Source: Bacteroidales bacterium
GTDB lineage: Bacteria > Bacteroidota > Bacteroidia > Bacteroidales > AUK083
DNA length: 33,689 nt
Direction: 5' to 3'
Assembly: GCA_021158345.1 (NCBI GenBank)
Contig: JAGGUV010000088.1
Coordinates: forward strand, 1-33,689
Under the pieces are notes generated by a model. It had not been told where the DNA came from. It did no database searches and was given only the letters and a program-made list of their open reading frames with translations. Both the position numbers and the translations under genes were made by a program. Shown one piece after another: positions 1 to 33,689 of this stretch. Position 1 is the stretch's first letter. The number at the start of each line of letters is the position of its first letter.

Positions 1-388
1 AAACAGATTCATGCCCTTTTTCGCCAAGTTTTATCTTCTCCCAATTATTTTTCACATCTTCTTCGTCTTTCACAACAACATCAGAATAAATATGAGGATG
101 ACGTCTGACAAGCTTATCGCAAATTGTGTTAAGAACATCTGCAATATCAAATTGATTTTTTTCAGAAGCTATCTTTGAATAAAAAACCAAATGCAGCATT
201 AAATCGCCAAGTTCTTCCTTTATACCGGACATATCTTTTTTAATGATAGCATCTGATAATTCATAAGTTTCCTCAAGAGTTAAATATCTAAGACTTTCAA
301 TGGTTTGCTTTTTATCCCAGGGACATTCTGCCCTTAAATCATCCATTATCTCAAGCAGGCGTTTAAATGCCGTTAATTTTCTTTCCAT
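1..388 (-). CDS. mazG: Nucleoside triphosphate pyrophosphohydrolase MazG, N-terminal part
   Basis: The reading frame starts at an ATG at 388 and runs off the left edge, so 129 codons are visible of a family usually near 260 residues. MazG hydrolyses NTPs to NMP and pyrophosphate, acting as a house-cleaning enzyme for aberrant nucleotides. The visible part carries the family landmarks: CPWDKKQT near residues 22-29, the metal-binding EExxE pattern in LTLEETYELSDA, and the paired acidic helix KEELGDLMLHLVFYSKIA. This is the all-alpha MazG fold that binds Mg-NTP. The gene reads leftward and is separated from the next minus-strand gene by 183 bp, so it probably has its own promoter. Function is well supported for the visible half. 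The C-terminal half and the stop codon cannot be judged. Confidence 0.93.
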   Translation of the reverse strand, partial: MERKLTAFKRLLEIMDDLRAECPWDKKQTIESLRYLTLEETYELSDAIIKKDMSGIKEELGDLMLHLVFYSKIASEKNQFDIADVLNTICDKLVRRHPHIYSDVVVKDEEDVKNNWEKIKLGEKGHESV

Positions 389-501
389 TATATTAATTAT
401 TTGTCTTTTACCTTAAATCAGCAAACTAAATCTTATGCGAATTCTAAGTGCATGCCAATATTAACGCACACATTACGATTTACGGATTTAAAGTTTTATA
501 A

Positions 502-547
502 AAAACCGACTTAAAAGATTATCATACAAATAAAGCTCTTTTAAGTC
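502..547 (-). terminator. Rho-independent-like terminator after the M20 dipeptidase gene
   Basis: A perfect 10-bp inverted repeat (508-517 with 538-547, arms GACTTAAAAG and CTTTTAAGTC, 20-nt loop) lies 24 bp past the dipeptidase stop. Read on the minus strand it is followed by GG and a run of six T. The stem is AT-rich and the loop long, so efficiency is uncertain. The rest of 389-571 shows only low-complexity AT-rich sequence. Confidence 0.6.
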
Positions 548-571
548 AGTAATATTAAAAAAATTAAAATA

Positions 572-1942
572 TTATTTTAATAAACCGGTATAATATTTAT
601 AAAAATAAGGAATAGTTTCAATACCTTTATAAAAATTAAACAGAGGATAATTTTCGTTAGGAGAATGGATAGCATCAGAGCTAAGACCAAAACCCATTAA
701 AATAGATTTAACTCCAAGAATTCTTTCAAATTCAGAAATAATAGGAATACTACCACCACTACGAGTAGGAACAGCTTTTTTGCCAAAAACTTTCTCCATA
801 GCTTTGCTTGCAGCAATATAAGCAGGAGTGTTTGTAGAAGTACCATAAGCCTGACCACCGTGTAAAGCTGTTACTTTAACTTTAACACAATCAGGAGCAA
901 TAGACATAAAATAATCTTCAAAAAGTTTACTGATTTTTTCATTATCCTGATTAGGAACCAAACGCATAGAAATTTTAGCATAAGCTTTAGAAGGCAAAAC
1001 AGTTTTAGCTCCTTCACCTGTGTAACCACTCCATATTCCATTAACATCTAACGAAGGTCTTATTCCTGTTCTTTCGATAGTAGAATATCCCTCTTCGCCG
1101 TGAACAGCTTTTATATCTAAGTCTTTTTTATATTTTTCAAGACTAAAAGGAGCTTTAGCCATTTCAGCTCTTTCTTCAGGGCTCAGAATTTCAACGTCAT
1201 CATAAAATCCAGGTATTGTAATTTTATTATTTTCATCCTGAAGCGAAGCAATCATTTTACATAAAATATTAGCAGGGTTAGCAACAGCACCGCCAAAAAT
1301 TCCTGAATGCAGATCTGCATTTGGACCTGTAACTTCAACTTCCATATAACTCAATCCTCGCAATCCTGTAGTGATTGAAGGAACATCCTGTGCAATCATA
1401 CTGGTGTCAGAAACAAGAATAATATCTGATTTTAACATTTCTTTATGTTCCTTGCAAAAAGCAGGTAAACTTGGTGATCCTATTTCCTCTTCGCCTTCCA
1501 GCATAAATTTAACATTACAAGGTAAAAGATTTTTCTTTACCATAAACTCAAAAGCTTTGGCATGCATAAACGACTGTCCTTTATCGTCGTCAGCACCTCT
1601 GGCCCAGATTTTTCCGTCTTTAATAACAGGGTCAAAAGGTTTTGTCTCCCATAAATCAATAGGGTCAACAGGCATAACATCCATATGTCCATAAACAAGA
1701 ACTGTAGGAAGCTTTGGATCAATAATTTTTTCTCCGTAAGTAACAGGATTACCTTTAGTTTTAAAAACCTCAGCTTTATCAGCACCGGCTTTTAATAAAG
1801 CTTGTTTCCAATATTCAGCAGCTTTATACATATCGTCTTTATGAGCTGATTCTGAACTTATAGATGGTATCCTTATTAAACCAAAAAGCTCATCTAAAAA
1901 TCTGTCTTTATTTTCCTCAATATAATTTTTAATCTCATCCAT
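572..1942 (-). CDS. M20 family dipeptidase (carnosinase-like metallopeptidase)
   Basis: A 456-residue cytosolic protein without a signal peptide, starting at an ATG at 1942. It fits the M20 peptidases that remove or split dipeptides using a two-metal centre. Seen in order: the first metal ligand region VYGHMDVMPVD (His86, Asp88), the bridging Asp in ARGADDDKGQ (near 119), the catalytic Glu pair in EGEEEIGS (152-153), and a C-terminal metal His in SSDAIHSPNENY. A lid or dimerisation domain lies between, roughly residues 190-350, with DLHSGIFGG. Length and motif order match the CNDP-like dipeptidases common in Bacteroidota. Substrate specificity (general dipeptidase, Xaa-His, or another amidohydrolase) cannot be read from sequence. 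It appears monocistronic, with a hairpin terminator downstream and gap diverging upstream. Confidence 0.9.
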   Translation of the reverse strand: MDEIKNYIEENKDRFLDELFGLIRIPSISSESAHKDDMYKAAEYWKQALLKAGADKAEVFKTKGNPVTYGEKIIDPKLPTVLVYGHMDVMPVDPIDLWETKPFDPVIKDGKIWARGADDDKGQSFMHAKAFEFMVKKNLLPCNVKFMLEGEEEIGSPSLPAFCKEHKEMLKSDIILVSDTSMIAQDVPSITTGLRGLSYMEVEVTGPNADLHSGIFGGAVANPANILCKMIASLQDENNKITIPGFYDDVEILSPEERAEMAKAPFSLEKYKKDLDIKAVHGEEGYSTIERTGIRPSLDVNGIWSGYTGEGAKTVLPSKAYAKISMRLVPNQDNEKISKLFEDYFMSIAPDCVKVKVTALHGGQAYGTSTNTPAYIAASKAMEKVFGKKAVPTRSGGSIPIISEFERILGVKSILMGFGLSSDAIHSPNENYPLFNFYKGIETIPYFYKYYTGLLK

Positions 1943-2036
1943 TTTTTTTTGTTTTAATTTTAGTAATAAATTTTCTTTAAAATTAATATAATAACAAATT
2001 ATACAAAGAAAATATTATATAAAATATTAAAATTTT

Positions 2037-2044
2037 TAAATTTG
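2037..2044 (+). promoter_or_regulatory. Possible -7 promoter element for gap
   Basis: TAAATTTG matches the Bacteroidota -7 consensus TAnnTTTG and sits 20 bp before the gap ATG. I see no clear TTTG at -33. In DNA this AT-rich a match of this kind arises by chance fairly often, so this is only suggestive. Confidence 0.4.
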
Positions 2045-2064
2045 TCGATTCTAAAACAATAAAT

Positions 2065-3075
2065 ATGGGAAAAATCAGATTAGCAATAAATGGATTTGGG
2101 AGAATAGGTAGAATAAGTTTCAGAGAATTCATAAAAAAAGAAGACATAGATGTTGTGGCAATTAACGATTTAACAGATAGCAAAACATTGGCACATTTGT
2201 TAAAATATGATTCTGTACACGGAAGATTTAACGGCACAATAGATTATAAAGAAAATGAAATTATTGTAAATAATACACCAATCAAAATATATTCGCAGGA
2301 AGATCCGGCAAAATTACCATGGAAAGAACTTGATATTGATATAGTTATTGAATCGACCGGAAAATTTATAAACAAAAAAGACGCTATAAAACACATAGAA
2401 TCCGGGGCTAAAAAAGTAATAATCTCTGCACCTGCACAAGCAGAACAAGACGATGTAAAATATATTGTTCTCGGTATTAACGATGATATTATTGATGAGG
2501 ATGATAAAATTATTTCTAATTCATCATGTACAACAAATTGTGTGGCACCATTAATAAAAATATTAGACGACAAATGGGGCGTTGAAAAGGGTTTTATCAC
2601 GACAGTGCATTCATATACCAAAGATCAAAACTTAATTGACGGTGTGCATAAAGATTTCAGGAGAGGAAGAGCAGCAGCATACTCAATAATACCAACAACA
2701 ACAGGTGCTGCCAAAGCTTCTACAAAAATTTTCCCTCACTTAAAAAACAATCTTGGCGGTTGTGGTATTCGTGTTCCTGTTCCTGATGGTTCGTTAACAG
2801 ATTTAACCTGTACTCTTGCTAAACCTGCAAGCGTTGAAGAAATTAATAAAGCTTTTAAAGATGCTGCCGAGGGTTATTTAAAAGGCATTCTGGAATATAC
2901 AGAAGACCCTATTGTTTCTGTTGATATTTTGGGAAACACAAATTCTGCAATTTTTGATGCCGGATTAACATCTGTTCTTGGTGACCAACACAAACTTGTT
3001 AAAGTAGTAGCATGGTATGATAACGAGAGTGGTTTTTCTGCACGGTTGGCTGAACTTGTAGAAAAATTTGTGTAA
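2065..3075 (+). CDS. gap: Type I glyceraldehyde-3-phosphate dehydrogenase
   Basis: This 336-residue enzyme oxidises glyceraldehyde-3-phosphate to 1,3-bisphosphoglycerate with NAD in central glycolysis, in the cytosol. The N-terminal Rossmann fold opens with INGFGRIGR (residues 8-16). Asp35 in AINDLTD is the residue that normally selects NAD over NADP. The catalytic segment SNSSCTTNC spans 151-159 with nucleophile Cys155, and the base is His182 in TVHSYTKDQN. The phosphate-binding region with DFRRGRAAA follows, and the C-terminal WYDNESGFSARLAELV is typical. Length matches the family. The gene stands alone: the dipeptidase gene diverges upstream and lpxH converges downstream across a hairpin-rich gap. 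Its isolation from other glycolytic genes is ordinary in this phylum. Confidence 0.97.
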   Translation: MGKIRLAINGFGRIGRISFREFIKKEDIDVVAINDLTDSKTLAHLLKYDSVHGRFNGTIDYKENEIIVNNTPIKIYSQEDPAKLPWKELDIDIVIESTGKFINKKDAIKHIESGAKKVIISAPAQAEQDDVKYIVLGINDDIIDEDDKIISNSSCTTNCVAPLIKILDDKWGVEKGFITTVHSYTKDQNLIDGVHKDFRRGRAAAYSIIPTTTGAAKASTKIFPHLKNNLGGCGIRVPVPDGSLTDLTCTLAKPASVEEINKAFKDAAEGYLKGILEYTEDPIVSVDILGNTNSAIFDAGLTSVLGDQHKLVKVVAWYDNESGFSARLAELVEKFV

Positions 3076-3098
3076 AAAAATCATCTGTTTTTTAAAAC

Positions 3099-3123
3099 CC
3101 GCAAGGTTTTGAAAACCTTGCGG
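3099..3123. repeat. Perfect 25-bp palindrome downstream of gap
   Basis: Arms CCGCAAGGTTTT (3099-3110) and AAAACCTTGCGG (3112-3123) pair perfectly around a single G. It starts 23 bp after the gap stop. No T run follows on either strand, so it is a poor intrinsic terminator by itself. The GC-rich stem stands out in AT-rich DNA and resembles short interspersed hairpins I associate with Bacteroidota intergenic regions; that family link is recalled, not tested. Confidence 0.75.
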
Positions 3124-3157
3124 ATTGTGGATGAGGCAATCCAAAACAATACATTTC

Positions 3158-3240
3158 GCCTTGAAAAGGCAGTTTATTTCACCCAATGGCAACGCCTTGG
3201 GGAAATATGTACATAAATAATTTTCATCCTGTAAGGACAG
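3158..3240. repeat. Cluster of three short hairpins (REP-like remnant)
   Basis: Three GC-richer hairpins follow each other. GCCTT/AAGGC lies at 3158-3170. CCCAA/TTGGG at 3182-3201 has an inner GGC/GCC pair. TCCT/AGGA at 3227-3237 can alternatively pair as CTGT/ACAG to 3240. The set looks like a degraded intergenic repeat unit rather than a gene. A short minus-strand frame crosses it but has no coding character. It makes up much of the 358-bp gene-free gap at 3076-3433. Confidence 0.5.
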
Positions 3241-3334
3241 CTTAAAATAATATTGCCACGAATGTTTAAAATAAATGGTTCTGTTTATTTTACAGGTAAA
3301 TTAATTTCTTATGAATAATTTTTATTAAAAAATT

Positions 3335-3390
3335 GCCACAGATTCTCTGATTAAAAAAATAATTCAAAGAATTATCTGTGCATCTGTAGC
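3335..3390. terminator. Imperfect inverted repeat between convergent gap and lpxH
   Basis: GCCACAGAT (3335-3343) pairs with ATCTGTAGC (3382-3390) with one mismatch. An inner perfect hairpin AATTC-AAA-GAATT lies at 3361-3373. On the plus strand it is followed by a T-rich stretch. Its place between two converging genes suits a bidirectional terminator, but the outer arms also look like a dispersed Bacteroidota intergenic repeat. Confidence 0.45.
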
Positions 3391-3433
3391 TATTTTTTAA
3401 TTTTTTTCGTCTGATTTTATGAATTTAATTTTT

Positions 3434-4201
3434 TTAAAGTTTTTTTGATGAATAATATTTTAATTCCATTTTTTCACCGTCAAAAACAGCATATGAAAAA
3501 TGTGTAAGCCAATCGCCGAGAATAACACAGGAAGTTTTATCATTTATTTTTTTATTAAGAGGAATATGTCTGTGACCAAAAACGAAATAATCGACATCTA
3601 TACCTTTTTCAACTAAATTTTTACTATAAACAAATAACCTTTCTTTTTCAACATTATTTGAGGTTTCTATTTTGCCTTTTTTTACAATATTTGCCAAGCG
3701 ACTTCTACGCGAAAAATACAATCCGAGACGTGTGCCAATATCAGGATGTATCCATTTAAAAAGCCATTGATTTATACGAAGTTCAAAAATAAAGTTCAAA
3801 AATTTATACCCTATATCTCCATCTCCTAAACCATCTCCGTGAGCTAAATAAAACCGCTTGTTATTAAATGTTTTTATTTCGGGTTTTCTACAGATTTCAA
3901 CGCCTAATTCTTTTTTAAAATAATTAAAAGCCCAGATATCATGATTTCCTTTAAACAAAAATATTTTTACTCCGGCATCAGTCAACTCTGCCAATTTCCC
4001 GAATAATCGAACAAAACCTTTTGGTACAACAGTCTTGTATTCAAACCAAAAGTCAAAAATATCGCCCAAAAGATATATTTCCTCAACATCTGTGGATATT
4101 TCGTCAAGCCATTCAACAAACAATTTTTCTCTTTCTAAGCTGCTTTTATGTGATGGAATACCGAGATGTAAATCCGAAATAAAATATATTTTATTACCCA
4201 T
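3434..4201 (-). CDS. lpxH: UDP-2,3-diacylglucosamine diphosphatase (LpxH family)
   Basis: A 255-residue calcineurin-like metallophosphoesterase. LpxH cleaves UDP-2,3-diacylglucosamine to lipid X and UMP, the fourth step of lipid A synthesis, at the inner face of the cytoplasmic membrane. The dimetal motifs are all present: ISDLHLG (Asp10, His12), LLGDIFDFW (Asp47, with the family's FDFW), FKGNHDIW (Asn86, His87, Asp88), YLAHGDGLG (His121) and FGHRHIPL near residue 210. The FDFWFEY segment and the length separate it from generic phosphodiesterases. It begins 38 bp after gatB on the same strand, so the two are probably cotranscribed. With lpxK further along, the window holds two lipid A genes in separate units. 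Confidence 0.9.
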   Translation of the reverse strand: MGNKIYFISDLHLGIPSHKSSLEREKLFVEWLDEISTDVEEIYLLGDIFDFWFEYKTVVPKGFVRLFGKLAELTDAGVKIFLFKGNHDIWAFNYFKKELGVEICRKPEIKTFNNKRFYLAHGDGLGDGDIGYKFLNFIFELRINQWLFKWIHPDIGTRLGLYFSRRSRLANIVKKGKIETSNNVEKERLFVYSKNLVEKGIDVDYFVFGHRHIPLNKKINDKTSCVILGDWLTHFSYAVFDGEKMELKYYSSKKL

Positions 4202-4239
4202 TTATTTAATAAATTTTTTACTAAATTATTAAAAAATCA

Positions 4240-5697
4240 TTACTCATCTAATATTTTAAGCAGCAATTTATTTACAAGCTTGGGATCAGCTTTATAATTT
4301 GTCATTTTCATAATCTCACCCATAAATAAACCCATTAATGCTTTGTTCCCGTTTTTATATTCCTTTACCTTTCCGGGATATTTTTTTATCACAATTTTAA
4401 TATTATTATTTATGTTTGATAAATCTTTGTCTACAATAAAATTATTCTCTTCTGCAATTTCAAAAGGACTAAGGTTAGGATTATCAATCATAAGAGGGAG
4501 CAAATTGTTTTCTGCAATTAGCTTAATAATTTTATGCTCTTCAATCAATTCAATTAGTTGAGCAAAATATTCAGGTTTTAATTTAATGTCAGAAAAATTT
4601 AAATTATTTTCATTTAGATATTTTTTTAAACTGATAGTGATAAAATTTGCTGCCAGACTATAATGTGTAGTGTGCTTAATAACTTCTTCAAAAAAAGCAA
4701 CAATATTTTTGTTTTCTGTAATACTTTCAGCTGCCTGTGCAGAAATGCCTAAACCATTAGTATATTTTTTATATAACACAAAAGGCAAAACAGGCAAATG
4801 CTGTTTAATATTTTCGATATATTCCTGTGATAACACAACAGGGTTAATATCAGGCTCGGGAAAATAGCGATATTCATTAATATCTTCTTTATCTCTGAGC
4901 TTAAAAGTTTTTCCTGTATCTGCATTAAATCCTTTTGTTTGCTGCAGTATTTTTTGTCCCAAGCTGATATTGTTAATCTGATTGCTTATTTCATATTCAA
5001 TAGCTTTTTTAAGATTACCTGTAGAATTCAAATTTTTTATTTCAATACGATTGCCTAAAATTTTAGAGGTTTTTAATTTCACGGAAACATTAGCATCGCA
5101 CCTAAGACTTCCTTTTTCCATGTCTCCGTCACAGATATTTAAAAACCGCACAAGTTTTCTTATTTCATTAATAAAATTAACAGCTTCTGTACCTGAAGAA
5201 ATTTCAGACTTTGTAACAATCTCAAGCAAAGGCACTCCCGCCCGGTTATAATCAATAAAAGTATGGTTTTTGCTCAAATGATGAATACTTTTAGCAGAAT
5301 CTTCTTCAATATGAATTCTTTTAATATTAATTTTTTTTTCATTTTTATCTTTATCTTTTATGATAATATATCCGTTAGAACAGATCGGATATTTATATTG
5401 CGTTATCTGATAACCTTTTGGCATATCGGGATAAAAATAATTTTTCCTTGAAAAAACAATATTTCTATCAATCTTTGCATTTAAAGCCAGACCTAATCTC
5501 ACAGCATATTCAATAACATTCTTATTAACCTTAGGTAAAGCTCCGGGATATCCAACAGAAACAGGGCTGATATTAGAATTCGGCAAATCACCATAATTTG
5601 TATAGTCAGCAGAAAAAGCCTTGCTATCTGTCAAAAGCTGAATATGTATTTCAAGTCCAATTACAGCATCATATTTATTTTTTTCTGAATCTAACAT
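4240..5697 (-). CDS. gatB: Asp-tRNA(Asn)/Glu-tRNA(Gln) amidotransferase subunit B
   Basis: A 485-residue GatB. With GatA and GatC it converts misacylated Glu-tRNA(Gln) and Asp-tRNA(Asn) to the correct amide forms; GatB holds the kinase and transamidation site and binds the tRNA. Seen: the N-terminal signature YDAVIGLEIHIQLLTDSKAFS, then DYNRAGVPLLEIVT and KGSLRCDANVSVKL, and FPEPDINPVVL, all characteristic of the catalytic domain. A C-terminal helical tail domain ends in ANNLLPLM...KLLLKILDE and contacts the tRNA elbow. No gatA or gatC lies nearby, which is common because the subunits are often scattered. A promoter matching both consensus boxes lies just upstream, and lpxH follows 38 bp downstream. 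Confidence 0.97.
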   Translation of the reverse strand: MLDSEKNKYDAVIGLEIHIQLLTDSKAFSADYTNYGDLPNSNISPVSVGYPGALPKVNKNVIEYAVRLGLALNAKIDRNIVFSRKNYFYPDMPKGYQITQYKYPICSNGYIIIKDKDKNEKKINIKRIHIEEDSAKSIHHLSKNHTFIDYNRAGVPLLEIVTKSEISSGTEAVNFINEIRKLVRFLNICDGDMEKGSLRCDANVSVKLKTSKILGNRIEIKNLNSTGNLKKAIEYEISNQINNISLGQKILQQTKGFNADTGKTFKLRDKEDINEYRYFPEPDINPVVLSQEYIENIKQHLPVLPFVLYKKYTNGLGISAQAAESITENKNIVAFFEEVIKHTTHYSLAANFITISLKKYLNENNLNFSDIKLKPEYFAQLIELIEEHKIIKLIAENNLLPLMIDNPNLSPFEIAEENNFIVDKDLSNINNNIKIVIKKYPGKVKEYKNGNKALMGLFMGEIMKMTNYKADPKLVNKLLLKILDE

Positions 5698-5728
5698 TTA
5701 GGAACTTATATTAATTTTATAGATTTAA

Positions 5729-5759
5729 CAAAACTAATATTTATGAGCCTTCAATCAAA
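5729..5759 (-). promoter_or_regulatory. Promoter of gatB-lpxH
   Basis: On the minus strand, TTTG (5756-5759) is followed after exactly 19 bp by TAGTTTTG (5729-5736). This fits the Bacteroidota pattern of TTTG near -33 and TAnnTTTG near -7. The start site would fall near 5722, giving a leader of about 25 nt before the gatB ATG. It is the best promoter match I found in the window. Confidence 0.7.
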
Positions 5760-5823
5760 ATTTATAATCAAAATCATTTTGATAAAGAATATTTAACTAA
5801 TTTTATCACAAATAAAAATTAAA

Positions 5824-6333
5824 ATGTCAATACAAAAAACATATATTATTTTAATACTAATAATATGCATTTCATCATTGCAGGCACAAAATATTCTCCT
5901 GTTGGAAAAACCCGGGAAAATTAAAAATTATAAATATAAAAAAGGTGACGAAATTCATTTGAGTATTTTAACTAATTATAATATTCTTGAAAATATTAGC
6001 GGAAAAATAAAAAAAATAAATTCAAATAATCTTTTAATAAATAACAATAAAATTTCTGTTAAAGATATAAAATGTGTTTATAGAGAAAGATTTTTTGTTT
6101 CTTTTATGGAAAGAGCTTGTTATAATGCAATTTTAGGATATTTTATTTTTATAATTCCGAATAATATAATAAACAACGACAAAATAATAAATAAAAATGA
6201 TGCAATAATTATCAGCTCATTAATATCGTCAACTGCAATGTTTGGGTTAATAAAAGAAAAAAAATATATTACAGACAACAAAAAATGGAGAATAAAAATT
6301 CTTGATTTTAAAGATTATAAATCAAATTTTTAA
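5824..6333 (+). CDS. Hypothetical exported protein
   Basis: A 169-residue protein I cannot assign to a named family. Residues 1-22 form a clear signal peptide: short basic start, hydrophobic core ILILIICISS, then a likely signal peptidase I site at LQAQ. The mature part begins with an LEKPGKIKNYKYKKGDEIHL segment followed by short beta-like stretches and many Asn and Lys. Two hydrophobic stretches, about 104-117 (ILGYFIFIIP) and 130-145, could be membrane-embedded. The pattern resembles small Bacteroidota envelope proteins of unknown role. Its last 26 bases overlap the 3' end of punA on the other strand. The start is the ATG at 5824, and the divergent gatB promoter lies in the 126-bp gap before it. 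Confidence 0.7.
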   Translation: MSIQKTYIILILIICISSLQAQNILLLEKPGKIKNYKYKKGDEIHLSILTNYNILENISGKIKKINSNNLLINNNKISVKDIKCVYRERFFVSFMERACYNAILGYFIFIIPNNIINNDKIINKNDAIIISSLISSTAMFGLIKEKKYITDNKKWRIKILDFKDYKSNF

Positions 6334-7120
6334 TAAGTATAAATATTTTAGGTTCAATTTTTTTTACAGCTTGAATAACTTTTTCGTGAGAGACATCTTG
6401 AATTTTTCCCGGAATACCAAGGTCTGAAATAATAGAAATAGCAAAGCAGGATAATTTCATTTGTCTTGCCACAATAACTTCGGGAATAACAGACATACCA
6501 ACAGCATCAGCACCAATCAAACGCATAAATTTATATTCAGCAGGGGTTTCGTAACAAGGTCCTGAAGCAGAGAGCAGAACACCTGTTTTTACATTTATAT
6601 TATTTTTTTGTGCTATATCCAGAGCTTTATCAATAACATCTTTATCATAAGCATTATTCATGTCAGGGAATCTTTCGCCCAGTTTTGGATTATTAATCCC
6701 AATAAGAGGATTATCGGGGAATAAATTAATATGATCTTTAACAATCATAATATCACCAATTTCAAAATCAGGATTAAGTCCGCCTGTTGCATTTGAAAGT
6801 ATAAGATTTTTAATGCCTAAAAATTTCATAACCCTGATAGGAAAAGTTATTTCCTGCATAGAATAACCTTCATAATAATGAAATCGGCCTTGCATGGCAA
6901 CAATATTTTTTTGTCCTAAAACACCAAAAACAAGTTGACCTTTATGTCCTTCAACAGTAGAGACAGGAAAATTAGGAATAGATTTATAATCAATGGTATA
7001 TTTTATATCTATTTCATTAATTAAGCCTCCAATACCTGAGCCTAATACTATTCCAATTTCAGGGAAAAAATCAATTTTCGATTTTATATAATCAACGGAT
7101 TGGTTTATTTTCTTCAACAT
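6308..7120 (-). CDS. punA: Purine nucleoside phosphorylase, trimeric (PNP-I) type
   Basis: A 270-residue cytosolic enzyme splitting purine nucleosides with phosphate to free base and ribose-1-phosphate in purine salvage. Family residues are clear: phosphate-site VLGSGIGGL with Ser28, VEGHKGQLVFG with His59, QGRFHYYEGY with Arg79 and His81, the NATGGL turn with Asn110, and GPCYETPAEYKFMRLIGADAVGMSVIPE containing Glu191, Met209 and Ser210. In the base-binding loop ISIISDLG, Asp occupies the place of the human specificity residue Asn243. The start codon lies inside the end of lpxK (29-bp overlap), which implies translational coupling. The 3' end overlaps the converging small exported gene by 26 bp. 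I know of lpxK-punA adjacency in other Bacteroidota. Confidence 0.95.
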   Translation of the reverse strand: MLKKINQSVDYIKSKIDFFPEIGIVLGSGIGGLINEIDIKYTIDYKSIPNFPVSTVEGHKGQLVFGVLGQKNIVAMQGRFHYYEGYSMQEITFPIRVMKFLGIKNLILSNATGGLNPDFEIGDIMIVKDHINLFPDNPLIGINNPKLGERFPDMNNAYDKDVIDKALDIAQKNNINVKTGVLLSASGPCYETPAEYKFMRLIGADAVGMSVIPEVIVARQMKLSCFAISIISDLGIPGKIQDVSHEKVIQAVKKIEPKIFILIKNLIYNL

Positions 7121-8156
7121 AATCTAATATCTGTTTATTAAATTTTTTTTTATCGTTCTTTTTAAATTCTATTTCGATAGGAATATAAAAAATTTGTAAA
7201 TCCTTAATAAAATCAATAGTTTTTGATTTAGTCAACCTCATTGCGTCCTTCTCTGTAGTAATGATTATTTTGTTTTTTGTATAAATATCATTATTTGTTT
7301 TCCTGATAAGTTCGATATTTTTTTTTGTATAATAATGATGATCAGGAAATCTAAGAAATATCAACTCATTACACATTTCTTTTAAATAATACTGTAAGTC
7401 AGTTGAATCAGCAATACCTGTAAAGAGCAAAATAGTATTAAATTTACTTTTGGTTACCTTAAAATCAAAACTCGGCAAAGGTAATATTTTTCCATATTTA
7501 ACATAAGAAAAATAAATATTTTGATAAAATTTAGGCTTTAATTCCGAATAAATTCTTCGTTTAGTAATTGGAGAAAGAAATTTATCTGTTTTAGTAACAA
7601 TAATAATATCAGCTCTATTAGCACCCGAAATCGATTCCCGCAAACTTCCGGTAGGCAATAAATAGTCTTCTGTATATAATTTATTGACACTGGTTATTAA
7701 AATAGATAATCCCGGGGCGATTTTCCTATGTTGAAATGCATCATCAAGCAAAAAAACATCAATATCAGGATATTTGTCTTTTAATTTTTTTATTCCATCT
7801 ACCCTGTCCTCATCAACAGCAACTCTAATATCATCAAATTTATTTTTAAACTGCATTGGTTCATCTCCAATTTGAAGAGCATTAGAATTATTATCTGCCA
7901 AAACAAAACCTTTAGTCTTTCTTTTATATCCCCTGCTTAATGTGCAAACAGAATAATTTTCTTTAAGTAATCTAATAATATATTCTATGTGAGGCGTTTT
8001 TCCTGTTCCGCCAACACTCAAATTTCCAACTGAAATAACAGGAAAATCAAAACTATATGATTTTAATATTTTTAAATCATATAATTTATTTCTAACAAAA
8101 GTTATTATGCCATAAATTACCGCAAACGGAAAAAATACTACTCGTAAAAGATTCAC
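7092..8156 (-). CDS. lpxK: Tetraacyldisaccharide 4'-kinase
   Basis: LpxK phosphorylates the 4' position of the lipid A disaccharide at the inner membrane, giving lipid IVA. From the GTG at 8156 the protein has 354 residues. An N-terminal membrane-associated helix (FFPFAVIYGIITFV) precedes the Walker A loop VGNLSVGGTGKTPH (around 43-56). LLDDAFQHRKI holds the catalytic Asp and His region, and IITTEKDAMRL lies near the C-terminus. The reading frame can extend to TTG codons at 8204 or 8210, but there is no ATG. I prefer GTG 8156 because the family starts about 14 residues before the conserved YG, and a -7-like box at 8189-8196 would start transcription downstream of the TTG codons. Its end overlaps punA by 29 bp. 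Confidence 0.93.
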   Translation of the reverse strand: MNLLRVVFFPFAVIYGIITFVRNKLYDLKILKSYSFDFPVISVGNLSVGGTGKTPHIEYIIRLLKENYSVCTLSRGYKRKTKGFVLADNNSNALQIGDEPMQFKNKFDDIRVAVDEDRVDGIKKLKDKYPDIDVFLLDDAFQHRKIAPGLSILITSVNKLYTEDYLLPTGSLRESISGANRADIIIVTKTDKFLSPITKRRIYSELKPKFYQNIYFSYVKYGKILPLPSFDFKVTKSKFNTILLFTGIADSTDLQYYLKEMCNELIFLRFPDHHYYTKKNIELIRKTNNDIYTKNKIIITTEKDAMRLTKSKTIDFIKDLQIFYIPIEIEFKKNDKKKFNKQILDYVEENKPIR

Positions 8157-8188
8157 TTTGAAAAATTTTATTGGAGTTTGTAAAATTA

Positions 8189-8196
8189 CAAACTTA
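8189..8196 (-). promoter_or_regulatory. Possible -7 element for lpxK-punA
   Basis: On the minus strand the box reads TAAGTTTG, matching TAnnTTTG. Transcription would begin near 8182, about 26 nt before the GTG at 8156, which favours that start over the upstream TTG codons. A well-spaced -33 TTTG is not visible. Confidence 0.4.
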
Positions 8197-8333
8197 TTTA
8201 TCAATATCAAAAAAATATGAATTTTTTTTAATTATCATACTAAAACTGACTGTTTTTATAAATATTTTGTTGTATTTTTACTAATCTGTTAAAAAAATTT
8301 TAATTGAATATTCTAAAAAAATAAACATAAAAA

Positions 8334-9428
8334 ATGAAACTAAAAGAAATTACTGATTTTTTAGAAAATCTATACCCGCTTCAGTATCAAGAATCTTATG
8401 ATAACTCAGGATTAATTATCGGGAATAAAAATTCGGAAGTAAATAAGGCATTAATTTGTGTTGATGTTACAGAGGAAATCATTGATGAGGCAATAATGAC
8501 AAAAAGTGATCTTATCATTTCTCATCATCCAATAATTTTTAACAGCATAAAAAAAATTAACGGAAATAATTTAATTGAACGCATAATTATTAAAGCAATA
8601 AAAAACAATATTTCAATTTACTCAGCACACACTAATCTTGACAATCAAAAATCAGGAGTAAATTCAATACTTTGTAAAAAATTAAAATTAAAAAATCTTA
8701 ACATCTTATCTCCAAAAAAAGATTTATTAAAAAAATTAATATGTTATTGTCCTAACGAATATTCAAAAAAATTAAGAGAGGCATTGTTTGATGCGGGTGC
8801 AGGATATATCGGCAACTACGATTGTTGCAGTTTTAATGCGGATGGTACAGGCACTTTCAGGGCAGGTGAAGACACTAACCCCTTTGTAGGTGCCAAAGGA
8901 GAGCTTCATTATGAAAATGAAACAAGAATAGAAATGATTTTTCCCTTTGATAAAGAAGGAAAAATCATCTCCACATTAATAAATACTCATCCATACGAAG
9001 AGCCTGCCTATGACATATATTCTTTAGACAATAAATATAATAATATCGGTGCGGGAATGATAGGAGAATTATCAAAAGAATATGATGAAACAGAATTTTT
9101 AAAAGAAGTAAAAAAAATCATTAATATAAAAAGTATAAGACACTCTAAACTTTTAAATAAGAAGATAAAAAAAGTAGCTGTATGCGGTGGGTCTGGCAGC
9201 TTCTTAATAAATACTGCCATTGCTGCCAATGCTGATATTTTCCTTACTGCTGATATAAAATATCATGATTTTGCCCTTGCAGAGAATAAAATTATTATTG
9301 CTGACATCGGACATTATGAAAGTGAAAAATTTGTTAAAGAATTATTATTTAACGTTCTTAATAAAAAATTTTCTAACTTTGCATTTTTTATTTCAAAAAT
9401 TAATACAAACTACGTTAAATACTTATAA
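8334..9428 (+). CDS. Nif3-like dinuclear metal centre protein
   Basis: A 364-residue member of the Nif3/YqfO family (sometimes annotated GTP cyclohydrolase I type 2), cytosolic toroidal hexamers with a two-metal site. True physiological function is unsettled. The metal ligands are visible: IISHHPIIF with His64-His65, YSAHTNLDN with a His and Asp, and DIGHYESEKF near residue 325 with His and Glu. The middle third, roughly 130-245, is the extra inserted domain of the longer YqfO type, including GTGTFRAGEDTNPFVG and THPYEEPAYDIYSL. It ends 27 bp before the zinc-ribbon gene on the same strand, so the pair is likely one transcript. This Nif3 and zinc-ribbon pairing is one I recall from other bacteria and supports a shared role. 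Confidence 0.92.
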   Translation: MKLKEITDFLENLYPLQYQESYDNSGLIIGNKNSEVNKALICVDVTEEIIDEAIMTKSDLIISHHPIIFNSIKKINGNNLIERIIIKAIKNNISIYSAHTNLDNQKSGVNSILCKKLKLKNLNILSPKKDLLKKLICYCPNEYSKKLREALFDAGAGYIGNYDCCSFNADGTGTFRAGEDTNPFVGAKGELHYENETRIEMIFPFDKEGKIISTLINTHPYEEPAYDIYSLDNKYNNIGAGMIGELSKEYDETEFLKEVKKIINIKSIRHSKLLNKKIKKVAVCGGSGSFLINTAIAANADIFLTADIKYHDFALAENKIIIADIGHYESEKFVKELLFNVLNKKFSNFAFFISKINTNYVKYL

Positions 9429-9455
9429 ATTTACTAAATAAAAGTAGAATAAACC

Positions 9456-10226
9456 ATGGAAAAGTCTGACGAAAACAACACAGTAAGTATAGAAAAAAAA
9501 TTAATTGCATTATACACATTACAGCAAATTGACTCACAAATAGATAAAATTCACACTATCAGAGGTGAATTACCTCTTGAAGTACAAGATCTTGAAGACG
9601 AAGTATGTGGTCTGGAAACAAGGATAAAAAATTACGAAAAAGATATTGAGAATTTAAAAGTTGCTATATCAGAAAAAGAAAATGCAATAAAAGAAAGCCA
9701 GGCATTAATAAAAAAATATTCTGAACAACAGAATATGGTTAAAAACAACAGAGAATACGATTCTTTAACTAAAGAAATTGAATTTCAAAATCTTGAGATA
9801 CAATTAGCTGAAAAAAGAATTAAAGAATATCAGCTTAAACTTAATGCTAAATCCGAGGAAATTGATAAATCAAATGAATCTCTTGAAGATTTCAGAAAAG
9901 AATATGAAGTTAAATCTAAAGAACTTGACGAGATAGTTTCTGAAACAGCAAAAGAAGAAGACCGCCTAAAAGCAAAATCTGAAGAAAGTCAAAAATATAT
10001 TGAAGAACGTTTATTAACAGCATATAAAAGAATCAGAGGCAGTGTAAGAAACGGCTTAGCTGTTGTTTCTATTCAAAGAGATGCTTGTGGCGGTTGTTAT
10101 AACAAAATTCCTCCTCAAAGACAATTAGACATAAGAACTCATAAAAAAATTATTGTTTGCGAATATTGCGGAAGAATTCTTGTTGACGATGACATTGTTA
10201 AAGCTGTAACAGAAAAAAAAGATTAA
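9456..10226 (+). CDS. Coiled-coil C4 zinc-ribbon protein (DUF164/CdsZ-like)
   Basis: A 256-residue protein with a long helical hairpin coiled coil from about 20 to 195, rich in Glu and Lys, followed by a C-terminal zinc ribbon. Its ligands are Cys211 and Cys214 in ACGGCYNKIPPQ and Cys235 and Cys238 in VCEYCGRIL. The NNREYDSLTKEIEFQ segment near 95-110 is the signature turn region of the family. Members have been linked to nucleic-acid binding or ribosome-related roles, but no function is secure for this protein. There is no signal peptide, so it is cytosolic. The preceding Nif3-like gene is 27 bp upstream in the same orientation. The start ATG at 9456 is the first in the frame. Confidence 0.9.
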   Translation: MEKSDENNTVSIEKKLIALYTLQQIDSQIDKIHTIRGELPLEVQDLEDEVCGLETRIKNYEKDIENLKVAISEKENAIKESQALIKKYSEQQNMVKNNREYDSLTKEIEFQNLEIQLAEKRIKEYQLKLNAKSEEIDKSNESLEDFRKEYEVKSKELDEIVSETAKEEDRLKAKSEESQKYIEERLLTAYKRIRGSVRNGLAVVSIQRDACGGCYNKIPPQRQLDIRTHKKIIVCEYCGRILVDDDIVKAVTEKKD

Positions 10227-10843
10227 AATAAATTAAATCTTTGGTTCTACCATGGATTAAGTGAAAATAATTTTTCTGTTGTTCAAACAACTTAAATATA
10301 ATGATAAAAGGCTTAAATATTTCACAAAAACTAAATCTCAGTCAATAAGTATTTAATATTTTTATACTAAGCAGGAATAACCTGACAGCGTCGCCAGACC
10401 TGTCCATGTTAGATATATAAAAACTTTTTAAACCTGTCAGGAACTATGTATGCTGACAAGTTAGTTAAAAATCACTTTATATTTTATGAAAATTTTGTTT
10501 ATATACTAAAAAAAACAAAAATCGCTATTCGTTAATCCTTGTTCTGAGATCAAAAGGAAATGATTTTAGATTTTAAATTTGGGAAAATAGGGATGATTTA
10601 AAATTAACGATTTATGATTTTAGAAGATGGAAAATGGGAAGTATCCTTTTTGTGTGTAATGGCTTCTTAATCTTAAAGCAAAGTTAAAAGTTATTCGTTT
10701 TTTTTCGCATTAAATCATTAAATCATTTTCGCATTTATAAAAATTTCACCAAATTAATAGTAATAAAATATTTAAATTTTTAGAGGAGTGCCTGATGGTT
10801 CTCCTCTTTTTTTTATCTTTATACCAAAATATATTCATTTAAT
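10227..10843. other. 617-bp gene-free region with decayed repeats
   Basis: No credible gene is visible on either strand. A palindromic pair CCTGACAG (10381-10388) and CTGTCAGG (10434-10441), with a further ACCTGTCC between, looks like a broken interspersed hairpin. Around 10560-10620, GATTTTAGATTT and ACGATTTATGATTTTAG form low-complexity near-repeats. At 10709-10735, TCGCATTAAATCATTAAATCATTTTCGCAT holds a short direct repeat. The stretch ends in a strong terminator-like hairpin. A small RNA ending there is possible but unsupported. Confidence 0.55.
10782..10814 (+). terminator. Strong intrinsic terminator-like hairpin before the TPR gene
   Basis: AGAGGAG (10782-10788) pairs perfectly with CTCCTCT (10801-10807) around a 12-nt loop, and the T run extends to 10814. 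It is 556 bp after the zinc-ribbon stop and only 29 bp before the next ATG. It could end a long 3' leader or small RNA, or act as an attenuator in the leader of the TPR gene. Confidence 0.7.
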
Positions 10844-12331
10844 ATGCGAAAATTTTTTCTTTATATTATTATTTCCTTTCTTCCCTCTGTTTCCATTGCT
10901 CAATATTTTTACGATTTTAATACTAATTGCAAAAAAGCTTATTCTGAAATCATCAGTCTGAAATTTGATGAAGGTAGAGAAATCCTTGAAAAAGAAAAAA
11001 TTATAAATCCTGAAAACAATATTCCTTATTATCTTGAAAATTATATAGATTTTCTGAAATTGTTTTTATCAGAAGATAAAAATGACTTTGAAAAATTAAA
11101 ACAAAATAAATACTCAAGAATCAACAGGTTGGAAAAAGGAGATAAAAATTCACCTTATTACAAATTTTGTTTGGCGGAAGTATCATTACAATGGGCTTTT
11201 TTAAAAGTAAAATATAAAAATTATATTTCAGCAGGCATTGAAATAAATCATTCATATAATTTATTAAATCAAAACAAAAAAAAATTCCCTGATTTTATTC
11301 TCAACAACAAAAGCCTCGGACTCTTACATGTTGTTTTCGGCTCAATACCTGATAATTATAAATGGTTAACAGATTTTATTGGTTTCAAAGGAACTATTGA
11401 CAAAGGTGTATCAGAACTTGAATCAATATTATATGCTGAAAATCAAAAAATTTTTGAGCCTGAATGCTTATTTTATCTTAGCCTTATCAATCTAAATATT
11501 AAAAGTAATAAAAAGGAAACTTTAAAATTCTACAATTTATTTTCATCACCTGAATACGACAAATATCTAAAAACAAATTTATTGCTGATATATTCAAAAA
11601 CAATAATAGCTTTGCACACAGGCAAAAACGAAGAAGCTTTAAAAACACTTCTTGCCAGGCCTACAGATAAAAAATATTTTAATTTCTATTATCTTGATTA
11701 TCTAACAGGAATAGCAAAACTTAACAAACTTGATATTTCTGCTGAAAAATATTTTCTGAAATATATTAAAAATTATAAAGGAAATAATTATAAACAAGCT
11801 GCATACGAAAAAATTGCCTGGTGTTATCTGATAAAAGGTGATATAAAAAATTTTTATAAAAATATTGAAAACATAAAATCTATTGAAAACACTGATATTG
11901 AAGCCGACAAGCAAGCTGTTTATGAAACAAAAAACAGGGCAGTCCCAAATATTTATTTATTAAAAGCCCGTTTATTATTTGATGGCGGATATTATAAAAA
12001 GGCTATTAATATTTTAAATAATGATGCTGTGCTTAAAACATTCAACGACACCCTGGAATACACATACAGAACAGGAAGAATATACGATGAAAGCGGAGAA
12101 AAAGATAAGGCAATTTTTTATTATGAAACAACAATAAAAAAAGGATTTGAGTCAAAAAAATATTTTGCAGCTAATTCCGCTCTGAAACTCGGTATTATTT
12201 ACGAAAATCAATCAAACATTAACTTAGCTAAAAAATATTATAACAAATGCCTTATGTGTAAAAATACTGAATACAGAAACAGTATCAGGCAAAAAGCAAA
12301 AGCCAGATTACAGCTTATTGAAAATAAATAA
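10844..12331 (+). CDS. Exported tetratricopeptide-repeat protein
   Basis: A 495-residue protein of unknown function. Residues 1-20 are a signal peptide (MRKFF, hydrophobic core, cleavage near SIAQ), so the product is exported, most likely periplasmic or surface-associated. The rest is helical and reads as degenerate TPR-like repeats, clearest in the last third: YLLKARLLFDGGYYKKAINI (about 370-390), YTYRTGRIYDESGEKDKAIFYYE (about 405-430) and ALKLGIIYENQSNINLAKKYYNK (about 447-470). The centre has a conserved-looking segment, LGLLHVVFGSIPDNYKWLTD followed by GFKGTIDKGVSELESIL, which recalls Iml2/DUF3808-type TPR proteins of Bacteroidota; this is recalled similarity only. It converges with the beta-barrel gene with 12 bp between the stops. 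A terminator-like hairpin lies just upstream. Confidence 0.82.
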   Translation: MRKFFLYIIISFLPSVSIAQYFYDFNTNCKKAYSEIISLKFDEGREILEKEKIINPENNIPYYLENYIDFLKLFLSEDKNDFEKLKQNKYSRINRLEKGDKNSPYYKFCLAEVSLQWAFLKVKYKNYISAGIEINHSYNLLNQNKKKFPDFILNNKSLGLLHVVFGSIPDNYKWLTDFIGFKGTIDKGVSELESILYAENQKIFEPECLFYLSLINLNIKSNKKETLKFYNLFSSPEYDKYLKTNLLLIYSKTIIALHTGKNEEALKTLLARPTDKKYFNFYYLDYLTGIAKLNKLDISAEKYFLKYIKNYKGNNYKQAAYEKIAWCYLIKGDIKNFYKNIENIKSIENTDIEADKQAVYETKNRAVPNIYLLKARLLFDGGYYKKAINILNNDAVLKTFNDTLEYTYRTGRIYDESGEKDKAIFYYETTIKKGFESKKYFAANSALKLGIIYENQSNINLAKKYYNKCLMCKNTEYRNSIRQKAKARLQLIENK

Positions 12332-12343
12332 ATTTTTTATTGA

Positions 12344-13030
12344 TTAGCGTTTAATATTATATTTCACACCCACACCCAAAGAAACAGAAAAATTCTTATA
12401 CTGATTATTTTCTGTTTTTGAATTTTCTGTAAGACCATAATTTACTCTTGGCTCAATTAAAAAATCAATTTTTTTGTAAACAGGTATTTCATAGCCCAAA
12501 CCTAAAGATAACCCGAAATCAAAATCATGTGTTTGGCTTTTAATGTCAATATCCCATTCTTCAAAAGAATAAGGGATTATATCCTGTCTGCCTTTTTCTC
12601 TTGCATATAATAGTTTGCCCAAATATATACCGGTATTAATGTTAAATCTTTTTTTCTTCCCTAATTTATACTTTAAAATTAAAGGCATTGTAATATATTT
12701 ATATTTTATAGTCCCGTTATGTCCCTCATCATCACACATATTTGAATTGTCAAAATATTTAAATCCTTTATCTTCATAAAGGACTTCTGTTTGCAATGAT
12801 AATTTCTTTGTAAGACCAAAATCAAAAAGAATTCCAAAATTTTTTCCCAAAACAATATCCCATCCATCAGAATAACCATACATATCATTCTTATTTACTG
12901 GTGAGCAGAAATAATATTTCCCGTGAAAACTAGAAATATTTGCCCCTGATTTTATTCCTATGCTTACTGCTTGAGATTTTATGCTATTAGCAAATAACAG
13001 CACTAATAAAACTAAAAATAATTTCTTCAT
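12344..13030 (-). CDS. Outer-membrane beta-barrel protein (PorT/OmpA-barrel type)
   Basis: A 228-residue exported barrel. Residues 1-19 form a signal peptide ending near IKSQA. The mature chain begins with VSIGIKSGANISSFHG, the usual opening strand of the PF13568-type outer-membrane barrel. Alternating strands follow, such as FGILFDFGLTKKLSLQTEVLYEDKGFKYF, KYITMPLILKYKLGKKKRFNINTGIYLG and DFGLSLGLGYEIPVYKKIDFLIEPRVNYGLTE. It ends with a short aromatic/basic strand SLGVGVKYNIKR. This size suits an eight-stranded barrel. Individual members have unknown roles. The gene lies between the converging TPR gene (12 bp) and the FadL-like gene on the same strand, from which a strong terminator separates it. 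Confidence 0.88.
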   Translation of the reverse strand: MKKLFLVLLVLLFANSIKSQAVSIGIKSGANISSFHGKYYFCSPVNKNDMYGYSDGWDIVLGKNFGILFDFGLTKKLSLQTEVLYEDKGFKYFDNSNMCDDEGHNGTIKYKYITMPLILKYKLGKKKRFNINTGIYLGKLLYAREKGRQDIIPYSFEEWDIDIKSQTHDFDFGLSLGLGYEIPVYKKIDFLIEPRVNYGLTENSKTENNQYKNFSVSLGVGVKYNIKR

Positions 13031-13122
13031 GTTTTTATACTTAACTAATTTATTTGTATTATGTGTTTTATGTACTTAAAATTTAATAATTATACCAAAA
13101 TAAAACATTTCAAATCTTCAAC

Positions 13123-13163
13123 AAAAAAGAGGTTGCTATTTTTTTAAAATGGCAACCTCTTTT
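13123..13163 (-). terminator. Intrinsic terminator of the FadL-like gene
   Basis: A perfect 12-bp stem (13125-13136 with 13152-13163, AAAAGAGGTTGC and GCAACCTCTTTT) around a 15-nt loop starts 2 bp after the stop. On the minus strand it ends in a six-T run. It separates the FadL-like gene from the smaller barrel gene. Confidence 0.85.
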
Positions 13164-13165
13164 CC

Positions 13166-14599
13166 TTAAAATTTAAATCCAAGACTAACCATAAATTTAG
13201 AGGTTTTAAAATCATTTTTAACAGGGTTTGCATAATCATATAAATAATAATCACTGGATTCATTAGAAATAACATAAGCTACATCCACAAAATAATTTTG
13301 TTCTCTGAAACCCATTCCAAAAGTATAATAAGTACGTTCGGCATCATTAATATTATTTTTATAAGGGCTGCCATAAAAAGCATAACCACCTCTTAAATAA
13401 ATATTTTCTACTCTCCACTCAGTACCAATATGATAATTTGTTTGTGTTGTATATTTATTTCTAATGGCATCATTTTGGTCATAAAAATCTTGTTCTTCTC
13501 TTAAACGGGCATCAGAATAATCAACAAATTCCACATCAGCACTAATAAGTCCATGCGTTCCAATTATAAAAGCAATATTACCCATTGTCCGCATAGGTGT
13601 CTCCAGTTTGTAATCAAAAGCTCCATCAGGCGATGATTTATAATAATGTGTTCCATCATCAAATTGCGAACTAATAGAACTATACCAAGTATCAGTCATA
13701 TCATCATAAAAAGTAGGAGTGTGAACTGCCGCACCTAATCTTAACCAATCTACAGGTTTATAAATCATTCCAAACTTTAAATTAAACCCTGTGCCTTTAG
13801 TTTTTAAATTATTATGTAATGTAAAAGCATCAAAATATTCACTTTTATCTTCAGTATCAATTTCGGAATAACCACTTTCTTCGGAATAATAAATTTTAGG
13901 GAAACCTAATGTTACACCAAGAAAAAATTTATCGTTATAATTAGCGCCAAAAGAAACTACTGTTTCATCAATATATCCGTGAGAACTTACGGTTTTTCTC
14001 TGAAGCATACCTCCTTCCGGCATATCACAATAATAATTACCAAGAGTATCAGTAAAAATCAAATCTGTTTCATAAGCTAAATTAATATCAAAAGGATACA
14101 TATCTTGTAAATCCCCGGGATTTATACCTGTAATATTATCAAGATATTGAGTTAATAATGAACTACTATTATTAAAACCTTCTATCATCATCCTTTTGTT
14201 AAAGTTATTCAATCGGTTATAACCAAAGCCTAATTGAAAATTTTTCCAACCTGTTTCTTTGTGTGTATCAAAATTAAAAACCCCGCCAATATTATTAAAA
14301 TTAAAATTATATTTATTATCTTCATTTACAGTTCCATTATAATTCGATTCGGAATTGTTGACAAAAAGAGACGGAGTAATGCTAAACTCCGAACTTTTGA
14401 ATAATCCTATACCTGCAGGATTAGTGCTAAGTGTTGAGAAATCTGCTCCGAGCGCACCAAAAGCGCCGCCTATGCTTTCATACCTTGCAGTACCGCCAAA
14501 AAATGTCCTTGAATATCTTAGTGCATCGGTTTCGTTCTGTGCATTTACACCTATACTTATAAATAATGCTAATAATATTAATATCTTTATCTTTTTCAT
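13166..14599 (-). CDS. OmpP1/FadL/TodX-family outer-membrane transport protein
   Basis: A 477-residue outer-membrane barrel with a signal peptide over residues 1-20 (cleaved near VNAQ). The mature N-terminus, NETDALRYSRTFFGGTARYESIGGAFGALGADFSTLSTNPAGIG, is the FadL-type plug or hatch region with the hallmark NPAG turn. Long amphipathic strands follow, ending in GMGFREQNYFVDVAYVISN and KFMVSLGFKF with a terminal Phe suited to BAM recognition. FadL-family channels pass hydrophobic compounds across the outer membrane; the substrate here is unknown, and Bacteroidota copies are often labelled hemin receptor without proof. The gene is monocistronic by appearance, with a terminator hairpin 2 bp downstream and 88 bp to the next same-strand gene upstream. 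Confidence 0.9.
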   Translation of the reverse strand: MKKIKILILLALFISIGVNAQNETDALRYSRTFFGGTARYESIGGAFGALGADFSTLSTNPAGIGLFKSSEFSITPSLFVNNSESNYNGTVNEDNKYNFNFNNIGGVFNFDTHKETGWKNFQLGFGYNRLNNFNKRMMIEGFNNSSSLLTQYLDNITGINPGDLQDMYPFDINLAYETDLIFTDTLGNYYCDMPEGGMLQRKTVSSHGYIDETVVSFGANYNDKFFLGVTLGFPKIYYSEESGYSEIDTEDKSEYFDAFTLHNNLKTKGTGFNLKFGMIYKPVDWLRLGAAVHTPTFYDDMTDTWYSSISSQFDDGTHYYKSSPDGAFDYKLETPMRTMGNIAFIIGTHGLISADVEFVDYSDARLREEQDFYDQNDAIRNKYTTQTNYHIGTEWRVENIYLRGGYAFYGSPYKNNINDAERTYYTFGMGFREQNYFVDVAYVISNESSDYYLYDYANPVKNDFKTSKFMVSLGFKF

Positions 14600-14641
14600 T
14601 TTTATAAATTTTTATTATTTTAATCAATTTTAAGATATAAT

Positions 14642-14677
14642 AAAAATATGCGTTCTGAAAATTCAGAACGCATATTT
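14642..14677 (-). terminator. Intrinsic terminator of the Ser/Arg-rich lipoprotein gene
   Basis: A perfect 16-bp stem (14644-14659 with 14662-14677) with a two-base AA centre lies 10 bp after the stop. The core is ATGCGTTCTGAA and its complement. On the minus strand a five-T stretch overlaps the stem base and follows it. It would also form on the plus strand. Confidence 0.8.
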
Positions 14678-14687
14678 ATTAAAACAT

Positions 14688-16226
14688 TTATTTTCTTCTA
14701 CCAGAGCTTGAGCTGTGAGAACTTGATCTTGAAGAAGAACTCCTGCTTGTTGATGGACTTGAATATGAAGACCTTGTTGATGATGGTCTTGAATAAGAAC
14801 TCCTACTTGAAGAAGAACTTCTGCTCGTCGATGGTCTGGAATATGAACTTCTCGTTGGTGTTGAATGCGAAGGAGTTTTTCTTGAAGGAGTATATCTTAT
14901 TTTACTATTCGTTGACCTTTTGTTTATAGTAGCTCCTGATTTTTTTGAACTATTAGTTCTTCTGTAATTATTATATTTTGGGCTAACATATTCATGACTT
15001 GATTTTGGTCTTGAATAACTCGGCCTTGTATATGTTTTAGGTTTACTGTATTTAGGTCTTGGTTTTGCATATTTTTTAGTAACATTAGTGTTTTTTCTCT
15101 GCGGTTTAGGCTTTGAATAAGTCTTTACTGAAGATCTTTTTACAGTATTATTAGTATTTTTTTTATTTAATCTTTGATTAGTAATTCCCTTTTTAACTCT
15201 TTGTGGTTTTTGTTTTACCAGAGTTTTGTTAACTTTTTTAACAGGCTCCTGTCTTACAACCGTTTTTGTTTTAACAGGTTTTTGTCTTGCAACAGTCTTT
15301 GTTTTAACTTGTTCTTGTCTTAAAGCAGTATTACCAATTCGTTTATTAACAGAAGACTTTACTCTTTCTTTATTATCAGGAACAATTCTTTTATTATTAT
15401 TAACATTTCTTCCTGCAGAAGCTGTAGCATCTCTCTTATTATAAACTGACTGTTGATAAATTCTATCCGAATTATCCTTTGGGTTTCCATATCTTCCACC
15501 ACGTCTATTACCGCTACCATCATTAGAAGTCAATGTACGTCTGGGACCGTAGAAATAATTATTATGATTTCCCTCATAATAATTTATATGCCAAAAATTT
15601 CCATAACCATAATAACCATAACCATAATAATAAGGTTCCCAACCATAATTATAGAAAGGATGTCCATAATATCCAAAACCCCAACCGTAATAAGGTCTAT
15701 ACCATGATGTAGAAGTTAAAAGCCATAAATCAGGCATAGAATAAAAACTCATACTTAGATAATATGGATTATAATTATACCAGTAAAGGTTTGTATAATA
15801 ATCATCGTAATAACTAAAACCTAAATAAGGATAATGAAATCTTCTCAAACGTGAAGCATAAGTATAATCATAAAAATCATCAATATCATTATTATAATAA
15901 TTATTTGTAATATAAGTATTCCCGTCTTCATCGGCTTCAGAATATGACTCAACAATAGTATCTTGTGGTTGATATTCTTCATTTTGAACATATTGTACAT
16001 CATCAGTAATAATAACACTATCTTCCTCTGATGATTTTACAGAAGCCTCTTCGGAAGATTGTACTATCTCAGAATTTGCTTTGACTTTTTTATATGTATA
16101 ATGAGGAACAGTTTTTTTTGAATAATAAACATCATCAACATATCCTGTTCGAGCCTGATATGTTGAAGAACAAGCAGCAAATAATACTGCTGAAAATAAA
16201 AACAAGTATTTAAATAATTTTTTCAT
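14688..16226 (-). CDS. Low-complexity Tyr-, Lys/Arg- and Ser-rich lipoprotein
   Basis: A 512-residue protein of unknown function with strong compositional zoning. Residues 1-19 are a lipoprotein signal with lipobox FAAC (Cys19). An acidic Ser/Glu segment follows to about 115, then a Tyr/Gly/Trp/Asn-rich zone (about 118-230, with YYGYGYYGYGNF). A strongly basic Lys/Arg/Gln/Thr zone comes next (about 240-420). It ends in a Ser/Arg/Pro tail (about 420-512) built from SRPSTSRSSS-like units. In the basic zone, (R)QxxVKTKTVx repeats come from a 33-bp tandem repeat. The charge and aromatic content suggest binding to polysaccharide, nucleic acid or cell wall; this is inference. A strong Shine-Dalgarno lies 7 bp before the ATG. 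It has its own terminator. Confidence 0.8.
   Translation of the reverse strand: MKKLFKYLFLFSAVLFAACSSTYQARTGYVDDVYYSKKTVPHYTYKKVKANSEIVQSSEEASVKSSEEDSVIITDDVQYVQNEEYQPQDTIVESYSEADEDGNTYITNNYYNNDIDDFYDYTYASRLRRFHYPYLGFSYYDDYYTNLYWYNYNPYYLSMSFYSMPDLWLLTSTSWYRPYYGWGFGYYGHPFYNYGWEPYYYGYGYYGYGNFWHINYYEGNHNNYFYGPRRTLTSNDGSGNRRGGRYGNPKDNSDRIYQQSVYNKRDATASAGRNVNNNKRIVPDNKERVKSSVNKRIGNTALRQEQVKTKTVARQKPVKTKTVVRQEPVKKVNKTLVKQKPQRVKKGITNQRLNKKNTNNTVKRSSVKTYSKPKPQRKNTNVTKKYAKPRPKYSKPKTYTRPSYSRPKSSHEYVSPKYNNYRRTNSSKKSGATINKRSTNSKIRYTPSRKTPSHSTPTRSSYSRPSTSRSSSSSRSSYSRPSSTRSSYSSPSTSRSSSSRSSSHSSSSGRRK
15246..15327 (-). repeat. 33-bp tandem repeat, about 2.5 copies, inside the lipoprotein gene
   Basis: Units at 15246-15278 and 15279-15311 and a partial third unit to 15327 share the pattern encoding RQxxVKTKTVx. 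Copies differ by a few bases each. The repeat keeps the reading frame, so changes in copy number would lengthen or shorten the basic zone by 11 residues. Confidence 0.65.
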
Positions 16227-16233
16227 GGCTTTG

Positions 16234-16240
16234 TCCTCCT
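16234..16240 (-). promoter_or_regulatory. Canonical Shine-Dalgarno of the lipoprotein gene
   Basis: On the minus strand AGGAGGA lies 7 nt before the ATG at 16226, an ideal position. No other gene start I inspected in this window has such a site; starts here are mostly preceded by A/T-rich sequence, as is usual in Bacteroidota. Confidence 0.75.
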
Positions 16241-16281
16241 ATGCTTTTATAAATATTTCTAATTTTTCAGAATTATTTTTC

Positions 16282-16289
16282 TATTTTTG
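16282..16289 (+). promoter_or_regulatory. Possible -7 promoter element for proS
   Basis: TATTTTTG matches TAnnTTTG and sits 47 bp before the proS ATG. No -33 TTTG at good spacing is seen. Chance matches are common in such AT-rich DNA. Confidence 0.35.
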
Positions 16290-16336
16290 TAAAAATTTTT
16301 CAATGTAAAAAGTACAAATATTATACCAAACTCAAA

Positions 16337-17812
16337 ATGGCTACAAATTTTTCAAAAAAAGAAGAAAATTATTCACAGTGGTACAATGATATAGTTTTAA
16401 AAGCAGATTTAGCTGAGTACTCAGCAGTGCGTGGTTGTATGGTAATAAAACCATACGGTTATTCAATATGGGAAAAAATTCAGGCAACTTTAGATAAAAT
16501 GTTTAAAGATACAGGACATTCAAATGCTTATTTTCCATTATTTATACCAAAATCATTTTTTAGCAGAGAAGCTGACCATGTAAAAGGTTTTGCAAAAGAA
16601 TGCGCTGTAGTTACTCATTACCGTTTAAAAACTTCTGATGACGGAAAAGAAATTATTGTTGATGAAAACGCAAAATTAGAAGAGGAGTTAATTATAAGAC
16701 CCACATCAGAAACAATTATTTGGGATACATATAAAAAATGGATACAATCGTACAGAGATTTACCATTAAAAATAAATCAGTGGGCAAATGTAGTACGCTG
16801 GGAAATGCGAACAAGATTATTTTTAAGAACTGCTGAATTTTTATGGCAGGAAGGACATACTGCTCATGCAACAAAAGAAGAAGCCTTAGAAGAAGCTCAA
16901 ACAATGTTAAATATATATGCTAATTTTGCAGAAAACTGGATGGCAATACCTGTTATTAAGGGTATTAAAACTGAGTCTGAACGTTTTGCCGGTGCAATAG
17001 ATACTTATTGCATAGAAGCATTAATGCAGGATGGTAAAGCATTACAATGTGGAACCTCTCACTTCCTCGGTCAAAATTTTGCTAAAGCTTTTGATGTAAA
17101 ATTTTTAAATAAAGAAAACAAATTAGATTATGTATGGGCAACCTCCTGGGGTGTTTCTACAAGATTAATAGGGGCATTAATTATGTCTCATTCCGATAAT
17201 AAAGGCTTGGTGTTACCTCCAAAATTAGCTCCTATTCAGGTTGTTATTATTCCAATATTTAAAAACAAAGAACAATTAGATGCTATTAGTATAAAAGCTC
17301 TTGAAATTAAAAATTTATTAGAGGATAAAGGTATTAGCGTAAAATATGATGACAGAGATACCAGGAAACCGGGATATAAATTTTCAGAATATGAATTTAA
17401 AGGTATACCAATAAGATTAGTTCTCGGACCTCGTGACCTTGAAAACAACACTATTGAATTAGCAAGAAGAGATACGCTTGAAAAAAACATTTATCAACAA
17501 ACTGATATTATTACTAAAATAGAAAACTTATTGTCAATAATACAGAAAAACATATTCCAAAAAGCGCTTAATTATACTGATAACAACACGTATAAAGCAG
17601 ACACATGGGAAGAATTTAAAGATATTATTGAAAATAAAGGAGGATTTGTTTTTGCTCATTGGGATGGTACTGCTGAAACAGAACAAAAAATAAAAGAAGA
17701 AACCAAGGCAACAATTAGAACTATTCCTTTAAATAATCCTTTAGAAGAAGGAAAATGTATTTATTCGGGCAAGCCATCAAAACAAAGAGTAATTTTTGCT
17801 AAAGCTTATTAA
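16337..17812 (+). CDS. proS: Prolyl-tRNA synthetase, archaeal/eukaryotic type (ProS type 3)
   Basis: A 491-residue class II synthetase charging tRNA(Pro) with proline. It lacks the editing insertion of the long bacterial ProS and follows the short archaeal/eukaryotic layout. The N-terminal catalytic core has [18 protein letters not shown] and [16 protein letters not shown]. Motif 2 appears as [28 protein letters not shown], and the motif 3 region reaches [25 protein letters not shown]. The anticodon-binding domain follows (about 300-400), then a C-terminal domain ending in a terminal Tyr, as the type requires. Only one Cys (GKCIYSGK) remains where some members bind zinc with four. This ProS type is normal for Bacteroidota, so it is not evidence of recent transfer. 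It converges with dsbD. Confidence 0.96.
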
Positions 17813-17818
17813 AATAAT

Positions 17819-17872
17819 TTTAGTGTCTGTCGAGCATAACTAAAAAACAGGATATTCTTGACAGACGCTAAA
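17819..17872. terminator. Inverted repeat between convergent proS and dsbD
   Basis: TTTAGTGTCTGTC (17819-17831) pairs with GACAGACGCTAAA (17860-17872), 13 bp with one mismatch that can wobble-pair, around a 28-nt loop. It lies 6 bp after proS and 18 bp past the dsbD stop. A bidirectional terminator is likely, though the long loop weakens it. Confidence 0.5.
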
Positions 17873-17890
17873 TATTAAAAGATATCAGAC

Positions 17891-19924
17891 TTATTTGATT
17901 TTATGCCTTTTATTAAATTCAACAATAGCAGTATCCAAAAAATCAACAAATTCATCAGTATTCAGATTATAACCTCGTGGTTTTGCTAAAATATAATTAT
18001 CAATTTTATCAGGGTCAAGAATAGCAGTATTATCCAATAAAATATAATTAGGCTGAGAATTTGATTTAAAATACACTACCTGAAAATCAGCATATTTAGC
18101 ACCAAGTGTTTTTTTAATCTTTCCATCATATTTTGATTTTGACCAATCAGCCTCGGGTAATTTTGTTTTATCATCAACATACAAAGCAGCAATAATAAAG
18201 TTGTTTTTAAGGCGTTTAAGCACGCGAGGGTCAGACCAAACATTAGCTTCCATTTCACGACAATTAACGCAACCATGGCCTGTAAAATCAATAAATAAAG
18301 GTTTATTTACTTCTTTTGCTTTTCCCAATGCTTGATTATAATCAAAATATCCTTTCAAACCATGAGGCAATTCCAAAAAATCATCATACTTAACTTTTTC
18401 ATAAATATCGGTTTTATTGTTATCAAAAGATATTTGTTCAACGTTCTCTCTAATAATTTTATTAAGATTAAAATCATGTGTTTGCATTGGGGGCAAATAA
18501 CCAGATAAAGCTTTTAAAGGAGCACCAAACATACCGGGGATAAGATATACAACAAAAGAAAAAGTTAATATTGAAGCTATTACTCTTGGAACACTAAGAT
18601 ATTTTTTTTCTGAATCGCCGGAAAATTTTATCTTACCTAAAAGATATAAACCCATTACAGAAAATATTGCAATCCAAATAGCAATATAAATTTCTCTGTC
18701 GAGCAGACCCCAATGATAAGTTTGATCGGCAACCATTAAAAATTTCATCCCTAAGGCAAGCTCAATAAAACCCAAAATAACTTTAACAGTATTTAACCAA
18801 CCGCCTGATTTTGGCAGATTTCCTAATTTTGACGGGAAGAAAGCAAAAAAGCTGAAAGGTAAAGCAAAAGCCAATGAAAAGCCCAACATACCAATAACAG
18901 GTTTTAAGACCTCACCAACAGCAGCTTCAACCAATATTGTTCCAACAATAGGAACAGTACAGGAAAAAGAAACTAAAACCAAGGTAAAAGCCATAAAAAA
19001 GGCTCCAACATATCCACCTTTATCTGCTTTCTTATCTGTTTTATTTATCATCCAACTTGGAAGCGTTATCTCAAAAGCGCCAAAAAACGAGAAAGCAAAA
19101 ATCATAAATATCAGAAAGAAAAATATGTTTGGCAACCAGCTTGTACTTAACCAATTTATAAATGAAGGTCCTAATGTAACCGAGACAATAAGCCCGATAA
19201 ATGTATAAATAACAATTATTGATAATCCAAAAAACAAGGCCTGTTTTTTTGCTTTTGATTTTTTCTCAGAACTATGCATAAAAAATGAAACCGTCATTGG
19301 AATCATTGGAAAAACACATGGAGTTAAAATAGCAATAAGACCGCCTATAAAAGCAAAAATAAAAAACTGAAAAAGATTGGTTCCTGTATTATCTTGCTTT
19401 TTCTTTTTTACCGGCTGATTATCATCTGCTTTTTGAATAGTCGGGCTGTTCTCATTAATTTTATAAGTAAAATCAATTTCAGAAGGGGGTAAACATCTTG
19501 AATCGTCACAACACATAAATTCAAGATATCCTGTAACATCAAATTTTTCTTTTGTTAAGACTTTAATTTTTTGTTTAAAAACAGCTTTTTCCGCAAAAAA
19601 TTTCAAAGTCATTTTATAATTTTTATCATATTCTTTAATTGGCTCTGGTTCTGAAACGCTATCAATCAATTCAATGTTTTTATTTTCATCAAAATTAAAA
19701 GAAGTGGCAATAGGGCCTCCATCAGGAATATATTGAGAATATACATGCCATCCTGCATCAATTTTGGCTGTAAAAATTAATTCATACTCATCATCAGAAA
19801 TTTTATTCTTATCAAAAGTCCATTTCACAGGCTCAAGAATCTGTGAAAAAGTGTTAATACTAAATAATACCAGTATGCCTAAAAGTAAAAATACTTTTTG
19901 AAAATTTTTAGATTTTATTTTCAT
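17891..19924 (-). CDS. dsbD: Thiol:disulfide interchange protein DsbD
   Basis: A 677-residue inner-membrane protein that passes electrons from cytosolic thioredoxin to periplasmic partners. All three modules are present. After a signal peptide (1-27) comes the periplasmic alpha domain to about 160, with CCDDSRCLPP holding its Cys pair region (138/139 and 144). The transmembrane CcdA-like core spans about 185-465, with Cys203 in ILTPCVFPMIPMT and Cys322 in VSFSCTVPIVGT. The C-terminal thioredoxin-like gamma domain has the CVNC active site (Cys552, Cys555) in FIDFTGHGCVNCREME. A complete set of redox cysteines argues for full function. The gene stands alone, with a consensus-like promoter inside the end of tilS. 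Confidence 0.94.
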   Translation of the reverse strand: MKIKSKNFQKVFLLLGILVLFSINTFSQILEPVKWTFDKNKISDDEYELIFTAKIDAGWHVYSQYIPDGGPIATSFNFDENKNIELIDSVSEPEPIKEYDKNYKMTLKFFAEKAVFKQKIKVLTKEKFDVTGYLEFMCCDDSRCLPPSEIDFTYKINENSPTIQKADDNQPVKKKKQDNTGTNLFQFFIFAFIGGLIAILTPCVFPMIPMTVSFFMHSSEKKSKAKKQALFFGLSIIVIYTFIGLIVSVTLGPSFINWLSTSWLPNIFFFLIFMIFAFSFFGAFEITLPSWMINKTDKKADKGGYVGAFFMAFTLVLVSFSCTVPIVGTILVEAAVGEVLKPVIGMLGFSLAFALPFSFFAFFPSKLGNLPKSGGWLNTVKVILGFIELALGMKFLMVADQTYHWGLLDREIYIAIWIAIFSVMGLYLLGKIKFSGDSEKKYLSVPRVIASILTFSFVVYLIPGMFGAPLKALSGYLPPMQTHDFNLNKIIRENVEQISFDNNKTDIYEKVKYDDFLELPHGLKGYFDYNQALGKAKEVNKPLFIDFTGHGCVNCREMEANVWSDPRVLKRLKNNFIIAALYVDDKTKLPEADWSKSKYDGKIKKTLGAKYADFQVVYFKSNSQPNYILLDNTAILDPDKIDNYILAKPRGYNLNTDEFVDFLDTAIVEFNKRHKIK

Positions 19925-19971
19925 GTGTTGTTAATTTAAGAAAAAAATTATTGGTGAAATTTTAAAAAAAA

Positions 19972-20000
19972 CAAAAGTAAAAAATTATAATACTATTCAA
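19972..20000 (-). promoter_or_regulatory. Promoter of dsbD
   Basis: On the minus strand TTG (19998-20000) is followed after 18 bp by TACTTTTG (19972-19979), fitting the Bacteroidota consensus. The predicted start near 19965 gives a leader of about 40 nt. The upstream part lies inside the 3' end of tilS. Confidence 0.55.
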
Positions 20001-21327
20001 CTAAAACCGCTTGAAAAATATTTTTAGTGTTATTTCTAATTCTGAATCTATTATCAATCCTTTTACCAATAATCCAAACAATATCATTATCTGAACAAAG
20101 CAACCATATTTTTTCTTTCTCTAACAAAGAAAACTTTTCATCAATAAAAAAATCACTTAATTTTTTTTTCTTATTCATCCCAAAAGGATAGAAATAATCG
20201 CCTTTTTCCCATTTTCTTATTTGTAAAGGAAATTTTAATTTATCCTTATCAAAACAAGCAATAAATTTATCCTTAGAAATAATAAAATCTTTATTGTAAA
20301 TTAATTTTTTAAATTTTAAAGATACAGGTGTGTTAATAAACAAATCATTTTCATTGATAAAAAATTCAATTGCATTAGCTTCAGATTTTTTGTCTAATTC
20401 TGATATTATTAAATATTCTCTATCTTTTATTAACCTGTGAGAAGAAGAAAAAAATTGTTTACCCGAAATATCGTCCAATCTTGAAATAATATCCTCAACA
20501 GTAGAAAAATTAAAATTATATGAAGACAAGAATTCGAATAGATATGTTCTCAGAGGATTAAGTTCTTTTAATTTTTCTATCGGAATTAAAATATTCTTTC
20601 CTCCTTTTATCAAAATATTTTTTTTTACTTCATTAATTTTAGTCTTATAAATAAACTCTGCGTCTTTTAAACGCTCGATATCATTAATAATAGTTTTTTT
20701 ATAATTTTTATTTATCTGATAAAGTTGTGGCAAAATAAGATTTCGGAATTTATTTCTCATAAATTTAACAGAATTATTAGTGCTATCAGTTCTAAAAGGA
20801 ATATTATTCTTCTTGAGAAACGCTTCAATATCATTTCTGTATGCAAACAAAAGCGGTCTGATAATATTATTTTGTTTGGAAATAATTCCGTGCAATCCTG
20901 CAATACCTGTCCCTCGTATAATATTAATAAAAAAAGTCTCAATCTGATCGTCAAGATGATGACCTGTGGCAATATATTTATATTTTTCTTTTTTTAATAA
21001 TTCAAAAAACCAATTATATCGCAAATCCCGTGCAGCCATTTCAATAGAAATATGATTATCTTTTGCATATTTCTTAGTATTAAAATGCTTAACATAAAAT
21101 TGCACCTTATATTTTTTTGATAGATCTCTAACAAAAATCTCATCCTCGTCTGACTCTTTTCCTCTCAAATGAAAATTACAATGTGCTATTCCAAAATTAT
21201 ATTTTGCTCTGTAAAACAACTCACATAAAATAACAGAATCAGGTCCGCCACTGACTGTCAGCAATATTTTATCGTCGTTTTCAAATAAAGATTCTTGAAA
21301 TATAAAGTCTATGAATTTTTTTAACAT
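19993..21327 (-). CDS. tilS: tRNA(Ile)-lysidine synthetase
   Basis: A 444-residue cytosolic enzyme that attaches lysine to C34 of tRNA(Ile) with anticodon CAU, so that it reads AUA; this is essential in most bacteria. The PP-loop ATPase motif SGGPDS is at 26-31. It is followed by HCNFHLRGKESDEDE, ATGHHLDDQIETFFINIIRGTG and IIRPLLFAYRNDIEAFL, all typical of the N-terminal catalytic domain. The C-terminal region carries RKWEKGDYFYPFGMNKKKKLSDFFID, the TilS-C tRNA-binding domain. Length and order match the full-size family. The AT-rich genome uses many ATA codons, for example throughout lpxK and gatB, so demand for this enzyme should be high. It diverges from the BtuF-like gene. Confidence 0.95.
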   Translation of the reverse strand: MLKKFIDFIFQESLFENDDKILLTVSGGPDSVILCELFYRAKYNFGIAHCNFHLRGKESDEDEIFVRDLSKKYKVQFYVKHFNTKKYAKDNHISIEMAARDLRYNWFFELLKKEKYKYIATGHHLDDQIETFFINIIRGTGIAGLHGIISKQNNIIRPLLFAYRNDIEAFLKKNNIPFRTDSTNNSVKFMRNKFRNLILPQLYQINKNYKKTIINDIERLKDAEFIYKTKINEVKKNILIKGGKNILIPIEKLKELNPLRTYLFEFLSSYNFNFSTVEDIISRLDDISGKQFFSSSHRLIKDREYLIISELDKKSEANAIEFFINENDLFINTPVSLKFKKLIYNKDFIISKDKFIACFDKDKLKFPLQIRKWEKGDYFYPFGMNKKKKLSDFFIDEKFSLLEKEKIWLLCSDNDIVWIIGKRIDNRFRIRNNTKNIFQAVLVE

Positions 21328-21372
21328 GATGCAAAAATATAAAATAATGTGCTTTGTAAATTATCATAATTT

Positions 21373-21400
21373 TTTGAATGGGAATTTATTCATAAATTTG
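21373..21400 (+). promoter_or_regulatory. Possible promoter of the BtuF-like gene
   Basis: TTTG (21373-21376) is followed after 16 bp by TAAATTTG (21393-21400). The -7 box is an exact TAnnTTTG match, but the spacing is shorter than the usual 17-23. The start codon is 18 bp downstream of the box. Confidence 0.45.
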
Positions 21401-21418
21401 AAAAAAAAACACTAAAAA

Positions 21419-22204
21419 ATGTTAATAAAAGACGATTTAAATAATACAATAAATTTAAAATCTGTGCCTAAGCGTATTGTATCATTATGTCCATCAATTA
21501 CCGAAACATTATTTTATTTTGGATTAAAGAATAATATTGTTGCTGTTACTGATTACTGTATTCATCCTAAAAAATTTACTGATGAAAAAATAAAAATTGG
21601 TGGTCCCATTTCTATATCCATAAAAAAAATAATTAGTTTAGAACCTGATTTAATTATTGCATCAAAAGAAGAAAATAAAAAGTCGGATATAAAAAATCTT
21701 AGCAAGCATTTTGATTGCTTTATTTTTAGTGTAAACTCGTTTTCATCAGCATTAAAAATGATAGAAAAAATTGGTGTAATATTTAATAAAAAAGATTATG
21801 CAAAAAAATTAATTTATAATATCAATAATAACTTTTCGAAAATAAACTTATTAAAAACAAAAGAGAAATATCTGTATTTGGTATGGAAAAGCCCGTATAT
21901 GGCGGCAGGAATCGGCAATTACATAAATTCATTGTTATGTAAAATTAATTTATCAAACGGCATTAACACTTGCGGATATCCTAAAATTGACACAGAGATT
22001 ATTGCTCAAGATTGTAAAATCATTTTCTTGCCCTCTGAACCTTTCCATTTTAATAAATCAGACCAAAAAGAGCTATCAAAAAAATACCCGGATAAAATTA
22101 TTTTATTAGTTGATGGCGAAATGTTTTGTTGGTATGGAGCAAGAATGTTAAAATCGGCAAAATATTTAAATGGTATTCTTAATAAAATAAAAAAAGCCCT
22201 TTGA
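21419..22204 (+). CDS. BtuF-like helical-backbone metal/cobalamin-binding protein without signal peptide
   Basis: A 261-residue protein of the periplasmic-binding-protein fold with a helical backbone, the family of BtuF and siderophore-binding proteins. Visible landmarks are VPKRIVSLCPSITETLFYFGL (about 17-37), VAVTDYCIHP, ISLEPDLIIAS and the second-lobe pattern YLVWKSPYMAAGIGNYINSLL, ending in DGEMFCWYGARMLKSAKYLNGI. Unusually for a transport receptor there is no signal peptide or lipobox: the protein starts MLIKDDLNNTINLKS, which already aligns with the family start. No ABC permease or ATPase is nearby. Short cytosolic-looking members are known to me from Bacteroidota, but their ligand and role are not. 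The last codons overlap a terminator for the facing korB. Confidence 0.85.
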   Translation: MLIKDDLNNTINLKSVPKRIVSLCPSITETLFYFGLKNNIVAVTDYCIHPKKFTDEKIKIGGPISISIKKIISLEPDLIIASKEENKKSDIKNLSKHFDCFIFSVNSFSSALKMIEKIGVIFNKKDYAKKLIYNINNNFSKINLLKTKEKYLYLVWKSPYMAAGIGNYINSLLCKINLSNGINTCGYPKIDTEIIAQDCKIIFLPSEPFHFNKSDQKELSKKYPDKIILLVDGEMFCWYGARMLKSAKYLNGILNKIKKAL

Positions 22205-22219
22205 AAAAACAAAGGGCTT
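22194..22219 (-). terminator. Terminator of korAB, overlapping the end of the facing gene
   Basis: A perfect 10-bp stem AAGCCCTTTG (22194-22203) with CAAAGGGCTT (22210-22219) and a six-A loop. On the minus strand it ends in a seven-T run, so it terminates korB 24 bp after its stop. The left arm and the first loop base encode the last residues and TGA stop of the BtuF-like gene. Confidence 0.85.
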
Positions 22220-22243
22220 AAGTTTAATACAAACAAGTATTTT

Positions 22244-23281
22244 TTATTTTATTTCCCAAGTGTCACCACTATTCAAAAGGTCATCAACACATTTATAAGG
22301 AGAAGAAACTTTTCTTTCCTCAATTTGATCATATAACATATCTTCATAAGTATGGCTGTCAACATCACGGATAACACCTATAGCAACAGGTAATTCAGGT
22401 AAATGCATACGAGCAAGCATAAAATGGATGCTTGGATCTTCTTCTTTTTCATCGTGAACAAGAATATCATCAATAGTAATACCGTTTTCACCAAGTGTTA
22501 CAGCTTGAAGTTTAGTTCCGTTAATACGAATACCTTTTTCTTTATTCTTACCAAAAAGCATTGGTTTACCGTGTTCAAGGATTAATTGGTTATCGTCTCT
22601 TTTATCTTTATCAGTAATTTCATTATGAGCGCCATTATTAAAAATAACACAATTCTGAAGTACCTCCAAAATAGAAGTTCCTTTATGCTGAGCAGCTCTA
22701 TACATGATATCAGACATATACTTAGGATTTTTGTCAGTAACTCTGGCAAAAAAAGTTCCCTTAGCACCAATAACTAATTCTCCAGGATTAAAAGGCTCGT
22801 CAATAGTTCCGTAAGGAGAAGTTTTAGTGATCTGTCCTAAAGGTGTTGTCGGTGAATATTGTCCTTTTGTCAACCCATAAATTTTATTATTAAATAATAT
22901 CAGATTAACATCAAAATTTCTTCTTATTGTATGAATGAAATGGTTACCGCCAATAGCAAGTGAATCACCATCGCCGGTAGTGACCCAGACACTAAGATTT
23001 GGATTAGCCATTTTAATACCACAAGCAATAGGCAAAGCTCTTCCGTGAATACCATGAAATCCATAAGTGTTAACATAATAAGGGAAACGTGAAGAACATC
23101 CTATACCAGAAACTACAACAATATCCTCTTTCTTTTTCCCAAGTTTAGGAAGGACATTTTCTAAAGAAGCCAAAATGCTATGGTCTCCACAACCGGGGCA
23201 CCATTTAACCATTTGATCACTAACAAAATCTTTTTTTGTTAATATTGAAACTGTATCGTTTGAATTATTATTCTGTGTCAT
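22244..23281 (-). CDS. korB: 2-oxoacid:ferredoxin oxidoreductase, beta subunit
   Basis: A 345-residue thiamine diphosphate (TPP)-binding subunit. With KorA it oxidatively decarboxylates a 2-oxoacid, probably 2-oxoglutarate, to the acyl-CoA, reducing ferredoxin; the reverse reaction fixes CO2. The TPP/Mg motif is GDGDSLAIGG (103-112) with NNKIYGLTKGQYSPTT downstream. Four cysteines fit the [4Fe-4S] ligands of this family: Cys28 and Cys31 in WCPGCGDH, Cys62 in GIGCSSRFP and Cys211 in VLQNC. GIHGRALPIACGIK is also characteristic. The gene follows korA by 2 bp. Substrate cannot be fixed from sequence; 2-oxoglutarate and pyruvate or branched-chain acids are alternatives. No separate ferredoxin-like delta subunit is encoded next to it. 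Confidence 0.94.
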   Translation of the reverse strand: MTQNNNSNDTVSILTKKDFVSDQMVKWCPGCGDHSILASLENVLPKLGKKKEDIVVVSGIGCSSRFPYYVNTYGFHGIHGRALPIACGIKMANPNLSVWVTTGDGDSLAIGGNHFIHTIRRNFDVNLILFNNKIYGLTKGQYSPTTPLGQITKTSPYGTIDEPFNPGELVIGAKGTFFARVTDKNPKYMSDIMYRAAQHKGTSILEVLQNCVIFNNGAHNEITDKDKRDDNQLILEHGKPMLFGKNKEKGIRINGTKLQAVTLGENGITIDDILVHDEKEEDPSIHFMLARMHLPELPVAIGVIRDVDSHTYEDMLYDQIEERKVSSPYKCVDDLLNSGDTWEIK

Positions 23282-23283
23282 AA

Positions 23284-25134
23284 TTATTTTTCCTCCAAGG
23301 TTTTATTAAATTTTTCAATTAATTCACTAACCATAAAAGGTAGTCCTTTAATTTTTTGAAAAGTATAATATTGAAATTTAGGTTGTCTCATTCCAAGATA
23401 GTGAACAAATTGACCTAAATTTAATTCGCAAACAATAATTTTCTTAAAACCAGAGAATACTTCTTCGGTATTTTTAGGCAATGGGTTAATATAATTAAAA
23501 TGAGCTAAACTTACTTTTTTCCCCTTTTCACGCATTTGTTTAACGGCTTCATAAAGAGCGCCATAAGTTCCACCCCATCCAACAACTAATAAATCGCCTG
23601 TATCATCACCATAAATTTCCTGATCAGGAATATAATTAGCAACACGGGCAACTTTTTCTTGTCTGTATTCAGTCATTAATTGATGATTATCAGGATCCAT
23701 AGAAACATTACCATTAATGTCTTCTTTTTCAAGACCACCAATTCTGTGACGTAAACCTTCCATACCTGGATAAGCCCATTGACGACTTAATTTTTTTTCA
23801 TCTCTTTTATACGGGGCAAAATTTTCGTCATTAGGAATAGCAATAGGAGTATTAATTTCAGGTAATTCCGACATTTTAGGAATTTTAAACACCTCTGAAC
23901 CATTAGCAATATAACCATCAGTCAATAGAATTACGGGGGTCATATGTTCCATAGCAAGTTTAGCTGCCTTATAAGCAAAATAAAAAGAATCTGCTGATGA
24001 AGAAGCAGCAATAACAATAGTTGGACACTCACCGTTTCTACCAAATAAAGCTTGTAAAAGATCTGATTGCTCAGTTTTTGTAGGTAAACCCGTTGAAGGG
24101 CCGCCTCTTTGAACATCAATAATAACAATAGGAAGTTCTGTCATAACAGCTAGGCCTATTGCTTCGCTTTTTAAAGATAAACCGGGACCTGAAGTAGAAG
24201 TAACAGCTAAAGCACCGGCAAAACTAGCACCAATAGCAGAGCAAACACCGGCAATTTCATCTTCTGCCTGAAATACCCGTGCATCAAATTGACGATGTTT
24301 TTCTAATTCTATTAAAATATCAGAAGCAGGAGTAATAGGATATGAGCCTAAAAATATTTTTCTTCCCGAGCGTTCAGCAGCAGCAAGCAAACCCCAAGAT
24401 GTAGCTAAATTACCTGTAATATTTCTATATCTGCCTTTAATTAATTTAGCAGCTTGGATATTATAAGTAGTACCCATAACACCAATAGACTCAGCATAAT
24501 TAAAACCTAATCTTATAACTTTTTTATTAGCTTCAATAACATCAGGTTTATCTTTAAATTTCTTTTCAAAAAAAGCATCAGTAGCTTTAAAGTCTCTGTT
24601 AAAAAGAAAATACATTATACCCAAAGCAAACATATTTCTACTTTTCTGGGCAATTTTTGGTGCAACACCAAGATTCTTTAATCCCTGTTTTGTTAATGTA
24701 GTAATAGGAGATTTAATAACATTGTACTCATCTAAAGTATCATTTAACAAAGGATTTTCATCATAACCTGCTTTTTCTAATGCTTTATCAACAAAAGTAT
24801 CAGTATCAATAATAATAGTCCCTCTTTTTTTAACCCATTTAAGGTTAGCTTTTAAAGAAGCCGGGTTCATTGCAACAAGCACATCAGCTAAATCGCCAGA
24901 AGTATAAACCTTCTTGTGGCCAATATGTACCTGATAACCCGAGACACCAGAAACTGTATCGTGCGGAGCTCTAATTTCTGAAGGATAATCAGGAAATGTA
25001 ATAAAATCATTACCAGCTAAAGCTGCAATATCCGAAAAAAGACTTCCTGTAAGTTGCATACCATCGCCAGAATCTCCGGCAAATCGGACGACAACCTCGT
25101 CTAAATCTTTCACTTTTTCTTTTTTTGTAGACAT
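23284..25134 (-). CDS. korA: 2-oxoacid:ferredoxin oxidoreductase, fused gamma-alpha subunit
   Basis: A 616-residue partner of KorB. The N-terminal gamma domain begins VVRFAGDSGDGMQLTGSLFSD (about 15-35) and runs to about 190, with the CoA-side signature DYPSEIRAP. The alpha (PYR) domain starts near ITGNLATSWGLLAAAERSG and contains the YPITPASD motif near 265 that contacts substrate, then AIGASFAGALAVTSTSGPGLSLKSEAIG and VQRGGPSTGLPTKTEQSDLLQALFG. The C-terminal domain around 500-600 has LLVVGWGGTYGALYEAV and FKKIIVCELNLGQFVHYL. The gamma-alpha fusion is the usual Bacteroidota layout. It is first in a two-gene operon with korB 2 bp downstream. Such enzymes are oxygen-sensitive in many organisms, which points to anaerobic or microaerobic life. 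Confidence 0.95.
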   Translation of the reverse strand: MSTKKEKVKDLDEVVVRFAGDSGDGMQLTGSLFSDIAALAGNDFITFPDYPSEIRAPHDTVSGVSGYQVHIGHKKVYTSGDLADVLVAMNPASLKANLKWVKKRGTIIIDTDTFVDKALEKAGYDENPLLNDTLDEYNVIKSPITTLTKQGLKNLGVAPKIAQKSRNMFALGIMYFLFNRDFKATDAFFEKKFKDKPDVIEANKKVIRLGFNYAESIGVMGTTYNIQAAKLIKGRYRNITGNLATSWGLLAAAERSGRKIFLGSYPITPASDILIELEKHRQFDARVFQAEDEIAGVCSAIGASFAGALAVTSTSGPGLSLKSEAIGLAVMTELPIVIIDVQRGGPSTGLPTKTEQSDLLQALFGRNGECPTIVIAASSSADSFYFAYKAAKLAMEHMTPVILLTDGYIANGSEVFKIPKMSELPEINTPIAIPNDENFAPYKRDEKKLSRQWAYPGMEGLRHRIGGLEKEDINGNVSMDPDNHQLMTEYRQEKVARVANYIPDQEIYGDDTGDLLVVGWGGTYGALYEAVKQMREKGKKVSLAHFNYINPLPKNTEEVFSGFKKIIVCELNLGQFVHYLGMRQPKFQYYTFQKIKGLPFMVSELIEKFNKTLEEK

Positions 25135-25178
25135 ATTTTTTTGTTTTGTTATTTGCCTTTTTAATTTTTAATAATTAG

Positions 25179-25186
25179 CAAAGTTA
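25179..25186 (-). promoter_or_regulatory. Possible -7 element for korAB
   Basis: On the minus strand TAACTTTG matches TAnnTTTG, 44 bp before the korA ATG. No -33 TTTG at suitable spacing is visible. The rest of 25135-25390 is very AT-rich, with only a weak 8-bp hairpin (25366-25373 with 25384-25391) at the envC end. Confidence 0.4.
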
Positions 25187-25390
25187 AATGAATTATTATT
25201 GAATAATCATAGTTTTTTGTAAGATTTTTTTATTTTATTTATATTTCTTCTGTAAAAACTAAAATTTTATATAATCGTTTAATTTTCATCAACAAAAGAA
25301 TAAAATTATATTAGAGTAATCATAAAATTTATAAATATTTATATTGAATATTATGATAATTAGTAATTTTTAAATCAGTGAGCTTAAAAA

Positions 25391-26644
25391 TCATGTTTTT
25401 TTCTTTAACCAAATTGCCGGATTTAAATGGATTTTTCCTTTCCAAATCTCAAAATGTAACTCGGTTTTATAGTCATCATTATTGGTATATACTGTTCCGA
25501 TATTTTGCTTGGTGTTAATTTTTTGTCCTTTTTTAACAAATACATCTTTCAAATTAGAGTAAACAGAAAGATAATCTCCGTGACGGATAATAACAACATT
25601 ATTATAATGAGGTATAGTCATAACAGTTGTAACTTTGCCGCTAAAAATTGCCCTTGCTTTTGAGCCTTTTTCTGTAAGAATATCTATACCGTTATTTTGT
25701 ATTTTAACATGTTTTAGAACCTGATGCCTGTGTTTACCAAAAGTACTTGATACAATACCTCTTTCTGTAGGCCAGGGCAGTTTTCCCTTATTTAGATAAA
25801 AATTTTTAGAAAGTACTGCTTCTTCCGGAGTCAAAGCAAAATCAGACTTGCTTTTTTCTACCTTTTTTGTTTCTTTAAATGATTTTTTTATTTCATTTGA
25901 AATAATACGCGCTAACTCATCTTGTAAATGTTTTGATGCTTTTTCTTTTTCCCTTAAATCTTTTAAAAGTCTTCTTTCTTTTTTGTTTAATTTTTGAACT
26001 AAAATATTTTTTTCATGTTTTTTTTTCAGAAATTTATCTTTTTCATGTTTTTTTTGTGTGATTAATTCTATTTTCCTCTGCTTCTGATTTTTAAGAGCAC
26101 GATTTCTTGCATAAATTTCTTCTTCGGTACGTTTAATACTTTCTGCCTGTTTTTTTCTGTATTTGCTATATTGTTGAAAATATTTTATTCTCTGAAATGC
26201 CTGATTAAAATCTTCGGAAGAAAAAATAAAAATCAATCTGTTATATAAATCTCCGTTTTTATATGCATAGTAATAAAGTATTTTAGCATATTCTTTTTTT
26301 AATAATTCTAATTTTTTTCGGAGAACCTGAATACTGTCATTATTAACATTAATTCTTTTATTAACAAGAACAGTTTCCTTATTAATATTTTTTATAAGCC
26401 TTTCTCTTTTTTTTATCTGATTGTTTAAAAGATAAAGTTTATTTATTGAAGCTTTTTTTGACTTTTGAGTTTCGCGAAGTAGTTTATTGGTATATTTTAT
26501 CTCTCTTTCGATTTTTGCTTTATCTGCCTGAAGCTTTTGTTTTGTTTTCTGAGCATATGTAAAATTAATAATAGCAAACAAAAACAAACACACAAAAAAC
26601 CATCTTAACTTATTACTATTATATTTATTCCCTATTATTTTCAT
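25391..26644 (-). CDS. EnvC-like murein hydrolase activator (coiled coil plus LytM/M23)
   Basis: A 417-residue exported protein. A signal peptide near residues 13-31 (WFFVCLFLFAIINFTYAQ) is followed by a long Lys/Arg/Glu-rich coiled coil to about 265 and a C-terminal M23/LytM domain from about 300. The zinc site looks degenerate: NNGIDI has Asn where active enzymes have the first His, and ELHFEIW has Glu in place of the first His of HxH. Loss of zinc ligands is a hallmark of EnvC, which activates cell-wall amidases rather than cutting itself, so I infer an activator role at the division site. No amidase gene is in the window. It is the last gene of the flippase-dut-TPR-DUF4292 run, 14 bp after the DUF4292 gene. 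Confidence 0.88.
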   Translation of the reverse strand: MKIIGNKYNSNKLRWFFVCLFLFAIINFTYAQKTKQKLQADKAKIEREIKYTNKLLRETQKSKKASINKLYLLNNQIKKRERLIKNINKETVLVNKRINVNNDSIQVLRKKLELLKKEYAKILYYYAYKNGDLYNRLIFIFSSEDFNQAFQRIKYFQQYSKYRKKQAESIKRTEEEIYARNRALKNQKQRKIELITQKKHEKDKFLKKKHEKNILVQKLNKKERRLLKDLREKEKASKHLQDELARIISNEIKKSFKETKKVEKSKSDFALTPEEAVLSKNFYLNKGKLPWPTERGIVSSTFGKHRHQVLKHVKIQNNGIDILTEKGSKARAIFSGKVTTVMTIPHYNNVVIIRHGDYLSVYSNLKDVFVKKGQKINTKQNIGTVYTNNDDYKTELHFEIWKGKIHLNPAIWLKKKT

Positions 26645-26658
26645 TGTCTATTTTTTGT

Positions 26659-27489
26659 TCAAAAACAATTGCTCTTATTATATTTTTTTGGTATTCTGAA
26701 TGGAAATTTTAAACTTTTTCCAACAGAAACTTTTTTGTGGTCTATGTAAATTTTAAACTTTTTCTCAGCGTTTATTTCAATTTTATAAGAAAACGGAAAC
26801 AGTTGATTGTTAACAGGTTTCTTATTAAAATATTTTATTGAAAATTTTTTGTCTTTACCTTTTGCGATTTCTTTAATATCAATTTTTTCAATTTTAAAAT
26901 TTTTGGGGTTAAGCCAAATATGTTGAACTGGAATTACAAAGTTACTCTTATTATCTTTGATATACTTTTTAATTTTATGTCTTTTAATAGTAGAAAGTTT
27001 ATATCTTTTATTATCAATAGAAGCTTTAAAATGTTTATTATCATAATGATCAAAATCATTACCAATCAATAAAGATTGAATCATATTAAAATCTAAAGCA
27101 TTATTAATATAATCATTAATAAAACTAAAATCGCTAACAATATAATTTTTATCAATTCTATTTAAAAATTTTATAGTATCCTGTGTTATTAAAAGTCTGA
27201 CAGCTTCTATTCCAAGAGCCGGAGAAAAAGACAACCATATAACACTGTCTTTTTTAATCCTTAACTGACCATTAAATGAATATTTACTTTTATCTTCTTT
27301 GTAATCGACCGAAAATTTAGCATAAAGAGTATTAAAACAAAATTCGTTTTTTTTCAACTTTCGGAATAAATAATCTTGTCCCTGTTCTTTTATTGGAGCT
27401 TTAATAATTTTTCTTGAATGACTACAAGAAGCAATAATAAAAGCAACAAAAACAGAAGAAATAATTATTTGATGTTTAATTTTATTCAT
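26659..27489 (-). CDS. DUF4292 lipoprotein
   Basis: A 276-residue lipoprotein with a signal ending in the lipobox region FIIASC (Cys22). The mature protein matches the Bacteroidota DUF4292 pattern: FNTLYAKFSVDYKEDKSKY, then FNGQLRIKKDSVIWLSFSP and ALGIEAVRLLITQDTIKFLNRIDKNYIVSDF, then IDHKKVSVGKSLKFPFRIPKKY at the end. The repeated antiparallel strands suggest a LolA/LolB-like half-barrel able to hold a lipid or lipoprotein tail; this is inference from pattern. Its start overlaps the end of the TPR lipoprotein gene by 8 bp, indicating translational coupling, and EnvC follows 14 bp later. No experimental function for the family is known to me. Confidence 0.88.
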   Translation of the reverse strand: MNKIKHQIIISSVFVAFIIASCSHSRKIIKAPIKEQGQDYLFRKLKKNEFCFNTLYAKFSVDYKEDKSKYSFNGQLRIKKDSVIWLSFSPALGIEAVRLLITQDTIKFLNRIDKNYIVSDFSFINDYINNALDFNMIQSLLIGNDFDHYDNKHFKASIDNKRYKLSTIKRHKIKKYIKDNKSNFVIPVQHIWLNPKNFKIEKIDIKEIAKGKDKKFSIKYFNKKPVNNQLFPFSYKIEINAEKKFKIYIDHKKVSVGKSLKFPFRIPKKYNKSNCF

Positions 27490-29215
27490 AAAGTTTTTTA
27501 TTCAATATTTTTTTATCAAGGAATTCTGAACCTTTGCCTGTTAATTTTGCTTTTTTCCAATAAATTAATGCCTGTTTTTTATCATTTAATTTAAACAAAA
27601 TATCTCCATAATGTTCCAAAATAACTGCATTTTTATTATTACTGTAATTAACAGCTTTTTCAGCCCATACTTTTGCTAATCTATATTTTTCTAATTTATA
27701 AAGCACCCATGCATAAGTATCCATATTTGAAGCACTGTTAGTATCAATTTCAACGGCTTTTTTTGCCATTTGTTCGGCTTTTTCCAGGTTGTCATTTCTT
27801 AAGGAAAGATAATAGCTGTAATTATTTAAAACAAATGAATTTTCAGGATCTAATTTTAAAACCTTATTAAAAGCTTCATCAGATAATTGGAAGTCTTTCA
27901 CCTGATTATATGCGTCTCCAATAGTTGAATAGAATTGTATAAGCATATCTTTATTGTCAACAACAAGCGTTATGCCTTTACTTAATTTTTCAATAGCTTT
28001 CTTATAATTTTTAATTTGATATTCAGCCATGCCTGCAATCAAATAAGGAAAAGGTTGCATAGGAAAAAGCTCTATAGCAGTTCCTGCATCCTCAGCCATT
28101 AATTTATAGGCATTCAGTCTTGACTCAACTACTAACAATTGTTCCCAAATAAAATATTTACTGCTATCAAGAGAAATAACTTTTTTAAACATTAACAAAG
28201 CGTCTTCGTTTTTTCCCTCTCTTGAAAGAAGATCAGCACATATAGAATATGATTTTGGATTATCGGGATGTGCTTTCACTAAAATTTCGGCTAAAGAAAA
28301 TGCTTTTTCTTTCTGTGTTGTATATATTTCATTAACTGAATAATATGTTAACAAAATATTAATTTTTGTGTCAATATCCAAATTGGGATTGGCAAAGCCT
28401 AATTTCAACTCATTATAAGCCTTTTCATTATCTCCTTTTTTTCTATAATAATCTGATATTGAAATATGGATATATGGATTTTGCGGATCAATCTTTAATA
28501 CTTCATAATATTCTTTAATGGCTTTATCAGCCATATTAATCGACATATATAATTCTGCAAGCATAGAATGATATCTGCTTTGTTCAGGAAAAGCAGTTAT
28601 TAATTTTTTTATTTCTCCAACAGCTTTTTGCGGTTTATTAAGTTTTAAATATAATTCTTTTTTTTGTATGGATATTTTTTCGCTAATTCCCGTTTGTTTC
28701 TCTATTATGTCATAAATATTAATCGCTTTTTTATACTTGCCATCAACAATATAAGATATCGCAAGATTAAATTTATATTCAATATTCTCAGGAAAATCAT
28801 TAACCAAGGTTTCATGTATTTTTGACGATTTCGAATACTGGCCGTTTTTTTTATATAATTGTGCAAGAAACAATTTATACCAATAATTTTCAGGTTCAAT
28901 ATTAACAGCTTTTTCTGTTAATAAAATGGCAAGAGAAAGATGATTTTGCATATTATAAATTCTTGCCAATTCAAACATTGCAGCACTATTATTTGGATCT
29001 TTTTCTATACATTGTTCAAATAATATTGCAGCTTTAGAATAATTACCGAGATTTTTTTGCTTATTAGCATCATAAAACAAAGCCTTATTCTGTATGCTCT
29101 GTTTTACTGAAACTTCATTGTTTTTATCCTTATATGTGTTAATTTTTTTCTCAGTATGACACGAAGAAAAAAACAAGACAATAATTATAAAAAATATTTT
29201 ATTTTTCTTCCACAT
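27482..29215 (-). CDS. Tetratricopeptide-repeat lipoprotein
   Basis: A 577-residue protein with a lipoprotein signal (hydrophobic core IIIVLFF, lipobox FSSC, Cys19) and then TPR units across nearly its full length. Clear units include ALFYDANKQKNLGNYSKAAILFEQCIEKDPNNSAAMFELARIY near 48-90, AELYMSINMADKAIKEYYEVLKIDPQNP near 220-245, GDAYNQVKDFQLSDEAFNKVLKLDPENS near 432-460 and HYGDILFKLNDKKQALIYWKKAK near the end. At least ten repeats can be traced. TPR superhelices scaffold protein complexes, so it may assemble envelope partners at the outer membrane. The tight packing with dut (10 bp upstream) and DUF4292 (8-bp overlap) supports cotranscription. The exact function is unknown. Confidence 0.88.
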   Translation of the reverse strand: MWKKNKIFFIIIVLFFSSCHTEKKINTYKDKNNEVSVKQSIQNKALFYDANKQKNLGNYSKAAILFEQCIEKDPNNSAAMFELARIYNMQNHLSLAILLTEKAVNIEPENYWYKLFLAQLYKKNGQYSKSSKIHETLVNDFPENIEYKFNLAISYIVDGKYKKAINIYDIIEKQTGISEKISIQKKELYLKLNKPQKAVGEIKKLITAFPEQSRYHSMLAELYMSINMADKAIKEYYEVLKIDPQNPYIHISISDYYRKKGDNEKAYNELKLGFANPNLDIDTKINILLTYYSVNEIYTTQKEKAFSLAEILVKAHPDNPKSYSICADLLSREGKNEDALLMFKKVISLDSSKYFIWEQLLVVESRLNAYKLMAEDAGTAIELFPMQPFPYLIAGMAEYQIKNYKKAIEKLSKGITLVVDNKDMLIQFYSTIGDAYNQVKDFQLSDEAFNKVLKLDPENSFVLNNYSYYLSLRNDNLEKAEQMAKKAVEIDTNSASNMDTYAWVLYKLEKYRLAKVWAEKAVNYSNNKNAVILEHYGDILFKLNDKKQALIYWKKAKLTGKGSEFLDKKILNKKLYE

Positions 29216-29225
29216 AATATTAAAA

Positions 29226-29660
29226 TTATTTTACTCCTGTATGTCCAAAACCGCCATGCCCCCGTTCAGTAGTCATCAAATCATCAACTCTTTCCCATTC
29301 GACGCGCTCAAAAGAAGAAATAATCATTTGCGCTATTCTCTCGCCGTCTTTTACTTCAAAATCCTCATTCGAAAGATTTATTAAAATAACCTTAATCTCT
29401 CCCCTGTAGTCAGAATCAATTGTTCCTGGACTATTCAATACAGTAATACCTTTTTTATAGGCAAGTCCGCTACGTGGTCGAATCTGAGCTTCATAACCTT
29501 CGGGCAATTCAATATATAATGATGTTGGAATTAATGCTCTTTGCATCGGCTTTAGAATTATTGATTTCTCAAGGTTTGCCCTTAAATCCATTCCTGCAGA
29601 ACTCTTTGTCTCATATTCAGGTAAAATGTGCTTTGACTTGCTAACTATTCTAATTTTCAT
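29226..29660 (-). CDS. dut: dUTP diphosphatase
   Basis: A 144-residue trimeric dUTPase that hydrolyses dUTP to dUMP and pyrophosphate, keeping uracil out of DNA and feeding thymidylate synthesis. All five motifs are present in order: AGMDLRA (22-28), [11 protein letters not shown] (61-71), [11 protein letters not shown] (79-89, catalytic Asp82 and Tyr85), GERIAQMII near 112-120, and the C-terminal arm [10 protein letters not shown] (133-142) that closes over the substrate. Length matches the family exactly. It sits between the flippase gene (26 bp upstream) and the TPR lipoprotein gene (10 bp downstream). This placement of a nucleotide enzyme within envelope genes is one I recall from other Bacteroidota. 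Confidence 0.97.
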
Positions 29661-29686
29661 TAACTATTTTTAAAAATTTTTATATT

Positions 29687-31174
29687 TTACTTTCTAAATC
29701 TATCCTTAATAACAGAAATAAAATTTTTTGGTTTTTCTTTAACAAAAACAACAATTAAAAAAACAAAAAACAATAACGTATTAAATAAGAGTTTATTTAA
29801 TAGAACGCTAAATTCAAGATTATAATTTATAAAAAATATACCCAGGGCAAGAATCAAATAAAAGAAAAAACTTTTAATATTGTAATCAACAGGATAATGC
29901 TTTTGCCCCAGAAAATAGGACAGTACAGTCATTGTAACAAAACAAATTAAAACAGCCCATGCAGATGCCATATATCCATATTCCGGAATAAAAACAATAT
30001 TAATAACTATTGTTATAATTGCTCCTATAATTGATAAATATGCACCGTATTTGGTGAGATCATTAAGCTTATACCACAATGATAGATTATAAAATATTCC
30101 TTGAAAAAAAATTGCAAGCAAAACAATAGGAACAACTCTAAGACCCGAATAATAATTCTCTTTAATAAACAATTTTACAATATCAATATATAAAGTTATT
30201 CCGAGAAATATAATTAAACCAATAATTATAAAATATTTCATTATCTGTGAATAAATTTTTTTAGAATCTGTTTTATCAGAATAAGAAAAAAAGAAAGGTT
30301 CAAACGAATATCTAAACGCCTGGATAAACATAGCCATTAATATTGCTATTTTATAATTTGCACCATAAATTCCAAGCTGTCGCATTGGGTTTGCAGCAGC
30401 AGGCAATAAATATCTCAAAAGAATTTTATCAATGTTTTGATTTGTCATTCCTGCAATTCCAACTATTAATAATGGAAAGGAATATACAAGCATTTTTTTC
30501 CATATTTTAAAATCAAAAACAATTTTATACGAAAAAATATCCGGAGACAGCAACAACAATGTAATAGCAGAAGCAATCAGATTAGAAATAAACACATAAC
30601 CCACTCCTATCTCTGGAGAATAAATATATTTAATAACAGAGTTGGGGTTTCCAGTATAAATATTTCGGCATAATATCAAAAAGAAAAGATTGAAACCAAT
30701 ATTTAAACCAATATTAATAAATTTGATAGTAGCAAACCTGACAGGTCTGTTTTCCTTACGCAATTTAGCAAAAGGTATACAAGAAAAAGCATCAATACCA
30801 ACAGTAACTGCAAGCCATACAATATATTCACTATGTTTAGGGTATTTAATCAACACAGCAATATTATCAGCAAGGTTAATACATAAAAAAATGAAAATAA
30901 AAGAAGTAACAAAAAGAGAGAGAAGCGCTGTTGTATAAACTTTTTTATTGTCGTTATCCTTATTTGAATATCGAAAATAACCTGTTTCCATTCCATATGT
31001 TAAAATAACAATCAAAAATGCAACATAAGCATACATATTTGTTACAATACCGTAAACCTCCGGAACAAACAGTCGTACATAAAGTGGTACTAAAAGCCAA
31101 TTTAATAACCTTCCAATAATACTACTCAGCCCATAAATGACTGTCTCGCCTGCTAATTTTTTAATTGGATGCAA
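29687..31174 (-). CDS. Polysaccharide flippase-like membrane protein (Wzx/MOP family)
   Basis: A 495-residue integral membrane protein with about 12-14 predicted hydrophobic helices, from IYGLSSIIGRLLNWLLVPLYVRLF at the N-terminus to LLFNTLLFFVFLIVVF near the C-terminus. This is the layout of the MOP exporter superfamily that flips lipid-linked oligosaccharides across the inner membrane. IVGIAGMTNQNIDKILLRYLLP in the middle is typical. The first codon is TTG at 31174: a stop lies three codons upstream, no ATG occurs for the first 40 codons, and the product MHPIKKLAGETVIYGLSS begins where family members begin. It is the first gene of the run ending at envC. The substrate (O-antigen, capsule or another lipid-linked sugar) cannot be told. 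Confidence 0.9.
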   Translation of the reverse strand: MHPIKKLAGETVIYGLSSIIGRLLNWLLVPLYVRLFVPEVYGIVTNMYAYVAFLIVILTYGMETGYFRYSNKDNDNKKVYTTALLSLFVTSFIFIFLCINLADNIAVLIKYPKHSEYIVWLAVTVGIDAFSCIPFAKLRKENRPVRFATIKFINIGLNIGFNLFFLILCRNIYTGNPNSVIKYIYSPEIGVGYVFISNLIASAITLLLLSPDIFSYKIVFDFKIWKKMLVYSFPLLIVGIAGMTNQNIDKILLRYLLPAAANPMRQLGIYGANYKIAILMAMFIQAFRYSFEPFFFSYSDKTDSKKIYSQIMKYFIIIGLIIFLGITLYIDIVKLFIKENYYSGLRVVPIVLLAIFFQGIFYNLSLWYKLNDLTKYGAYLSIIGAIITIVINIVFIPEYGYMASAWAVLICFVTMTVLSYFLGQKHYPVDYNIKSFFFYLILALGIFFINYNLEFSVLLNKLLFNTLLFFVFLIVVFVKEKPKNFISVIKDRFRK

Positions 31175-31201
31175 TTTTTTTTATAGTTTAATTTATTGTT
31201 G

Positions 31202-31209
31202 CAAAAATA
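31202..31209 (-). promoter_or_regulatory. Possible -7 element for the flippase-to-envC operon
   Basis: On the minus strand TATTTTTG matches TAnnTTTG and lies 27 bp before the TTG start codon. It falls in the 71-bp gap after the sensor-kinase gene. No properly spaced TTTG at -33 is seen, so read-through from the kinase gene is an alternative. Confidence 0.38.
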
Positions 31210-31245
31210 AATATTTCTTTAAATAACGTAATTATAATTAAAACA

Positions 31246-33689
31246 TCAAACATTTAAAACAGGTAAAGAGATATAAAAAGTAGTTCCTTTATTTTCTTCT
31301 GACTCAAACCAGATATCTCCTTTTGCGCTGACAATAATATTTTTAACCATAGCAAGACCCAATCCCATTCCGCCTGATTTTGTAGTAAAATTCGGAATAA
31401 AAATTTTATTTAATTTATCTTTAGGAATTCCCAAGCCATTATCAATTATTTTTATTAAGTATCTGTCCTTATTCTCATTCAAAACAAAATCTATTTTTCC
31501 ATGTTTTTCTTTTCCTATTGCCTGAATTGAATTTTTTATTAAATTATTAAACGCCCTTAACATTTGTTTCTTATCGGCAAAAATATAATATTTTTTCCCT
31601 TTAATATAATCAAACGAAAATTCTATATTTGAACAGTCTTTATATAAATCAATAGCAGAATTAATTACTGAAGAAAGTTCGATTTTTTTATTTTTTGTTT
31701 TTGGCATTTTAGCAAAATCTGAAAAAGAAGAAGCAATATCAGACAAAGAATCTATTTGCTCAACAATTGTTTTTGAAAAACTTTTAAATTTTTCTTCCCA
31801 ATTATCAACGCGATCATCCCACGCTTTATTTAAATATTGAACGCTAAGTTTCATAGGCGTCAAGGGATTTTTAATCTCGTGTGCCACCTGACGAGCCATT
31901 TCACGCCAGGCAAACTCCCTCTCGGATTTTGCTAATAATTCGGCACTTTTTGATAGCTCATCTATCATTCTATTATATTCATTTATTAATTCGCCTATTT
32001 CATCCTGCCTCTTCCATTTTATTTTTTCATTATGTTTATCAAGCTTTAACTGTCCTATTTTTTGTTTCAAATTTTGTAAAGGTCTGGTAATATATCCTGA
32101 AATTATCAAAGTTATATATATTGCAAATACTATCAGTATCAAATAAATACTAACATAAGTTACTATAAAAGCGGATATTTCCTTTTTATAATCATCTTGT
32201 TTAACAAAATAAGGAAGATTTAAATAAGCCACTAATTTATTTTGGTCATTTCGGAATGGCATATATGCTGAAAGAAATTCATAATTCCCAATCTTTTCTT
32301 TATGTATAAATAAATTTTTCTTTTTTTTCTTAAGCTCATTAAAAGCGATGATATTCATTTGTTTAGAAACAAAACCGTTTTTAAATATTTCCGGTCTCGA
32401 AGAAGAAAATAATTCTCCATTTAAATTGTATATATTTATATCGGAGAAAAACACATTAGAAAATTTTAATAACAAGGAATAAACATAATCACGTTGCTCT
32501 GGTGAAAGTGCCTCTACATCATGCATTTTATGCTGAACCTCAATTAATATTGAATGTGTTTTTTCAGATAACACATCAACGTTTTTATTAAAATTAAATT
32601 TTTTGACATATAAAATTGTAGATGTACAAACTATTAAAAATGATGAAATAATAATTGTGATAATCCAAAACTGTAGTCTGTTTCTAAAAGAAATTTTTAT
32701 TTTAAAAAAATCTAATGAAGGGTGTATAATCAAAAAGAGTATTAAATAAAACAGACTGAAAAAAATTAAATTATAAGAAAATGGAGCTGCGATATGTAAA
32801 AAACTCCTGTTTTTTTTACTTATTATAATTTTTACGTTTTCTTCGGGCTCATATAATAGATGCATATATTTATTTAATTTAAAAAAAGTAAATTTTTCTT
32901 TATTTGTATTATACTCAGTGAATGATAAATAATACAAATATTTGCCTACGCTCTTTAATAGCTCATTGTTTTTGTAAATAGCATAAGAATATTCTGAAAA
33001 ATCCACATAATTATCTGATGATTTATTTACCAACAATTCGGGATAACCAAGCCCTGATGGTATATTCTTTAAAGAGGCTTCAATAAAAACACTTACCTGT
33101 GACTTTTTATCTGCAATATTATAATGCAAACAACCTAAATAATCAGTATTATAATATCCGTAATCTAAAAAAATTAAATTTTTACTAATAGTTTTCTCGC
33201 CATAATTAGTAACAATATCATTAAAATATTCATTGCAGTTAATGACAGTATTACCCGGCTGAATTTCTAAATTTCGATAATCATCACATACTGTGATTTG
33301 AAAATTATATTTATTTTTATAATTACTAAAATATTTTTGTAAAATAGTTTCTGAAAATCTTGCTTCAAAAGAATTATCTGTATAGTCAATTATTTCAAGC
33401 ATATTTAAAAGCTCTTTATCTGACAATATATTTTCTTCAATATGAAAAAAATAACTTTCAAGCCCGCCGTCTCTTACATTTGTAATATTTAAGGCCATGT
33501 CTTCCATGTTTTTCTTTACCTTTTCATCACTTACAATAAATAATATATATGTTGACAAAATCGAAAAAAACAATATAAAGACTAAGGCTCTTGTTATTGA
33601 AAATATTTTTGTTTTCTTTATTTTTTTAAAAATCCAAATTAAAAATAAAAAGACAAAAAAAGTTAATAATATATATGATGGAATATGAT
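31246..33689 (-). CDS. NtrY-like membrane sensor histidine kinase, 5' end outside the window
   Basis: The frame stays open to the right edge, so more than 810 residues are visible and the true start lies outside. The visible N-terminal end has two hydrophobic helices (YILLTFFVFLFLIWIF, then LVFILFFSILSTYILFIV). A large extracytoplasmic sensing domain of about 225 residues follows, then two more helices, a further domain, another helix and a HAMP linker (GYITRPLQNL...EIGELINEYNRM). The H-box MARQVAHEIKNPLTPMKLS lies about 215 residues from the end, then the N-box NLIKNSIQAI, G1 DNGLGIP and G2 GGMGLGLAMV. The H-box wording fits NtrY kinases, which usually pair with sigma-54-type NtrX-like regulators; none is in view. 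It ends 71 bp before the flippase gene. Confidence 0.93.
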   Translation of the reverse strand, partial: HIPSYILLTFFVFLFLIWIFKKIKKTKIFSITRALVFILFFSILSTYILFIVSDEKVKKNMEDMALNITNVRDGGLESYFFHIEENILSDKELLNMLEIIDYTDNSFEARFSETILQKYFSNYKNKYNFQITVCDDYRNLEIQPGNTVINCNEYFNDIVTNYGEKTISKNLIFLDYGYYNTDYLGCLHYNIADKKSQVSVFIEASLKNIPSGLGYPELLVNKSSDNYVDFSEYSYAIYKNNELLKSVGKYLYYLSFTEYNTNKEKFTFFKLNKYMHLLYEPEENVKIIISKKNRSFLHIAAPFSYNLIFFSLFYLILFLIIHPSLDFFKIKISFRNRLQFWIITIIISSFLIVCTSTILYVKKFNFNKNVDVLSEKTHSILIEVQHKMHDVEALSPEQRDYVYSLLLKFSNVFFSDINIYNLNGELFSSSRPEIFKNGFVSKQMNIIAFNELKKKKKNLFIHKEKIGNYEFLSAYMPFRNDQNKLVAYLNLPYFVKQDDYKKEISAFIVTYVSIYLILIVFAIYITLIISGYITRPLQNLKQKIGQLKLDKHNEKIKWKRQDEIGELINEYNRMIDELSKSAELLAKSEREFAWREMARQVAHEIKNPLTPMKLSVQYLNKAWDDRVDNWEEKFKSFSKTIVEQIDSLSDIASSFSDFAKMPKTKNKKIELSSVINSAIDLYKDCSNIEFSFDYIKGKKYYIFADKKQMLRAFNNLIKNSIQAIGKEKHGKIDFVLNENKDRYLIKIIDNGLGIPKDKLNKIFIPNFTTKSGGMGLGLAMVKNIIVSAKGDIWFESEENKGTTFYISLPVLNV

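Follow-up and report, generated by a model that had tools for sequence, protein, structure and literature searches.

The gene at 14688..16226 (minus strand) of the window, the whole stretch of 33,689 nucleotides that was analysed, encodes an aromatic and polycationic lipoprotein of 512 residues and is one copy of an old family that is mostly missed by profiles, not an orphan. Relatives recur across the phylum upstream of a gene for an outer-membrane barrel with the FadL fold. With a probability that comes near an even chance but stays short of it, the two genes would form an outer-membrane module spread over the phylum, in which a disordered partner is held by the barrel and sets its polycationic tail on an anionic polymer of the envelope.

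The reading frame begins at an ATG that follows, at 8 nt, the Shine-Dalgarno sequence AGGAGG (16235..16240), and the gene is defined by this frame together with its homologues and positional relatives. Residues 1-18 (16173..16226) are a signal peptide that runs into the lipobox LFAA-C19, whose cysteine is aligned in the homologues. The N-terminal motif DDVYY (residues 31-35; 16122..16136), typical of the window's class in the alignment of relatives, is followed by an acidic zone (residues 36-117; 15876..16121), a Tyr/Gly/Trp zone (residues 118-240; 15507..15875), a basic Lys/Arg/Gln zone (residues 241-420; 14967..15506) and a Ser/Arg/Pro tail (residues 421-512; 14691..14966) with the C-terminal end GRRK, all on the minus strand. 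Net charge sets off the acidic and basic zones, and alignment and composition the zone between them. Residues 19-117 carry a net charge of -14, and residues 118-240 are 27% Tyr and 11% Gly with a net charge of -1; the Lys/Arg/Gln zone reaches +44 summed over two blocks (+10 for residues 241-300 and +34 for residues 301-420, where Lys makes up 22%), and residues 421-512 are 43% Ser and 16% Arg with a net charge of +21. Tandem-repeat finding gave repeats of 11 residues (33-nt period, 2.8 copies; 15236..15329, minus strand) and, inside the Ser/Arg tail, of 10 residues (30-nt period, 2.8 copies; 14728-14810, minus strand). The zones that the earlier note had described from the letters of this DNA (lipobox, acidic, Tyr/Gly/Trp, Lys/Arg/Gln and Ser/Arg/Pro) are all found in the product, and its 11-residue repeats are real.

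The zones were compared with 2,000 shuffles of the mature window protein. Aromatic residues reach 21 of 40 in their densest segment, and net charge falls to -13 in the most acidic one; both values lie beyond chance, the corresponding extremes of the shuffles being 17 and -8. The most basic segment, at 15, does not exceed chance (shuffle maximum 18, mean 11.1) and is unremarkable in this comparison because the entire protein is basic. The extreme composition, and a core profile that reaches just 13 of 296 genomes, might suggest that the frame is a spurious or degenerate low-complexity stretch. The probability of such a reading is negligible: the chance of 512 stop-free codons at a given start is about 7e-20 at 28% GC, the ribosome site is complete, the motifs are conserved, and relatives are annotated as CDS in two named genomes. 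Conservation rules it out, and the strongest evidence for a real gene is the recurrence of motifs or zone order in 93 other loci. One copy of the gene was found in its own genome at the sensitivities of the searches used, and scanning the window for Rfam families and tRNAs gave no hit.

Single-sequence searches find homologues in 21 of 59 other genomes of the same order (22 of 60 with the own genome) and on 13 named Bacteroidota contigs, the best of these relatives coming from a Bacteroidales MAG; five loci in which BLAST left the gene unlabelled have an ORF of its type upstream of the barrel as well. Classes are given here as labelled by the search tool, the window's own class being probably Bacteroidia. 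In a core alignment of 31 sequences Y123 and R129 are invariant, D31 and Y34 are at least 90% conserved, and the best conserved stretch, YDYxYxSRLRRFHxP...YYDxYYTNxYWYNYxPY, lies in the Tyr/Gly/Trp zone. The core profile matches 13 of 296 genomes of the phylum, own genome included, and a profile of the FadL-like barrel matches 233 of the same 296. The barrel profile but not the core profile matches 220 genomes, and 58 of these supplied one locus each, selected by the barrel and nothing else: 27 belong to the same class and 31 to other classes, most have one of the stronger barrel matches, and only one comes from the large family f82. All 58 carry a gene of this type ahead of the barrel gene. 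Two regions of a further genome, G076, were fetched besides these 58; its core match lies on another contig. The earlier note had expected a protein of this composition to evolve fast and to escape homology searches, and the reach of the profile (13 of 296 genomes) against that of position (58 of 58 examined) agrees with it. Among the 63 of 296 genomes without a barrel the core profile matches none, a co-absence of both genes that is weak evidence because the profile finds few (13 of 233) even where the barrel is present.

A fixed composition test was applied that asks for the order acidic, aromatic, basic, with an aromatic peak, a positive second half and a polar tail. It is passed by 54 of the 58 barrel-chosen loci, the other four (L082, L087, L107 and L128) having been accepted by eye, and by 89 of 94 family members versus 1 of 564 other ORFs in the same loci, where every other mechanically called ORF of 180 aa or more, without curation, served as a control. 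The failures are L028, L082, L087, L107 and L128; ORF starts are too long in several loci (L087, L107, L120 and L128), which may explain most of them. Five of the 58 picks (L105, L110, L112, L113 and L130) were exchanged after the fact, when the control pointed next door; before this exchange the test was passed by 85 of 94 members and 4 of 568 controls. In L090, too, the initial choice of upstream ORF was replaced, because the barrel ORF there ran too far upstream. The counts are not independent, since rows L048-L051 and some others are close relatives.

The genes first picked in the five exchanged loci are small CxSCH lipoproteins, and they were rejected as orthologues because the control put the likely relative one gene further upstream; that of L130 is the single control ORF that passes the test. 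They belong to a set of third small lipoproteins that lie between the relative and the barrel in six of the 31 other-class loci. Five carry CxSCH (haem-c-like) and a GR-x-R end (L105:1704-2336, L110:3825-4505, L112:3820-4500, L113:4079-4861 and L130:1772-2359), the sixth is without CxSCH and ends in GRR (L125:4182-4703), and a WW patch is present in all six.

The sequence CYT follows the signal peptide in 29 of 31 other-class proteins; in L128 it is found further in, because the start is too long, and L135 has no CYT. G-C-Y-T is invariant among 16 aligned other-class proteins. A profile comparison of the same-class core with the other classes gives 94.7%, over 16 columns only, so that it is chiefly position and composition that speak for homology between classes.

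Several features hold over the family. The zone order is kept in 89 of 94 members, the second half is positive in 94 of 94 (net +5 to +61), and an Arg lies within the last four residues in 87 of 94. The strict motif DDxY[YF] is found in 42 of 63 same-class members versus 2 of 31 others, at a nearly constant distance from the cysteine (Cys to DD, median 11, IQR 11-12, n=51 where both patterns were found). A pattern finds the lipobox in 81 of 94 members, or 84 with three more read by eye; in L087 the pattern picked a cysteine before the real start, and the real lipobox comes after it. About 10 of 94 (the 13 pattern failures minus the three read by eye) have no lipobox, and of these ten, five keep the strict DDxY[YF], four have a variant, and L059 has none. 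The pair is also present, with a non-lipid signal peptide and DDxYF, in Parabacteroides distasonis (WP_008779584.1, 'hypothetical protein'), Bacteroides finegoldii (WP_007758943.1, which adjoins a 'hemin receptor'), Prevotella sp. oral taxon 299 and Phocaeicola massiliensis, these four named gut records being all those of a plasmid collection with a barrel match at E up to 1e-5. Two annotated genomes label the parts 'hypothetical protein' and 'hemin receptor' or 'outer membrane protein transport protein'. A model of the core built from 31 sequences is predicted to be mostly disordered (mean pLDDT 46.7, with 11 of 211 residues at 70 or more), and the only short helix, at about residues 119-131, is predicted with low confidence. 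In L059 another lipoprotein, alike in its N-terminal layout (CSSTSNLADDVYY), starts downstream of the relative (L059:4921-5429) and is cut by the contig end; it is a possible tandem copy.

The usual gene order in the window's class is proS (divergent), lipoprotein gene, barrel. In the window the barrel gene lies at 13166..14599 (minus strand), and the gene at 16337..17812 (plus strand) is one that we take to be proS, for prolyl-tRNA synthetase, a name carried over from the earlier note. The barrel gene comes directly after the lipoprotein gene, in the same orientation, in 58 of the 62 loci that are same-class or named and in 31 of 31 other-class loci, with a median gap of 46.5 nt in the former and 41 nt in the latter, counted in five other-class loci from the small extra gene. 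A divergent proS within 1 kb is found in 57 of 62 and 5 of 31 loci, respectively. The synteny with both genes that the earlier note proposed to check is therefore real and broad. Among the four exceptions for the barrel, L033 and L048 reach the contig end, L059 has 509 bases left, which hold the start of the second gene of the same kind, and G076 has its best barrel match on another contig (L096 and L136) with both genes kept, the sole such genome among those examined. Between the lipoprotein and barrel genes of the window lies a hairpin resembling an intrinsic terminator, with a perfect 15-bp stem (14644..14677, minus strand). Hairpins of this kind occur in 4 of 64 gaps, the window's included (3 of 63 others), versus 0.3 expected, and the one seen here may mean that the two genes share no transcript in this genome.

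Elsewhere in the window, a TPR protein gene (10844-12331) in the opposite orientation lies past the barrel gene and a gene at 12344-13030; it had matches in 9 of the 34 loci that were retrieved first. A DUF4292 protein (26659-27489; E 3.8e-42) stands between a TPR protein and an M23 peptidase in a cluster that looks envelope-related.

Database searches place the lipoprotein in no family, which bears out the earlier note in assigning none. Pfam gives no match for the window protein at E up to 1, and NCBIfam matches its signal peptide only: the PG1828 family lipoprotein model (NF050142) scores 16.4 bits against a cut-off of 50 and spans residues 1-30, mostly signal peptide, so that membership was rejected. 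Neither Pfam nor NCBIfam yields a hit over a cut-off for eight proteins upstream of FadL-like genes. A single-sequence PDB search with the window protein returned ribosomal L23a at E 0.69, which was set aside as an artefact of basic composition. The core profile of 31 relatives matches nothing in the PDB at E up to 1, solved BamH chains included, in a search at the level of sequence that a remote relation could escape. A search of the open-access literature for a description of the protein and barrel pair found none, and it gave no confirmation of 'vitellogenin II' as a label for such genes.

The neighbouring barrel is more tractable. Its AlphaFold2 model is confident (pLDDT 90.2, pTM 0.84), and its match to solved folds indicates a FadL-type 14-strand barrel, as a comparison of whole folds and not a count of single strands. 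The top three Foldseek matches are BamG of three species (9hiv_F, 9hjm_F and 9n2d_B; E 1.2e-16 to 2.1e-14), followed by TodX (3.0e-14) and FadL, a small margin relative to the third BamG chain (2.1e-14). VIA-align ties BamG (Z 29.5-30.6) with FadL, TodX and CymD, over a range of Z from 29.2 to 33.3. At the level of sequence, a barrel profile run against the PDB matches only 3dwo, PorV and CymD at E up to 1, with the BamG chains, which are present there, unmatched; Pfam PF03349 gives 25 bits against a cut-off of 29.7. The genome's own BamG is a different gene, of 428 aa (L060:1003-2289; E 2.8e-60 to 9hiv_F), directly downstream of an ORF that we take to be a coaX-like pantothenate kinase. An identification of the window barrel as BamG was therefore rejected, and the barrel is a separate paralogue.

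Its N-terminus is longer than that of FadL. Full-length FadL-family transport chains align from residue 28-32 of the barrel model and BamG chains from residue 23-27, which leaves about 8 residues beyond the FadL start if the signal peptide is cut before Q21 (a cut placed by eye). Within the stretch QNETDALRYS (residues 21-30), Q21 and S30 are invariant and D25-R28 are at least 90% conserved in 26 barrels, in which the NPA motif (N60, P61, A62) is also invariant. Of 90 barrels, 58 have the strict form of the N-terminal motif; Prevotella has lost the motif but not the pair. BamG is set apart from the transport FadLs by its authors; its N-terminus reaches about 10 residues further than that of FadL, runs past the lateral opening and contacts the N-terminus of BamH (PMC12578637). 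The Bacteroidetes-specific proteins listed in 2007 (PMC1887533) include a 'putative hemin receptor' of 554 aa (NP_905755), which may be a relative of the barrel.

Surface lipoproteins of Bacteroidota carry acidic residues right after the cysteine, at least two in the first six, according to two reports (PMC5080379, PMC12578637). No family member with a lipobox has two acidic residues among the six after the cysteine (0 of 81; 74 have none and 7 have one), and the window protein itself has no such surface-export (LES) signal after C19. With the acidic export signal in 0 of 81, a surface location is unsupported, so that the place on the cell surface suggested in the earlier note is not borne out; a lipoprotein on the periplasmic side would be expected, by a rule that comes from few species. 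The lipid anchor that the same note proposed is present in the window copy, although it is missing in about 10 of 94 homologues and in the four named gut species.

The proposal made at first, a surface-exposed lipoprotein that forms a matrix or binds polyanions (LPS, eDNA or capsule) and whose proximity to the barrel is incidental, is decidedly unlikely. It would account for the lipobox of the window copy, the aromatic zone would suit contacts with sugars, and a tail that is positive in 94 of 94 members fits the binding of a polyanion, judging from composition. The export signal in 0 of 81 lipobox members speaks against it, by a rule drawn from few species; so do the loss of the anchor in about 10 of 94 members and the four named species, and a recurring neighbourhood that is unexpected for a fast-changing matrix protein. 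A lipobox without a surface signal agrees with a tether, an outer-membrane lipoprotein that faces the periplasm, its basic tail binding peptidoglycan independently of the barrel and the gene order reflecting shared regulation. Such a tether would also explain a long basic tail in which the sign of the charge is constant and the sequence changes, and the hairpin between the two genes here is in its favour; it is nonetheless unlikely, since the anchor is lost in several lineages that keep the pair, and the spacing of about 40 nt to the barrel gene in most loci points to a link with the barrel.

The barrel might also move a hydrophobic compound, inward or outward, as FadL and TodX do, and the lipoprotein would be an accessory, a periplasmic acceptor or a gate. 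The fold of the FadL family, the NPA motif invariant in 26 barrels and the operon-like spacing are what such a transporter would show. It is made quite improbable by the lipoprotein core, in which no folded binding domain is predicted, and by the extended N-terminus of the barrel, which resembles that of BamG, a protein set apart from the transport FadLs by those who described it (PMC12578637). Compared with the FadL, TodX and OmpP1 transporters (PF03349), the window barrel shares the fold and the NPA motif; unlike them, it falls below the Pfam cut-off, is N-terminally extended and adjoins an aromatic and basic protein. We know of no counterpart of that protein in FadL systems.

In the preferred reading, that of a two-gene module, the exported product, which carries a lipid in most cases, has a core for which no independent fold is predicted. 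Its N-terminus and aromatic core would dock on the barrel, most likely near the N-terminal extension of the latter and much as the N-terminus of BamH docks on BamG. The polycationic Ser/Arg tail, on the periplasmic side, would bind peptidoglycan or the inner, anionic face of the membrane, and the module as a whole may fix, plug or gate the barrel. Some lineages have lost the lipid and kept the pair, which suggests that the barrel, and not the lipid, probably holds the protein. In favour of the module are the recurring pairing of the genes at short gaps, the kept zone order and positive tail, the steady Cys-to-DD spacing, the disorder predicted for the core, the FadL fold and conserved N-terminal stretch of the barrel, and the export signal in 0 of 81 members. 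Gene order alone is not binding, and physical contact between the protein and the barrel is inferred. Several observations count against the module: the hairpin between the genes here, the separated genes of G076, the rarity of DDxY[YF] outside the window's class, the small size of the Foldseek preference for BamG, the VIA-align tie, and a barrel motif that is strict in 58 of 90.

The closest parallel is BamG-BamH of the Bacteroidota BAM complex, as presented in two reports (PMC12578637, PMC12611786), where a FadL-fold barrel with an extended N-terminus has a lipoprotein partner; the window barrel shares the fold and a conserved stretch there. The differences are that sequence searches do not join the window barrel to BamG chains, and that its lipoprotein lacks acidic residues after the cysteine and has a core predicted to be disordered, unlike BamH-K, which are acidic after the cysteine and folded. 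The RcsF-OMP complexes of Escherichia coli (PMC4942254) serve as a working analogy for a lipoprotein held by a barrel, with no sequence relation claimed. YbjP is likewise an accessory lipoprotein recently found on an outer-membrane protein; it differs in being an E. coli protein placed by cryo-EM on the periplasmic surface of TolC (PMC13082787). A barrel with a cognate lipoprotein is of a known kind; a partner that lacks a fold and is kept across a phylum through its composition is, to the extent of the searches made, a new variant.

A fuller version of the module is put forward more tentatively. It would be a system of the whole phylum unseen by databases, made of a FadL-fold barrel other than BamG and a constant, essentially unfolded partner that docks by its N-terminus and Tyr-rich core and extends a long polycationic tail to peptidoglycan or LPS. 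Selection would preserve the charge, the order of the zones and the neighbourhood, and the sequence would drift past the reach of profiles. If the complex is real, Bacteroidota, common gut bacteria included, keep an outer-membrane module that has been overlooked, and the role of the FadL paralogue that is not BamG becomes directly testable. If true, it would also show clearly how an ancient protein can be maintained through its composition, the order of its charges and its position in place of its sequence.
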